A DNA stretch of 64,000 bases, taken from NCBI GenBank assembly GCA_905233545.1, contig CAJOEV010000010.1, positions 1-64,000 on the forward strand. The letters run 5' to 3'. The stretch is from an uncultured Eubacterium sp. Lineage in GTDB: Bacteria > Bacillota > Clostridia > Oscillospirales > Acutalibacteraceae. The position numbers and the translations under genes were made by a program. A model generated the notes under the pieces. The model ran no database searches. It saw only the letters and a list, made by a program, of their open reading frames with translations, and was not told the DNA's origin. This document shows positions 1 through 64,000 of this stretch, one piece after another; position 1 is the first letter of the stretch; each line of letters opens with the position of its first letter.

Positions 1-35
1 CGTTCGTCCTGAGCCAGGATCAAACTCTTAAAACT
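1..35 (-). rRNA. 16S ribosomal RNA, 5' end only (gene continues off the left edge)
   Basis: Reverse complement of 1-28 is AGAGTTTGATCCTGGCTCAGGACGAACG, the conserved 16S 5' end (27F primer region). The exact mature 5' end is approximate. Confidence 0.96.
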
Positions 36-228
36 TTGTATCTAAACACCTCATCAGAGGCGCTCAAATCATTTCAAAAGCGATCAGCTCTTCGCTGTCG
101 TCTTCATTACTGCTTTGCTCTTTTCAGAGCAGGAGTTATTTAAACTCAATTTAATTAAATCGGGTTCCTTTTCATCGTTGTTTAATTTTCAAGGTCCTTG
201 CTGTTGCCGCTCAACAAACAGCTTGACT

Positions 229-257
229 ATAATAGCAGATTGAATTTCATTTGTCAA
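229..257 (-). promoter_or_regulatory. rrn promoter, sigma-A type
   Basis: Minus strand TTGACA (252-257), 17-nt spacer, TATTAT (229-234), about 190 nt upstream of the 16S 5' end. The leader contains GGACCTTGAAAATTAAACAA, which resembles a Firmicutes rrn boxA/leader motif. Confidence 0.85.
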
Positions 258-401
258 CAACTTTTTTCAAAAAATACCCATTTTTTTATATTGTAATATT
301 TGTTACAATTTTCTCATAATGTTATGGGAAAAATAAGTGCATAATATTGCAAAGTTTTCAACAATTATTTGCCATATATAATATGATTATAATTAATATA
401 C

Positions 402-430
402 TTGATTTAATTAATAACATTTGATATAAT
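402..430 (+). promoter_or_regulatory. sigma-A type promoter for metA
   Basis: TTGATT (402-407), 17-nt spacer, TATAAT (425-430), just upstream of the metA SD. Confidence 0.7.
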
Positions 431-461
431 GTCAATCAATATGATAAAGGAGGTGGATATT

Positions 462-1376
462 TTGCCTATCAGAATAGATAATGAACTCCCTGCTAAACAG
501 AGTCTTGAAATAGAGAATATATTTGTTATGAGCAATTTGCGCGCTGATACGCAGGATATCAGACCGCTTAAAATTATCATACTTAATTTAATGCCCACAA
601 AGCTCGTAACCGAAACACAGCTTTTAAGGCTGCTTTCAAACTCGCCTCTTCAGGTTGATATAGAATTTTTACAGGTTATTACTCACGAATCAAAGAATGT
701 TTCAAAAAGTCATATGGAAAAATTCTATCAGACCTTTGACGAGATAAAGAATAACAGGTATGACGGAATGATTGTTACAGGCGCACCTGTTGAACATCTT
801 GAATATGAAGAGGTTGACTACTGGGAAGAGCTTTGCGAAATTATGGAGTGGAGCAAAACAAATGTTTACTCAACGGTATACATATGCTGGGGTGCTCAGG
901 CAGGGCTTTATTATCACTATGGAATAAAAAAATACCCGACAGAGAAAAAGGTTTTCGGTGTTTTCCCCCACTACTCCCTTGATGAAACACATCCGCTTAT
1001 GAGAGGACTTGATGATTTATTCTATGTTCCCCATTCACGCCATACGGAAATAAGAATGAGTGACATAGCACAGGTTAAAGACTTACAGATTATCTCATAC
1101 AGCGAATATTCGGGTGTTCATATAATTTCGGATATGGACTGCAGAAAGTTCTTTATAACGGGTCACAGCGAATATGACAGGGACACTCTTGCTAAAGAGT
1201 ATTTCAGGGATATTGAAAAAGGTCTTGATATTGAAATGCCCTATAATTATTTTCCCAATAATGATATCAAGCGAGTTCCTCAGATGAACTGGAAGGGCGC
1301 AGCAAACATTATTTTTAACAACTGGCTTAATTATTTTGTATACCAGAAAACACCTTATGATTTAAGCACATTATAA
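462..1376 (+). CDS. metA: Homoserine O-acyltransferase (MetA family)
   Basis: MPIRIDNELPA..., ILNLMPTK, CWGAQAGLYYHYGI, GHSEYD motifs. Start set to TTG at 462 because AAAGGAGG (446-453) lies just upstream; the ATG at 429 falls inside the -10 box. Confidence 0.95.
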   Translation: MPIRIDNELPAKQSLEIENIFVMSNLRADTQDIRPLKIIILNLMPTKLVTETQLLRLLSNSPLQVDIEFLQVITHESKNVSKSHMEKFYQTFDEIKNNRYDGMIVTGAPVEHLEYEEVDYWEELCEIMEWSKTNVYSTVYICWGAQAGLYYHYGIKKYPTEKKVFGVFPHYSLDETHPLMRGLDDLFYVPHSRHTEIRMSDIAQVKDLQIISYSEYSGVHIISDMDCRKFFITGHSEYDRDTLAKEYFRDIEKGLDIEMPYNYFPNNDIKRVPQMNWKGAANIIFNNWLNYFVYQKTPYDLSTL

Positions 1377-1380
1377 TAAA

Positions 1381-1410
1381 AATGCTCTCGGTTTCCCGAG
1401 AGCATTTCTT
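1381..1410. terminator. Bidirectional intrinsic terminator between convergent genes
   Basis: AATGCTCTCGG-TTTC-CCGAGAGCATT perfect 11-bp stem with a T-rich tail on the + side. Confidence 0.9.
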
Positions 1411-2325
1411 TTATGCAAATGTTACTGTGCATTCTTTTCTGATTTTACCTTTAGCAGTTGGCTGCCATTTAGTTCCAAGCTTGATTTCAGATTCTTTTTT
1501 ATTAATCTTGATATCATTGAGTCTGGTGCAGTTGAAGAATGCATATTCACAAATCTCATTGATATTCTCACCAATATTCACTGCAGTTATCTTATCATCA
1601 TATGCAAAAGCGTCTTTGCCGATATACTCAATGGTTGCAGGCATTTCGAAATCCAACTGATCGTATGCCTGGAAGAAAGCTTTTTCTCCTATTGTTTTCA
1701 ATGTATTCGGAAAATGAGTTACATTGAGAAAATAGCACTTATAGAATGCTTTGGGAGCAATTGTTTCAACTCCGTCGGGTATATCATATGTAGGAACATC
1801 TTTATAATGTTCAATTTCTTCCTGATTCTTACCAATTTTGATTTTTTCCGTATCAAGAAGAACCTGACCGTATTTATCAAACTTAACGCCCTTTGCAGGA
1901 GGATAATAAACAATAGTTTTCATATCCTTTGAGAACAGCACACCATCAACTGAAGTAAAATACTCGTTTGCAGGGTCAACAATAAATTCAGTTAATCTCT
2001 GGTTATTTGTCATTGCCCATGTGCCAATTTCTTTTACATTTTTGCCAATGGTAATTTTGGTCAATGTTTCTGCATTACAAAGTCCGAAATCAGCGATTTT
2101 TGTAACAGGATAAGTTTTTCCGTCAATTTCGTATTCATCGGGAACAACATATTCGCTGATTGTTGTTCTGTCGGTATAACCGCTTATAGCAATTTCACCG
2201 TTTTCAACCTTAAACTTAGTACTGTCGAGCGGGTTAGTTGAAGTAAAACTGAGCTTACAGCCTGAAAAGCATGCAGCGATAAATGAGAAAGCAAGCAATA
2301 AAGTTATAGTTCTTTTAATTTTCAT
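1411..2325 (-). CDS. BspA-like leucine-rich-repeat lipoprotein
   Basis: Signal peptide with lipobox (FIAACFSGC); LRR_5-like repeats (VTKIADFGLCNAETLTKITIGKNVKEIG, ...YIGKDAFAYDDKITAVNIG). Confidence 0.85.
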   Translation of the reverse strand: MKIKRTITLLLAFSFIAACFSGCKLSFTSTNPLDSTKFKVENGEIAISGYTDRTTISEYVVPDEYEIDGKTYPVTKIADFGLCNAETLTKITIGKNVKEIGTWAMTNNQRLTEFIVDPANEYFTSVDGVLFSKDMKTIVYYPPAKGVKFDKYGQVLLDTEKIKIGKNQEEIEHYKDVPTYDIPDGVETIAPKAFYKCYFLNVTHFPNTLKTIGEKAFFQAYDQLDFEMPATIEYIGKDAFAYDDKITAVNIGENINEICEYAFFNCTRLNDIKINKKESEIKLGTKWQPTAKGKIRKECTVTFA

Positions 2326-4040
2326 TATGCTGTTACCTCCTCTGTTACTTCTTCTTCAACTACTTCGCCGTTTTCAAGCGCAGCCTTCTGTGCTGCTTCG
2401 CGCTCTGCAATTTCAGCAACGCATTTATCATGCATTTCTGCAGTAAGGTCGTAGAACAGGAACGGAAGTGTTGAAAGAATCAATCCGACAACGCCAAGAA
2501 TTACATATGTTTCCATAACGCTTGTGAATACAGTATTATCAAAGAGAACATCCCAGTCTGATGTGAATCCGCTAAGCTTGAAGAGAGCGGGAGCAACCAA
2601 TCCGAGAAGCGTTGCAACAGGTGTTGTAAACCATCCGAAAATGTTAATCATATTGTCGGCACGCTCACCTGTTTTCCACTGATGATAGTCAAGAATGTCC
2701 GCATTAAGACCATCGGTGATACCGTTACAAGCAGCAGACATACCGCTTCTGAGGAATATCATTAATGCAAGCAGCGGAACACTGTTACCGTTATGAAGTC
2801 CGAGAAGATATCCTGCAGTAATTATCATCCAAACTGTACGCAGGAAGATAATGGATTTCTTCTTATCAAATTTTTTAACCATAAGAGGAGTTAAAAGGTT
2901 ACCAGCAACCGAAGAAATACCAAGCAGGCTGATAATACCTGTAAACCACTCAATACGAAGTGAATAGATTAAGCAGTAGTTAATAACACCGTCTGCGATA
3001 GCATTCCACAAACCGAAGGTCGCAGCAATGTTAACAATCCAGAAATACTTGTTTTTAAGAAGCGTTTTAGCACTCTTCTTAAAGCTGATTTTCGGGGTTG
3101 CCTCTCTGTTTTCAGCAACTCTTTCCTTAACGCCGATAATAACAAAGCCCATAAGAACGCTTGCTATTGAAAGAATCGGAACAAATACCTGATATGATCT
3201 TACGCTAAGGTATCCACCTGTCTGCTGAATCATAATCGGGAATACGATTCTGAAAATTGAACGGAAGAAGCCAAGGAAAATAGCTCCGATTGAATAGTAC
3301 TTCTGACGCTCTACTGTGTTAGGAGTAATAAGAGCAATGATAGCCTTCGGGTTATCCTGATAAAGCATTGAGAATCTTGTTCTTAATGTAAACAGGAAGT
3401 GAAGAATAACAAGCTTTGTTGTGTACTCAAGTGTTGTAGGTACGAACGGAATAATACATGTAATTACTGCTACAGGTACTCCGTACATAACAAGGAATGG
3501 CTTATATCTTCCATACTTTTGACAGAACTTAGCTCTCAGGAACCAGTTCACAAGACCGCCCACACCTGTGATTACAAGGATATTTGCAACAATCTGAGGT
3601 AAACCTTTGATTATTGCTTCAAACGGTGCAGAAGGAATGAAATAGAATCCAACACCAACAATCGCGCACGCAATATATGAAATAGCAGCAACTTTTGCCT
3701 GACTCTTTGAAAGCTTACCTAAGTTTTCAAAAATCGTCATACCGATTGACTCAAGATAGAGCGTTGCATATTTAACAATGAGCGCAATAACGGTTATGAT
3801 GGTGAAATCCATCAGTTTGATTTCAAAAATCGATCCGCAAAGATATGTAGCTGAGAATACAACCGTATCATTACAGATAAATGTGAAACCGCAAATACCC
3901 ATCATACCAAAGCAGTACTGCAGGAACTCTTTGATATTTGTGTATTCGCCCGGTTTCGGAGTTTTCCAGTTAGTCTTCAAGGCTTGAAATAAATTGTCGA
4001 CTATCTGTTTTAGTGACTTTTTTTCTTTAGTTTCTCCCAT
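2325..4040 (-). CDS. MFS transporter, GPH (glycoside-pentoside-hexuronide) cation symporter-like
   Basis: 571 aa polytopic protein with MFS_2-like pattern (KRADNMINIFGWF-type segment, GISSVAGNLLTPLMVKKFDKKK). Confidence 0.8.
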   Translation of the reverse strand: MGETKEKKSLKQIVDNLFQALKTNWKTPKPGEYTNIKEFLQYCFGMMGICGFTFICNDTVVFSATYLCGSIFEIKLMDFTIITVIALIVKYATLYLESIGMTIFENLGKLSKSQAKVAAISYIACAIVGVGFYFIPSAPFEAIIKGLPQIVANILVITGVGGLVNWFLRAKFCQKYGRYKPFLVMYGVPVAVITCIIPFVPTTLEYTTKLVILHFLFTLRTRFSMLYQDNPKAIIALITPNTVERQKYYSIGAIFLGFFRSIFRIVFPIMIQQTGGYLSVRSYQVFVPILSIASVLMGFVIIGVKERVAENREATPKISFKKSAKTLLKNKYFWIVNIAATFGLWNAIADGVINYCLIYSLRIEWFTGIISLLGISSVAGNLLTPLMVKKFDKKKSIIFLRTVWMIITAGYLLGLHNGNSVPLLALMIFLRSGMSAACNGITDGLNADILDYHQWKTGERADNMINIFGWFTTPVATLLGLVAPALFKLSGFTSDWDVLFDNTVFTSVMETYVILGVVGLILSTLPFLFYDLTAEMHDKCVAEIAEREAAQKAALENGEVVEEEVTEEVTA

Positions 4041-4131
4041 AGGGACTCCCCTTTCTTACTTAGTCCATTATATTATATATAATAATATACAATTTTTCAA
4101 GATAAAATAATGCCTTTTTGTTAAAAACATC

Positions 4132-4170
4132 AAAAAAAGCGTTTTCAAAGAAAGATTTCCTTGAAAACGC
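4132..4170 (-). terminator. Intrinsic terminator downstream of the WYL regulator gene
   Basis: Minus strand GCGTTTTCAA...TTGAAAACGC stem followed by T7. Confidence 0.9.
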
Positions 4171-4176
4171 ATTAGA

Positions 4177-5166
4177 TTATTTATAAAGGTTTGAAATTCT
4201 TGTTGCTCTGTCTTTTACAGAATCTGCAAGCGATTTTGGCTGAAGTACTTTTATCTTATCGCCGAAATTCATTATCCACGAAACAAGTCCGTCTGAAACA
4301 GCTGCATCAATTTCAGTTTTGAAATGTTCTGTATCCACAGCTGTGAGCGGAACTTTTGCACCGAATCTATCCATAATCTCTTCTCTGAGTTCTAAATCAC
4401 AGAGCAGCTCAACCTTCGTATTAACGCCGGTAAACATATTAAACATCTTTGCAGAATAATCTGCAACATCAAATGTGTTTTTATATTCACTGACCTCTTC
4501 AAAAGGTCTTGCCTTGTCTTCAAGAAGAGAAACCTTTTTCATTCGGTCGAGTCTTAAATTCATAAGGTTGTCGTATTTTTCATTATTGCATACAAGATAG
4601 TAGTGGTCATCCTGCCAAATCAGAGCATAGGGAGAAACAGTAAATGTCTTTTCTGTATAAGATTTCTTATTCTCTTTATCAATGTTTCTTCTCTTATATT
4701 TGAACGAAACCTTTACTTTTTTAATAATTGCATCATTAAGTGCATCAATAACATAGTATATTTCTTCATTATCGCACTTAGTATCGGCATCAATATAAAC
4801 CTGAGAAACCAATTCATCTGCCTGATTCTTTGAAACAAGAGTTTCAAGCTTTTCAACAAGACTCTGTGTTTTGTTCGGAGTAATAAATCCTGCAGAAGTT
4901 ACTGCATCAATAAGAAGGCGAACTTCGGGAAGTTCAAACTTTCTCGAAGCAAGGAAAAAACCTTTTTTCGGAGAATATGTTCTTACAATGTCAAATCCAA
5001 CGCTTTTTAAAACCGCAATATCAGCGTATATTGATTTTCTTTCGCAGAACATTCCGTCCTTCATTAATAAATCGATTAAATCGGTTGTTGAAAGCGGATT
5101 ATTTTCATCCGAGAATTCAACTAAATATTTATAAATTAACAGTGTTTTTGTTTTGGAACTAGCCAT
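4177..5166 (-). CDS. WYL-domain transcriptional regulator with N-terminal HTH
   Basis: N-terminal winged-helix region, central SPYALIWQDDHYYLVCNNEKYDNLMNLRLDRM WYL-type segment. Confidence 0.88.
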   Translation of the reverse strand: MASSKTKTLLIYKYLVEFSDENNPLSTTDLIDLLMKDGMFCERKSIYADIAVLKSVGFDIVRTYSPKKGFFLASRKFELPEVRLLIDAVTSAGFITPNKTQSLVEKLETLVSKNQADELVSQVYIDADTKCDNEEIYYVIDALNDAIIKKVKVSFKYKRRNIDKENKKSYTEKTFTVSPYALIWQDDHYYLVCNNEKYDNLMNLRLDRMKKVSLLEDKARPFEEVSEYKNTFDVADYSAKMFNMFTGVNTKVELLCDLELREEIMDRFGAKVPLTAVDTEHFKTEIDAAVSDGLVSWIMNFGDKIKVLQPKSLADSVKDRATRISNLYK

Positions 5167-5192
5167 TTATCATCACCTCGAAAGGCATTATA

Positions 5193-6692
5193 TCATAAGT
5201 TATTTAACATTTCAACAATATGTCGAAAAACGGGTGCACAATCTTTACTTCCGCTGTTTGCATCTTCACACATAACAACAATTGCATATTTTGGATTGTC
5301 ATATGGATATACACCTGCAAACCATGCATTTAACAGTTCTCTGTTATTTTTATACTGACCTGTTTGTGCTGTTGCTGTTTTGCCTGCTGATTTTTCATTT
5401 ATATCCTCAGCATTCTTTCCCGTTCCGTTTGTTACAACATATCTTAGATATTCAATTAACATTTTGCAGTTTTCCTTTTTAAAAAGCTCTTTTTCTTTAG
5501 AATATTCTATTTCTTTCGATTCACCGCTGTCATATTTTTCATTTAAAGCAAATTTAACCTGATTTTTTCTACCCTCGTTTGCAATAGTACAAAGCGCATA
5601 GCACATATGAAGCGGTGAAACCGTCAGTTTACCCTGACCGAAACCGAATAGAGCAAGCTGACCGTTTAAACTCAGTTCTTCTTCACTTGGAAGATTAGAA
5701 TGTTCAACACACCAACTATTATATAATACTATATCCTCATTAAATCCGAGTTTTATTGCTGTATTCAATATTTTTTCTTTACCCAGCTTTAACGCGAGAT
5801 TCACGAAATAGCAATTACAAGAATTAGCAAGTGCAGCACTCAGTCCCTGAAAAGAATGAGCATTATTATTCTGGCAAGAAAACTCAGTATCTCCAACTGT
5901 TGTTTTACCGTTGCAGGAATAGTAAAAGTCAATATTGTTTTCAAGCGCACACAAGGCAACAATGATTTTAAATACAGAACCTGCGCTGTACTGTTCAAAA
6001 CATTTGTTTACATAACTTGAATCGGGTTTAGTTATACATGAGAGAATTGATGATGAATTAACATCCATAATTACTATACAACCGCTGTTAATTGACTTTG
6101 ATGCTTCTGCTGCGCATTTTTCTACATCCTTATTTATTGTAGTTTTCAATCCCTTTAAAGAACTCTTCTTTTCTTCAAAAATTTCTCCCTCTGAGCCCTG
6201 AAGCATTCTGCCCAACGCATCTGTTGAATAGCGAATCTTTTTAACTTTATACGAATCGAGATAATTAAAAAGTCCTGATGATGAACTCAACAAAAGCTGA
6301 TTTGAAATTAGTTTATTGCCATATGTTTTATATACTTTTATATACTTTGCATTTGATATTTTTTGCTTGTTTACTTCTTTAATTATCGGATATCCCTGTT
6401 TTAATTCATTAGTTATTTTGCTAATTTCTGAGGAAGAAAACAAATTATGCAAATCTGTAATAGTTCTTGTATTCGGTTTAAGCACTGCAATGTATTTTTC
6501 AGTATTATTGGTCATTTTCTCACCGCCGCTATAAAATACGGTTGGATATTGTTTTTCAATGGTTAAAACATAACTGTTATTAACACTTGAAACCGAAAAG
6601 TTTCTGCTGAAAATAATATATCCAACTCTTCCGAGCAACGAGCTTATCAAGAACACAATAACAAAACTAAGACAAGAAATCCTCTTTTTCAT
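5193..6692 (-). CDS. Class B penicillin-binding protein (transpeptidase)
   Basis: SxxK (AGSVFK), SxN (ANSCNCYF), KTA at the KTG position (AGKTATAQTG); N-terminal TM segment. Confidence 0.88.
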   Translation of the reverse strand: MKKRISCLSFVIVFLISSLLGRVGYIIFSRNFSVSSVNNSYVLTIEKQYPTVFYSGGEKMTNNTEKYIAVLKPNTRTITDLHNLFSSSEISKITNELKQGYPIIKEVNKQKISNAKYIKVYKTYGNKLISNQLLLSSSSGLFNYLDSYKVKKIRYSTDALGRMLQGSEGEIFEEKKSSLKGLKTTINKDVEKCAAEASKSINSGCIVIMDVNSSSILSCITKPDSSYVNKCFEQYSAGSVFKIIVALCALENNIDFYYSCNGKTTVGDTEFSCQNNNAHSFQGLSAALANSCNCYFVNLALKLGKEKILNTAIKLGFNEDIVLYNSWCVEHSNLPSEEELSLNGQLALFGFGQGKLTVSPLHMCYALCTIANEGRKNQVKFALNEKYDSGESKEIEYSKEKELFKKENCKMLIEYLRYVVTNGTGKNAEDINEKSAGKTATAQTGQYKNNRELLNAWFAGVYPYDNPKYAIVVMCEDANSGSKDCAPVFRHIVEMLNNL

Positions 6693-6697
6693 AACAA

Positions 6698-6728
6698 AAC
6701 CCTCCCGTATATTATTTACAGGAGGGTT
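6698..6728 (-). promoter_or_regulatory. Hairpin occluding the SD of the PBP gene
   Basis: Minus strand AACCCTCC (6728-6721) pairs perfectly with GGAGGGTT (6705-6698); the GGAGGG arm is the SD 7 nt before the ATG at 6692. Confidence 0.55.
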
Positions 6729-6736
6729 GTTATTTA

Positions 6737-7969
6737 TTATTTTCGTTCAACTCTTAAAATAGCATCAGGTGAAATTTCAACATCGCATTTGAACGAATAA
6801 ACATCAGTTGCCTTATTTGCAACCTCACAGAATTCACCGTCATTTTCATTATATAGTTCTTCAACTATAATTCTGTATGGTTTTTTACCGGGCTCGACGA
6901 CTTCAAGAGTATCGCCCTGATAGAATCTGTTTCTCTGGTCAACAATAAGTCTTCCGTTTTCATACGACCTATACAAAGCGCAAACATCCCAGTTTCTTAT
7001 ATATCCGCCCGAGTTTAATACCTGTCCGTTTTTGAGCTCTCCGAAATTAAATCCGCTTGTGTATTCCCTGTGGCTCATTTTTTCCATTTCATCAAGAATC
7101 CACTGTGATGGAATGAACTCAGCCTTCCTTCCGGATTTCAAGTATTCATCCAGAGCGTTTCTATATGCATATGTGACAATTGCGGTATAGTATTCACTTT
7201 TAGCTCTGCCTTCAATTTTAAAGGAATCAATTCCGGCTCTGTCAAGCTCGGGTATATGATTAATCATACATAAATCCCTGGAATTGAAGATATATGTTCC
7301 GCTTTCATCCTGGTTAATCGGAAAGTATTCGCCCGGCCTTTTCTCTTCAACAAGTGAATACTTCCATCTGCATGGCTGAGCACAGTCCCCTCTGTTCGGG
7401 TCTCTTCCCACCATATAGTCGGATAGTATGCATCTTCCGCTGAAGGACATACACATTGCACCGTGAATAAAAACTTCTATTTCAAGGTTCGGATTTGTTT
7501 TATCCCTGATTTCTTTGATTTCATCAAGCGACAGTTCTCTTGCAGTTACAATTCTTTTTGCACCGAGCTCATATAGAGCATTTGCGCTTTCGTAATTTAC
7601 AATACCAACCTGGGTTGACATATGTATATCAACATCAGGAGCATATTTCTTTGCAAGTGAAAGAACGCCCATATCGGCAATTATCAGTGCATCCGCTTTG
7701 ATTGAAGCGATATATTTTAAATATTCGGGGAGAAAAGGAAGTTCCTTGTTTCTTGGAAGCGTGTTACAGGTAATATAGATTTTTTTACCCATTGAATGTG
7801 CTAATTCAACAGCTTCCTTCAGCTTTTCATAGCTGAAATTTGAAGGATTTGTTCTCATTCCGAACATCTCACCGCCGAGGTAGACAGCGTCTGCACCGAA
7901 TTTTAAAGCCAGTTTAAGTCTTTCAAAATCGCCTGCAGGAGATAATAATTCAAGGTTCTGATTTGCCAT
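6737..7969 (-). CDS. U32 family peptidase / tRNA hydroxylation protein TrhP-like
   Basis: U32 signature EVFIHGAMCMSFSGRCILSDYMVGRDPNRGDCAQPCRWKY; N-terminal ELLSPAGDFERLKLALKFGADAVYLGG. Confidence 0.93.
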   Translation of the reverse strand: MANQNLELLSPAGDFERLKLALKFGADAVYLGGEMFGMRTNPSNFSYEKLKEAVELAHSMGKKIYITCNTLPRNKELPFLPEYLKYIASIKADALIIADMGVLSLAKKYAPDVDIHMSTQVGIVNYESANALYELGAKRIVTARELSLDEIKEIRDKTNPNLEIEVFIHGAMCMSFSGRCILSDYMVGRDPNRGDCAQPCRWKYSLVEEKRPGEYFPINQDESGTYIFNSRDLCMINHIPELDRAGIDSFKIEGRAKSEYYTAIVTYAYRNALDEYLKSGRKAEFIPSQWILDEMEKMSHREYTSGFNFGELKNGQVLNSGGYIRNWDVCALYRSYENGRLIVDQRNRFYQGDTLEVVEPGKKPYRIIVEELYNENDGEFCEVANKATDVYSFKCDVEISPDAILRVERK

Positions 7970-7983
7970 ATTAACTCCAATAA

Positions 7984-9228
7984 TTAGTACTCAAGATACG
8001 GAGCATACTGCTGTACCTTAGACTTGAACTCGGCAGGTGTTGTTGCGGTATACATCTTGCCCTTTGTATCGTGGAAGAAGAATTTTGCATTCGTGTCACT
8101 CGGATAGAGTGCAGCTTCAATTGCCTTCTGACCAGGATTACTGATGGGACCTGCGGGCAATCCGACAACAGTTGACTTGTTATTAGTGTTATAGTATGCC
8201 ATATAGTACTCAGAGGTATGAGCAGAAGTTGATGAAAGAGCGGGCGCAACCTTGTTAGTAATGTAGTCAGCAGTTGACTGACATCCGAGTGTCGGGAAGC
8301 TTGCCTTGTCATCAAGTCTGTTATGAATGATTGCAGAGATAGTTTTCATCTGCTCATCATTTGCAGCTTCCTTCTGAATGATGGAAGCAATAATTATAAC
8401 CTCATGATATGAAAGTCCCATTTCTTCTGCACGGTTTCTGTATTTCTTAGTAAACTTATCCTCTCCGTTTTTGAGGAATTTTCTTACAACGGCAGCAGGA
8501 TTTTCATCAAGATAGAATTCATAGGTATCCGGGAATAGATAACCCTCAAGTCTGTATGGAACAGAATCCTTAGACTTCAAATCACTTACAAGTGAATATG
8601 TGTAATCGGTTGACTCAATAGCTTTAATAAGAGCCTGTTTATCGCACACATCATTATCACTCAGTTTGGTAACAATTTCAGGTACGGTATAGCCTTCTGG
8701 AAATGTCAGTGTTACAGTTTCACCTGTAAGGTTTTCACCCTGCAGAGCAATAAGCATTCCTTCAAGTCCCATTTTACCGTTTAAGTAATATATTCCTGCG
8801 TCATAGGGACCGCCTATTGAAGATGAGCTTATTACCTTATCACGAAGTGCAACAAAGAGTTTGCAGAAATTCTTGCACTTAATGAGTCCGCTGTCGCTAA
8901 GCACATCAATTGCATCGTTACTTGATTTAACCTGCTGGTCAAACGAAATGGTAACAGAAGATTTTGTTTTGGTGATTGCAAGAATGTCATTCATGCAGAA
9001 AATTGCATAAATCGAAAGTACCATTGACGTAACAATAACAGCAATGAAGAATACATATGTTGAGCCAACACCGCTGCTTCTTTTCTTCTTTTTCCTCTTT
9101 CCTTTTTCACTTCTTTTCGAATTGGCATTTGAATTCTCTGCGGAATCAGCCTGATTCGAAAAATACACATCATTATTCTGTGTTTTGTTATTACCGTTAA
9201 ATGCAAAATTATCCATGTCTACCTCCAT
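7984..9228 (-). CDS. mltG: Endolytic transglycosylase MltG (YceG-like)
   Basis: N-terminal TM; EGYLFPDTYEF, IIASIIQKEA, FHNRLD-type (IIHNRLDDKASFPTLGCQSTADY) motifs. Confidence 0.93.
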   Translation of the reverse strand: MEVDMDNFAFNGNNKTQNNDVYFSNQADSAENSNANSKRSEKGKRKKKKRSSGVGSTYVFFIAVIVTSMVLSIYAIFCMNDILAITKTKSSVTISFDQQVKSSNDAIDVLSDSGLIKCKNFCKLFVALRDKVISSSSIGGPYDAGIYYLNGKMGLEGMLIALQGENLTGETVTLTFPEGYTVPEIVTKLSDNDVCDKQALIKAIESTDYTYSLVSDLKSKDSVPYRLEGYLFPDTYEFYLDENPAAVVRKFLKNGEDKFTKKYRNRAEEMGLSYHEVIIIASIIQKEAANDEQMKTISAIIHNRLDDKASFPTLGCQSTADYITNKVAPALSSTSAHTSEYYMAYYNTNNKSTVVGLPAGPISNPGQKAIEAALYPSDTNAKFFFHDTKGKMYTATTPAEFKSKVQQYAPYLEY

Positions 9229-9790
9229 TACTGCATTTAATTATTCTGCTTTGTGTAATAATTATATCAACGCTTTTATCATATTCATCACGCGGAACAC
9301 TATCAACAAGCATTTCATCATAACATAGTCCCGCTGAAATTGAATTAAATCTGCTCAGAAATCTGTCGTAATATCCTTTGCCGTAACCAAGTCTGAAACC
9401 CTGTTCATCAAACATCATTCCGGGAACAATAAGAAATGAATCTGAAAAATCACTCAGCATTTCACATTCATCAGTTTTAGGCTCTCTTACATTAAAGCTG
9501 CCCGTCTCAAGCTGAGTTAATGAATTAATCAGATAGAAATCCATATTTCCGTTGCTATCCTTACAATACGGAACAGCAACTTTTTTGCCGAGATTTAAAG
9601 CATTGGTAATTATTTCATAGGTTTCAATTTCATTTCTTAAAGAAACATAAATCAAAACTTTTTTTGCGTTTTTATACATTTCAAGATTGAAAAGACTCTC
9701 TGCAATATTTGCATTTTTTGTTTCTTTATCGGAAATCTTCTCTCTTTTCTCTCTTGCATTTTTTCTTAATTCACTTTTTAATTCTTGCAT
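9209..9790 (-). CDS. 5-formyltetrahydrofolate cyclo-ligase
   Basis: Motifs VPGMMFDEQGFRLGYGKGYYDRFL. Confidence 0.92.
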   Translation of the reverse strand: MQELKSELRKNAREKREKISDKETKNANIAESLFNLEMYKNAKKVLIYVSLRNEIETYEIITNALNLGKKVAVPYCKDSNGNMDFYLINSLTQLETGSFNVREPKTDECEMLSDFSDSFLIVPGMMFDEQGFRLGYGKGYYDRFLSRFNSISAGLCYDEMLVDSVPRDEYDKSVDIIITQSRIIKCSNGGRHG

Positions 9791-10329
9791 TGAATCTGAT
9801 TCTTAATTCTGTTTGCAGTTTCTTCGTCAACTAATTTCTTAACAATTTCCAATCCGAAGTCAATGCATACACCTGCTCCCTTTGCAGTGATTATGTTACC
9901 GTCGCAAACAACATAATCGGAAGAAATTTCTGCACCTTCAAGTGCTTCTTCAAATCCCGGGAAGCAAATTGCCTGTTTGCCGTTTAGCAATCCTTTATGA
10001 CCGAGTATTGAAGGAGCAGCACAAATTGCACAAACAGGAACATTAATATTCATTGCATTATCGATTGCTTTCTGAACAACTTCGCTGTTTTCAAGGTTCA
10101 GCGTTCCGGGCATTCCTCCCGGAAGAACAATTGCTTCAACATTGTAAAAATCGAATTCATCAATGTCCATATCACAGCAGACCTGGACACCGCAGGAAGC
10201 TGTTACAGCTTTTGAAGTAACACCAACGGTTTTTACTTCGATTCCTGCTCTTGTCAAAACATCAACAGGCGCAAGCGCCTCAATAATTTCAAAACCGTCT
10301 GCTAAAAACACATAAACCATATGTTTCAC
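9778..10329 (-). CDS. DJ-1/PfpI family protein
   Basis: DGFEIIEALAPVDVLTRAGIEV, AIVLPGGMPGT, VCAICAAPSILGHKGLL (nucleophile elbow Cys). Confidence 0.93.
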   Translation of the reverse strand: MKHMVYVFLADGFEIIEALAPVDVLTRAGIEVKTVGVTSKAVTASCGVQVCCDMDIDEFDFYNVEAIVLPGGMPGTLNLENSEVVQKAIDNAMNINVPVCAICAAPSILGHKGLLNGKQAICFPGFEEALEGAEISSDYVVCDGNIITAKGAGVCIDFGLEIVKKLVDEETANRIKNQIQCKN

Positions 10330-10802
10330 TCCTTTATCATCACAATGGGTTTATCAAGCTCAAAACCTTCAAACAGGTACTCTTTAATTTCATCAGTTTC
10401 ATCAAATTCAAGCAAGTCAATACTTTCGGTATGATTAAAACCTCTTTGTCCGTAAAAATCAATTAAGCTTTCATTGGCAGGAATAAGGCACAGGCAAGTA
10501 CTGTCAATCTCAGAAGCATAGTTAATTAATTCCGTTATAAATCCCCTGCCCTCAAAATCCTTTGAAGTGCAGGCAGCATATATGTATCTTGATACTCTGT
10601 TATTAATTCTACAGTCAACAAGATAGAGCATTGAAACAACTTTATCATCAAGATAATATGCAATACATTTGCCGTGCTGCAGATTATCAATGAAAAACAG
10701 GATTTCCTCTTCTGTGTCTTTAAACACTTCTGACCAGACAGAAACAATATCTTCCTTTTTATTGCAATAATTAATCATTGTAATGCGCCACACATTTTTC
10801 AA
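10326..10802 (-). CDS. GNAT family N-acetyltransferase
   Basis: ACTSKDFEGRGFITELINYASE acetyl-CoA binding-like motif, FYGQRGF. Confidence 0.85.
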   Translation of the reverse strand: MKNVWRITMINYCNKKEDIVSVWSEVFKDTEEEILFFIDNLQHGKCIAYYLDDKVVSMLYLVDCRINNRVSRYIYAACTSKDFEGRGFITELINYASEIDSTCLCLIPANESLIDFYGQRGFNHTESIDLLEFDETDEIKEYLFEGFELDKPIVMIKE

Positions 10803-11667
10803 GAATTATTTCGGGATAATAGGACTGCTTTGCTCTTCTTAAACCTTCAAGACCTAAGTCCTCTTCCCTATTTACATATTCATATTCCGAAAGGCAGTTT
10901 TTAGAAAACTCCTGATTGATAATCGGATAAGCGCCCTGAACTGTTGAAAATGCCTTTTCAAAGTGAGTAACAAAACATTTACCGTTCATCTGAGGCTCAC
11001 CGAGACAATATGCTACTACTTTAGAGTTTGTCCGAATTAAGCCGCCGACAAAACCGAGCTCATCGAAATGATTAAAAGCTATTTTTACAGCATTAAATTC
11101 TTCGATAAAGTCTTCATCGTTTTCACTGCCGTTTTCTTTGAGCCATTCCTCATGCATTTTCAGGCAATCGGAAATATTGTTTTCATCAATCTTTTCAAAA
11201 CACCAGTCAGGATTGTTTTTCTTGAAATTACTTATGTGATTTCTTTTTCCGTGATACTTTTTGCCGCTTAGAGAAATCATCTTTGGTACGGAATAAATAT
11301 AGTCATTAATTCCCATATCAAATTCATATGTAAACTTTCCGAGAAATGCCTCCTGGAGCATTAACATATAGCCCTCGGTAATTCCGTAGATTCTGGGCTT
11401 TGCTCCTAAGTTTTTTGCATCTTCAATAATCTGATTCACAGCATCGGTGAAATCGCCCTCACCAAGCGGAACAGAGTATGCAACTTCGGGAGTAATATCC
11501 CATCTGCATATGAAGAAATCTTTATAATGTGCTATTTGAATTGAATACGAATCTACCCAACAGAAAACATTTCCGAAGGTGTATTCGCAATTAAGGGAAT
11601 TTGCGTGAGATAAGCATGAATTTACCCAACTCATATCGCTGAGCTCGGGCTTTTTGAAATCAAGCAT
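10771..11667 (-). CDS. DUF2156 / phosphatidylglycerol lysyltransferase C-terminal-like protein
   Basis: SGKKYHGKRNHISNFKKNNPDW and EYVNREEDLGLEGLRRAKQSYYPE motifs. Confidence 0.85.
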   Translation of the reverse strand: MLDFKKPELSDMSWVNSCLSHANSLNCEYTFGNVFCWVDSYSIQIAHYKDFFICRWDITPEVAYSVPLGEGDFTDAVNQIIEDAKNLGAKPRIYGITEGYMLMLQEAFLGKFTYEFDMGINDYIYSVPKMISLSGKKYHGKRNHISNFKKNNPDWCFEKIDENNISDCLKMHEEWLKENGSENDEDFIEEFNAVKIAFNHFDELGFVGGLIRTNSKVVAYCLGEPQMNGKCFVTHFEKAFSTVQGAYPIINQEFSKNCLSEYEYVNREEDLGLEGLRRAKQSYYPEIILEKCVAHYND

Positions 11668-12335
11668 TATTTCTTTAACTCCTCATCAACAATTTCAGCT
11701 ATTTTGTTATGTATTTCATCAATCGAAAGCGGAACTTCACCGTTTGAACATTCAATAACCTTCCAGCCCTGCTTTTTTGCGGCATATAAAGCCGATGTTC
11801 TGCATTTTTTCAAAAATTCAACATTTGCCTCATGGACATCCTTTTTGCCCTCATTGCCGTCATAGCGCTTTGTCATAAGCTTCTGAGAAATCTCAATCGG
11901 CATATCAAGAAAAATTACCAGGTCGGGCTTTGGAATTCCGATTTTATTATACTCAAAATCCTCGCTCCAATCAAGATATGAATCCCACTCGCATTTATCA
12001 AGCTTTTCCATCTGATAAATCGAATTAGAAGTTGCATATCTGTCAGCAAGAATCAGAACGGAATTATCATAATCATCTTTCCACTTGAGTTTGAATGAAG
12101 CAAATCTGTCAACCGCATAGAATGCACCTGCAGCGTATGGATTTACAGAATCGGCATCCTTGCCGAATTCACCGCCGAGATACATATTAACAAGTGTGCT
12201 TGACTTTGATTCATAATCGGGAAGTTTTATTTTCTTAAATGCAATTCCTTTGTTGGCAAGGTGTTCTTCAAGAAGGGCTGTCTGAGTGGACTTACCGCTT
12301 CCGTCGAGACCTTCCATAATAATTAGTTTTCCCAT
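11667..12335 (-). CDS. tmk: Thymidylate kinase-like deoxynucleotide kinase
   Basis: P-loop EGLDGSGKST, DRYATSNSIYQ, PDLVIFLDMP. Confidence 0.88.
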   Translation of the reverse strand: MGKLIIMEGLDGSGKSTQTALLEEHLANKGIAFKKIKLPDYESKSSTLVNMYLGGEFGKDADSVNPYAAGAFYAVDRFASFKLKWKDDYDNSVLILADRYATSNSIYQMEKLDKCEWDSYLDWSEDFEYNKIGIPKPDLVIFLDMPIEISQKLMTKRYDGNEGKKDVHEANVEFLKKCRTSALYAAKKQGWKVIECSNGEVPLSIDEIHNKIAEIVDEELKK

Positions 12336-12541
12336 TTATTTTTTCTTTCCACTCTTTTTTTATTTCCCTTATCATCAACTATATATGTGTTTTCAAGCTG
12401 ACTGATAAGGTTTGCTTTTACAGAGTTTATATATTCGTTTCTCAGAATTGCCTGCTCGTCCTTTTCTTCCTGAGTTAGCCCCTCGGGAGTTTTGGATTTT
12501 CTTGCAAGCTCATTAATTCTGTCTATTTTTTCCTGTGTCAT
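12323..12541 (-). CDS. DUF896 (YnzC-like) small protein
   Basis: MTQEKIDRINELARKSKTPEGLTQEEKDEQAILRNEYI pattern. Confidence 0.92.
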   Translation of the reverse strand: MTQEKIDRINELARKSKTPEGLTQEEKDEQAILRNEYINSVKANLISQLENTYIVDDKGNKKRVERKNKWEN

Positions 12542-12542
12542 A

Positions 12543-13667
12543 TTAGTCTAAAAAGTCCTTTAATTTTTTACTTCTGCTCGGATGACGGAGTTTACGAAGC
12601 GCTTTTGCCTCAATCTGACGAATACGCTCACGGGTTACATTAAACTCTTTTCCGACCTCCTCAAGAGTTTTCGGGTTTCCGTCATCAAGACCGAATCTGA
12701 GTGATAAAACCTTTTCCTCTCTTGGTGTCAGTGTTTTAAGAACCTCGGCAAGCTGTTCTTTGAGAAGGCTCATTGAAGCAGCATCTGCAGGAGCAAGAGC
12801 GTCGTCATCGGGAATAAAGTCGCCGAGATGTGAATCTTCCTCTTCGCCGATAGGTGTTTCAAGAGAAACGGGGTCCTGAGCAACTCTTAAAATCTCTCTT
12901 ACCTTGTCAACAGGCATTTCGAGATATTCGCTGATTTCCTCGGGAGTCGGCTCGTGTCCGCTCATATGAAGGAGCTGGGACTTAGCTTTTTTAACCTTGT
13001 TGATTGTCTCAACCATATGAACAGGAATTCTTATAGTTCTTGCCTGGTCGGCAATAGCTCTTGTTATAGCCTGTCTTATCCACCAGGTTGCATAGGTTGA
13101 AAATTTGAATCCCTTTGTGTAGTCGAACTTTTCAACTGCTTTAATAAGACCGAGGTTACCCTCCTGAATTAAATCAAGGAACTGCATTCCTCTTCCGAGA
13201 TATCTTTTTGCTATGCTGACAACAAGACGGAGATTTGCCTCGGCAAGTCTTTTCTTTGCCTTTTCATCATCATCCGAAATCTTGATAGCAAGCTCGATTT
13301 CTTCTTCTGCGGTTAAAAGAGGAATTCTTCCTATTTCCTTAAGATAAACCTTAACGGGGTCATCCATTGCCGCATTATCATTTACTGCAACGGAATCAGC
13401 GCCGTCTGTTTCCTTCGGAAGGTCGACCTCAAGGGTAATTCCTTCAAGAGTTTCGGCAGAAAAGTCATCAATGATATTGATGTTTGCGGCTTCAATTTTC
13501 TCATTGAGTTTTTCAAGCTCATCAACATCCATGTCAAGCTCAACTATGAGATTATCAATCTCCTGAGCAGTAAGATGACCTGCAGCCTTACCTTTTTCGA
13601 TAAGTCTTTTAAATGCCGCTTGTTTTCTTTCTTCAGCCTGAGCTGCGGTGCTGTTGTTTTTTTCCAT
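12543..13667 (-). CDS. rpoD: RNA polymerase primary sigma factor (SigA/RpoD)
   Basis: [61 protein letters not shown]-terminal region 4 HTH. Confidence 0.98.
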
Positions 13668-13687
13668 TTAGTATCTCCTCTGTTTTG

Positions 13688-15430
13688 TTATTTATCAGAT
13701 TTTTTAAAAAGGTTTCTGAAATCATCGTCGTTCATTGACGATGTGTTTTTACTGTTCTTTTTATCAAATTCCTCATTAAGAATTTTTAAGCAGTCGCTAA
13801 ACTCTTTTTTAGGGTCAAGACTATTGTTGCTTCTTGCGATTATTCCGGAAAGCAATCCCATCTCGCTGTCGGAAAGAGAGGAAGAATAATCAGTCAAGTC
13901 AGTAGTTAAACCGTTATTAATCTTATCGACGGTCAAATTAAATGTGTTTCTGACAAAGCCTGCACTAAGTTCTTCCGTATTGAAATTGCCGCAAAGCTTT
14001 ATGCAGTCAGGATACAGCATCAGTATTCCGAGAAGCCGCTGCTCCGCCTTAATCTGTCTTGTTGTAGCGGAAGAAGTTACTTCCTGCCTTCTGGTTTCTC
14101 TTATGCTGTCATTAACAATTGTTTTATATTCATTGAAGCTGTTTTTTCGCCTGAGTTTTTTCTTATAGTCATCAAGCTGAATTTTAATACTTCGTTTTTC
14201 AACTCCGAGTTCTTCGGAAATACGCGAAATATATAAATCCTGTTCAACAGGCGAAGCATTAACAAGAAGTTTAATACATTCGTTTATGAAATCAATCTTT
14301 CCCTGAGTTGAATTCAAGTCATATTTATTCTTAGCACTGAGAATTGCAAACTCAACTTCATTCGAAGCACCGAGAAGCATCCCCTTAAACCGTTCTTTGC
14401 CAAGATTCTTTATTATCTCATCAGGATCCTTGCCGCCGCTTAAAACGGGTATTTTGATTTTTATATCAGTCTGACTGAAGAGATTAACAGCCTTGTCCCG
14501 AGCTTTCTGCCCTGCCTCGTCGGCATCATAGGCAAGAATAACCTCTTTGGCATATCTGCTTATCAATCTGACCTGTTCGCTTGTCAGCGCTGTTCCGCAT
14601 CCTGCAACGGCATTTGTAAATCCGGCCTGGTGCATTGCGATAACGTCCATATAACCCTCGCAGAGAATTATTGTTTCACTTCCCGAGTCCTTTGCAAGAT
14701 TAAGTGCAAAAAGCTCATTGGTTTTCTTGTAAACAAGCGTGTCGCCAGTGTTTATATATTTCGGCTTTGAATCATCAAGAACTCTTCCGCCGAATGCAAT
14801 AACATTACCGCGAACATCAATAATCGGAGTCATAACGCGGTTTCTGAAATTATCATAATAGCCTTTCTGACCTTTTTTGATAACTCCTGCATCAGCCATA
14901 TCCGATATAGAAAAACCAAGCTCTTTTAAGTGCTTAAGAAGCTTGTCCCAAGAATCAGGAGCATAGCCCAATCCAAAGCGCTTTATTGTGTTTTCGCTTA
15001 GTCCTCTGTTCAGAAAATAATTGTGTCCCGCACGTCCTTCATCGCTCATCATATATGAATTGAAAAACTTTGCAGTTTCTCTGTTTATTTCAAGAATCTT
15101 CCTTCTTTTCTTTGCAAGAGAATCATCATAGGTGCTTTCATCGGGCATCTGCAGTCCTGCACGCTGTGCAAGTGCCTTAACAGCGTCTATATAATCAAGA
15201 TTTTCAATTCTCTTCATAAAGCCGACTGCATCACCGCCGGCTCCGCATCCGAAGCAATAAAACGATTCAGTATCGGGATAAACAGTAAACGAAGGTGTTT
15301 TTTCATTGTGGAAAGGACAGAGACCGACATATGTTCTGCCCCTCTTTTTAAGAGTTACATAAGTTGAGACTATGTCATATATGTCTGTTTTCATCTTCAA
15401 ATCCTGTATGAAATTTTCATTTAAAGGCAT
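13688..15430 (-). CDS. dnaG: DNA primase
   Basis: Zinc-binding CPFHNEKTPSFTVYPDTESFYCFGCGAGGD; TOPRIM ILCEGYMDVIA, AYDADEAGQKA. Start trimmed to MPLNE; ATGAAAGGAGTTGAGATT upstream contains the SD. Confidence 0.97.
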   Translation of the reverse strand: MPLNENFIQDLKMKTDIYDIVSTYVTLKKRGRTYVGLCPFHNEKTPSFTVYPDTESFYCFGCGAGGDAVGFMKRIENLDYIDAVKALAQRAGLQMPDESTYDDSLAKKRRKILEINRETAKFFNSYMMSDEGRAGHNYFLNRGLSENTIKRFGLGYAPDSWDKLLKHLKELGFSISDMADAGVIKKGQKGYYDNFRNRVMTPIIDVRGNVIAFGGRVLDDSKPKYINTGDTLVYKKTNELFALNLAKDSGSETIILCEGYMDVIAMHQAGFTNAVAGCGTALTSEQVRLISRYAKEVILAYDADEAGQKARDKAVNLFSQTDIKIKIPVLSGGKDPDEIIKNLGKERFKGMLLGASNEVEFAILSAKNKYDLNSTQGKIDFINECIKLLVNASPVEQDLYISRISEELGVEKRSIKIQLDDYKKKLRRKNSFNEYKTIVNDSIRETRRQEVTSSATTRQIKAEQRLLGILMLYPDCIKLCGNFNTEELSAGFVRNTFNLTVDKINNGLTTDLTDYSSSLSDSEMGLLSGIIARSNNSLDPKKEFSDCLKILNEEFDKKNSKNTSSMNDDDFRNLFKKSDK

Positions 15431-15493
15431 AATCTCAACTCCTTTCATTATTATAGTTTCAAGTTGCGAGCTCTTAGTTGAAAAATCAGCTCA

Positions 15494-16495
15494 CTATTCA
15501 ATCCAGAATTTCGGAATAAACAGCTGATTGAATATTTTTACGCAATAAGTGTCACTCATTCCTGCTATGTAGTCGCAAACCGCTCTTTCAGTACCCTCAG
15601 TTTCATAAATATTATAATATTCACCGGGAAGCTCAAAAGGATTATTCATGTAATAATCAAAGAGCTTTTCTATCATTGCAACGGCTTTAACTTCTTCGCT
15701 TTTGCAAATTGGATTTGTATATACGGCATGGAACATAAATGTGTGAAGTTCCATAAAGAGTTTATAGAATTCATCGTCCATACGGATTTTATCAACGCTG
15801 TTTTCAACAACATTTATTACCATATTGTTGATTCTTTCACCCCTGCTCATACCGAGGGAAAGTCTTAAATCAAGCGGAATTGTATCTTCAGTTAAAACTC
15901 CTGCTCTTATAGCGTCGTCGATATCGTGGTTGATATATGCAATTCTATCGGCAATGCGAACTATCTGACCTTCAAGCGTATACGCTTCTTCACCTTTTGT
16001 GTGGCAGAGAATTCCGTTTTTAACTTCTTCGGTAAGATTAAGTCCTTCGCCGTCTTTTTCTATTCTTTCAACAACACGAACGCTTTGCTCATAGTGTTTG
16101 AAATCGAATGAAGCAAGTGAATTAATTGCTCTTTCGCCCGCATGTCCGAAAGGAGTGTGTCCCAAATCATGACCGAGCGCAATAGCTTCGGTTAGGTCCT
16201 CATTCAAATTGAGGGCTCTTGCAATTGTTCGAGCAATCTGTGCAACCTCAAGAGTATGGGTTAATCTTGTTCTGTAGTGGTCACCGGAAGGTGCAAGAAA
16301 AACCTGGGTTTTATGTTTTAGCCTTCTGAAAGACTGGGAATGAATAATTCTGTCCCTATCCCTCTGGAAACAGGTTCTTATTTCGCATTCCTCTTCTTCC
16401 CTGCTTCTTCCCCTTGACTGCGAAGAAAGGCATGCCCTTGGAGACAATATCTTTTTTTCGTTTTCTTCTATCGTTTTTCTGATGCAATTCTCCAA
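15494..16495 (-). CDS. dgt: Deoxyguanosinetriphosphate triphosphohydrolase-like HD protein
   Basis: RRLKHKTQVFLAPSGDHYRTRLTHTLEVAQIARTIARALNLNEDLTEAIALGHDLGHTPFGHAGE. TTG start with AAGGAGG upstream. Confidence 0.95.
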   Translation of the reverse strand: MENCIRKTIEENEKKILSPRACLSSQSRGRSREEEECEIRTCFQRDRDRIIHSQSFRRLKHKTQVFLAPSGDHYRTRLTHTLEVAQIARTIARALNLNEDLTEAIALGHDLGHTPFGHAGERAINSLASFDFKHYEQSVRVVERIEKDGEGLNLTEEVKNGILCHTKGEEAYTLEGQIVRIADRIAYINHDIDDAIRAGVLTEDTIPLDLRLSLGMSRGERINNMVINVVENSVDKIRMDDEFYKLFMELHTFMFHAVYTNPICKSEEVKAVAMIEKLFDYYMNNPFELPGEYYNIYETEGTERAVCDYIAGMSDTYCVKIFNQLFIPKFWIE

Positions 16496-16611
16496 AGAAA
16501 TCCCTCCTTAGTTCTTTTACTCAGTATTATGTACTCAAAATTACAAAAAATTCCTTTTTTTATTATTGACTAATTTTAAATATTTATTATTATAGAAAAG
16601 AGGTGACAAAA

Positions 16612-17457
16612 ATGGAACTCTTTTTCATAATTCTTGCAGTGCTTATTGTAATATTTACTTTCCTATACTATCAAAATAACAAAATCGATATAACAAGCTA
16701 CAATATTAAAAGTGATGTCATAAATGATGGTGTAATAGTCGCACATCTCAGCGACCTTCATTCAAAACCGTTTAATAAAGTTTTAGATAAACTAAATGAA
16801 ATTAAGCCCGATATTATCTGTATTACAGGCGATTATATCAACGACCACGCAAGGAAGAAAGATAAAATGCTGTCTTTCGGCAAGGAACTTGTTAAGATTG
16901 CTCCCGTTTACTATATCACGGGAAACCACGAAAGAAGGCTTGAAAGCTTTGAGGAATTAATGCAGGAAATTCGTGAAACAGGCTTCAATGTTCTTCTTGA
17001 TGAAATTGCAGTATCAGAAATTAAAGGAAATGAAATAGACATTCTCGGTCTTGATGAGAATATGGCTGACCATTCCGACTACAGAGCAAGAAAGGCAGGA
17101 ACCTTTGAATACAGGGATATGAAGCCGTATTTTGATGAACTTGATAAGCTAAGCGGTTTTAAAATCGTTTTATCCCACTGCCCCGAAAACTTTGAAGGAC
17201 AAAAGGAAATGAACTATTCTCAATATGATTTTGACATTCAGCTTTCGGGTCACGCCCACGGAGGACAATTTATTCTTCCGTTTATCGGACCAGTTTTTGC
17301 ACCCGGTCAGGGACTGTTTCCAAAATATGCGCGCGGTTCATTCGGAGAAAGACCGAAGCTGATTATTTCACGCGGTCTCGGAAATTCAGAATTCCCGTTC
17401 AGGCTATTTAATCATCCTGAAATTAATGTTATCAACCTAAGCCATAATAATAAATAA
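16612..17457 (+). CDS. Metallophosphoesterase (YkuE-like)
   Basis: N-terminal TM; VAHLSDLHSKPF, GDYIND, GNHERR, LSGHAHGGQF motifs. ATG 16612 preferred over GTG 16603 because AGAGGTG is its SD. Confidence 0.93.
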   Translation: MELFFIILAVLIVIFTFLYYQNNKIDITSYNIKSDVINDGVIVAHLSDLHSKPFNKVLDKLNEIKPDIICITGDYINDHARKKDKMLSFGKELVKIAPVYYITGNHERRLESFEELMQEIRETGFNVLLDEIAVSEIKGNEIDILGLDENMADHSDYRARKAGTFEYRDMKPYFDELDKLSGFKIVLSHCPENFEGQKEMNYSQYDFDIQLSGHAHGGQFILPFIGPVFAPGQGLFPKYARGSFGERPKLIISRGLGNSEFPFRLFNHPEINVINLSHNNK

Positions 17458-17471
17458 TACTGCATTACAAT

Positions 17472-17544
17472 GGAGCGTCGAGGTCGCCGCTCCCTACAAA
17501 TACGCCACAGCGTGAAACGTAGGGAATGGCGACCTCGACATTCC
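17472..17544. repeat. Palindromic intergenic element: two hairpins with complementary loops
   Basis: GGAGCG[TCGAGGTCGC]CGCTCC-CTAC ... GTAG-GGAATG[GCGACCTCGA]CATTCC, with ACGC-CACA-GCGT between, followed by T7 on the + strand. Confidence 0.9.
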
Positions 17545-17557
17545 TTTTTTTGATTTT

Positions 17558-18773
17558 TTACTTTTTAGTTGTAACGGTTTTCTTTGAACTCCACGGAGAA
17601 TAATTCTTTACACCATTGTTATATTTATACCCTCTGATACGAACATAGTATTTTTGCTTTGCCTTTAACTTTTTAACCGCTTTCTTTGTAGATTTATATC
17701 CGCTGATTGTTACTGTTTTATTATATTTACTGAAGCTCTTGCTTTTGGAATACTGAATCTGATAACCGTCTATACCGGAAACGCTCTTCCACTTTGCAAC
17801 AAATGATTTCTTGCCTTTTGTAACTGAACTGAGAGAAGGATTTTTTAGCTTGGCAGTTGTTATTGTGTAATTATAATTACAATTATTGCATTTGTAAAAT
17901 TCAGTTCCGCCTTGTTTAAACGTTGCTTCTTTTATTGAAGCCGTTAATTTATGATTACCTGAAATATATCCATCCTTACATTTTATTACGACATCTAAAA
18001 GTTTTCTATTTCCATATTGATATTGATAACGCCAATTACAACTTGTCTTATCGAATTTGTATAGTTCTTCATCAAGATCTTCTGACTCATAAAACACTCT
18101 TGTTTTAGCCCACTCTGAAACATTAGCGTTATAATTAATTATCTTTATTGAATTATTGTCACCAATCCCAAATAATTCAATCTGTTTAACGCTTTTTGGT
18201 ATAGTTAATTCTTTTAAATTCTGACAATCGTTAAATGCATACCTGCTAATTACTGTTACGGTTTTAAATAAAGTATATTTTTCTGCAGGGGCTGATGCAG
18301 GATACGCATAAACAATTGTTTTGTCCTTGTTATATAATACGCCTTTATCTGAACAATAAAATGACTTATTCTTAGAATTTATTGTAATCTTTTTTAACGA
18401 GGTGCAACCTTTAAAAGCCGGACTAATACTTTTTAAAGTTTCAGGCAAAGATACATATTCAAGATTTTTACATGCATAAAACAAACTTCCGCTGATATCA
18501 GTGATTCCGGATTTGATTATTACTTTTTTAAGAGATGGATATATTTTTTGAAATATGCGTATATATTGGTTCGTCAGCATTGTCATCAATATTTTGATTA
18601 ACAAGTGTACCTTTTCCGCTGAATGTAAGTACATCGGTATTATAGTCATAATAGTGATAAACAGTATCACCAAAACTATAATTACCGCGTATTGCAAAAG
18701 CATTAATTGGTAAAGCACCAATTGTTGTTAAAATCATAATCAATGCAAAAACAATTGATAAAATCTTTTTCAT
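17558..18773 (-). pseudogene. BspA-like LRR + fibronectin type III-like surface protein, reading frame split by an apparent 1-nt insertion
   Basis: Signal peptide ORF (18528-18773, MKKILSIVFALIMILTTIGALPINAFA) and LRR/FN3 ORF (17558-18721) lie in different frames and join cleanly if the A6 run at 18544-18549 were A5. Confidence 0.75.
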
Positions 18774-18855
18774 AAATAACTCTCCTTAATAAATAGAATT
18801 TATTTTACATATATAAGACGATTGAGAAGGCGTTTTGGTTCGTTTTTTATAAAAG

Positions 18856-18896
18856 AAGCGGATAAATTGTCTTTTTGCTTGACAATTTGTCCGCTT
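18856..18896 (-). terminator. Intrinsic terminator downstream of the YigZ-family gene
   Basis: AAGCGGATAAATTGTC / GACAATTTGTCCGCTT stem (one wobble), T-rich downstream on the minus strand. Confidence 0.8.
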
Positions 18897-18898
18897 TG

Positions 18899-19519
18899 TT
18901 ATGCTTTTGCAAATTCAGATTTGATGAAGTTAATACTATACATACCGCCGCTGATATCGGTTAGTTTATCTTCAAGTGCTTCCTGATATGCTTCTTTGAC
19001 TGAAAAAGTTATTTTAACATTGTCTGCAAATTCTGTATTGAAAATATTAGCATTGAATTCCGACAGCATTGTATTCATTCTTTCATAGAAGCTGTAATCA
19101 ACAGTTGTTTCAAGAATGCTGCACTGAGCCATTGTTATGATATTGCCCGATTCAAGCGCAATCTTTGAAGTGTGGGAATAAGCGCGAACGAGTCCGCCTG
19201 CACCGAGAAGCGTTCCGCCGAAATATCTTGTTGCAACAACGCATACGTCAACAATTCCCGCTTTCAGAATTACATCAAGAACGGGAACACCCGCTGTTCC
19301 GCTCGGTTCTCCGTCATCACTGCAGCGCTGAATATTGTTTTCCCTTAAAACAAAGGCAGAAACATTATGGGTTGCATCCCAATGCTTTGATTTAATTTTA
19401 TTTATAAAAGCCTGAGCCTCTTCCTGAGTTTTAACGGGACAAACATATCCGATAAATCTTGATTTCTTTTCAATAAAAAAATCAGAAGCTTCATTTTCAA
19501 CTGTTTTATATTCCAACAT
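18899..19519 (-). CDS. YigZ/IMPACT family protein
   Basis: KKSRFIGYVCPVKTQEEAQAFINKIKSKHWDATHNVSAFVLRENNIQRCSDDGEPSGTAGVPVLDV. Confidence 0.95.
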   Translation of the reverse strand: MLEYKTVENEASDFFIEKKSRFIGYVCPVKTQEEAQAFINKIKSKHWDATHNVSAFVLRENNIQRCSDDGEPSGTAGVPVLDVILKAGIVDVCVVATRYFGGTLLGAGGLVRAYSHTSKIALESGNIITMAQCSILETTVDYSFYERMNTMLSEFNANIFNTEFADNVKITFSVKEAYQEALEDKLTDISGGMYSINFIKSEFAKA

Positions 19520-19541
19520 AATTCCTCACAACGAAAAACAA

Positions 19542-19566
19542 AGGCAACAGAATTACTCTGCTGCCT
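19542..19566 (-). terminator. Intrinsic terminator downstream of rpmE
   Basis: AGGCAACAGA / TCTGCTGCCT stem; minus-strand tail TTTGTTTTT. Confidence 0.75.
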
Positions 19567-19581
19567 ATTTTACTGCATATC

Positions 19582-19785
19582 TTACGCCTTCTTAGCGATT
19601 CTCTTGTTGAATCTGTCTACACGTCCGCCTGTGTCAACAAGCTTCTGCTTACCTGTGAAGAAAGGATGGCATTTAGAACAAATATCAACTCTCATATCGC
19701 CCTTAGTGCTCTTAGTTTCATATGTTGCACCGCAAGCGCATCTAACAGTACATGTTTCGTATTTAGGATGAATTCCGTCTCTCAT
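19582..19785 (-). CDS. rpmE: 50S ribosomal protein L31 (zinc-binding type)
   Basis: [19 protein letters not shown]...[29 protein letters not shown]. Confidence 0.97.
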
Positions 19786-19820
19786 AAAATTTCACCTCGC
19801 TTATTGTCTTAACGCAAAAC

Positions 19821-19849
19821 ATTATAACAAAGAGTATTATAAAATGCAA
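19821..19849 (-). promoter_or_regulatory. sigma-A type promoter for rpmE
   Basis: Minus strand TTGCAT (19844-19849), 17-nt spacer, TATAAT (19821-19826). Confidence 0.75.
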
Positions 19850-19862
19850 GACTTTTTTTAAA

Positions 19863-22800
19863 TTATTTGTAAATGCACTCTTTACCGAGCGAAAATGAAT
19901 ACAACATTGCCTCTTTAACGGGCTTTTTCAGCGTTTTTGAAATGGCTGATTTATAAAATGCAATCTGTTTTTTATAAAGTTCAAGAAGCTCCTCTTCACT
20001 TTTAACATAATCGGTTTTATAATCAACCAAAACGAGTTCGCCGTTTTCTTCAAAAACGCAGTCCGCAATTCCCTGAATGAGAATTTTATCATCATAGGAA
20101 GTGTTTTCAATTTCGTTTGCAGGAACAAATGAAGCAACCTTGATTTCACGGTATATTCTGTCGCTTTCAAACATTCTTCTTGCAAATTCACCGTCAAAGA
20201 AAGCAGTAAGCTTTTCCCTGCTAAGAGATTCAGCCTGAATATCGCTGAGATACGATAAATCAACAAGTCTTCTTATTTCATTTTCCAAATCGTTCTTAGC
20301 ATTTTCATAGTCACAGTACTGCATAAAGGTGTGCATTGCTGTTCCCTTTTGTGCAGCAGTCAGAGAAGAATCCGAAAGAAATGCAGGCTTAGACTTTGCA
20401 AAATACTTGTATCCCCTGTCTCTTTCATCAAGCTCGGAAGCAGAACGCTTTGAACTGAATGCCGAAAGTTCGCTTCTTTCATAACTGAATGAGAGCTTTT
20501 CACTGATTGCTTCAACTGTTTCGCGGTTACTCTCAGCTGCTGTTTCTTCAACAGTTTCAGGCTGAGATTCATCATTGGCGAATTCAATGCTTAAATCAAA
20601 ATTGGTTGAATTATTGAATTCAACATTGCTCTCGCAGAGCTCTCTGAGCTTTTCACCGTCTTTATGTATTAAAGCCGTCATCAAAAGCAAATCCGCGTCA
20701 CAGCTTGTATGTTTAACAACTATCGGTGAAATATATCCTCCTGCGATTTTCTTAGATAAATTATTTATTCTTGTTGCAGGATTTGAAAGAGATACAAAGC
20801 TTATGAACTGCTCTTTAGCACGAGTTACAGCTACATATAGAAGCCTGAGATTTTCACTCATTGAAGCGCATGAATTAATATTCTTTATGCATTCATACTG
20901 GAGTGAATTATATCTTATCAGTTGTTCTTCATCATTGATTTTTAATCCGATTCCTTTTAGATAATTCATAAGAACCAAATCTTTTAAATCGTCGTTGTTA
21001 TATCTGTGAGCAGTTGAAGCAAAAATAACAATGGGGTATTCAAGTCCCTTTGATTGGTGAACAGACATAATTGAAACGCAGTTTTCTTCACTGTGAACAA
21101 CGCTTGCGCTGTCAACATTCATCTTTGATGAGATAATCGAATCAATATAACGCATAAACGCTGTTATCCCGACATTGTCGCCGCTGTCAAAGCGATTTGC
21201 AATTTCAAGAAGCTTTAAAACATTGAGTTTTCTTTGTTCTGCATTGCCCATAGCACTTATCACTGAAAGATAAGAAGTGCTGCTAATTATCAGTCTTAAA
21301 AAACTTTCAACACTCATAGACGCAGCATATTTTCTGTACTTTTCAAGGTCATCAAGAAATGTTTTAAAATTATCCTTACATCTGCTTATTGAAGCAAAAA
21401 GGTTTTCGTTTGAATGCTCAACTCTCGCTTTAGCAATTTCGTCGGCGGAATAACCGTAGAAAACGGACATAAGAGTTGCAAGAAGCGAAACATCCCTTGT
21501 GGGATTATCAATTGTTCTGAGCAGATTAACAAGAACGGAAACTTCGTTATTTTCAAAAAGATTTGTTCTGTTATTTGCAACAACGGGAATTGAATACTCG
21601 CTGAACACCTTTGTAAAAACAGGCATTCTGTTTTTAGGTGAGCGAAGAAGAACGGCAAAATCAGAAAATTGAATATCCCTGTATTCATTATCTCCGCATT
21701 TTATCTGTTCTTTTGCTTCAATTTTCTGTAGTATCAATCTTGCAATCGCGCGTGCTTCAAATTCATCTGTATCCTCTTTTTCAGGAGTCTGAACAATGTT
21801 GAGCTGTGCACTTGGGACACCGTTTTCGGCATAATCTGCACCGCAATTCAGATATTCATCAGAATTATATTCAAGCTCGCCAATTCTTCTGCTCATAAGA
21901 TTGGAGAAAAGAAAATTTGTATAGTCGCAAATGCCCTTTCTTGAGCGGAAGTTTTTATCAAGAATTATCTTCTGATTTATGCTGCTTGAATAGTTCTGAT
22001 ATTCATTAAATGAATCTTTTTTATCATTGAAAATTGACGGCATTGCAAGTCTGAAACGGTATATGCTCTGCTTTATATCGCCAACCATAAATCTGTTTTT
22101 GCCGTTTGAAAGCATTTTGAAAAGAGTATCCTGTGCCGAATTGGTGTCCTGATACTCATCAACAAGAATCTCATAAAAGCTGTTTTTATATTCTTTCGCA
22201 AGGTCGGTGCTTATAATTTCGCCGTCCTTCTTATAAAACAGCAAATCAATTGCAAAATGCTCTATATCCGAAAAAGAATACGCATTGATTTCATTTTTCA
22301 TCTCAAGCATTTTTTGATTGTATTCATTAACTATATTGCAAAGATATTTAAGCTTTGGATAGAGGTATTCATTGTCTTTTTTATACTCATCTGCGGTGCA
22401 GAGAAGAAGCTTTTTGATATCACCGAAAACATCTTTGTACTGAGCTCTGCGGTTGCTTACAAGCTGTTTAGCGCATCCGCAATAGCCTTTTGGTGAGCGA
22501 GGCATATTGTGAAATTTAACGCTTTCAATACATGCCTTCATTTCATCCCAAGATGAATCACCAAGCTTTTCAACATCCTCCAAAATCTGAAAATCGGTTT
22601 CAAGAAGTTCAGTGTATTTGTCTGCCATCTCATCGGTTGAATCAATTGAACTCAGGCAATCGTCAATTAAGCCTTTTAAGTATGATACCCCGTATTCAAT
22701 TTCAGAAAACACATAGTCTTTTAATGTGCTGTTCTCAATGGATATTTCGGGATTGTAAAGCTCACACATCTCATCAAGCCAATCAAAAGGAAACGCCTGA

Positions 22801-23348
22801 GCTGAAATGTAATTCTGGATTTTCTTTACGGTTTTGATTAAATCATCATCGTTCTTCGCTGCCGAAAGAAGCTCAACAAGAGCTTTGAATTCATCATTCT
22901 CACTCTGATAATGGCTTTCAATTATTTCATTAATTGCATTATCCTCAATCAACATTTGCTGGGATTCATCAAGAATTGAAAAATCCTGGGAAATATTTAG
23001 TTTAAAAAAATTTTCGCGGACAAGATTTATGCAAAATGAGTCAATAGTGCATATCTTTGCTGTCGGCAAAAGATTAAGCTGATTAATTGCCCGTGAATTA
23101 TTCGGTTCTTTTTTTATGATTTTATAGAGTGCTGCGGATATTCTGTTTTTCATTTCTGCAGCTGCGGCGTTTGTGAACGTAACAACCAAAAGCCTATCAA
23201 TTCCCGCGTCAAGCGTTTCATCCATGATAAGCTTTATAACACGTTCAACAAGAACAGCGGTCTTGCCCGAGCCTGCGGCAGCGGAAACAAGAATATTGCT
23301 GTTTCTTGCGTCTATTGCATTTTGCTGCTGCGCGGTCCAATCAGGCAT
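19863..23348 (-). CDS. addA: ATP-dependent helicase/nuclease subunit A
   Basis: UvrD-like: WTAQQQNAIDARNSNILVSAAAGSGKTAVLVERV, VDEYQDTN, VGDIKQSIYRFRLA; C-terminal nuclease VLVDYKTD. Confidence 0.97.
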   Translation of the reverse strand: MPDWTAQQQNAIDARNSNILVSAAAGSGKTAVLVERVIKLIMDETLDAGIDRLLVVTFTNAAAAEMKNRISAALYKIIKKEPNNSRAINQLNLLPTAKICTIDSFCINLVRENFFKLNISQDFSILDESQQMLIEDNAINEIIESHYQSENDEFKALVELLSAAKNDDDLIKTVKKIQNYISAQAFPFDWLDEMCELYNPEISIENSTLKDYVFSEIEYGVSYLKGLIDDCLSSIDSTDEMADKYTELLETDFQILEDVEKLGDSSWDEMKACIESVKFHNMPRSPKGYCGCAKQLVSNRRAQYKDVFGDIKKLLLCTADEYKKDNEYLYPKLKYLCNIVNEYNQKMLEMKNEINAYSFSDIEHFAIDLLFYKKDGEIISTDLAKEYKNSFYEILVDEYQDTNSAQDTLFKMLSNGKNRFMVGDIKQSIYRFRLAMPSIFNDKKDSFNEYQNYSSSINQKIILDKNFRSRKGICDYTNFLFSNLMSRRIGELEYNSDEYLNCGADYAENGVPSAQLNIVQTPEKEDTDEFEARAIARLILQKIEAKEQIKCGDNEYRDIQFSDFAVLLRSPKNRMPVFTKVFSEYSIPVVANNRTNLFENNEVSVLVNLLRTIDNPTRDVSLLATLMSVFYGYSADEIAKARVEHSNENLFASISRCKDNFKTFLDDLEKYRKYAASMSVESFLRLIISSTSYLSVISAMGNAEQRKLNVLKLLEIANRFDSGDNVGITAFMRYIDSIISSKMNVDSASVVHSEENCVSIMSVHQSKGLEYPIVIFASTAHRYNNDDLKDLVLMNYLKGIGLKINDEEQLIRYNSLQYECIKNINSCASMSENLRLLYVAVTRAKEQFISFVSLSNPATRINNLSKKIAGGYISPIVVKHTSCDADLLLMTALIHKDGEKLRELCESNVEFNNSTNFDLSIEFANDESQPETVEETAAESNRETVEAISEKLSFSYERSELSAFSSKRSASELDERDRGYKYFAKSKPAFLSDSSLTAAQKGTAMHTFMQYCDYENAKNDLENEIRRLVDLSYLSDIQAESLSREKLTAFFDGEFARRMFESDRIYREIKVASFVPANEIENTSYDDKILIQGIADCVFEENGELVLVDYKTDYVKSEEELLELYKKQIAFYKSAISKTLKKPVKEAMLYSFSLGKECIYK

Positions 23349-26300
23349 TTTCGCTCTCCTTTTCGATTATTTCAAGTGCTTCGGTATTTTTTATATCCTC
23401 AAGCTCTTTCATAGTTATTTCTTTTCTGTTTTTGCAGATATCACTGTAGTCGCAGTATTCACAGGTGTGATTATGGTTTTTTCCGTCTATCGGATTCTGA
23501 GCTATGAAACCGCTGTGAAGCTGAGCGCCCATTTGCTTAATTAACAAATCAATTTTCTTTGAAATGGCGCCGAGCTGTGCTGCTGAAACAATATTACCGC
23601 TGTATCCGTCTTTTTCGGAATACTTAACAGGAATGTATTTGCCCTTAAGTTCCCTTTCCATATGGGGAGCAATTTCATTTTCTTCATCATTAAGAACAAC
23701 ACCCTTCATTTTGAAGTCAGTGTTTTCTTTTTTAGCGATTTCAGATGTGCTGTTTCTGTCAAGACTGTATACGCTTCTTGCAGAGTGCATATATAATACA
23801 CCGCTCGAAACGCCGCTGTATTCTCCGTTACTCTGTGCAAGGGTGAAAAGATAAATAAACATCTGAAGATTGAGTCCGTTTATAATATCAGAAATCTGAA
23901 ATTCCTTGCTTCCGGATTTATAATCAACAACCCTTATGTATTTTCTGCCGTTCTTTTCAAAAGTGTCAACCCTGTCAACAGCGCCTTTAATTCTTATGCT
24001 TCCGCCGTCATCAAGATTGATAATCCTGGACTCAACCTCTTCACCGTCACCGATTTTCAGTTCAAATGCTTTTGCTTCAAAGTCGGACTGAGAGAATTCC
24101 TCTTTAAGTCTTTCAACAACAAAAACAATCATTTTTGAAAGGCGCATAAATTGATATCTGAATCGAGGAGTAAATTCATCGGAATTGCCCATTTTACCTG
24201 TCATATATTCTTCAAGAGCACTGTTTACAAGAAGAACAATCTCGTCTTTTGACAATTCGGAAAGTCCCCTGCTTCCCTTTTGTTTTATTATTGTTTCAAG
24301 AACGAAGTGAATAACCGTTCCCGTCTGCATCGGGTCCATCTGAGCCTTCATAAGCGGTCTTGCATTCAAACCGAATTTGCAGAAATATCTGAATGCACAG
24401 TTAAAGTAATCCTCTATTCTTGAAGCAGAAAGATACATATCATTTTTAAACAGCTTCTTTGCAAGCTCTTTATCACTCAAATTTATTTCTTTATTATCAA
24501 CAAGTCTTTCAACTGCACTGAGTCTTGAGGAATAGTCATAATTATTTGAAAAATATTCCTTAAGAGAAGCTATGAACTCGCTGTTTTCGTTATAATGCGA
24601 AGCAAGAATTTCAAATGCGTTTTCCCTGCTCTGAATATCATCAAGAGTTTTTTCAACACTTGAAGTTTTAACTGTTAAATTAACAAAAACACTCTGAAGT
24701 CCTCTGACTATTATTGATTCATTGCTCTTTTCTCCGCCTGAAATATACGAAACAAATAGCTTATCCTTTGCAGAAGAGAGCGCCATATATGCAAAATAAA
24801 GTTCCTGTGCATTGAGCGCCGCCCCATAGGAATAGAGCTTGAAATCATTATTAATGAGCGACACTCTGTCGCTTTCACTGAGAAGGCCTGCAGAAGTAAC
24901 GCTCTGCGGGAATTCGCCCTCATTAGCGCCTAAAATGAAAATTATCTTTGGATTATCGCATCTGATTCTATCAGCGCTGCCTATCTGAACATTATCAAGC
25001 CCTGCGGGAATTGTTCCCAAATCCTCATTTGAAATCATCAGTGAAAAGAGCTTGTAATAATCTTTAAGGCTGATTGTTTCGTCTTTGCCTGTTAATGCAA
25101 GTTTATCAAGGATTTCCATAAGCAAATCCCAGATTCTTTCCTGTTGAAGTGAAAGATGGGATTTTCCGTTTTCTTCAAGTGAGATTGCAAGTTCCTTTAG
25201 CTTTTCATCGGCTGATAAATCTATTAGTGCATAGTATAACGCTTTGCAGATTTTTTCTGTATCTGCCATTGAACATCTCTTTTTGAATTTAAGAATTACA
25301 TCAATTATGTACTTTCTGCTTTTATTCAGCTTTTCAAGCTCAAACTTATCTTTTTCGCTTAGTTCCTCGGCAAATCCTCGGGGAGATTCCGTGAACTCAT
25401 TTTTCCACTTGCTACCGCTAATGTTCCAGACAAAAGCATAGTTCTCAAGCTTATTAATTTCGTCATCACCGAGCTTTGTAAGCCCTGTTTTAAGCATTGA
25501 AAAAATGTCTTCACTCCTGAGAGAATAGATAACCGACCTCATAAGGAAGTTAACAAGCATGATTAAAGGCTGAGATGATATACTCTGTCTGTCATCATTG
25601 AAATACGGAACATTATATTTGTCAAATGAAAACTGCAGTTCGCTCTGATATTTATTCAAATCCCTGCAAATAACTGTTATATCCTTTGCACGGTATCCTA
25701 TTCTTAAAAGCTTTGAAATCTCTTTTGCAGTGTTATCACATTCGTCACTGATGTTTTTTGCACTGAACAGAGAAATGTTATCAGGAATTTTTTCAATTTC
25801 ACAGCTAATACTTGAAAGTGCGAATTCCTCAACCGCCTTCAGTTCATCGTTCTGAGCTCTTTTATTACCCGATAAAACAATCTCTTTTCCTATGTCACAT
25901 CCGATTTTTTCAGCTACACCCCTGAGTATGCCAATATTCGTGTTGACATATGAAAACAGACTGTTATCTTCACTGAAATCATTATCCGTGCAAAAAGATA
26001 TATAAACCTCATTTGCCTGTTTTAGTATTACTTCAATTATCTTATATTCCTGAGCAACAAAGCCCGAAAAGCCGTCAATAAAGACGGTTTTATTTTCAAA
26101 ATAATCAATACCAATTAACTTATTGTAAAGTCTTGTTAATTCATTTTCGCTGTCGAAGTATTCGCCTTCAATAAGCGAATCATATGCGTCAATGATAAGA
26201 GCGATATCCTTCAGCTTCAAAGAGAGCATTTCTCTGTCAACCTTTTCACTTGCCTGAAGAATATCATCAACAAAAACCCTGCACGATTTCATTTCATCAT

Positions 26301-26670
26301 AAATCTTCAGGGCATTATTAATAAATGAATTACTATCGCAGTTTTTGTCAAACAAAACAAGGCTGTCCGAAACAGTTTGGATAGCCTTTTTCATCATAAC
26401 GGCACGAGCTCCCTTTGTTAAAACCGGGAGCTTGTCACCGCCGTATATTCTTGATATTTCATTTGAAAGGCGCGAAAACGAAAGGTTTGAAACACGGTTA
26501 ATTCTGCTCTCGCCCAAATCTGATAAAAGTCTTCTTTCGGATATGAAAGAAAACTGTTCCGGTGTTAAAAGAATAACATCTTCATTGCCATTTTCAACAA
26601 TATTCTTGATTTTTGAAAAAACAAACTCGGTCTTACCGCTGCCCGCTCTTCCAAGAACAAGATTAAGCAT
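23341..26670 (-). CDS. addB: ATP-dependent helicase/nuclease subunit B
   Basis: Walker A GRAGSGKTEF; nuclease VVDYKSG; cysteines CAFRYFCKFGL and CEYCDYSDICKN consistent with an Fe-S cluster. Confidence 0.96.
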   Translation of the reverse strand: MLNLVLGRAGSGKTEFVFSKIKNIVENGNEDVILLTPEQFSFISERRLLSDLGESRINRVSNLSFSRLSNEISRIYGGDKLPVLTKGARAVMMKKAIQTVSDSLVLFDKNCDSNSFINNALKIYDEMKSCRVFVDDILQASEKVDREMLSLKLKDIALIIDAYDSLIEGEYFDSENELTRLYNKLIGIDYFENKTVFIDGFSGFVAQEYKIIEVILKQANEVYISFCTDNDFSEDNSLFSYVNTNIGILRGVAEKIGCDIGKEIVLSGNKRAQNDELKAVEEFALSSISCEIEKIPDNISLFSAKNISDECDNTAKEISKLLRIGYRAKDITVICRDLNKYQSELQFSFDKYNVPYFNDDRQSISSQPLIMLVNFLMRSVIYSLRSEDIFSMLKTGLTKLGDDEINKLENYAFVWNISGSKWKNEFTESPRGFAEELSEKDKFELEKLNKSRKYIIDVILKFKKRCSMADTEKICKALYYALIDLSADEKLKELAISLEENGKSHLSLQQERIWDLLMEILDKLALTGKDETISLKDYYKLFSLMISNEDLGTIPAGLDNVQIGSADRIRCDNPKIIFILGANEGEFPQSVTSAGLLSESDRVSLINNDFKLYSYGAALNAQELYFAYMALSSAKDKLFVSYISGGEKSNESIIVRGLQSVFVNLTVKTSSVEKTLDDIQSRENAFEILASHYNENSEFIASLKEYFSNNYDYSSRLSAVERLVDNKEINLSDKELAKKLFKNDMYLSASRIEDYFNCAFRYFCKFGLNARPLMKAQMDPMQTGTVIHFVLETIIKQKGSRGLSELSKDEIVLLVNSALEEYMTGKMGNSDEFTPRFRYQFMRLSKMIVFVVERLKEEFSQSDFEAKAFELKIGDGEEVESRIINLDDGGSIRIKGAVDRVDTFEKNGRKYIRVVDYKSGSKEFQISDIINGLNLQMFIYLFTLAQSNGEYSGVSSGVLYMHSARSVYSLDRNSTSEIAKKENTDFKMKGVVLNDEENEIAPHMERELKGKYIPVKYSEKDGYSGNIVSAAQLGAISKKIDLLIKQMGAQLHSGFIAQNPIDGKNHNHTCEYCDYSDICKNRKEITMKELEDIKNTEALEIIEKESENA

Positions 26671-26672
26671 AT

Positions 26673-27383
26673 TTACTCCTCCGGTTTGATTAATCCTTCA
26701 TTCATCATCCTTGTATGTGCTTCAAGCATAAATTCATACATCGGTCTTGCAATATCAAATGCAAGTTTCATTTCGTTGATTAGCTCGGGTGAATTAATGC
26801 GCTGCATATCAAAACCGTTATAGTAAAACTGAAAGTTTTTTGCTAGCAAAAACGGTTTTAATTCTTCAGGCGCATCGGGATAGGTTTCTTTTTTATAATA
26901 GTCACTGCATGAAAATGAAAAGCCAGCGTCCGAGCACGCTTTAACAGCTTCTATAAATCTTTTCGGCTGTTCCATAATCATTTTATGAAGAACTCTGATA
27001 TTAGCCGCTCTCCAGGTCCAGAGAACAAGGCCGTAGCCGTATGAATCAGGATAAAACTCAAAATAATAAAACGGAGCTTCGGGGTACTGCTTTTTATACC
27101 TTCTGAAGAAAACCCACATATTCTCCCTGTATTTCATTTTAGAGCGATGACCTCTTGTGTCCCTTGCAACTCTTGAAACAGCACGCACCGGGTCGAGATA
27201 CATCTTATCATCAATATCATAAAGCAAATCGGATAAATCAAGAACCATTTGCCTTAAAGGAATGGTTATACCCTGTTTTATCTCTTCCTTATGTTCCTCA
27301 TAAAACGGCTTTGAATCGTTAAATCGGTTAATACAAAGCAGTTCAATACTTTGCGGGGATATTCCTTTATAATTAATCTCCAT
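26673..27383 (-). CDS. DUF2461 family protein
   Basis: NRFNDSKPFYEEHKEEIKQ...VSRVARDTRGHRSKMKYRENMWVFFRR pattern. Confidence 0.8.
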   Translation of the reverse strand: MEINYKGISPQSIELLCINRFNDSKPFYEEHKEEIKQGITIPLRQMVLDLSDLLYDIDDKMYLDPVRAVSRVARDTRGHRSKMKYRENMWVFFRRYKKQYPEAPFYYFEFYPDSYGYGLVLWTWRAANIRVLHKMIMEQPKRFIEAVKACSDAGFSFSCSDYYKKETYPDAPEELKPFLLAKNFQFYYNGFDMQRINSPELINEMKLAFDIARPMYEFMLEAHTRMMNEGLIKPEE

Positions 27384-28666
27384 TATATTCCCTTCAATAA
27401 TCCTTTATTTAACATCTGCTGTGCCGCAAGAAGCGCACAGGTTTTTGCGCTGTGAAAGTTCAAACCGCCCTGAATCCATGCATAAAACGGTTCCCTGATT
27501 GGTGCATCGGCAGAAAGCTCAATTGATGAGCCGAGTGTAAATGCACCAGCAGCCATAACAACCTTGCTGTCGTAACCCGGCATATCCCATGGCTCAGGAA
27601 GCAAAAAGCTGTCAACAGCACTTCCGCTTTGAACTCCCTGACAGAAAGCAACAAGACTTTCTTCGTTTTCAAGTCCGAGTGACTGAACAATATCGGCTCT
27701 TTTTTCATTGTATTTCGGTGTTACATTGTAGCCAAAATTTTCATATAAAGCGGAGATAAAAACAGCAGCTTTGAGCGCTTCACCAACTGTATGCGGTGCA
27801 TAGAATAGCCCCATATAAAGCTCTCTGTTCATTCCAAGAGTTGCACCGACCTCTTTTCCGAGACCCGGAGTTGTCAATCTGTATGAACACTTTTCAACAA
27901 GGTCGTGTCTGCCCGCAATATAACCGCCCGTTCTTGCAATTCCGCCGCCTGCATTTTTTATAAGCGACCCTGCAATTAAATCTGCACCGACTTCGCAGGG
28001 CTCTTTTTTCTGCACAAATTCACCGTAGCAGTTATCAACCATTACAATAACATCGGGATTTTGCTCTTTTGACAATTTAACTATCTTTTCAATTTCTTCA
28101 ACAGTGAGCGAAGGTCTTAATTCATAGCCTCTGCTTCGCTGAATATAAACCATAGTTGTGTCATTATTAACTGCAGCTTCTATAGCGTCATAATCAGGCT
28201 TTTCATCCTTTAACGGCACTTCGCTGTAGTTAACTCCGAACTCCTTTAAAGAGCCCATTTCAGAGCCCTTTATTCCTATAACATTATGAATTGTATCATA
28301 TGGAGTTCCTGTTACGCTAAGCATATTGTCACCGGGACGCAGAACACCGAATAATGCAACGGCAAGGGTATGTGTTCCGCAGGTGAAATTATGGCGTACA
28401 AGTGCGTCCTCAGCTCCGAAAACCTGCGCCCAAACTTTGTCGAGCGTTTCTCTTCCGCTATCACCATAGCCATAACCTGTTGAAGATGCAAAATTCATTT
28501 CACTGATTCTGTTATCAATAAAAGCTTTTTGCACCTTATTCTGATTATATTCTGTTATATCGTCAATAATTGAAAACTGCTCACTGCACATTTTCAATGC
28601 GTTATTTGAAGCATTTTCAATTCTTTCATCAATTTCGAAAAAAGGATTCATCTGAACATTCTCCAT
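27383..28666 (-). CDS. Methionine gamma-lyase / aluminium-resistance family PLP enzyme
   Basis: FASSTGYGYGDSGRETLDKVWAQVFGAEDALVRHNFTCGTHTLAVALFGVLRPGD; PLP lysine region GSLIKNAGGGIA. Confidence 0.92.
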   Translation of the reverse strand: MENVQMNPFFEIDERIENASNNALKMCSEQFSIIDDITEYNQNKVQKAFIDNRISEMNFASSTGYGYGDSGRETLDKVWAQVFGAEDALVRHNFTCGTHTLAVALFGVLRPGDNMLSVTGTPYDTIHNVIGIKGSEMGSLKEFGVNYSEVPLKDEKPDYDAIEAAVNNDTTMVYIQRSRGYELRPSLTVEEIEKIVKLSKEQNPDVIVMVDNCYGEFVQKKEPCEVGADLIAGSLIKNAGGGIARTGGYIAGRHDLVEKCSYRLTTPGLGKEVGATLGMNRELYMGLFYAPHTVGEALKAAVFISALYENFGYNVTPKYNEKRADIVQSLGLENEESLVAFCQGVQSGSAVDSFLLPEPWDMPGYDSKVVMAAGAFTLGSSIELSADAPIREPFYAWIQGGLNFHSAKTCALLAAQQMLNKGLLKGI

Positions 28667-29367
28667 TTTCCTGTATCTTTAAATCCAAGTCTTTTATAAA
28701 AGCTTTCGTTCATTCCGTCATCACGCATCAAATATATTGTTCCCTTAACATCATTCATTATATATGAAACAAGAATTGAGCCGAAGCCGTTATTTCTGTA
28801 TTCATTTTCAGTTCTGACAGCGCTGAGTATAGAATAACCGTCAGCAATGGAAGATAATATACCTGAGGAAACAATATTATCATCTTTAATCAGCGTGTAT
28901 GCTTTTGCTGTGCCATGGCGAATTCTGTGGCTTATATCAACATACCATGCTTTGAAATCCTGGGAGTTATAATCAATGAAATTATATAAATCCATAAGCT
29001 TCGGATATTCGTCCACAACAGTATCGCCAAGAGAAAGCTCAATCTTTTTTTCACTTTGCATAATTATTCCCTCATCAAATTTCGGGAAGAGTTCTGCCTC
29101 ATCACTGCAAAGTATGCTTGAATAACCTGAAAGCAAAAGAAACTGAGCAATTTCCTCTTCATCAAATCCGTCATCAACACTGAGAGTGTAGTCTCCGTCA
29201 AGCTTACTCATTATGGCAGTGGTCTTGCCGTCGAATCTCTGTGCATAAAAAACTGCAAAAGGATATGAGCAGCCGTAAGCTTTAATAAGAGCAAGTATTC
29301 TTATTGTGAAAATATCCCTTTTATCCCAGGACAAAAGCTCGCTGATATCGTTAATTCTTTCAATCAT
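28648..29367 (-). CDS. GNAT family N-acetyltransferase
   Basis: SAVRTENEYRNNGFGSILVSYIM...FYKRLGFKDTGKWRM. Confidence 0.85.
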   Translation of the reverse strand: MIERINDISELLSWDKRDIFTIRILALIKAYGCSYPFAVFYAQRFDGKTTAIMSKLDGDYTLSVDDGFDEEEIAQFLLLSGYSSILCSDEAELFPKFDEGIIMQSEKKIELSLGDTVVDEYPKLMDLYNFIDYNSQDFKAWYVDISHRIRHGTAKAYTLIKDDNIVSSGILSSIADGYSILSAVRTENEYRNNGFGSILVSYIMNDVKGTIYLMRDDGMNESFYKRLGFKDTGKWRMFR

Positions 29368-30361
29368 AAATTTTTTCCATAATTTTCAAAAGAAGTTTTT
29401 CTGTGTTATCAATATCCTCTTTTTTTACAACACTTGAAGCACTGTGAATATATCTGCAAGGAAGTGAAATCGCACAAACTCTGCTACCTTTTCCGCTTGT
29501 CTGAATAGAGCCCGCATCATTTCCGCCTGCAATTGCAGTTTTTGTCTGAACGGGAATGCCGTTTTCTTGTGCAGTGTTCATCGCAAGATTGTATAATTCT
29601 CTGTCATATATAGTTCTTCTGTCCATATATGAAACGACCGGTCCGTCGCCTGCACAGCAAACCCTGTCGCCGCCTTTTACCCCGTCAAGGTCTGATGCGG
29701 TTGTTGCTTCAACAATTATTGAAATATCGCTCTGAACCTGATATGAAGTGCATTTTGCGCCTCTTAAACCAACCTCTTCCTGAACATTGAAACAAAACTG
29801 AGTATCGTATTCAAGCTCGCTTTGAATCATTCTTATTAAGAGCATACAGCCGATTCTGTCATCAAGTGCTTTTGATTTAATAAAACCGTCACCGAATTCA
29901 TAGTAATCGCTTTCAAAATAAGCAAAATCGCCAACACTGATAGCTTCTTCAGCCTCAGCTTTTGATGTTGCGCCGATATCGATTAACAGCTTATTAATTG
30001 CAGGTGCAGTTTTTGCTTCTTCATCACTGAGAAGATGAAGCGCTTTGTCGCCAATTACGCCTTTAACTCCGTTGATATCAACAACTTTGTCAAGACAGAC
30101 ACGCCGGTCAATTCCGCCTACTGCAGAAAACTTGAGATATCCCTCATCCGTTATCTCGGTAATAATGAATCCGACTTCATCCATATGTGCATTAAAGCAC
30201 ACTTTCTTATTCGGAGATTTTCTGCCCTTTTTATACGCAATTATTGAGCCGAGAGCGTCAACCTGATAATCACAGTAATCCTTAATTTGCTCAATAATAT
30301 ATTCTCTTACTCTGCTTTCGTCACCCGATGTTCCGTTTATTAAACACAAATCCTTAAGCAT
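29360..30361 (-). CDS. M42 family metallopeptidase
   Basis: FNAHMDEVGFIITEI, KALDDRIGC, NVQEEVGLRGAK, AGGNDAG. Confidence 0.93.
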   Translation of the reverse strand: MLKDLCLINGTSGDESRVREYIIEQIKDYCDYQVDALGSIIAYKKGRKSPNKKVCFNAHMDEVGFIITEITDEGYLKFSAVGGIDRRVCLDKVVDINGVKGVIGDKALHLLSDEEAKTAPAINKLLIDIGATSKAEAEEAISVGDFAYFESDYYEFGDGFIKSKALDDRIGCMLLIRMIQSELEYDTQFCFNVQEEVGLRGAKCTSYQVQSDISIIVEATTASDLDGVKGGDRVCCAGDGPVVSYMDRRTIYDRELYNLAMNTAQENGIPVQTKTAIAGGNDAGSIQTSGKGSRVCAISLPCRYIHSASSVVKKEDIDNTEKLLLKIMEKIYD

Positions 30362-31388
30362 TTACTTCACCCACTCTCTTTTTGATATAAGCTGAAATGA
30401 GTTTAGCAACACTTTCAACATCCTTTGTGTCGACAATTTCAATCGGAGAATGCATATACTTTTCGGGAATAGAAATGAGTCCCGTTCTGATTCCGCTTTC
30501 ACTTATTGAAATTTCATCGGCGTTAGTTCCCGTGCGATTTCCGCCCATAACTTCAAGCTGATAAGGGATATTGTTTTCCTTTGCAGTTTCAATAAGGCTT
30601 TTTGACATTTCATTATCAAGAATCGGAGCAATGCCAATCATTGCGCCCTTGCCGAGTTCCTTGCATTCGCTTTTATCACATAAAGGAGAATAACCGAAAG
30701 AAACATCAACCGCAATAGCTTCATCAACATTTTTTGCAAATGGTCCTGTTTTTGACCCTGTCATTCCCGTTTCTTCCTGAGATGAGAACATTGCGGTTAT
30801 TTTAGCGTCAACATCTTTCAGTTCTTCAAGTGCAAGAATAATGGAGGCAATTCCGCATCTGTCATCAAGAACACTTGCTGAAATCTGCGTTCCGAGGAGC
30901 TGAGTAAAATTGCGCTTAAAGGTTACTCTGTCACCGAGTGAAACAAGCTTTTTGGCAACTTCTTTATTCAATCCGATATCAACTGAAACTTCTTCAATTT
31001 CAACAACCTTTTTCTCGTCACCGTCTTTTTGAAGATGTGGCGGAATTGTAGAAATAATGCCTTCAACTTCACCGCTTTCAGTCCAAATGCTGACTTCGCT
31101 TGAAAGCAGCATTCTTGAATCTATTCCGCCGCATTTTGCTATCTTAATAAAACCGTCGTCACTTATATCGGTAACAATCATACCGATTTCATCAAGATGA
31201 GCGTCAAGAAGAAAATGATATCCTTCACCAAATGTGCAGAATACATTGTTCATTTTATCGATGCTGACTTCTCCGTATTCTTTGAGCATATCAGCTAACA
31301 GCTCGGTTATACTTTCTTCTGCACCGCTTACGCCGACAGCCGAGGTCAGTTTATATAATAGTTCTTTTGTGTTTAAATCAGTCTTCAA
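30354..31388 (-). CDS. M42 family metallopeptidase (tandem paralog)
   Basis: LLDAHLDEIGMIVTDI, VLDDRCGIASI, SSQEETGMTGSK, GGNRTGTNADEI. Confidence 0.92.
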   Translation of the reverse strand: MKTDLNTKELLYKLTSAVGVSGAEESITELLADMLKEYGEVSIDKMNNVFCTFGEGYHFLLDAHLDEIGMIVTDISDDGFIKIAKCGGIDSRMLLSSEVSIWTESGEVEGIISTIPPHLQKDGDEKKVVEIEEVSVDIGLNKEVAKKLVSLGDRVTFKRNFTQLLGTQISASVLDDRCGIASIILALEELKDVDAKITAMFSSQEETGMTGSKTGPFAKNVDEAIAVDVSFGYSPLCDKSECKELGKGAMIGIAPILDNEMSKSLIETAKENNIPYQLEVMGGNRTGTNADEISISESGIRTGLISIPEKYMHSPIEIVDTKDVESVAKLISAYIKKRVGEVNA

Positions 31389-32808
31389 AATTATTTACCA
31401 GTTCCTTAAATTTTCTTCCTCTGTATTCGAATGTTTTAAATTGGTCAAACGCAGGACATGCAGGACAGAGAGAAACAATATCTCCGCTTTGCGCTTCTTC
31501 TTTTGCAATATTCAAAGCATTTTCAAGCTTATCTGTCATAACAACCTTAAGTCCGCTTTCTTCAAAGCGCGGATTGTTTCTTACAGCGTCATATATTCTG
31601 TTTGCTGTTGTTCCGTTTAAAACAAGAACCTTGCAGTATTTAAGAATATAGGGCACCATTTCTGTTAAATCATTGCCTTTATCCGAACCGCCCATAATAA
31701 CAATAATCTTCCTGCCAAAAGCCTTGAGCCCGCTTATTACTCGCGATGGTGAGGTTGCAATTGAATCGTTATAGTACTTAACGCCTTTAAATTCACGGAC
31801 AAATTCAATTCTGTGTTCAACACCGCCGAAAGTCTTGGCAATTGTTTTTATTGTTTCGGGCTTGACATAACCCCAGACAGCAGAAATTGCAGTACAGTAG
31901 TTTTCAATATTATGGTCGCCTGGGATTACAATGTCGTCTTTGTTCATTATCAGCGTTTTTTCACCATTTTCAGCATAGAAAATATCACCTGACTCAGTAT
32001 CCATAAATGCGCCGTTTTCAACGGAGTGCTTGATTGAGAATTCATAAAGCTTACCACGCACATCATATCTCATATCGTGATAAACTCTGTTTCCGATTGA
32101 ATAATCACAGTCAGCGTTTAAAACAGTTCTCTGCTGAGCATTCTGATAAATTAAAATATTTCTCTTTGCATCAACATATTCATCAAGCGAAATATGATGG
32201 TCCTGATGAGTGCACTCAATATTGGTTACAACTGCAACATCAGGCTTATTCTTAAGATTACCCATTGTTAAAAGCTGGAATGAGGAAAGCTCAACTACAG
32301 CAATATCATTTTCAGTGATTTCATCAAGCTCGGGCATAAGCGCTTTGCCGATATTACCGCCGAGGAATACTCTGTTACCCTCTGCTTCAAGCATTTTTGA
32401 AATGAGAGTTGTTGTGGTTGTTTTTCCGTTTGAGCCCGTTACAGCAAAAATCTTACAGGGACAGTATTCAAAGAAAACCTCCATCTCGGTTGTAACCTTC
32501 TGTCCCCTTTCAATACACTGACCAACCCAATCATTCTGAAACGGAAGAATACCGTGGGAGCGGAAAACAATATCCATTTCGGGCAGTATATCAAGATAGT
32601 TTTCACCTAAGGAAAATTTAACTCCGAGCGCTTCAAGCTCATCGCATACTTCTTTTCCTATATATTCCTTATCCCTCTTATCGCAGGCATAAACATCAAT
32701 GCCGTGCTGTGCTAAAAACTTTGCGCAAGGTGTGTTAGCAACGCCCATTCCGACAAGAGCGACCTTTTTGCCCCTTAATGTTTCAATATACTTTTCTGCT
32801 TGGTTCAT
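31378..32808 (-). CDS. murD: UDP-N-acetylmuramoylalanine--D-glutamate ligase
   Basis: AVTGSNGKTTTTTLISKML, VELSSFQL, PGDHNIENYCTAISA, NDSIATSPSR. Confidence 0.97.
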   Translation of the reverse strand: MNQAEKYIETLRGKKVALVGMGVANTPCAKFLAQHGIDVYACDKRDKEYIGKEVCDELEALGVKFSLGENYLDILPEMDIVFRSHGILPFQNDWVGQCIERGQKVTTEMEVFFEYCPCKIFAVTGSNGKTTTTTLISKMLEAEGNRVFLGGNIGKALMPELDEITENDIAVVELSSFQLLTMGNLKNKPDVAVVTNIECTHQDHHISLDEYVDAKRNILIYQNAQQRTVLNADCDYSIGNRVYHDMRYDVRGKLYEFSIKHSVENGAFMDTESGDIFYAENGEKTLIMNKDDIVIPGDHNIENYCTAISAVWGYVKPETIKTIAKTFGGVEHRIEFVREFKGVKYYNDSIATSPSRVISGLKAFGRKIIVIMGGSDKGNDLTEMVPYILKYCKVLVLNGTTANRIYDAVRNNPRFEESGLKVVMTDKLENALNIAKEEAQSGDIVSLCPACPAFDQFKTFEYRGRKFKELVNNFED

Positions 32809-32820
32809 AGTGTACTCCTT

Positions 32821-33647
32821 TTAATGCACTGAAAAAGTTCCATTTTTTAAATCATTTATATTAAAGCTTTTCATTTTTTCTTCGAGTTCATACTGAAATT
32901 TCAATTTTTCAAGTCCGATATATTCATCATTAATCGGAACTTCACAATTCAGAATATAATTTGCAGTCATCTGCTGACATTTAGTTGGATATAATCCCTG
33001 AAAATAAACTCTTCCTTTTGTAACGTCAACAATTGCAACAGTGAATTTCAATTGGTTTTTTCTTCCCATTGCGGTAACCGCTTTTGAAAGCGAAAGCGCG
33101 TCTTCTTCAACAGATGAACAGATAAAAGCAACAACGCAGTTCCCTTTTCTTCTGAGATTTCCGACTGTTACATCATAAATAGCCGAATCGAGGTAAGCTA
33201 CAACATCGCTTTTTTCAAGCTCATCAATGCAGACTAAATACATAAACTCCTTGCTTTTCAGCGCTCTTGCGTCAAAAGGAAGTTCAGAGAGCTCAAGATT
33301 TCTTTCAAAGCCGAAACCGTTTTTTATTAAATCTTCAGAAACCGCTTCAAAATATGAATCAACCTCGTTTTCATTCCTTGCTGTTAAATAGTAACCGAAG
33401 TCGTTTATCTCATGCCATACATCATTTAAAAACAGTTCAACTTTTGAGTATTTCGAATAAAAATATAAAACCAGTACGAGTGAAATAATAACAAGAATAT
33501 CACAGGTGTAATTCAAAACGGTTGCAACAGCTGAATTTGAAACCGCAGGTGCAATGCCTATATAAGCAAAGAGGAAAACTGCCGTTACGATAACGAATAT
33601 CCTCATTACACTTTTAACTTGTTGTAGTTTTTTTCTTACTTCATCCA

Positions 33648-33648
<1 letters not shown>
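32821..33648 (-). CDS. Uncharacterised membrane protein (two N-terminal TM helices plus soluble domain)
   Basis: ORF fills the murD-ligA gap with tight spacing; TM segments IFVIVTAVFLFAYIGIAPAV and CDILVIISLVLVLYFY. No family recognised. Confidence 0.75.
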
Positions 33649-35618
<1,970 letters not shown>

Positions 35619-35651
35619 TTAATCACCAATACAATATTATTTAAGTGCAAC

Positions 35652-35677
35652 GGGAGGGCACAGAGACCCTCCCCTAC
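35652..35677. repeat. Short GC-rich palindrome between ligA and tyrS
   Basis: GGGAGGG-cacagaga-CCCTCCC followed by CTAC; much GC-richer than surroundings. Confidence 0.8.
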
Positions 35678-35681
35678 CTAA

Positions 35682-36902
35682 TTAATAAGTGAATTTATGG
35701 AAAACTTTCTTTCCTTTTTTAACAGTTACACCGTCCTTAAGTGCATCGGCGTCAACACTTGCAAACACATCTGTTATCTTTTCGCCGTTAACGGATACAC
35801 CGCCCTGCTGAATAAGCCTTCTGCCTTCGCCATTTGACTTAATAAGTCCTGCCTTAATCATCATTGATAGAACAGTGATTTTGCCGTCCTCAAGCTCAGA
35901 TTCATCAATCTGTGTTGATGGCATATTTGAATCATCAGCACCCTGTGAGAAAAGTGCTCTTGCAGCCTGCTGAGCCTTATTTGCCTCTTCTTCACCGTGA
36001 ACAAGATTTGTGAGCTCAAATGCAAGAATTTCTTTAGCTCTGTTAAGCTCGCTGCCTTCCCAGCTTTCCATCTTTCTGATTTCATCAAGAGGCAGGAATG
36101 TGAGCATTTTAATGCATTTCAAAACATCTGCATCATCAACATTACGCCAATACTGATAGAAATCATAGGGAGAAGTTTTCTCAGGGTCGAGCCATACAGC
36201 ATTACCTGCGGTTTTACCCATTTTTCTGCCCTGTGAGTCGGTCAAAAGAGTTATTGTCATTGCGTGAGCATCTTTGCCGAGCTTTCTTCTTATAAGCTCC
36301 GTTCCGCCGAGCATATTGCTCCACTGGTCATCTCCGCCGAACTGCATATTACAGCCGTAATTCTTGAAGAGATAATAAAAGTCATAGCTCTGCATTATCA
36401 TATAGTTAAACTCTAAGAAGGATAAGCCCTTTTCCATTCTCTGCTTATAGCATTCAGCTCTGAGCATATTATTAACGGAAAAGCATGCGCCGACCTCTCT
36501 TAACAGTTCAACATAATTGAGCTTGAGAAGCCAGTCGGCATTATTTATCATCTGAGCTTTGCCCTCACCGAATTCAATAAAGCGTTCCATCTGATTCTTG
36601 AAACATTCGGCATTGTGGTCGATATCCTCGCGGGTGAGCATTTTTCTCATATCTGTTCTGCCCGACGGGTCACCGATCATTGTTGTACCGCCGCCGATTA
36701 AAGCAATCGGCTGATTGCCCGCCATCTGCAAGCGCTTCATAAGAGTGAGCGCCATAAAATGACCTGCGGTAAGGCTGTCTGCGGTGCAGTCAAAGCCAAT
36801 ATAGAACTTGGCTTTACCGCTGTTTACCATAGTTCTGATTTCTTCTTCATTAGTTACCTGTGCTATAAGCCCTCTTTCAACTAATTCTTCATATACTCCC
36901 AT
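35682..36902 (-). CDS. tyrS: Tyrosyl-tRNA synthetase
   Basis: FYIGFDCTADSLTAGHFMAL, FNYMIMQSYDF, GGDDQWSNMLGG, KMGKTAGNAVWL; C-terminal S4 domain. Confidence 0.98.
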   Translation of the reverse strand: MGVYEELVERGLIAQVTNEEEIRTMVNSGKAKFYIGFDCTADSLTAGHFMALTLMKRLQMAGNQPIALIGGGTTMIGDPSGRTDMRKMLTREDIDHNAECFKNQMERFIEFGEGKAQMINNADWLLKLNYVELLREVGACFSVNNMLRAECYKQRMEKGLSFLEFNYMIMQSYDFYYLFKNYGCNMQFGGDDQWSNMLGGTELIRRKLGKDAHAMTITLLTDSQGRKMGKTAGNAVWLDPEKTSPYDFYQYWRNVDDADVLKCIKMLTFLPLDEIRKMESWEGSELNRAKEILAFELTNLVHGEEEANKAQQAARALFSQGADDSNMPSTQIDESELEDGKITVLSMMIKAGLIKSNGEGRRLIQQGGVSVNGEKITDVFASVDADALKDGVTVKKGKKVFHKFTY

Positions 36903-36926
36903 ATTAAGTCCTCCGTATGTATGAGA

Positions 36927-38585
36927 TTAATTATTTAGCAATTCCTCTGCTGATTGCAGAAGGTTATCGGTTATTTCAAGTCCGCCCATAATTCGTGCAA
37001 GTTCCTGTTTTCTCTGCTCGAAATCAAGCTGACTTACCTGAGTGTATGTGCGCTCATTTTCAAACTTTTTGCTGATTAACATATGACAGTCTGCAAGTGA
37101 TGCAATCTGAGCTGAATGAGTAACGCATATTACCTGCGTATGATTGCTGACTTCTTTAAGCTTCAAGCCAATCTTTCTGCTTGCTCTTCCGCTGACTCCT
37201 GTATCGATTTCATCAAAGATTAATGTTCCGACACTGTCGTTTTTCGCAATAATATTTTTTATAGCAAGCATTATTCTTGAAAGCTCACCGCCCGACGCTA
37301 TTTTTGAAAGCGGTTTCGGCGGTTCTCCGGGGTTTGTTGAAATCAGAAATTCAATTTTATCGAAGCCGTTGGACGACAAATTGCCTTTTTCAAAATTAAC
37401 AACAAACTCTATTTTCGGCATGTCAAGAAATATGAGCTGTTCCTTAACATCATTTTCAAGCTTTTTTGCAAGTGCTTTTCTGTAATCAGAAAGCTCCGAG
37501 GCAAGGTTGGCTGTTTTTTCAAACAGTCCGTCGTATTCAAGATTAAGCTTTTCAAGCTCTTCTTCAGAATTATCAAAGAGGCGTTTTCTTTCCTTAGCCT
37601 CCTCAAGATAATTAATAACTTCCTGTTCACTGTTTCCGTATTTTGAACAGAGATTATAAAGAAGATTCAGCCTTTCCTCAATCATTTCAAGCTCGTTTTC
37701 ACTGAAATCAATTGATGAAAGCTTTCCTTCTGCAATATCCTTAAGCTGTTCTGAAATATCGTTAACAGAAAATAGCAGTTCATTAATTTTATTAAAATCG
37801 CCGTCAAATTCAACAAGCGATTTGATTTCATTTTCTGCAGATGAAGCAAGCCCCTGAATACCCTGGGCTTCCTCATCACCGTTAACAAAAAGTAAAACCT
37901 TATTGAGCGCAGTGATAATTTCCTGCGAATTCAGTATGGTTTTCTTTCTGTTTTGAAGGTTTTCTATTTCGCCGACTTTTATATCCGAGCCCTCAATTTC
38001 TTTAATCTGATATTCGAGAATTTCAAGCTCTCTGTCTTTAGTATCGGCATCCGCGGTTAAGGCTTTGAGTCTTTTTCGAACAGAAACAAGCTCTTTAAAG
38101 CATTCTTTGTATCTATTCAATATTTCGCCGTTGTTCCCCGTCATATCAAGGAATTTATAGTGATAATCGGCATTTAAAAGAGCCTGGGAATCATGCTGTC
38201 CGTGAATGTTAACAAGAAGCATTCCGACTTCTTTTAACATTGAAACGGTAACGCTTCTTCCGTTAATCTTGCAGGACGATTTACCCTGGGATGATACTTT
38301 TCTTGATATAATCAAAACATCATCTTCATTTGGAATATCAAAATCATCAAGCTTTTTGCAGACATCATTGCTGATTTCTTCAAAGCAGGCGCATACATAA
38401 GCACTGTTTGCACCGTTTCTTACAAGCTCCTTTGATGTTCTTTCACCGAGCACGGCGCTGATTGAATCAACAAGAATTGATTTTCCTGCACCGGTTTCAC
38501 CTGTCAAAGCATTAAATCCCGATGAAAAATCTATTTCAGCTTTTTCAATAACCGCAATATTTTCAATATTCAGGCTTTTAAGCAT
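36927..38585 (-). CDS. recN: DNA repair protein RecN
   Basis: LNIENIAVIEKAEIDFSSGFNALTGETGAGKSILVDSI, SGGELSRIMLAIK, LIFDEIDTGVSGRAS. Confidence 0.97.
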   Translation of the reverse strand: MLKSLNIENIAVIEKAEIDFSSGFNALTGETGAGKSILVDSISAVLGERTSKELVRNGANSAYVCACFEEISNDVCKKLDDFDIPNEDDVLIISRKVSSQGKSSCKINGRSVTVSMLKEVGMLLVNIHGQHDSQALLNADYHYKFLDMTGNNGEILNRYKECFKELVSVRKRLKALTADADTKDRELEILEYQIKEIEGSDIKVGEIENLQNRKKTILNSQEIITALNKVLLFVNGDEEAQGIQGLASSAENEIKSLVEFDGDFNKINELLFSVNDISEQLKDIAEGKLSSIDFSENELEMIEERLNLLYNLCSKYGNSEQEVINYLEEAKERKRLFDNSEEELEKLNLEYDGLFEKTANLASELSDYRKALAKKLENDVKEQLIFLDMPKIEFVVNFEKGNLSSNGFDKIEFLISTNPGEPPKPLSKIASGGELSRIMLAIKNIIAKNDSVGTLIFDEIDTGVSGRASRKIGLKLKEVSNHTQVICVTHSAQIASLADCHMLISKKFENERTYTQVSQLDFEQRKQELARIMGGLEITDNLLQSAEELLNN

Positions 38586-39030
38586 TTAACATCTTCCTCA
38601 ACTTATATGCAAAATTCATTGCAACATTTTCATTTATGCAGAGAATAAAAATAGTATCGTCACCCGCAATCGAGCCCAAAACCTCTTCAATGTTCATGGA
38701 GTCAATTGCAGCACAAACGGCATTTGCCATTCCCGAAAAGCATTTAATAACAACAATATTCATTGCATAATCAATGCTTATAATTGATTCGTTAAATATT
38801 CCGCCCGCGCGTCTCTGAGCATTTTCGTTGCTTCTTTTTCCGGTTGAATAATAGTATTTTCCCTTTGAGGATAATTCCTTTACAAGACGCAGTTCCTTTA
38901 TATCTCTTGATATTGTAGCCTGCGTTACTTCAAATCCGTATTCGCCGAGAAGTGCCTGAAGCTCTTCCTGAGTTTCAATTTCATTTGAAGATATTATTTC
39001 TATTATTTTCGCCTGTCTGCGCTTTTTCAT
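38578..39030 (-). CDS. argR: Arginine repressor
   Basis: RRQAKIIEIISSNEIETQEELQALLGEYGFEVTQATISRDIKELRLVK; C-terminal GSIAGDDTIFILC. Confidence 0.96.
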   Translation of the reverse strand: MKKRRQAKIIEIISSNEIETQEELQALLGEYGFEVTQATISRDIKELRLVKELSSKGKYYYSTGKRSNENAQRRAGGIFNESIISIDYAMNIVVIKCFSGMANAVCAAIDSMNIEEVLGSIAGDDTIFILCINENVAMNFAYKLRKMLNA

Positions 39031-39034
39031 AATC

Positions 39035-39886
39035 TTATTGCCTTTCGATTATTTTCTTATTGAGTATTTCGTAAAAATTATCGGGTTTGATTTTTATAAG
39101 CTTAGCTTTATACTCCGATTTTGAAATGACAATTCTTGATTCATTATCTATCGGTATTGATTCTTTTCCGTCTATTGCAAGGAATGAGTTATTGTGAACA
39201 TCGCTTTCAATGAATACTTCAAGCTCTTTATCAGAAGAAAAAACAACGCTTCTGTTTAAAAGTGAATGAGGACAAATCGGAGTTACAACAAAGCACGAAT
39301 TATCAGGACTGACAACAGGACCGCCCGCAGCCATAGAATATGCAGTTGAACCTGTCGGGGTTGAAACAATCATACCGTCAGCTCTTATCTGAGTAACAAT
39401 TCTGCCTTCGCTGACTACATTAATATCAATCAGTCTTGCAAGCGAACCTCTTGTAATTACAGCATCATTAAGACAATGATGAACGGATACAAGCTCGTTA
39501 TTGCTGTAAACACAAGCTTTTAGCATCATTCTTTCGTCAACTTCAAACTCACCGCTTCCGAGATTATTAAGAAGTTCGAGTTCATCTTTTTCAAGACCGC
39601 TCATAAATCCGAGCCTGCCTGCGTTAATACCGAGAACCTTTTTACCGCTGAGTGACGCCAGTTTAGCAATACTGAGTGTTGTTCCGTCGCCGCCGATAGC
39701 TATTGCAAGGTCACACAGCTCCATCATTTTATTCTTTGGAACAAAGGTTACATCCGCGTCAAAAATGTCTTTAAATTTTTCGCTGATATATACTTCTTCA
39801 CAGAATTTAGAAAGGACGTCAACAGCTTGCTTGGCAATCTGATACACATCGTCTCTGCGTAAATTTGAAAAAACTGATATTTTCAT
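39035..39886 (-). CDS. nadK: NAD kinase
   Basis: [44 protein letters not shown]. Start set to MKISVF (39886); the upstream ATG at 39907 overlaps tlyA. Start uncertain. Confidence 0.95.
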
Positions 39887-39890
39887 AAAA

Positions 39891-40700
39891 TCACTTGTCC
39901 AATTCATTATGAGAGAGATTCACAATCTCACCTGCGTCAACCGATGATTCGATTTGCGCATCGTCGGATTTTTGAATAAATATTAAATATTCTATGTTGC
40001 CTTCAGGTCCTTTAATCGGTGAGAAGCTAAGTCCCTTAACCGAAAATCCGTTTGAAACACACATTTGGATAACGCTGCTTACTACATCAAGGTGAACACT
40101 TTTATCACGAACAACACCTTTTTTCCCAACCTTATCCTTTCCGGCTTCAAACTGTGGTTTAATAAGGCATACAGCCTCACCTTTATCACCTAAAAGAGTA
40201 TGCAAAACGGGAAGAATATGTTTGAGAGAAATAAAAGAAACGTCAACACTTGCAAAATCAACAGCATCTTTTACCTGTTCATTTGTTACGTATCTGAAAT
40301 TTGTTCTTTCAAGATTGACTACTCTTTCATCCGTACGAAGCTTCCATGCAAGCTGTCCGTAACCCACATCAATACTGTAGACCTTTTTTGCGCCGTTTTG
40401 AAGCATACAATCGGTAAATCCGCCCGTTGAGGCACCAACATCCATACATATCTTTTCTTCAAGCACAATCGGGAATTCCATCATTGCTTTTTCAAGCTTC
40501 AATCCTCCGCGAGAAACATATTTAAGTGAATTTCCGCGAACTTCAAGCTTATCATCGGAAGAAATGGTCATACCAGCTTTATCAGCTTTCTGGTTATTAA
40601 CATAAACCTGACCCGCCATTATTATTGCTTTTGCTTTTTCTCTTGAAGGAGCATAACCACCTTCAAAAACAGCAACATCAAGTCTGATTTTATCAGCCAT
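39891..40700 (-). CDS. tlyA: TlyA family RNA methyltransferase (S4 + FtsJ-like)
   Basis: [67 protein letters not shown]. Confidence 0.95.
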
Positions 40701-42537
40701 TTAGTACCTCTTCAACAATAGAATCACAATCAAGACGGTATTTTTTAATCTGTGCGCCAACACTTGCCTGCTTAACAAATCCGTCGACAGCAACATGCTT
40801 AAATTCGGCATCAATACCGTTTTCTTTAAGCATTGAAGCAAAGCAATCGCCAACACCGCCGTCCTTAATTCCCTCTTCGGCAAAAATAATTTTCTTAGCC
40901 TTTTTTAGATGTTCCGTCACACTTTCATCAATTGGCTTTATCTTGTTTAGCTTAATAAGGCAAACACTTTCCTTATATTCCTGAGTAAGTTTATTATATG
41001 CTTTATAGCATTCACAAAATTCACGAGAATAAGTAATAATTGCCGTTTTGGCATGTTTATCATCACCGAAAACAATGTAATTTTCCTTGTTATATTCATA
41101 TCCTTCGGGTTTTTCACATTCTTTGCCCCTCGGATATCTGATTGCAACAGCATTCTTCTCTTTATATGCCGCCTGATACAACATTGATGAAAGCTCATCA
41201 TAGTATGCAGGCGCAAAAACAGTAAGATTCGGAACACTCATAAGATATGCAGTATCAAAAAGTCCCTGGTGACTCTCGCCGTCCTCACCAACAAAACCAG
41301 CTCTGTCGATAGCGAAAATAACTTTCAAATCCTGCATTGCAACATCGTGAATAAGCTGGTCATACGAGCGCTGAAGAAATGTTGAATAAACAGCAAAAAC
41401 AGGAAGCAAACCGTTTCTTGCAAGACCTGCAGAAAATGTTACTGCATGCTGTTCCGCAATACCGACATCAAAGAAACGCTTAGGGAATTTTTTTGAAAAC
41501 TCACTGAGACCCGTACCCGAAGCCATCGCAGCGGTAACAGCACAGAATCTGAAATCATTTTCCGCAAGATGAATAAGCGATTCACCAAATACGGAAGAAA
41601 AGTTGTCGCCCGAGCTTATTGGTTCGCCCGTGTTTATATCAAACTTTCCGATTCCATGGAATTTTGACGGATTCTGCTCGGCAAACTCATACCCCTTGCC
41701 TTTAACTGTGTTAATATGAAGCAAAACAGAATGGTTATGTGCCTTTGCAACATTTAGTGCGTCTATAAGCGCATCTAAATCGTGACCGTCAATAGGACCG
41801 TAATATCTGAAACCGAGATCTTCAAAGAATGTATTTTTATAAATTCTTTTTCTCAGCTTTTGGTTTACCAATGTGAAAAATGTGGTTATTTTCGAACCGA
41901 TTAACGGAATCTTTGCAATCAATCGGCTCATTTTTGACTTAAATCTGAAATACTTGGGTGAAGTTCTTATTGTTGTAAGATTTCTTGCGACTGAGCCCAC
42001 ATTTTTGCTTATAGACATTTCGTTGTCGTTGAGAATTACAATAAGATTGCTGCTTTGGTTGCCTGAATTATTCAGTGCTTCATATGCAAGACCGCCCGTA
42101 AGAGCACCGTCACCTATAACTGCAATAACCTTGCCCTTTTCGCCCTTAAGCGACTTAGCCTGGGCAAGACCGATTGCAGAAGAAATCGAAGTTGAAGAAT
42201 GACCCGACGAAAAAATATCGTGCTCACTTTCATTCCTTCTTGTGAATCCGCTTATGCCGTCCTCCTGGCGAAGCGATGAAAAATCATCTTTTCTGCCCGT
42301 AAGAATCTTATGAGTATAGCACTGGTGACCAACATCAAAAACAATCTGATCATTCGGCGAGTTGAACACCTTATGAAGTGCAACTGTAAGCTCAACAACA
42401 CCAAGATTTGAGGCTAAATGCCCGCCTGTTTTTGAAACAGAATCAATCATAAAACTTCGTATTTCAGAACACAAAATATCAAGCTCATCGATATTTAATG
42501 ATTTTATATCCTTTGGAGAATTAATATTTTCAAGCAT
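40693..42537 (-). CDS. dxs: 1-deoxy-D-xylulose-5-phosphate synthase
   Basis: SGHLASNLGVVELTVALH, FDVGHQCYTHKILTGR, GDGALTGG. Start trimmed to MLENI with SD AAGAGGTGG upstream. Confidence 0.97.
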   Translation of the reverse strand: MLENINSPKDIKSLNIDELDILCSEIRSFMIDSVSKTGGHLASNLGVVELTVALHKVFNSPNDQIVFDVGHQCYTHKILTGRKDDFSSLRQEDGISGFTRRNESEHDIFSSGHSSTSISSAIGLAQAKSLKGEKGKVIAVIGDGALTGGLAYEALNNSGNQSSNLIVILNDNEMSISKNVGSVARNLTTIRTSPKYFRFKSKMSRLIAKIPLIGSKITTFFTLVNQKLRKRIYKNTFFEDLGFRYYGPIDGHDLDALIDALNVAKAHNHSVLLHINTVKGKGYEFAEQNPSKFHGIGKFDINTGEPISSGDNFSSVFGESLIHLAENDFRFCAVTAAMASGTGLSEFSKKFPKRFFDVGIAEQHAVTFSAGLARNGLLPVFAVYSTFLQRSYDQLIHDVAMQDLKVIFAIDRAGFVGEDGESHQGLFDTAYLMSVPNLTVFAPAYYDELSSMLYQAAYKEKNAVAIRYPRGKECEKPEGYEYNKENYIVFGDDKHAKTAIITYSREFCECYKAYNKLTQEYKESVCLIKLNKIKPIDESVTEHLKKAKKIIFAEEGIKDGGVGDCFASMLKENGIDAEFKHVAVDGFVKQASVGAQIKKYRLDCDSIVEEVLNG

Positions 42538-42572
42538 CAGCCCACCTCTTTTCATTACATATTTTTACTAAA

Positions 42573-43457
42573 TCAGTTGTTTCTTGACATAAGATAATCC
42601 GAAAGAAGAAGCAAGAAATCCCTATTCGGGAAAACATCAAGCTGATTCTTTGCACAAGCTGTGAGTTTTCTTATATCTTTTTCAGCTTTCTTCTCACCAA
42701 CAAGAGTTACATAAGTTGTTTTATCATTTTTCTCGTCGGAGCCAACAGGTTTACCAAGCTCTTCCTCGTCTCCCTCGATATCAAGAAGGTCATCTTTAAT
42801 CTGAAACGCAATTCCGAGATAATATGCATATCTTGAAGCTGCTTCAATCATTTTTTCATCAGCACCTGCAGCAATACATCCAAGAATGCACGCTGCTGAA
42901 ATAAGAGCGCCTGTTTTAAGCTTATGTATTGTGAGAATATCAGTGACTGAAATATCTAAGTTTTCATACTTCAAATCAAGAGCCTGTCCGCCTATCATGC
43001 CGCCAACTCCTGCATTCTGAGCAAGAAGACTGATTGCCTTAGTCTTTTTATCATCGCTTAAATCACTGTCGGCAATAAGCTCAAACGCATGTGTTAAAAG
43101 GGCATCACCTGCAAGAAGAGCTGTAGCTTGTCCGAAAACAATATGGCAGGAAGGAGCGCCCCTTCTCATATCATCATCGTCCATACAAGGCATATCATCA
43201 TGAATGAGAGAATATGTGTGAATATATTCAATAGCACATGCAAGCGGAATTGCCTTTCTGTAGTCTCCGCCGCATATTCTGCAGAATTCAAGAACAAGAA
43301 CAGGACGGAGTCTTTTTCCGCCGTTTGCAAGTGAATAGCGCATTGCTCTGATAACATCCCTCTGACCCTCATCGGTATTCGGCAAGCTGTCTATTATTGC
43401 GTCATTAATGATATTAACATATTCATTCATTGTTTTTTTCATTTCAGGTGTGTACAT
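42573..43457 (-). CDS. ispA: Polyprenyl synthetase (farnesyl/geranyl diphosphate synthase type)
   Basis: GGKRLRPVL, IHTYSLIHDDMPCMDDDDMRRG, FQIKDDLLD. Confidence 0.95.
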   Translation of the reverse strand: MYTPEMKKTMNEYVNIINDAIIDSLPNTDEGQRDVIRAMRYSLANGGKRLRPVLVLEFCRICGGDYRKAIPLACAIEYIHTYSLIHDDMPCMDDDDMRRGAPSCHIVFGQATALLAGDALLTHAFELIADSDLSDDKKTKAISLLAQNAGVGGMIGGQALDLKYENLDISVTDILTIHKLKTGALISAACILGCIAAGADEKMIEAASRYAYYLGIAFQIKDDLLDIEGDEEELGKPVGSDEKNDKTTYVTLVGEKKAEKDIRKLTACAKNQLDVFPNRDFLLLLSDYLMSRNN

Positions 43458-43462
43458 ATCAA

Positions 43463-43648
43463 TCAGTCCTTTTCAATTTCCGTTATTTTTTGTTTTGCCT
43501 GTGTCAGCATTTTTGAACAAAGAGCAGTAAGCTTTGTTCCCTCTTCAAAAAGCGAAAGCGCCTCATCGAGTTCAATTTCGTTTTTTTCAAGAAGTGATAC
43601 TATTTCATCAAGCCTTTTTATAGCCTGTTCATAAGTCAAATCATTCAT
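43463..43648 (-). CDS. xseB: Exodeoxyribonuclease VII small subunit
   Basis: LTYEQAIKRLDEIVSLLEKNEIELDEALSLFEEGTKL. Confidence 0.96.
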   Translation of the reverse strand: MNDLTYEQAIKRLDEIVSLLEKNEIELDEALSLFEEGTKLTALCSKMLTQAKQKITEIEKD

Positions 43649-44840
43649 TCTCTGTTACCTCGTTTACAACAGCGCTTATCTGTCCGCCGCTGATTATTAC
43701 ATTAATCTCGTCATTTATGCTTATATCTGAAATGCTTTTAATAACATTATCATTCTTTTTTGTAATTGAATAACCTCTTCCGAGAACTGCAAGCGGGCTT
43801 AGAGCGTTAAGTGAATTTGCCGCAACCTTAAGTTCATTTTCTTTTGATGACAAAATGTTCTTGTATAATCCCCGAAGCTTTTCAAAAGTTTCCATAACAT
43901 TTTTATCAAGACTCTCGAAAAAGGATTCAAAATCCGAAAGAACGGAATTATTCTTTATGTTCTGCAGCTTTTCTTCCTTAAGTTCGATTATATGACTTAC
44001 GGAAGCTTCAATTGCTGCACTCATGTTCTTTATCATAAGAGTTTCATTTTCAATATTCGGAACCGCAAGCTCGGCTGCTGCACTTGGAGTCGGTGCGCGC
44101 AAATCCGCAACAAAATCACATATTGTAAAATCTGTTTCATGTCCTACAGCAGAAATTATCGGCTTCTTGCAATTAAAGACTGCACGGGCAACTTTTTCAG
44201 TGTTAAACGCCCATAAATCTTCAATTGAGCCGCCGCCCCTGCCAACAATGATAGTGTCGATATCCTCTATCTTATCGAGAAATTCAATGGACTTAACTAT
44301 GTCCTCAGGAGCGCTGTCGCCCTGAACAACTGTCGGAACTATAATAACCTCGCAAAGCGGAAAGCGTCTTGAAAGAATGTTTTTGATATCTTCAACCGCA
44401 GCGCCCATATTTGAGGTTGCAACGCCGATTTTACTCGGATACTTTGGTATTGGTTTTTTGTACTCAGGTGAAAACAGCCCCTCTTTATCAAGTTTTTCCT
44501 TAAGCTGTTCAAAGGCAATAGTCAGTGAACCGATTCCTTCGACCTGCATATCGCGCACATAGAGCTGATAAACACCGTCACGCTCATAAACGCCTATCTG
44601 ACCAAAACAAATTACCTTCATTCCGTTTTCGGCACGGAATTTAAGCTTATAGTTATCAGATGAAAACATAACACATTTCAACTGTGATTTGCTGTCTTTA
44701 AGCGTGAAATACATATGTCCGCTCGGATAATGCTTGAAGTTTGAAATTTCCCCCGTAATATAGACATTCTTTATCGGAGGTATTTCATCAAGAAGCGCTT
44801 TAATATAGCTATTAACTTGTGAAACAGTTAAAACATTCAT
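43641..44840 (-). CDS. xseA: Exodeoxyribonuclease VII large subunit
   Basis: OB-fold N-terminus (VYITGEISNFKHYPSGHMYFTLKD), IIVGRGGGSIEDLWAFN, GHETDFTICDFVADLRAPTPSAAAE. Confidence 0.97.
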   Translation of the reverse strand: MNVLTVSQVNSYIKALLDEIPPIKNVYITGEISNFKHYPSGHMYFTLKDSKSQLKCVMFSSDNYKLKFRAENGMKVICFGQIGVYERDGVYQLYVRDMQVEGIGSLTIAFEQLKEKLDKEGLFSPEYKKPIPKYPSKIGVATSNMGAAVEDIKNILSRRFPLCEVIIVPTVVQGDSAPEDIVKSIEFLDKIEDIDTIIVGRGGGSIEDLWAFNTEKVARAVFNCKKPIISAVGHETDFTICDFVADLRAPTPSAAAELAVPNIENETLMIKNMSAAIEASVSHIIELKEEKLQNIKNNSVLSDFESFFESLDKNVMETFEKLRGLYKNILSSKENELKVAANSLNALSPLAVLGRGYSITKKNDNVIKSISDISINDEINVIISGGQISAVVNEVTENE

Positions 44841-44842
44841 AA

Positions 44843-45754
44843 TTATTCCGATTTCAGACTTGCAAAAACTGCAAGTCCTGCCGCATTATCAAGTGAAAAC
44901 TCGGGCTCGGCAAAACCCGCTTCATATTTATTAAGGATTGTTTCTCTTAGGAGTGAGTTTGAAGCAACACCTCCCGAGAAAACAACCGGAAGATTTCCGT
45001 ATTTTAATGTAATTGAGTCAAGCATTGATAAAACGGTTTTGGCAACATAACTCAATGCAAATTTTGCAATATCTTGCTTTGCCTCTCCTCTGTTAACCAT
45101 CTGCTTAACTTTATTTTCAACACCGCTCATTGAGCAGTTGCCGTCAATTATTGTAGGCTTAATCTTAAATTCTGCGGTACTTGTTCTTGACAGCTCGTCA
45201 AGTTCTTTTCCGCAGGGAAAATCAATACCGAGCAAAACACCCGTTCTGTCAACAGCTTGTCCCGCTTTTAAATCAAGACTCTCAGAAATTATCTCTGCAG
45301 CAATTATTTCATCTTTATCGGGTTTTACCAGAAGCGCTTCAGTTGTTCCGCCGCTGAGATGAAATGCAACAAATTCTCTGTTTATCAATTCAAGCTTATC
45401 GCACGAATAAAGTGCAGCAAGAATATGACCGACCTGATGTGAGGTTTCAAACAGCGGTACTCCCGCGCCCTTAGCAAGAGCTAAAGCGGCATTTCTTCCA
45501 ACAAGAAAACAAGGCATATAGCTTCCTTCAATGTTTCTCGGTTTTGTGCTTACGCCTACAGCCTTCAGTGATTGAAAATCAATACTTTCAAGCAGATTCG
45601 GAAGATTTACTGTATGCTGAAATACTGCATCACTCTGACGAAGTCCTCTTTCACCGCTTCTAACGCTGAGCATAATCTTATGATTCTCAATATATCCGTT
45701 TGTATAAACGGCGGCGGAGGTTGTATAGTTGCTTGTATCAAAGCCCGCAAACAT
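44843..45754 (-). CDS. TsaD/Kae1-like paralog (O-sialoglycoprotein endopeptidase-like)
   Basis: FDTSNYTTS, HQVGHI (HxxGH), HLSGGTTE, FSGGVASNSLLR; 303 aa, shorter than typical TsaD. Confidence 0.85.
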   Translation of the reverse strand: MFAGFDTSNYTTSAAVYTNGYIENHKIMLSVRSGERGLRQSDAVFQHTVNLPNLLESIDFQSLKAVGVSTKPRNIEGSYMPCFLVGRNAALALAKGAGVPLFETSHQVGHILAALYSCDKLELINREFVAFHLSGGTTEALLVKPDKDEIIAAEIISESLDLKAGQAVDRTGVLLGIDFPCGKELDELSRTSTAEFKIKPTIIDGNCSMSGVENKVKQMVNRGEAKQDIAKFALSYVAKTVLSMLDSITLKYGNLPVVFSGGVASNSLLRETILNKYEAGFAEPEFSLDNAAGLAVFASLKSE

Positions 45755-46146
45755 TAACTTCTGCTCCTCATATATGCTCCGAGAATGCCGTTAATGAAAC
45801 CTGCATCCTCCTGTGAAGAATACTTCTTGGCAAGTTCAACCGCTTCATTAATAGCAACTGAATCGGGAACATCGTCAATATAATTAATTTCATAAACCGC
45901 AAGCCTGAGAATTGAAATATTAACCTTCGATATTCTGTTAAGCTTCCAGCCCGTTGAATAATTCGATATTATTTCATCAAGAGCTTCCTTATTCTCACAA
46001 ACTCCAAAAAACAGCTGTTTTGAATAATCACCTATCTGCGTTTCTTCTTCAATTGCTGTTTCAAATATTTCCTCGGGTGTGCTGTCTGAAAATAAAGACT
46101 GAAAAATCAGGGCAAATGCCTGTTCTCTTTGTTTATATCTGTTCAT
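45754..46146 (-). CDS. nusB: Transcription antitermination factor NusB
   Basis: REQAFALIFQSLF...VNISILRLAVYEINYIDDVPDSVAINEAVELAKKYSSQEDAGFINGIL. Confidence 0.96.
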   Translation of the reverse strand: MNRYKQREQAFALIFQSLFSDSTPEEIFETAIEEETQIGDYSKQLFFGVCENKEALDEIISNYSTGWKLNRISKVNISILRLAVYEINYIDDVPDSVAINEAVELAKKYSSQEDAGFINGILGAYMRSRS

Positions 46147-46156
46147 TTATTACTCC

Positions 46157-46188
46157 AAAAAAGCCGACTGATAGTTATAGCAGCCGGC
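46157..46188 (-). terminator. Intrinsic terminator between asp23 and nusB
   Basis: Minus strand GCCGGCTG-ctataactat-CAGTCGGC-TTTTTT, followed immediately by GGAG, the nusB SD. Confidence 0.88.
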
Positions 46189-46196
46189 ATTAAAAA

Positions 46197-46589
46197 TCAG
46201 TTTTCAGTTTCTTTAGGTTCATTTGTGCCGGCGTTCTCATCAAATTCTATTCCTGCAATAATAACATTAACTTTTGAAACAAGTCTTCCCGTCATATTCT
46301 GAATAGATTCTTTAACATTCTGCTGAACATTCTGAGCAACAGTTTTTATCTTTTTATTTGGTTCAATATTAAGATAAATGCTGACATTAATATCGTCGCC
46401 GTTCTGAGATATTCTGACGGGGCTCATAACTTTAAGACTGCCCTTTTTGATTGTGCTGAACACATCAAACGGTCTGTTGGAAAATGAACCAACGCCCTCA
46501 ACATCCTTTGCCGCATTTATTGCAATAGAAGAAATTACTTCCTCGGAAATAACAAGATTACCTTTTTCGTTTGTTGATGTGACTTCCAT
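46197..46589 (-). CDS. Asp23/Gls24 family envelope stress response protein
   Basis: GNLVISEEVISSIAINAAKDVEGVGSF...VNVSIYLNI-type pattern. Confidence 0.92.
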   Translation of the reverse strand: MEVTSTNEKGNLVISEEVISSIAINAAKDVEGVGSFSNRPFDVFSTIKKGSLKVMSPVRISQNGDDINVSIYLNIEPNKKIKTVAQNVQQNVKESIQNMTGRLVSKVNVIIAGIEFDENAGTNEPKETEN

Positions 46590-46621
46590 AATATTTCCGC
46601 CTCCATTATTAATTCTTAGGT

Positions 46622-46650
46622 ATTATATCATAAGGCGAATAAATATACAA
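46622..46650 (-). promoter_or_regulatory. sigma-A type promoter for the asp23 gene
   Basis: Minus strand TTGTAT (46645-46650), 17-nt spacer, TATAAT (46622-46627). Confidence 0.7.
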
Positions 46651-46672
46651 TACTAAATTTATATTATTTAAA

Positions 46673-47308
46673 TTATTTGCTTTGAATAATTGATACATCT
46701 TCAAAGGAGCAATTAAGTTGCTGCATTGCAATCTCTTTTATCTGAACAATAACAGAATTAGAAAGCTCTTTACAATCAACAATTATATCAACTCTGTTTG
46801 AATCGTTGCTGACAACTGCAAGACAGTTTTCCACACCTTTTGAAGTAACCAGAGTTTCAATCTTATTTTCAGCCGAAATGTTCTCGGAAAGTCTTGATAT
46901 GCTTTCGACAGCATCATTTTTAGATTTAGCTCCGTCTTCCTGCGAATCAATAACTTTCTGAAGTTTGTCAAGCGCTTCATCACGAGCGTTCTGCCTTTCA
47001 ACGCGCGCTTTCGCGAAGTATTCATTTTCCTTGTTTTCATCGGTTTCAACAGTTGCACCGACGAGCTCAGCTTCACCAAGTGTTTTTGTTCCTGACGAAT
47101 CAATAAGAGGCTGTATATTGGCACTTAAATCTGTATTTTGGTAATACCAGTTTCCGAGTATTCCAACTGCTAAAATAAGAACAAAAGAAGCTGCCGCCAA
47201 TTTTGTTTTATTTGCCTTTTTCTTCTTGATTTGTTCTTCTGTCAGGATTGGCTTATTCTTAGATTTCTTTAGATTCTTTTTTTCTTTTGTTTTGAATTTT
47301 TCTTCCAT
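46673..47308 (-). CDS. spoIIIAH: Stage III sporulation protein AH
   Basis: Single N-terminal TM, E/A/R-rich stalk, C-terminal SpoIIIAH/YscJ-like fold region; last gene of the spoIIIA cluster. Confidence 0.93.
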   Translation of the reverse strand: MEEKFKTKEKKNLKKSKNKPILTEEQIKKKKANKTKLAAASFVLILAVGILGNWYYQNTDLSANIQPLIDSSGTKTLGEAELVGATVETDENKENEYFAKARVERQNARDEALDKLQKVIDSQEDGAKSKNDAVESISRLSENISAENKIETLVTSKGVENCLAVVSNDSNRVDIIVDCKELSNSVIVQIKEIAMQQLNCSFEDVSIIQSK

Positions 47309-47317
47309 TGTATCACC

Positions 47318-47773
47318 TTATTGCTTAGATTTTGAGACACTGATTTTTGATGATGAAATATCAAAAACAGAACTTAACAAACTGATTATGCTTTCTCTGA
47401 CTGTGGCATTATCGGCACCGCTGCAAACAACTGCAACGCCCATAACCTGTGGATAATACTGCTTAATCATAGCCGGAGTTTCACCGTTTTCATCCTTATA
47501 TAATACATATTCATATGAACTTGAAAAAGAACCTTCATTTTGAGTTTCTTCACTATTTTTTGCATAAACATTTTCTTTTGAATTTTTCAGTGTAATCATG
47601 ACATCGCATTCGCCCGCTCCGTCAATTTTTTCTATCAGATTTTCGCATTTATTCTCAAGCTGTGCAACATAATTATCGTATGAATATTCATCCGTTTTTT
47701 CTTTTGAAACTGTATTAAAAATACTCATATCGCTGAGCATTATCAGAACAATTCCAATGAGTCCTGCAATCAC
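47318..47773 (-). CDS. spoIIIAG: Stage III sporulation protein AG
   Basis: TM near N-terminus; GAGECDVMITLKNSKENVYAKNSEETQNE; AVVCSGADNATVRESIISLLSSVFDISSSKISVSK. Start codon uncertain. Confidence 0.9.
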   Translation of the reverse strand: MIAGLIGIVLIMLSDMSIFNTVSKEKTDEYSYDNYVAQLENKCENLIEKIDGAGECDVMITLKNSKENVYAKNSEETQNEGSFSSSYEYVLYKDENGETPAMIKQYYPQVMGVAVVCSGADNATVRESIISLLSSVFDISSSKISVSKSKQ

Positions 47774-47802
47774 AAGAAACTTGATTTTTTTATCTGAATT
47801 TT

Positions 47803-48243
47803 TTAGTTGTAAACCACCTTTGAATTAATCCCAAGCTCATCAAAAATCATTTTTTTAACTTCTTCCCTGCTGTATTCATCGGGTATTGAAACAATAACAT
47901 TCTTTATCTCAAGATCCGAACTTTCAATATCAAAATTCACCCTGCTTGAAACATTTGCAGATATCCCTTTCTTATTTAAAAATGATTTTATGCTTTTGTT
48001 AATTTGGTTTTCATAACCTGCATTGGAATTCTCGTTAATTTCAAATATCTTTGAATCGGATTTTATTGATAAATCAGAGGCATCAAAATCTTTTAACGGT
48101 ACAATAAATGATATGAAAATAAAAACAGAAATCGTTATTTTATAAAATCTTTTCATTTCTCCGTTTGGTGAAAGAATTGAAAAGATGACAGATATAATCA
48201 GTGTTAAACATACGCAAAAGCTCCACTGTTTTAAAAAATCCAT
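47803..48243 (-). CDS. spoIIIAF: Stage III sporulation protein AF
   Basis: Position in cluster; FLKQWSFCVCLTLIISVIFSILSPNGEMKRFYKITISVFIFISFIVPL. Confidence 0.9.
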   Translation of the reverse strand: MDFLKQWSFCVCLTLIISVIFSILSPNGEMKRFYKITISVFIFISFIVPLKDFDASDLSIKSDSKIFEINENSNAGYENQINKSIKSFLNKKGISANVSSRVNFDIESSDLEIKNVIVSIPDEYSREEVKKMIFDELGINSKVVYN

Positions 48244-49361
48244 TATGAACTCCTTGCTGCAATCAATATTCCAAAAGAAATAATCGTTGTTACCATTGAA
48301 AGAATAAGAACAACATTGATTATCAGCATTGTTTCCTTGAAAGAGTTAAGAACGCCGGAAACATTGCTATCACCGAACACATCCGAAACAATAGAGCAAA
48401 TTGACAAAACTGCTCGCCACAAGGATATTTCGATAATCGACGGCATAAATACCAGAGCAATTGCAATTATTCCGACTATTCCTACGCTGCTTTTAATCAG
48501 CGATGAATAGCCTTGTATTGAAAGCAATCCCTCGCTTATTGAGCCTCCGATAACCGGAACTACGGAATTAATAACGAACCTGACCGACCTGATTCCGAGC
48601 ATATCGGCTCTTGCAGAAACACTTGTTTTTATAGACAAAATGCTGACAAACATAGCACTGATAACAGATATAAGTGTTGTTATCCACTTTTTAAAGGTGT
48701 TAATCAGATTTCCGAGATTCAATTCACTTCTCAGTGATGAGCATATTCCTATTGCAAGAAAACAGTTTGTCATGGGCATAAACACATTGGCCGATAAAAA
48801 TGATAACCCCTGGGAAAGAATTATCAGCAATGAATTAGTTGAAAAACTTGTTGTTATTCCTCCAGAAGCTGCAACTATCGCGCAAAAAACAGGAACGAAC
48901 GCAAAAATAAAGCTTCCCGCAAGCTTGATTGACGAGCATGCAAGCGACATTGCAGCGCTCATTTTTGCAATTAGAATAACCGAAATTATCAAAGCCGAGC
49001 AGGTTGAAAAAATACCGTTCAAATCCTCTGTTGAATCCGATTTTATGCTCTGAATGAGCGAAGAAAGCAATATCAGTGCAAGTATTGAGGCGGCACATTT
49101 CAGTGGAGATTTAATCTTTCCCGAAATGATTTTTTTAACAATATTCAAAGCATCTTCAAAAGAAAGCGATGTAATGCTGTTATAATCAAAATCCTCAACA
49201 CCGATATCCTCTAAAAGCTCGTAGGTTTCACCTCTTAGTTCTTCCTTAAAAAATGAAAAATCATAACTTTTAAGGTATTCGCTGTACTCATCACCTTCCT
49301 GAGCAAAAACACATACGGGAGTCAAAACAATTATTGCAAATACTATTATGAATCTTTTCAT
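48243..49361 (-). CDS. spoIIIAE: Stage III sporulation protein AE
   Basis: Signal peptide, multiple TMs, VPVIGGSISEGLLSIQGYSSLIKSSVGIVGI. Confidence 0.95.
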   Translation of the reverse strand: MKRFIIVFAIIVLTPVCVFAQEGDEYSEYLKSYDFSFFKEELRGETYELLEDIGVEDFDYNSITSLSFEDALNIVKKIISGKIKSPLKCAASILALILLSSLIQSIKSDSTEDLNGIFSTCSALIISVILIAKMSAAMSLACSSIKLAGSFIFAFVPVFCAIVAASGGITTSFSTNSLLIILSQGLSFLSANVFMPMTNCFLAIGICSSLRSELNLGNLINTFKKWITTLISVISAMFVSILSIKTSVSARADMLGIRSVRFVINSVVPVIGGSISEGLLSIQGYSSLIKSSVGIVGIIAIALVFMPSIIEISLWRAVLSICSIVSDVFGDSNVSGVLNSFKETMLIINVVLILSMVTTIISFGILIAARSS

Positions 49362-49738
49362 TTAACCAAACCGCCGACTATCTTTATCACCGTTTCAAAA
49401 AGAGGAAGAACTAACGAAACAATCAGGATTTTTGCAACAAGTCCTGTAACAGAGGCAAGTGCATTTTCTCCGTTATCACGACAAATATCGCATACAATCT
49501 GAGTTATAAGTGTTATACCCAGTATTTTAAGCATAAGCTTTGAATAATTAAGCACCGATGAGGATACCTCGGCAAAGGACATAACTGAATTAATTATTTC
49601 TGAAAGCTCACCGACAGCAGTAAGAAAGAGAATTGACAAACCTACAATTGAAAGAATCAGCGCAATCTGACGGTTTGCTTCTTTAAGTATCAATGAACAA
49701 AACAACACACAGATTGAAATACCAAGAAATTTTATCAT
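49358..49738 (-). CDS. spoIIIAD: Stage III sporulation protein AD
   Basis: Four-TM small protein; LMLKILGITLITQIVCDICRDNGENALAS. Confidence 0.95.
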   Translation of the reverse strand: MIKFLGISICVLFCSLILKEANRQIALILSIVGLSILFLTAVGELSEIINSVMSFAEVSSSVLNYSKLMLKILGITLITQIVCDICRDNGENALASVTGLVAKILIVSLVLPLFETVIKIVGGLVK

Positions 49739-49932
49739 TATAAATCAAACAAGCTTCTTACTGAAGTAAACAGCTCGCTTATCTTCGGAATAATCATCAT
49801 AAGCACAACAACAACGCCTGCAAGCGTTGTCAGCATTGCCTGGTCCTCTCTTCCCGAACGAATCAGAAGTGTATTTAAAACGGCAACAATAATGCCGATT
49901 GCTCCGATTTTAAAAATGAATCCAACATCCAT
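49738..49932 (-). CDS. spoIIIAC: Stage III sporulation protein AC
   Basis: 64 aa, two TMs: FIFKIGAIGIIVAVLNTLLIRSGREDQAMLTTLAG. Confidence 0.96.
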   Translation of the reverse strand: MDVGFIFKIGAIGIIVAVLNTLLIRSGREDQAMLTTLAGVVVVLMMIIPKISELFTSVRSLFDL

Positions 49933-49936
49933 ACTT

Positions 49937-50404
49937 TCAGCTCCATATCAATGAAAACACAATTCCGAAAAACAGTCCGAAGGAAACATACAGTTTTGAA
50001 TCCCTTTTGTGCTTTGCAGAATACTCATTCATTGAGTTATTTATATAATCCTTAAAGTTGCTTATCAGTCTTTTTTGCGAGTTTAAATCCGTTTTACCGA
50101 GAGAATAAATAAAGTTTGAAATTTCATCATTGTCTGTTTCTGACAAAATCGAGTTCAATCGCTTCTTTTCAATGATATTCTCGGAAGAAATAAATTTGAT
50201 ATGACGCAAATTTTTGTTTAATAACGCACTGTCTATCAGCTCTTTTGCAGGTGTAACTCTGTATTCAAGGTCAATAAGAAGGCACTCGCAAAATGAAACA
50301 AGCTCTTTGCAAATCATAACTCTTTTCTTTGATTTATCACACAAGTGAGCTCCGAGAGCAGTTGCAGAAATTATCAGAATTATCTCGCCTGCATATTTCA
50401 TCAA
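49937..50404 (-). CDS. spoIIIAB: Stage III sporulation protein AB
   Basis: N- and C-terminal TM; ELVSFCECLLIDLEYRVTPAKELID. Confidence 0.92.
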   Translation of the reverse strand: MMKYAGEIILIISATALGAHLCDKSKKRVMICKELVSFCECLLIDLEYRVTPAKELIDSALLNKNLRHIKFISSENIIEKKRLNSILSETDNDEISNFIYSLGKTDLNSQKRLISNFKDYINNSMNEYSAKHKRDSKLYVSFGLFFGIVFSLIWS

Positions 50405-51350
50405 TTATCTCTCCCGCATCTACGATTTCAGCTTTATATGTATAGTTATCAAGAAGCACCAGATACGAAAACTCTCTTGTGTTCAGAAGTGTTCTTATAA
50501 TTGGCTTGTTTATTAAATCGTCTCGCGAACCAATATGAACAGAAAGCGCAAATCTGACGCCCGATGAAAACGCATAAAGAATTGATTTAACCTCTTTTTG
50601 AGTTGATATTTCATCGCATACAATCATCTCGGGCGAAAGTGTTCTCGTTGCAATTTCAATCCCCTTGTCTTTCGGGAACGAAGTTAAAACATCGGTATTC
50701 ACACCGATATCAAGTTCACTGCAATCCCCTGTTTTACCGCATATTTCCCCTCTTTCATCAACAACTGCAATCTTTGCATATTTATTGTTGAACCCCGATG
50801 AAAGCTGTCTTGCAATATCTCTTAATATAGTTGTTTTTCCGCTGTTGGGTTTTCCTGCAACAATAATACTCGGAAATGAATTTACATAAAGAAAGCTCAG
50901 AATGCTGTCCGCACAGTTCTTTACATCCTTTGATATTCGAATATTTATTGATGAAACATCATTAACGGACAAGAGTTCGTTTTTATCATAAACAGCGTTA
51001 CCTGCAATACCGATTCTCGAGCCGTTTTTCAGCGTTATAAAGCCGTTTTTTATATTTTCTGCGTTGCTGTATACAGAATAAATGCAAAATGAAAGATAAA
51101 GTTTATCAAAATCCGCTTTATTAACATAAACGCAATTGTTTGACGGATAATCATATATATCGCCGTTGTAATCAATGAAATAGGAGGTGTTTTTGATAAC
51201 AATGATTATGTAGCTGTCTTTTCTTATTCTTATCTCGTTAATACGGTTTTGAATATTTATATCAAGTAGAGAAAATACTTTTTTCAAATCATCATTCATA
51301 TATGAAAGAACGTATTCAAGTTCACGCAAACAATCACCTTCGATAATCAT
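50337..51350 (-). CDS. spoIIIAA: Stage III sporulation protein AA (ATPase)
   Basis: INEIRIRKDSYIII, Walker A VAGKPNSGKTTILRDIARQLS, VVDERGEI. Confidence 0.95.
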   Translation of the reverse strand: MIIEGDCLRELEYVLSYMNDDLKKVFSLLDINIQNRINEIRIRKDSYIIIVIKNTSYFIDYNGDIYDYPSNNCVYVNKADFDKLYLSFCIYSVYSNAENIKNGFITLKNGSRIGIAGNAVYDKNELLSVNDVSSINIRISKDVKNCADSILSFLYVNSFPSIIVAGKPNSGKTTILRDIARQLSSGFNNKYAKIAVVDERGEICGKTGDCSELDIGVNTDVLTSFPKDKGIEIATRTLSPEMIVCDEISTQKEVKSILYAFSSGVRFALSVHIGSRDDLINKPIIRTLLNTREFSYLVLLDNYTYKAEIVDAGEIIDEICRRDNSDNFCNCSRSSLV

Positions 51351-51462
51351 TATGAAACACCTCGGACAAATATTACAAAGAGGTTAAAATTGAGCTAATA
51401 TAATTGAAGTGTTAATTATCATATGTTATTATATTTAAGATTTAAAAGTAATAGGTGCTATT

Positions 51463-54400
51463 ATGACTAAAATATTATCTGATAAAAAACCAACAAGCAG
51501 CAAATATATCAACGGAGAAACAGTTAACTATTCCTTCTGTTTTTTCGCTGTTTCTATGCTGTTTGTTATTTTGAAGCAGTTGTTGAAGATTGCATTTTCT
51601 CTGAATCCCGCAGTAAGCGTTGGGGTTTCATTTGCAGTCGGAGCAGCTGTTTTGTTTTTTCTTAATAAAAAATTTGTTTTCAACCACTCTCAGCACGGGA
51701 GCCTTTTAAAACAAATCATATTCTACATTATGAATATTGCCGTTGATATCGGATTTTTCAAAATATCCGATTTCGTGTTCACTTCGATTGATGATTGTGA
51801 TGAAGCTCTTTCATATTTCGTAAGTGCATTTGCAATATATTTCTTTAACTATTATTTCCAGAGGCTTGTTGTTTTCGATTGCAGAAACCATCCCGAAAAC
51901 AATAAAAACGGAAGACTGTATAAAAGATTCTTTGATAACAGGTTCATTATTCTTTCAATGATACTTGCAGTTATTTGCATATCCTTTGTTTTTCTTGTTT
52001 CAAAGATGTTCCCATTCGGCAATTTCACCGTTATGAGAATGGATTTATACCATCAGTACGGACCTCTTTTCTGCGAATTATATGACAGAGTTATTAACCG
52101 TGAAAGCTTTATCTATTCATGGGTTTCAGGCGGCGGTTCAAGCTTTTTAGGAAACTATTTCAACTATCTGTCCTCCCCTCTTTCTTTCATTATTTTCCTG
52201 TTTGACAGAAAGGAAATATCTTTTGCAATAACCACTCTTGTTGCTGTTAAAGGTATTCTCAGCGCGGGAACATTTGCTCTCTATCTCAAGCACTCGCAAA
52301 AGGGTCATTCCTACGTTTCTGCAGCATTCGGAGTATTCTATGCATTCTGCGGTTATTTTCTTGCTTACTACTGGAATGTTATGTGGATAGACGCGATGAT
52401 TCTCTTTCCGCTTATTATTCTCGGAATTGAAAAAATCATCAATGAGAAAAAGCCACTTTGCTATATTCTTTCACTTTCTATTCTTCTTTTCAGCAGCTAT
52501 TATATGGGCTATATGGCATGCATTTTCTCGATTTTCTACTTCATTGCATACTTTCTGCTCACTGCAAACCCGTATTCAAAAAAGCCTGTTTCAAAAGAAG
52601 AAAAGCCCTCAGCGGCAAGGAAATTCTTTGAAAACAGATTCGTTAACAGAGGAATGTATTTTGCGTTTTCATCGCTTCTTTGCGGAGCGCTTTGCGCATT
52701 TATGCTTATTCCCGTTTACTTCATTCTTCAGCAGTGTTCTGCAACAACGGACACCTTCCCGACTCAATTTGAATCATACTTTGATATTTTCAATTTCCTG
52801 ACATCACATCTTGCAGGACTTGAAACAACAATCAGGTCATCGGGAAATGATGTTCTTCCGAACATCTACTGCGGAACGCTCACAATCATCCTTCTTCCGC
52901 TTTACCTGCTTAACAAGGATATCCGATTGAAAGAAAAGGCAGTTTATATTCTGCTTTTAGTCTTCCTTCTGTTCAGTTTTGACACAAACTATACTAACTT
53001 TATCTGGCATGCTTTTCATTTTCCGAATGACTTACCGTACAGATTTTCATATATATATTCATTTATTCTTCTTGTTATCGCTTTCAGGGCTATTAAGAAG
53101 TTTAAATCACTTGAATACAGGGACATTGTTCTTTCAGGTATTCTCTGGGTTGCGGCACTTGTGCTGTTTGAAAAGTTCCCGACAGAAAAGTTCACCGATT
53201 CAACAGTTTATATCACTCTTGCATTTGTTATCATCTGGACGGGCGCATTGCTCCTTATTAAGAACAATAAGCTCAGCAAGGTTCTTATCGGCATTACAGT
53301 CATTGCAATTGCTTTCAGCGAGGTTATTATTGCCGATACCTCTTCGTATGTTTTCACACAAAAGCAGGACGATTATGTTGAAAACTACGACGGATACAGA
53401 GAAGCAATTGAATACACCGAAAAGAATGATGAATCCTTCTACCGCACAGAATTATGCTACCTTGACACTAGAATGGACCCCTGTCTTTACGGCTACCGCG
53501 GAATGAGCGAGTTCTCATCCATGGCTTATGAATCTTATTCAAGAAGCCAGTTCAATGTCGGTCTTGCAGGAAACAGAATTAATTCATATACCTATAACAC
53601 TCAGACACCCGTTTATAACATGATGTATAATCTCAAATACATCATTCAGAATGAGAATGAAATTGCTCCGACTGATGAATTTTACAAGAAACTTTACACA
53701 ACCAAGGACGGCTCAACAGCAGTTTTCGAAAACAAATATTATCTTCCCATTGCATTTGAAACCTCGTCAAACATATATGACTGGGTTAATGAGGAAGGAA
53801 ATCCCTTCGAAGTACAGGAGGATTTCATTGACAGAGCTGCAGGAGTCAGCGATATGTTTATTCCTGTTGATTATGAATCAACTAATTATGAGGGCGCTTC
53901 CGGTGATGAAGTAAACGAAAACGGAACATTCTTCTACACTGCAGATGATTCAGACGATCCCAACGGCTCCATTGATATAACCTTAACTCCAAAGGTTGAC
54001 GGCAATGTTTATGTTTATATAACTTCACCCGCTATTGAAAACATCAACTACGACTGGAATCACGGAGAGGACAGCGAGTATCAGAATGTTGATGAGCCTT
54101 ATATAATTGACCTTGGAAGTCATAAAAAAGGAGAAAAAATAATTGCTTCCCTTTCTCTTTCAGGAACAGATTCGGACAGCTCATATTTTGAGATATATTC
54201 ATACAGCGTTGACAAGGAAGTTCTTGATTCAGCATATGAACTTCTTAAGCTTGGTACAATTGATGTAACTTCCTTCAGCTCAACGGATATCCATGGTACA
54301 ATCAATGCTGGCTACGACGGATATATATATACTTCAATTCCATACGATGAAGGATGGAGCATTTATATTGACGGCGTTAAGGCAAAAGCTATCAAAGTCG

Positions 54401-54603
54401 GTGATTCACAGCTTTGTGCATACATCAAGCAAGGCAAGCACGAGGTACGCTTCAAGTATACCCCAAAGGGATTGAAGCTCGGATTTGCCGTATCAGCAGC
54501 AACATGGATTGCGCTTTTGCTGATATTCCTTTACAAGAAAACAAAGCTTAAATATTTGTTGAAAATCTCTAAAAACAAAGAGGATATCGCTGAAAACATT
54601 TAA
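51463..54603 (+). CDS. YfhO family membrane protein with N-terminal GtrA-like region
   Basis: N-term LFFLNKKFVF GtrA-like segment; YfhO core GNFTVMRMDLYHQYGPLFCELYDRVINRESFIYSWVSGGGSSFLGNYFNYLSSPLS; C-terminal INAGYDGYIYTSIPYDEGWSIYIDG. Confidence 0.88.
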   Translation: MTKILSDKKPTSSKYINGETVNYSFCFFAVSMLFVILKQLLKIAFSLNPAVSVGVSFAVGAAVLFFLNKKFVFNHSQHGSLLKQIIFYIMNIAVDIGFFKISDFVFTSIDDCDEALSYFVSAFAIYFFNYYFQRLVVFDCRNHPENNKNGRLYKRFFDNRFIILSMILAVICISFVFLVSKMFPFGNFTVMRMDLYHQYGPLFCELYDRVINRESFIYSWVSGGGSSFLGNYFNYLSSPLSFIIFLFDRKEISFAITTLVAVKGILSAGTFALYLKHSQKGHSYVSAAFGVFYAFCGYFLAYYWNVMWIDAMILFPLIILGIEKIINEKKPLCYILSLSILLFSSYYMGYMACIFSIFYFIAYFLLTANPYSKKPVSKEEKPSAARKFFENRFVNRGMYFAFSSLLCGALCAFMLIPVYFILQQCSATTDTFPTQFESYFDIFNFLTSHLAGLETTIRSSGNDVLPNIYCGTLTIILLPLYLLNKDIRLKEKAVYILLLVFLLFSFDTNYTNFIWHAFHFPNDLPYRFSYIYSFILLVIAFRAIKKFKSLEYRDIVLSGILWVAALVLFEKFPTEKFTDSTVYITLAFVIIWTGALLLIKNNKLSKVLIGITVIAIAFSEVIIADTSSYVFTQKQDDYVENYDGYREAIEYTEKNDESFYRTELCYLDTRMDPCLYGYRGMSEFSSMAYESYSRSQFNVGLAGNRINSYTYNTQTPVYNMMYNLKYIIQNENEIAPTDEFYKKLYTTKDGSTAVFENKYYLPIAFETSSNIYDWVNEEGNPFEVQEDFIDRAAGVSDMFIPVDYESTNYEGASGDEVNENGTFFYTADDSDDPNGSIDITLTPKVDGNVYVYITSPAIENINYDWNHGEDSEYQNVDEPYIIDLGSHKKGEKIIASLSLSGTDSDSSYFEIYSYSVDKEVLDSAYELLKLGTIDVTSFSSTDIHGTINAGYDGYIYTSIPYDEGWSIYIDGVKAKAIKVGDSQLCAYIKQGKHEVRFKYTPKGLKLGFAVSAATWIALLLIFLYKKTKLKYLLKISKNKEDIAENI

Positions 54604-54683
54604 CTCCAAAATTGACTTTTATGTTTCATTTTGTTGTTAATTGTAGTAATATATAATCCAAGGCAAAGAGAGGAGATTTAACT

Positions 54684-55859
54684 ATGCCAAGAATTACAGC
54701 ACTGGATGTTCAGACTATTCCTTACGGTCCGCTCGGAATAATTCCGCTTCCCGGATGCGAAAAGCTTGCCGAAAAGATTGACAACTATATTGTCAACTGG
54801 CGCAGGGAACAGGCTGATGACCACAAAAACACAATAGCTTTCTACGGCTATCAGCGCGACACCTATATCATTAACACAACTGTTGCTCGTTTTGGCAGCG
54901 GTGAAGGTAAAGCCGTTATCAATGAAAGCATAAGAGGATATGATTTATATATCATCTGCGACTGCTTTAACTATTCCGTTACTTATAATATGTACGGTAT
55001 GCAGGCTATGAAATCTCCCGACGACCATTTTTCAGATTTGAAAAGAGTTATTTCGGCTGCATCAAGCAAAGCAAAAAGAATTAACGTTATTATGCCGATG
55101 CTTTATGAAGGAAGACAGCATAAAAGAGCTTCAAGAGAATCTCTTGACTGCGCTATGGCACTTCAGGAGCTGACAAATCTCGGCGTTGAAAATATTATTA
55201 CTTTTGATGCTCACGACCAGCGTGTTCAGAACTCAATTCCTCATAAATCATTTGAGAATGTTATGCCGTCATATCAGCAGATTAAGGCTGTTGTCAACAC
55301 GGTTGAGGATTTGGTTATTGACCCCGACCATCTTATGATTATCTCCCCCGATGAGGGCGCGCTTCACAGATGTATTTATTTCGCAACAAAGCTTGGTGTT
55401 AACCTTGGTATGTTCTATAAGAGAAGGGACTACACAAGAGTTGTTAACGGAAGAAACCCGATTGTTGACCATCAGTATCTTGGTGAGAGCGTTGAGGGCA
55501 AGGATATTATTATTGTTGACGATATGATTTCTTCGGGCGAAAGCATGCTCGATGTTGCAAAAAAGCTCAAGGAACTCAAGGCAAAAAGAATATTTGTCTG
55601 CACCGCATTCGGACTTTTCTGCAACGGTCTTGAAATCTTTGACAAGGCACACGAAGAAGGCATATTTGAAAAGGTTTTCACAACCAATGGAATTTACCAG
55701 TCTCCCGAGCTTCTTTCAAGAGATTGGTATCAAAGCGTTGACCTTTCTAAGTATCTTGCTTATTTTCTCGACACAATTAACCACGACTTATCTGTTTCAA
55801 CTCTTCTTGATAACTCAGAAAAGATTGAAAAACTCTTAAAGAAAAAAGGACTGAAATAA
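54684..55859 (+). CDS. prs: Ribose-phosphate pyrophosphokinase (long-form)
   Basis: YGRQHKRASRES-like segment, FDAHDQRVQNSIP, ISPDEGALHR, PRPP loop IVDDMISSGESM. Confidence 0.92.
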   Translation: MPRITALDVQTIPYGPLGIIPLPGCEKLAEKIDNYIVNWRREQADDHKNTIAFYGYQRDTYIINTTVARFGSGEGKAVINESIRGYDLYIICDCFNYSVTYNMYGMQAMKSPDDHFSDLKRVISAASSKAKRINVIMPMLYEGRQHKRASRESLDCAMALQELTNLGVENIITFDAHDQRVQNSIPHKSFENVMPSYQQIKAVVNTVEDLVIDPDHLMIISPDEGALHRCIYFATKLGVNLGMFYKRRDYTRVVNGRNPIVDHQYLGESVEGKDIIIVDDMISSGESMLDVAKKLKELKAKRIFVCTAFGLFCNGLEIFDKAHEEGIFEKVFTTNGIYQSPELLSRDWYQSVDLSKYLAYFLDTINHDLSVSTLLDNSEKIEKLLKKKGLK

Positions 55860-55860
55860 A

Positions 55861-56373
55861 TTGAAGATTAATTTTAAAAAGCTTAACAAAAAGCAAATAA
55901 TTATTATTGCTGTTGTTGCTGTTTTACTCATTGTTCTTATCCCCACAGCAATATACTGCGGAGTTAACAAGGAATCCCCTGCTCAGATGGTTGGCGATAT
56001 ATTCACATCCAATCAGGAGCAGTTAATCGGCAAATGGCAGGGCGATAAAAATCTTACCGCTTATGAGTTTAAAGAAGACGGCTCATATGATAGCTATATC
56101 TCCTCATTCAGCTATCAGGGCAACTATTTTGCAGATTCATCAAAGCTCACATTAACCAACCCTGCAACGACGGGAAGCGTTGTTTACAAGTATGCTGTTC
56201 ACGGCGATAACCTTACAATAACTCTTGTTGAAGAAAACGGCAAAGAGGTTGAAGTTAAGGAAAAATTCAAGTACAGAAGAGTTGAAAACATCCGCTCGCA
56301 AAGTTTTACTGATTTCCTTAAAGAATATGCAGACGCTCACAGCGACGAAACAACAACTAAAAAAGATAAGTAA
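55861..56373 (+). CDS. Membrane-anchored protein with lipocalin-like/DUF5640-like domain
   Basis: N-terminal TM (IIIIAVVAVLLIVLIPTAIYC); LIGKWQGDKNLTAYEFKEDGSYDSY pattern; TTG start. Confidence 0.7.
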   Translation: MKINFKKLNKKQIIIIAVVAVLLIVLIPTAIYCGVNKESPAQMVGDIFTSNQEQLIGKWQGDKNLTAYEFKEDGSYDSYISSFSYQGNYFADSSKLTLTNPATTGSVVYKYAVHGDNLTITLVEENGKEVEVKEKFKYRRVENIRSQSFTDFLKEYADAHSDETTTKKDK

Positions 56374-56376
56374 TAC

Positions 56377-56416
56377 AAAAAGCTCCCGAAGTCAAATGAC
56401 CTCGGGTGCTTTTTTC
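56377..56416 (+). terminator. Intrinsic terminator
   Basis: AGCTCCCGAAGT-caaatg-ACCTCGGGTGCT followed by TTTTT. Confidence 0.85.
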
Positions 56417-56444
56417 TATGAGCCTCAAATAATTTTTTATTTAG

Positions 56445-57323
56445 TTAATAATCGAACAAATCATTTGCCCAATCATCTGCAGCATCATCAACCGCTGCAT
56501 TATAGGACGCTGTTGCAATATCAACAATTGTCTTTGTCTTGCTTTTAATATACCACTTTTTACCTTTTTTAATAACAGTAAATTTGTAATCTTTTGTTTT
56601 TGTTTTCTTTTCAGAAGCTTTAATTTTTTTACTGTAGAGATTTGAAAAATGTTTTGCAGTTTTATTAATATACTTATCTTTGCCTAAATCAAATCCCCAT
56701 TTATTGAATCCCCAATCAAGACTGTCATACATTGCATTATAAGCCTGCATGTAAAAATTCGGTCTTGTAACCTTCGCAGTTACAGTATATTTCTTACCTT
56801 TTCCGGTAATATTAGTAAATTTCCAATCAATCTTTTTATTATACTTTTTATAAACCCAATCAATGCTTTTTGTTGGATATCCTGAACTTGACTTCTTTGA
56901 TGCAAAGCATTTATTCATTGCTTTTACATTGTATTTTTTTGCAGCTTTAAGGTAATTGCTAACAACTTGTTTAGCCTTTTTTTCGTTATTTGTCAGCTTT
57001 CTCTTAGGTAATTCCTTATACTGCAATTTCAAACATTCTTCACATTCACGGACTGCTTTGCCTTTTTTATATGCGGTTGATTTTTTTACGGTTTCCCATT
57101 TACCCCAGGTATGCCCTGTTTTTGGTATAACTTTTTCATCCTCATCAAAGCACAAATTGCAATATCTGGTTTTCAAACCCGTATGAGTACATGTTGGCGA
57201 CTCAAATATCTCCCATTTGCTCCAAACATGCTGACATTCATCAGCGAAAGCTGTTGCAGGAAGCCCCGCAATTCCACTGACAATCAGCACCGCAGATAAA
57301 AACAAACTAATTATTTTATTCAT
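56445..57323 (-). CDS. Secreted protein with cysteine-rich W-x-K-W-E repeats and NTF2/DUF4878-like region
   Basis: Signal peptide (LFLSAVLIVSGIAGLPATAFA); two repeats HVWSKWEIFESPTCTHTGLKTRYCNLC / HTWGKWETVKKSTAYKKGKAVRECEEC. Confidence 0.75.
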   Translation of the reverse strand: MNKIISLFLSAVLIVSGIAGLPATAFADECQHVWSKWEIFESPTCTHTGLKTRYCNLCFDEDEKVIPKTGHTWGKWETVKKSTAYKKGKAVRECEECLKLQYKELPKRKLTNNEKKAKQVVSNYLKAAKKYNVKAMNKCFASKKSSSGYPTKSIDWVYKKYNKKIDWKFTNITGKGKKYTVTAKVTRPNFYMQAYNAMYDSLDWGFNKWGFDLGKDKYINKTAKHFSNLYSKKIKASEKKTKTKDYKFTVIKKGKKWYIKSKTKTIVDIATASYNAAVDDAADDWANDLFDY

Positions 57324-57349
57324 GATTTTTCTCCTATCAAAAGCACATT

Positions 57350-57378
57350 AAAGCCCTTGGAAGAACACCAGGGGCTTT
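57350..57378 (-). terminator. Probable intrinsic terminator between two secreted-protein genes
   Basis: AAAGCCCTTGG / CCAGGGGCTTT stem; weak T-tract. Confidence 0.6.
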
Positions 57379-57389
57379 GTTTGTCTTTC

Positions 57390-58229
57390 TTATTTATCCC
57401 AATTTTTAAATCCAAGCTGTTTGAGAGTTACTCCTGCCTTCTTTTTCATCTTTGAATTGAACTTTGGAAGAACAACTTTCATTAAACCGTTAGGCATAGT
57501 TTTTGCTTTTGAGCCCGGGTATTCATCTTCATATTCAGTTAGCTTAAAGTTTAGACCTTCACTCTTTTTAAGAGAGCTCTTGTTGAAATAAACATTGGAA
57601 CAAAAGTAATCCTCCTCATCCCAGTCATATCCGAACTCGGCATATGCTCCGCCATTTGCATTGAATTTTATGAACATTGCCTTTTCAACATAGTCATAAC
57701 GGTATTTATAGACCTGAAGGTAGATTTTTCCCTCACTCGGGAAATAATAAAATGCATAATCTTTTCCGCCTTCATCCCACTCATAGTAGTAATTCCATCC
57801 GTTATCGCCTTCACCGTATTTACCATGCTTAATAATATAGTTTTTAAGCTTTTTAAAAGCATTTTTCTGTGAATTCGGGACGCTTTTAACAGTTACTGAG
57901 CATTTGTATTTTTTGCCCTCATATTCTGCTGTTATTGTTGTTTTTCCAACCTTTTTAGCAACAACAGTTCCGTATTCATTAACCTTGGCAATGCTTCTCT
58001 TTGAAGATTCCCAATAAACATAATACGACTCTGCATTCTTAAGCTTAAGCTTTGTTCTGCTTCCGACATAAAGGGTAATTTTTGTTTTATTAAGTGATTT
58101 CTTAGCTGCAGCTAAAGTTTGTGCGGTTTTCACTGTTTCACCTTTTTCTTCAGCGCTTACCGTTAAAACAGAAAATGCACTTAATATCATTAAAAGTGAT
58201 AATAATAAACATGTAATGCGTTTTATCAT
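57390..58229 (-). CDS. Secreted protein with Ig-like (BIG2) domain
   Basis: Signal peptide; LNKTKITLYVGSRTKLKLKN...VNEYGTVVAKKVGKTTITAEYEGKKYKCSVTVK. Start trimmed to MIKRITC, SD in aagaaaggagtg. Confidence 0.82.
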   Translation of the reverse strand: MIKRITCLLLSLLMILSAFSVLTVSAEEKGETVKTAQTLAAAKKSLNKTKITLYVGSRTKLKLKNAESYYVYWESSKRSIAKVNEYGTVVAKKVGKTTITAEYEGKKYKCSVTVKSVPNSQKNAFKKLKNYIIKHGKYGEGDNGWNYYYEWDEGGKDYAFYYFPSEGKIYLQVYKYRYDYVEKAMFIKFNANGGAYAEFGYDWDEEDYFCSNVYFNKSSLKKSEGLNFKLTEYEDEYPGSKAKTMPNGLMKVVLPKFNSKMKKKAGVTLKQLGFKNWDK

Positions 58230-58292
58230 AAAAAACACTCCTTTCTTAATCAAATAATATCATAATAGGACTGACAAATCAACACTTCACAT

Positions 58293-58324
58293 TGTGTATT
58301 ATTCAAAAGGGTTAAACATATAAT
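58293..58324 (+). promoter_or_regulatory. Possible sigma-E type promoter for spoIIID
   Basis: tGTATTA, about 15-nt spacer, CATATAAT (58317-58324), resembling the sigma-E -10 CATAcaaT. Confidence 0.35.
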
Positions 58325-58338
58325 TAATCGGTGATTAT

Positions 58339-58593
58339 ATGTTTAAAAACAATGAAATAAGATGTATTGAGCTTGGGGAGTATATTATTGAAACTAAAGC
58401 AACAGTAAGACAGACTGCCGAAGTTTTCAGCATAAGCAAATCAACGGTACATACCGATGTTACAAAAAGACTTTCAAAGATATCCCCTGCACTTGCTAAA
58501 GAGGTAGACAAAGTGCTCCAGGAAAACAAGGCACAGAGGCACATCAGAGGCGGACTCGCTACAAAAGAAAAGTACCTTAAACTAAAGTGTTGA
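58339..58593 (+). CDS. spoIIID: Sporulation transcriptional regulator SpoIIID
   Basis: RCIELGEYIIETKATVRQTAEVFSISKSTVHTDVTKRLSKISPALAKEVDKVLQENKAQRHIRGGLATKEKY. Confidence 0.97.
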   Translation: MFKNNEIRCIELGEYIIETKATVRQTAEVFSISKSTVHTDVTKRLSKISPALAKEVDKVLQENKAQRHIRGGLATKEKYLKLKC

Positions 58594-58618
58594 TATGCGC
58601 GATTTAATGTGTTAAAAT
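58590..58618 (+). promoter_or_regulatory. sigma-A type promoter for proC
   Basis: TTGATA (58590-58595), 17-nt spacer, TAAAAT (58613-58618). Confidence 0.6.
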
Positions 58619-58648
58619 ATTTCTATACTAAAAAAGGAAGTTAAAAAA

Positions 58649-59446
58649 ATGAAAATTGGTTTTATCGGATGCGGTAATATGGCATCGGCAATTATTGACG
58701 GAATAACAAAGAATAATATAACTGATGCAAAAGATATAAATGTTTTTGATGTTTTCTATCCTGCGCTTGAAGCGCTCACATCAAAATATGAGGTAAATCT
58801 ATGTGAAAGTGCTTCGGATATTGTTGAAAAGAGCGACGCGGTAATTCTTGCAATTAAACCGAATGTAATCGCTTCTGTTCTTGACGAGATTAATTATGCG
58901 TTTGAAGAAAAAAGCACACTGATTATTTCTATTGCGGCAGGCAAAACTATTGATTTCATAAGAAATTCTCTTTCACATGATAACAGAATAATTAGAGTAA
59001 TGCCAAACATCAACGCAAAGGTCGGCGAAGCAATCAGCGCATACACAGCTAATTCCTCTGCAACAAACGAGGACAAAGAGCTTTGCGAAAAGCTTTTCGG
59101 CGGTGTCGGCAAGGTTATGTGTCTTGACGAATCGCTCTTCCCTCTTTTTGGCGTTATCGGCGGTTGTTCTCCCGCATTTGCATATATGTTTATTGATTCG
59201 CTTGCAAGAGCAGCAGTTAAAAACGGTATGAAAAAAGAAACTGCGCTTCAAATTTCAGCTCAGGCAGTTTTGGGAAGCGCAAAGATGATTCTTGAGTCAA
59301 ACGAACACCCCTGGGAGCTTGTTGATAAGGTTTGCTCCCCGGGAGGAACGACTATTGAAGGCGTAACATCTCTTCAAAAGGACGGATTTGAAAAATCGGT
59401 TATTAATGCAGTCAACAAGGCTGTTGAAAAGGATAAAAAATTATAA
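58649..59446 (+). CDS. proC: Pyrroline-5-carboxylate reductase
   Basis: IGFIGCGNMASAIIDGI; VMPNINAKVGEAISAY; VCSPGGTTIEGV. Confidence 0.97.
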   Translation: MKIGFIGCGNMASAIIDGITKNNITDAKDINVFDVFYPALEALTSKYEVNLCESASDIVEKSDAVILAIKPNVIASVLDEINYAFEEKSTLIISIAAGKTIDFIRNSLSHDNRIIRVMPNINAKVGEAISAYTANSSATNEDKELCEKLFGGVGKVMCLDESLFPLFGVIGGCSPAFAYMFIDSLARAAVKNGMKKETALQISAQAVLGSAKMILESNEHPWELVDKVCSPGGTTIEGVTSLQKDGFEKSVINAVNKAVEKDKKL

Positions 59447-59464
59447 AACAAAGGAGTAAAATTT

Positions 59465-60151
59465 ATGAAGTACGAAATTCAGGGTGGAAATTTCCCGGTT
59501 GTTGTTTGCACGGTTGAACCGAATGAAACAATAATTACCGAAGGCGGCGGAATGAGCTGGATGAGCCCGAATATGAAGATGGAAACAACTTCAAACGGAG
59601 GCATTGGCAAGATGTTTGGAAGAATGCTCACAAAAGAGAGCTTGTTCCAGAACAAATACACTGCTCAGGGCGGAGTTGGAACAATCGCATTTGCAAGTTC
59701 ACTTCCTGGCGATATTATGGCAATTGATATAGGCGCAGGAAGCGAATATGTTGCACAGAAAGCTTCTTTCCTTGCATCAACAAGCGATGTTCAGCTTTCA
59801 ACCTTCTTCCAGAAAAAACTTGGTGCAGGCATTTTTGGCGGCGAAGGCTTCATCATGCAGAAGCTTTCGGGCAGCGGAACCGCTTTCATTGAAATAGACG
59901 GAGCCGCAATCAGATATAATCTTGAAGCAGGTCAGCAAATAATCGTTGACACAGGGCATGTTGTACTTATGAGCGCAACATGCAGTATGGATGTTCAGAC
60001 CGTAAAAGGAGTTAAGAATGTTCTGTTCGGCGGTGAAGGTTTATTCAACACTGTTTTAACAGGTCCGGGTGAAGTTATTCTTCAGACAATGCCCGTTCCA
60101 AAGCTTGCAGGCGCAATTCAACCCTATATTCAGGTTTCAACAGGCTCATAA
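59465..60151 (+). CDS. AIM24 / TIGR00266 family protein
   Basis: GGGMSWMSPNMKMETTSNGG...GEGFIMQKLSGSGTAFIEIDG...VLTGPGEVILQTMP. Confidence 0.93.
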   Translation: MKYEIQGGNFPVVVCTVEPNETIITEGGGMSWMSPNMKMETTSNGGIGKMFGRMLTKESLFQNKYTAQGGVGTIAFASSLPGDIMAIDIGAGSEYVAQKASFLASTSDVQLSTFFQKKLGAGIFGGEGFIMQKLSGSGTAFIEIDGAAIRYNLEAGQQIIVDTGHVVLMSATCSMDVQTVKGVKNVLFGGEGLFNTVLTGPGEVILQTMPVPKLAGAIQPYIQVSTGS

Positions 60152-60156
60152 CAAAT

Positions 60157-60194
60157 AAAAAAACAGTTGACTCAATCGAGTCAACTGTTTTTTT
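60157..60194. terminator. Bidirectional intrinsic terminator between convergent genes
   Basis: AAAAAAACAGTTGACT-caatcg-AGTCAACTGTTTTTTT perfect inverted repeat, overlapping the metK stop codon. Confidence 0.92.
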
Positions 60195-61371
60195 ATAAGT
60201 ACTTCTTTATTTCGTCAACCTTATTAAGCTGTTCCCATGTGACATTCAGGTCTTCTCTGCCCATATGTCCGTATGCGGCAACATTCTTGTAAATCGGCTT
60301 TCTTAAATCAAGCTCTCTTATGATTGCTGAAGGTCTTAAATCAAATACCTTTGAAACAATCTCGCTGATTTCTTCATCGCTCTTTGTTCCTGTTCCGAAT
60401 GTATCAACAAGTACCGAAACGGGCTTTGCAACACCGATTGCATATGCGAGCTCGACTTCGCATTTATCAGCAAGTCCTGCAGCAACAATGTTCTTTGCAA
60501 CCCATCTTGCAGCATATGCAGCGCTGCGGTCAACCTTGGTCGGGTCCTTGCCCGAGAATGCTCCTCCGCCGTGGCGTGCATATCCGCCGTATGTATCAAC
60601 AATAATCTTTCTACCGGTTAAGCCGGAGTCGCCCATAGGTCCGCCGATAACAAATCTTCCAGTGGGGTTAACATAGAAAACTGTTTCTTCGTCCATAAGC
60701 TCAGCAGGAATTGTTGTTTTAATAACATTTTCAATAACCTCATTTCTGAGCTGTTCAAGTGAAACATCAGCGCTGTGCTGAGAAGAAATAACAACAGTTG
60801 TAACTCTTGAAGGAACACCGTCAACATATTCAACTGTTACCTGTGATTTGCCGTCGGAATAAAGGTAAGGAAGAGTTCCGTTTTCTCTGACCTCGGTGAG
60901 CTTTAAAGCAAGCTTGTGAGCAAGTGAAATCGGAAGGGGCATAAGCTCTTCGGTCTCTCTGCAGGCAAAGCCGAACATCATTCCCTGGTCGCCTGCTCCG
61001 TTGAGATTATCCTCATCATCTTCGTTATTCTTGAGCTCATATGATTTATCAACACCCATTGCGATATCATCCGACTGCTTGTCTATTGCAGTTAAAACAG
61101 CGCAAGTGTTGCCATTGAAACCTTTTTTATCGTCATCATATCCGATCTCATTAACGGTTTTTCTGACAATTGCAGGAATGTCAACCTGAGCCTTGGTTGT
61201 GATTTCTCCCATAACAAGAACCTGACCTGTTGTGCAGGTTGTTTCACACGCAACTCTCGACATCGGGTCCTGAGCAAGCATTTCATCAAGAATTGCATCG
61301 GAAATCTGGTCACAGATTTTATCGGGATGTCCCTTAGTTACGCTTTCACTTGTAAATAAAAACTTTGACAT
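60193..61371 (-). CDS. metK: S-adenosylmethionine synthetase
   Basis: [50 protein letters not shown]. Start trimmed to MSKFLF, SD AAAGAGG upstream. Confidence 0.98.
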
Positions 61372-61451
61372 ATCTGTTCCTCTTTTCATAAAAGGTTATA
61401 TTTTAGTGCCATATAATAATATAATAATTAATCTTCAGTGTCAACAAAAAA

Positions 61452-62633
61452 TTATTCTATGTCCTCAAACTCTTCAAGTTCTTCTTCCTCTTCATATTCC
61501 TCGAAGAAATCAAGATTCTCATCAATCATAAACTTTTCATTATTGAAAAGGATTAACATACTATCGATATCCCCTTCTTCATCAAGTAAATCATATAAAT
61601 CATCCTGATAATAACGAAGGTCAATAACGATTATCCTTGAATAATTATTAACAAGAAACGGAAGCATTGAATTTGCATATGAATCCTTTATCAAAAGCAG
61701 AGTTTTATCACTTTTTGAATTGGTTGTTATATCAAGCTGTGAATAGTTTCCGCCAATAAAATAATCATATTTATTCTTCGTTTTGAGCATATCTGAATCA
61801 TATAGCGTTTTCGATGTGCTTCCCTCTTCAAAATTATTCACTTCAAGCTCAACAATCGGTGAATATGAAGTAATTGTATCAGCAGTTGTGCTAATCTGAA
61901 TCTTATCATATGTTGAGCCTAAAAAGTCTTTTGAAACTTCTTCACTCTTTAAATCTTTTATATCAACACTTTCATAACCAAGCGAAGATGAAAGCGCGTC
62001 ATATGCATAATAAGCTCCGAGCGATGTCCAGTGGTGGTCAGTGCGATAATAAATATACTCGTCGCTGTGTTTACTGAGTTCATCTTCCAGTGAGATAACT
62101 TTTGCCTTATCGGCAAAATCCTTTACATCATCGCAAATATACTTTGTGCTGTACGGAATAACCTTGTTTGGCAACTTGGTTTTAAGCGCAGCATACTTTG
62201 AAGGAACGAAAGCACATACGCTGTTAATTCCTGAATCCTGGGTGTAATTCAGAAAACCACTCATAACCTCTTCGTTATATAAAACGAGCTCGCTATCGAA
62301 ATCAGACTCCTGATATTTTTCAATCAGATAGTCATCCTTTCCAAAGTAAACGCCGTTCAAATCTTTTCTTCCGAGAGCGCGCATAATTCCTGTTTTTGTC
62401 TTTACCCAGAAGCTTCTGAATTCAAACTGGTCGCTGAGATATTCCTCGTAATCATGCTGAAAAGAGCCGTCATAAAGAGTGTCAAGTGAATCCTTATCAA
62501 GCTCGGGCATGGTCATCAGAGCTCTGTTTTCATCAACTGAAAAATCACTTTTTTTACCGAATACCGAAAACGAGGTAAAAAACACTATAACAGCAAGAAA
62601 CGCACATAATATTGAAATACTGTATTTTTTCAA
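61452..62633 (-). CDS. DHHW family protein (AlgJ/AlgX-like, putative O-acetylation accessory)
   Basis: TM/signal at N-terminus; YYRTDHHWTSLGAYYAYDAL; LLLIKDSYANSMLPFLV; acidic C-terminal tail. Confidence 0.88.
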   Translation of the reverse strand: MKKYSISILCAFLAVIVFFTSFSVFGKKSDFSVDENRALMTMPELDKDSLDTLYDGSFQHDYEEYLSDQFEFRSFWVKTKTGIMRALGRKDLNGVYFGKDDYLIEKYQESDFDSELVLYNEEVMSGFLNYTQDSGINSVCAFVPSKYAALKTKLPNKVIPYSTKYICDDVKDFADKAKVISLEDELSKHSDEYIYYRTDHHWTSLGAYYAYDALSSSLGYESVDIKDLKSEEVSKDFLGSTYDKIQISTTADTITSYSPIVELEVNNFEEGSTSKTLYDSDMLKTKNKYDYFIGGNYSQLDITTNSKSDKTLLLIKDSYANSMLPFLVNNYSRIIVIDLRYYQDDLYDLLDEEGDIDSMLILFNNEKFMIDENLDFFEEYEEEEELEEFEDIE

Positions 62634-62643
62634 ATCAATTACC

Positions 62644-64000
62644 TCAAAATCTGAAATACAAAAACGGATTATATGAATCCGATACTAAAAATGCAACCGA
62701 AAGCACCATAACAATTATGGTGAACAGCACCTGGCATACCGTGTCTGCACTCTTTGATTTAACAAGCTTTTTAAATAGCTTTTTAGGCGCAGATGTTGCA
62801 AAAATACCACCGATTATCAAAACTGAAATGTAGTTTGTTAAATAGTAAACGGTATTGCCGTCGGCAAATTTTCCTCCGTCGCATAAAACACTTACATAAT
62901 AGCCCCCGTCTGCGAAATCGGGATATGCAAAAATTGCCCATCCGATTACAAAAAGAACTATTGTATACAAGTGAGAAACAAATGTCGGCGCCTTATCAAG
63001 CCATTTTTTGAGAACGAATTTTTCGAGAATAAGAATAACGAAATAATACAGTCCCCAGATAACAAAATTCCACGAAGCGCCGTGCCAGAGTCCCGTAAGC
63101 GTCCATACGATAAAGAGATTGAGAATCTGTCTTTTGCTTCCCTTTCTGTTACCGCCAAGAGGAATATATAGATACTCCTTGAAGAATGAGCTTAAAGAAA
63201 TATGCCATCTGCGCCAGAATTCAGTTATGCTTTTTGATTCATAGGGATAGATAAAGTTTTCATCAAACCTGAATCCGAACATTCTTCCAAGACCGATTGC
63301 CATATCGGAATATCCCGAAAAATCAAAGTAAATCTGAAGAGTAAACGCAATAATTCCAAGCCACGCCGTTGATGTGGTCAATCCCTGAGTTGTTGCAGCT
63401 ATTTCACTGAACATCTCGCCAACCGTGTTTGCAATAAGAACTTTCTTTGCAAGTCCCGTCATAAAGCGCTTTATGCCGTATGCAAAATCATCCGTTGTAA
63501 CATTTCTTGAATTAAGCTGGGCTGCAACGGTTTTATAGCGCACAATCGGTCCTGCAATAAGCTGCGGGAACATTGAAACATACGCACCGAATGTTATAAT
63601 ATTATGCTGAGCCTCAACCCTTCCCCTGTATACATCAATTGTGTATGACAGCGTCTGGAAGGTATAAAAAGATATACCAATCGGAAGCATAACATCAAGC
63701 TCGGTTATTCCTGCACCGAAAATACTGTTGATATTTCCGATAACAAAATTTGAATACTTGAAAAATGCAAGCAGTCCGAGATTAACAACAACCGAACAAA
63801 CAAGAGCAAACTTTGCGCCCCCGGGCTTTCCTTTATTGCGTGAATATTCAATTATCCGTCCCATTGAATAATCAAGAACGGTTGAAAACAGCATAAGCAA
63901 TATATATGCAGGTCTGTCCCAACCGTAAAATACCAGCGAAACAACAAACAGAACAAGATTTCTTGTGTTTTTCGGTGATATGAAATATAGCAACAGGACT
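62644..64000 (-). CDS. MBOAT family O-acyltransferase (AlgI-like), 5' end truncated by the window edge
   Basis: LPIGISFYTFQTLSYTIDVYRG, YSDMAIGLGRMFGFRFDENFIYPYESKSITEFWRRWHISLSSFFKEYLYIPLGGNRKG, LTGLWHGASWNFVIWGLYY. Frame stays open (VLLLYFISPK) to the right edge. Confidence 0.94.
   Translation of the reverse strand, partial: VLLLYFISPKNTRNLVLFVVSLVFYGWDRPAYILLMLFSTVLDYSMGRIIEYSRNKGKPGGAKFALVCSVVVNLGLLAFFKYSNFVIGNINSIFGAGITELDVMLPIGISFYTFQTLSYTIDVYRGRVEAQHNIITFGAYVSMFPQLIAGPIVRYKTVAAQLNSRNVTTDDFAYGIKRFMTGLAKKVLIANTVGEMFSEIAATTQGLTTSTAWLGIIAFTLQIYFDFSGYSDMAIGLGRMFGFRFDENFIYPYESKSITEFWRRWHISLSSFFKEYLYIPLGGNRKGSKRQILNLFIVWTLTGLWHGASWNFVIWGLYYFVILILEKFVLKKWLDKAPTFVSHLYTIVLFVIGWAIFAYPDFADGGYYVSVLCDGGKFADGNTVYYLTNYISVLIIGGIFATSAPKKLFKKLVKSKSADTVCQVLFTIIVMVLSVAFLVSDSYNPFLYFRF

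Follow-up and report, generated by a model that had tools for sequence, protein, structure and literature searches.

A Paired Palindrome behind a Metallophosphoesterase Gene

The 64,000-nt window analysed here, from an uncultured Eubacterium sp., carries a palindromic element of two hairpins at 17472–17544, which raises the question of whether this DNA is a transcription terminator, a switchable structure, or a copy of a mobile repeat. Our analysis indicates that it is very likely a REPIN made of two inverted REP units with GTAG feet, probably dispersed in the genome by a RAYT transposase.

The left hairpin, GGAGCG-TCGAGGTCGC-CGCTCC (17472–17493), and the right hairpin, GGAATG-GCGACCTCGA-CATTCC (17523–17544), are 22 nt long each; their loops are identical and inverted, their stems differ at two compensated pairs, and their flanks, CCCTAC and GTAGGG, point inward. 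The left REP unit (17472–17497) reads GTAG-GGAGCG-GCGACCTCGA-CGCTCC on the minus strand, with its GTAG foot at 17494–17497, while the right REP unit (17519–17544, plus strand) reads GTAG-GGAATG-GCGACCTCGA-CATTCC and represents a second stem subtype. The linker that separates the two inward-facing feet (17498–17518) holds the mini-hairpin ACGC-CACA-GCGT (17502–17513), and a T7 tract (17545–17551, plus strand) lies 3′ of the REPIN. The hairpins, their flanks, the mini-hairpin and T7 agree in sequence and position with the original prediction. Upstream is a metallophosphoesterase gene (16603–17457, plus strand; Pfam Metallophos), and a convergent gene (17558–18721, minus strand) has domain matches to leucine-rich repeats and a fibronectin type III domain.

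The predicted minimum-energy fold of the region is one long hairpin, and the 91-nt region folds at −50.6 kcal/mol compared with −20.6 ± 2.9 for shuffled sequences (z = −10.5, 0/200). Shuffled versions of the window give an expectation of 0.00 occurrences for the right arm at 3 mismatches or fewer. What had been described as a 10-nt loop is better read as a G.A mismatch, two pairs (CG/CG) and a tetraloop, because the inner pairs are kept across dispersed copies. The exact complementarity of the two loops is not an independent fact, since both units are one REP in inverted orientation. Rfam gave only sub-threshold matches for the element, none above the gathering score. Elsewhere in the window, a lone REP of another type, type D (GTAGGGGAGGGTCTCTGTGCCCTCCC), is located at 35652–35677 on the minus strand; type D numbers 22 units in this genome, which also encodes a RAYT of that type.

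A Dispersed Family of REP Units

The 91-nt element served as query against the 76 contigs (2.23 Mb) of the genome that contains the window. This search disclosed a second full copy with 80% identity on another contig (C31:7620–7693) and more than a dozen single units, so the REP-type dispersed repeat that had been proposed is indeed present. The linker of the C31 copy equals that of the window in length and has a similar mini-hairpin; the copy has no T7 tract, which places the tract outside the repeat. With the unit defined as GTAG followed by the hairpin (type A, GTAGGGAGCGGCGACCYCGACGCTCC) and up to 3 mismatches allowed, 15 units were found in this genome, 53 in G057, 33 in G006, 28 in G008 and 11 in G036. 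Most other genomes of the genus had zero, and a reversed-pattern control gave zero throughout.

Judged from its sequence, the window element is a REPIN, or BIME, in which two inverted REP units each combine a GTAG foot with an imperfect hairpin. The family has a GT[AG]G foot on a short hairpin, as in the GTAG class of REPs and REPINs. Its copies are many, mostly intergenic and retain the hairpin, at a moderate copy number of 15 in this genome and as many as 53 in one of its sister species, and inverted pairs recur as units. The REP half of the "REP/MITE-type" label thus stands, and the MITE half names the wrong class. A MITE of a DDE transposase, which would have terminal inverted repeats like those of a DDE transposon and a target duplication, fits poorly; the repeat searches returned no such element, and single 26-nt units move without partners.

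RAYT Transposases

The same genome encodes seven TnpA_REP-like (RAYT) genes, one of them truncated, in accordance with the suggestion to look for a Y1/TnpA_REP transposase; three of them carry exactly the type-A REP. The NCBIfam model REP_Tyr_transpos matches an own-genome RAYT with an E value of 1e-18, below its curated cut-off, and the scores of the own-genome RAYTs lie under, or just at, the curated NCBIfam and Pfam cut-offs. The same model matches 58/58 aligned relatives. By both sequence and fold, the best match was 4er8, the experimental structure of E. coli TnpA_REP in complex with a REP hairpin. Alignment to 4er8 revealed the conservation expected of a RAYT in the HUH motif, the catalytic Tyr and the residues contacting GTAG, which are named for E. 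coli TnpA_REP in PMC6006769. The conserved residues, in L034 numbering, are H82, H84, W128, Q129, D134, H135, R138 and Y149, with their E. coli equivalents assigned through the same alignment.

At class level, RAYTs were present in 57 of 388 genomes. One RAYT (L231, G000:C10:68841–70658) forms an in-frame fusion with a CCA tRNA nucleotidyltransferase gene, joined at the 3′ end of that gene, in a 605-aa frame whose first part matches Pfam PolyA_pol, PolyA_pol_RNAbd, HD and tRNA_NucTran2_2; long frames resembling it occur in two sister species (L077, G057:C20; L081, G002:C3).

An Inverted REP Pair inside the Transposase Gene

In three of the seven own-genome RAYT genes, the type-A unit occurs twice, in opposite orientation and in frame. 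Site 1 (REP1), some 42 codons upstream of the HUH motif, encodes the peptide VGSGDPDAP or close to it; site 2 (REP2), directly after that motif, encodes GASGSPLPT or close to it. One of these type-A genes, L003, shows homology to the rest from REP1 onward only. Other RAYTs have other REP types at these two places, and the in-gene pair was present in 41 of 43 RAYT reading frames of the genus and order. It was not found in the plasmid RAYT relatives L237 and L238 (Chloroflexota and Bacteroidota).

The two units of a gene resemble each other more than they resemble those of other genes. Their median identity is 93% within a gene versus 70% between genes, and when site 1 was aligned with the reverse complement of site 2, scores averaged 22.6 for sites of one gene, 10.4 after swapping genes and 8.4 in a reversed control. 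RAYTs with cores up to 64% identical can differ in REP type, each type being matched at both sites. Site 1 is an in-frame GTAGGG in nearly all genes, compared with GTA for 25% of Val codons and GGG for 10% of Gly codons elsewhere in the genes. Two different frames are used for site 2, and L100 has site 1 in another frame. The retention of GTAGGG together with the differing frames argues that DNA, not peptide, is conserved at the in-gene REPs. Stem differences between in-gene units were compensated in 21 of 29 cases, and 4 more keep a G-T pair. The RAYT L105 (G030:C73:9300–10900) carries at site 1 a tandem array of five in-frame REP units of 42 nt each; past the gene end lie four further REPs at a spacing of 45 nt.

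The REPs could instead be passive insertions tolerated in loops and functionless for the transposase, which is how Quentin et al. 2018 regard those of TnpA_REP subclass 2.4. The predicted structure suits this idea, as it places REP1 at a beta-turn and REP2 within a disordered loop (pLDDT <50 at residues 94–103), and so does the existence of one-REP and REP-less relatives; among the readable class-level RAYTs, both sites were found in 24 of 28, site 2 only in 3 and neither in 1, and the pair is absent from most outgroup RAYTs of the phylum. Tandem expansions, as in L105 and L090, are tolerated as well. Passive insertion, however, would predict scattered sites, either orientation and decay, whereas the REPs observed occupy two fixed sites, are always inverted, and are matched within a gene while the type varies between genes; they are also kept in different reading frames, with stem differences compensated. 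We consider passive insertion a serious possibility, although a rather doubtful one. A further reading, which we propose tentatively as falling only a little short of probable, is that the RAYT gene carries its own substrate as coding sequence. Inverted REPs in two fixed loops would evolve jointly and match the dispersed REPs, so that enzyme and substrate are linked; a change of type would affect both sites together, and the REP-bounded stretch would occasionally be copied to another place, or lost, with ends precisely at the REP edges.

Links between RAYT Type and Dispersed REPs

In genomes encoding a type-A, type-E or type-D RAYT, REPs of the matching type were more numerous than in the other genomes of the same genus (p = 4e-5, 2e-4 and 8e-4, respectively, with in-gene copies removed and without correction for relatedness). 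Three genomes are exceptions: G008, with its 28 type-A REPs, yielded only a REP-less RAYT relic, and no type-D RAYT was found in G025 and G033, which have 18 type-D REPs.

Possible footprints of activity were observed at REP edges. A 164-nt stretch (L192, G045:C32:468–631) matches part of the RAYT L099 (G045:C32:7658–8131), about 7 kb away, with 100% identity. The copied interior begins exactly past the hairpin of REP1 and stops exactly at the foot of REP2; the second copy resembles what REP-led mobilisation would produce, or may be an error of the assembly. In the RAYT relics L182, L183 and L189, the stretch between the REPs is lost and a double-foot REP, GTAGGG...CCCTAC, is left. We do not assign these three losses to excision by the enzyme, as palindrome slippage without an enzyme accounts for them equally well. 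A candidate split RAYT with a duplicated interior (G007:C16) was rejected, since no sequence is common to its two pieces.

The Small Hairpin as the Conserved Unit

The dispersed type-A copies include the stem variants GGAGCG, GGAATG, GGAGTG, GGTGCG, GGCGCG, GGGGCG and GGAACG, each with a matching partner. Stem cells were paired in 97.1% of cases versus 90.0% after shuffling, and double-change cells numbered 19 versus 2.7 (0/500 shuffles); an unrelated REP type, type E, gave the same picture. The expectation that compensatory change maintains the small hairpins was therefore borne out, and the genomes showed neither a single-copy element nor an absence of covariation. Judged by this covariation across the dispersed copies, the small hairpin is probably the unit that is conserved.

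Full REPINs of the sister species G006, G019, G049 and G057, as well as the C31 copy, join a GGAGCG unit with a GGAATG unit as in the window, and the "compensated stem changes" between the two window hairpins are therefore two REP subtypes. Type-D REPINs likewise bring two stem subtypes together (GGGAGGG with GGGCGGG), repeatedly in G033 and G051. Two hybrid REPINs combine type A with type E (L274, G057:C17:13547–13617; L275, G033:C27:128280–128334). Such pairs can form neither a long hairpin nor kissing loops, which identifies the small hairpin with its foot as the conserved unit.

These data bear on the switchable architecture that the original prediction had singled out, an RNA or DNA element alternating between two hairpins joined by kissing loops and one long hairpin. 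Both folds can be drawn for the window element, the long hairpin being the predicted minimum; the stem changes, however, favour the small hairpins, the hybrids are incompatible with either fold, and the loops of paired in-gene REPs are identical in just 25 of 54 cases and differ in 29. The switch did not withstand these comparisons, and we consider it highly unlikely.

History of the Locus and Transcription Termination

At the orthologous place in 29 relatives, identified through the metallophosphoesterase orthologues, the REPIN is missing. Many of these loci have an ordinary hairpin-plus-T terminator in its place, unrelated in sequence to the REPIN. From this comparison, the REPIN is a lineage-specific arrival at the metallophosphoesterase locus. 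The adjoining T7 makes it a plausible terminator, in keeping with the role suggested earlier, and the REPIN has probably taken over transcription termination of the gene; an automatic terminator scan did not call the window element. That the element is solely a non-mobile terminator of this gene is very improbable: a GC-rich hairpin with T7 does lie directly 3′ of the gene, where many relatives have intrinsic terminators, but those are unrelated in sequence, and as a full account this reading is refuted because copies of the repeat are dispersed in the genome, also within coding sequence and without a T tract.

Proposed Mechanism

We infer a mechanism in which a RAYT, as a Y1 HUH single-strand nuclease (TnpA_REP), would recognise the GTAG foot and the individual small hairpin in single-stranded DNA and would mobilise the dispersed REP units. 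The in-gene REP pair may serve as a master copy that links the enzyme with its substrate. The GTAG feet point inward in dispersed REPINs and outward in in-gene pairs; REPINs are therefore not simple copies of the in-gene pair. At the window locus, the REPIN, beside T7 and in place of the relatives' terminator, would now end metallophosphoesterase transcription.

This arrangement bears on how REPs spread and on how a RAYT stays matched to its REP. With the substrate inside the enzyme gene, the REP type could be read from the protein, and enzyme-substrate switches could be counted on a tree. Synonymous recoding of the in-gene REPs could separate their role as DNA from their role in the protein. 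The arrangement may also explain the large number of GTAGGG-type palindromes that related genomes contain.

Comparison with Known Systems

Published REPs have a GTAG foot and an imperfect hairpin and are dispersed and paired (PMC2817692, PMC8266576), and the window family fits this description. Like the REP/BIME/REPIN and RAYT systems of E. coli and Pseudomonas (PMC2817692, PMC3116915, PMC8266576), it has a 5′ GTAG foot, an imperfect hairpin with a conserved mismatch, dispersed units and inverted pairs, and it occurs as several REP subtypes in one genome that also encodes a Y1 HUH transposase. RAYT genes have been described as always flanked by two inverted REPs (PMC2817692). Unlike the flanked RAYTs of E. 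coli and Pseudomonas, 55 of 64 genes here carry the pair within the coding sequence instead, with no REP of their own type in the flanks searched.

The closest parallel by shared features is TnpA_REP subclass 2.4 (RAYT group 4; Quentin et al. 2018, PMC6006769), which shares frame-keeping REPs inside the gene and double-foot REPs. The internal REPs of that subclass are additional to flanking REPs, generally lie between the HuH and Y motifs and are described as probably neutral (PMC6006769). Here, in contrast, one REP precedes and one follows the HUH motif, at fixed places, inverted and jointly evolving, and usually without flanking REPs. Rickettsia palindromic elements (RPE; PMC3733652) are similar in being palindromic repeats in frame inside protein genes; they differ in having a CGTC tag, unrelated host genes and no dedicated transposase known, whereas the repeats described here have a GTAG tag and reside in the presumed cognate transposase gene.

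In the main texts of open-access articles, we found no report of two inverted REPs at fixed positions around the HUH motif, of their evolving jointly, or of such a pair standing in for flanking REPs. The fixed pairing, the joint evolution, the DNA-level constraint and the copy or excision footprints of the in-gene REPs thus appear to be new. The window element itself is an ordinary REPIN in a little-studied lineage; what appears new is the arrangement of the transposase.
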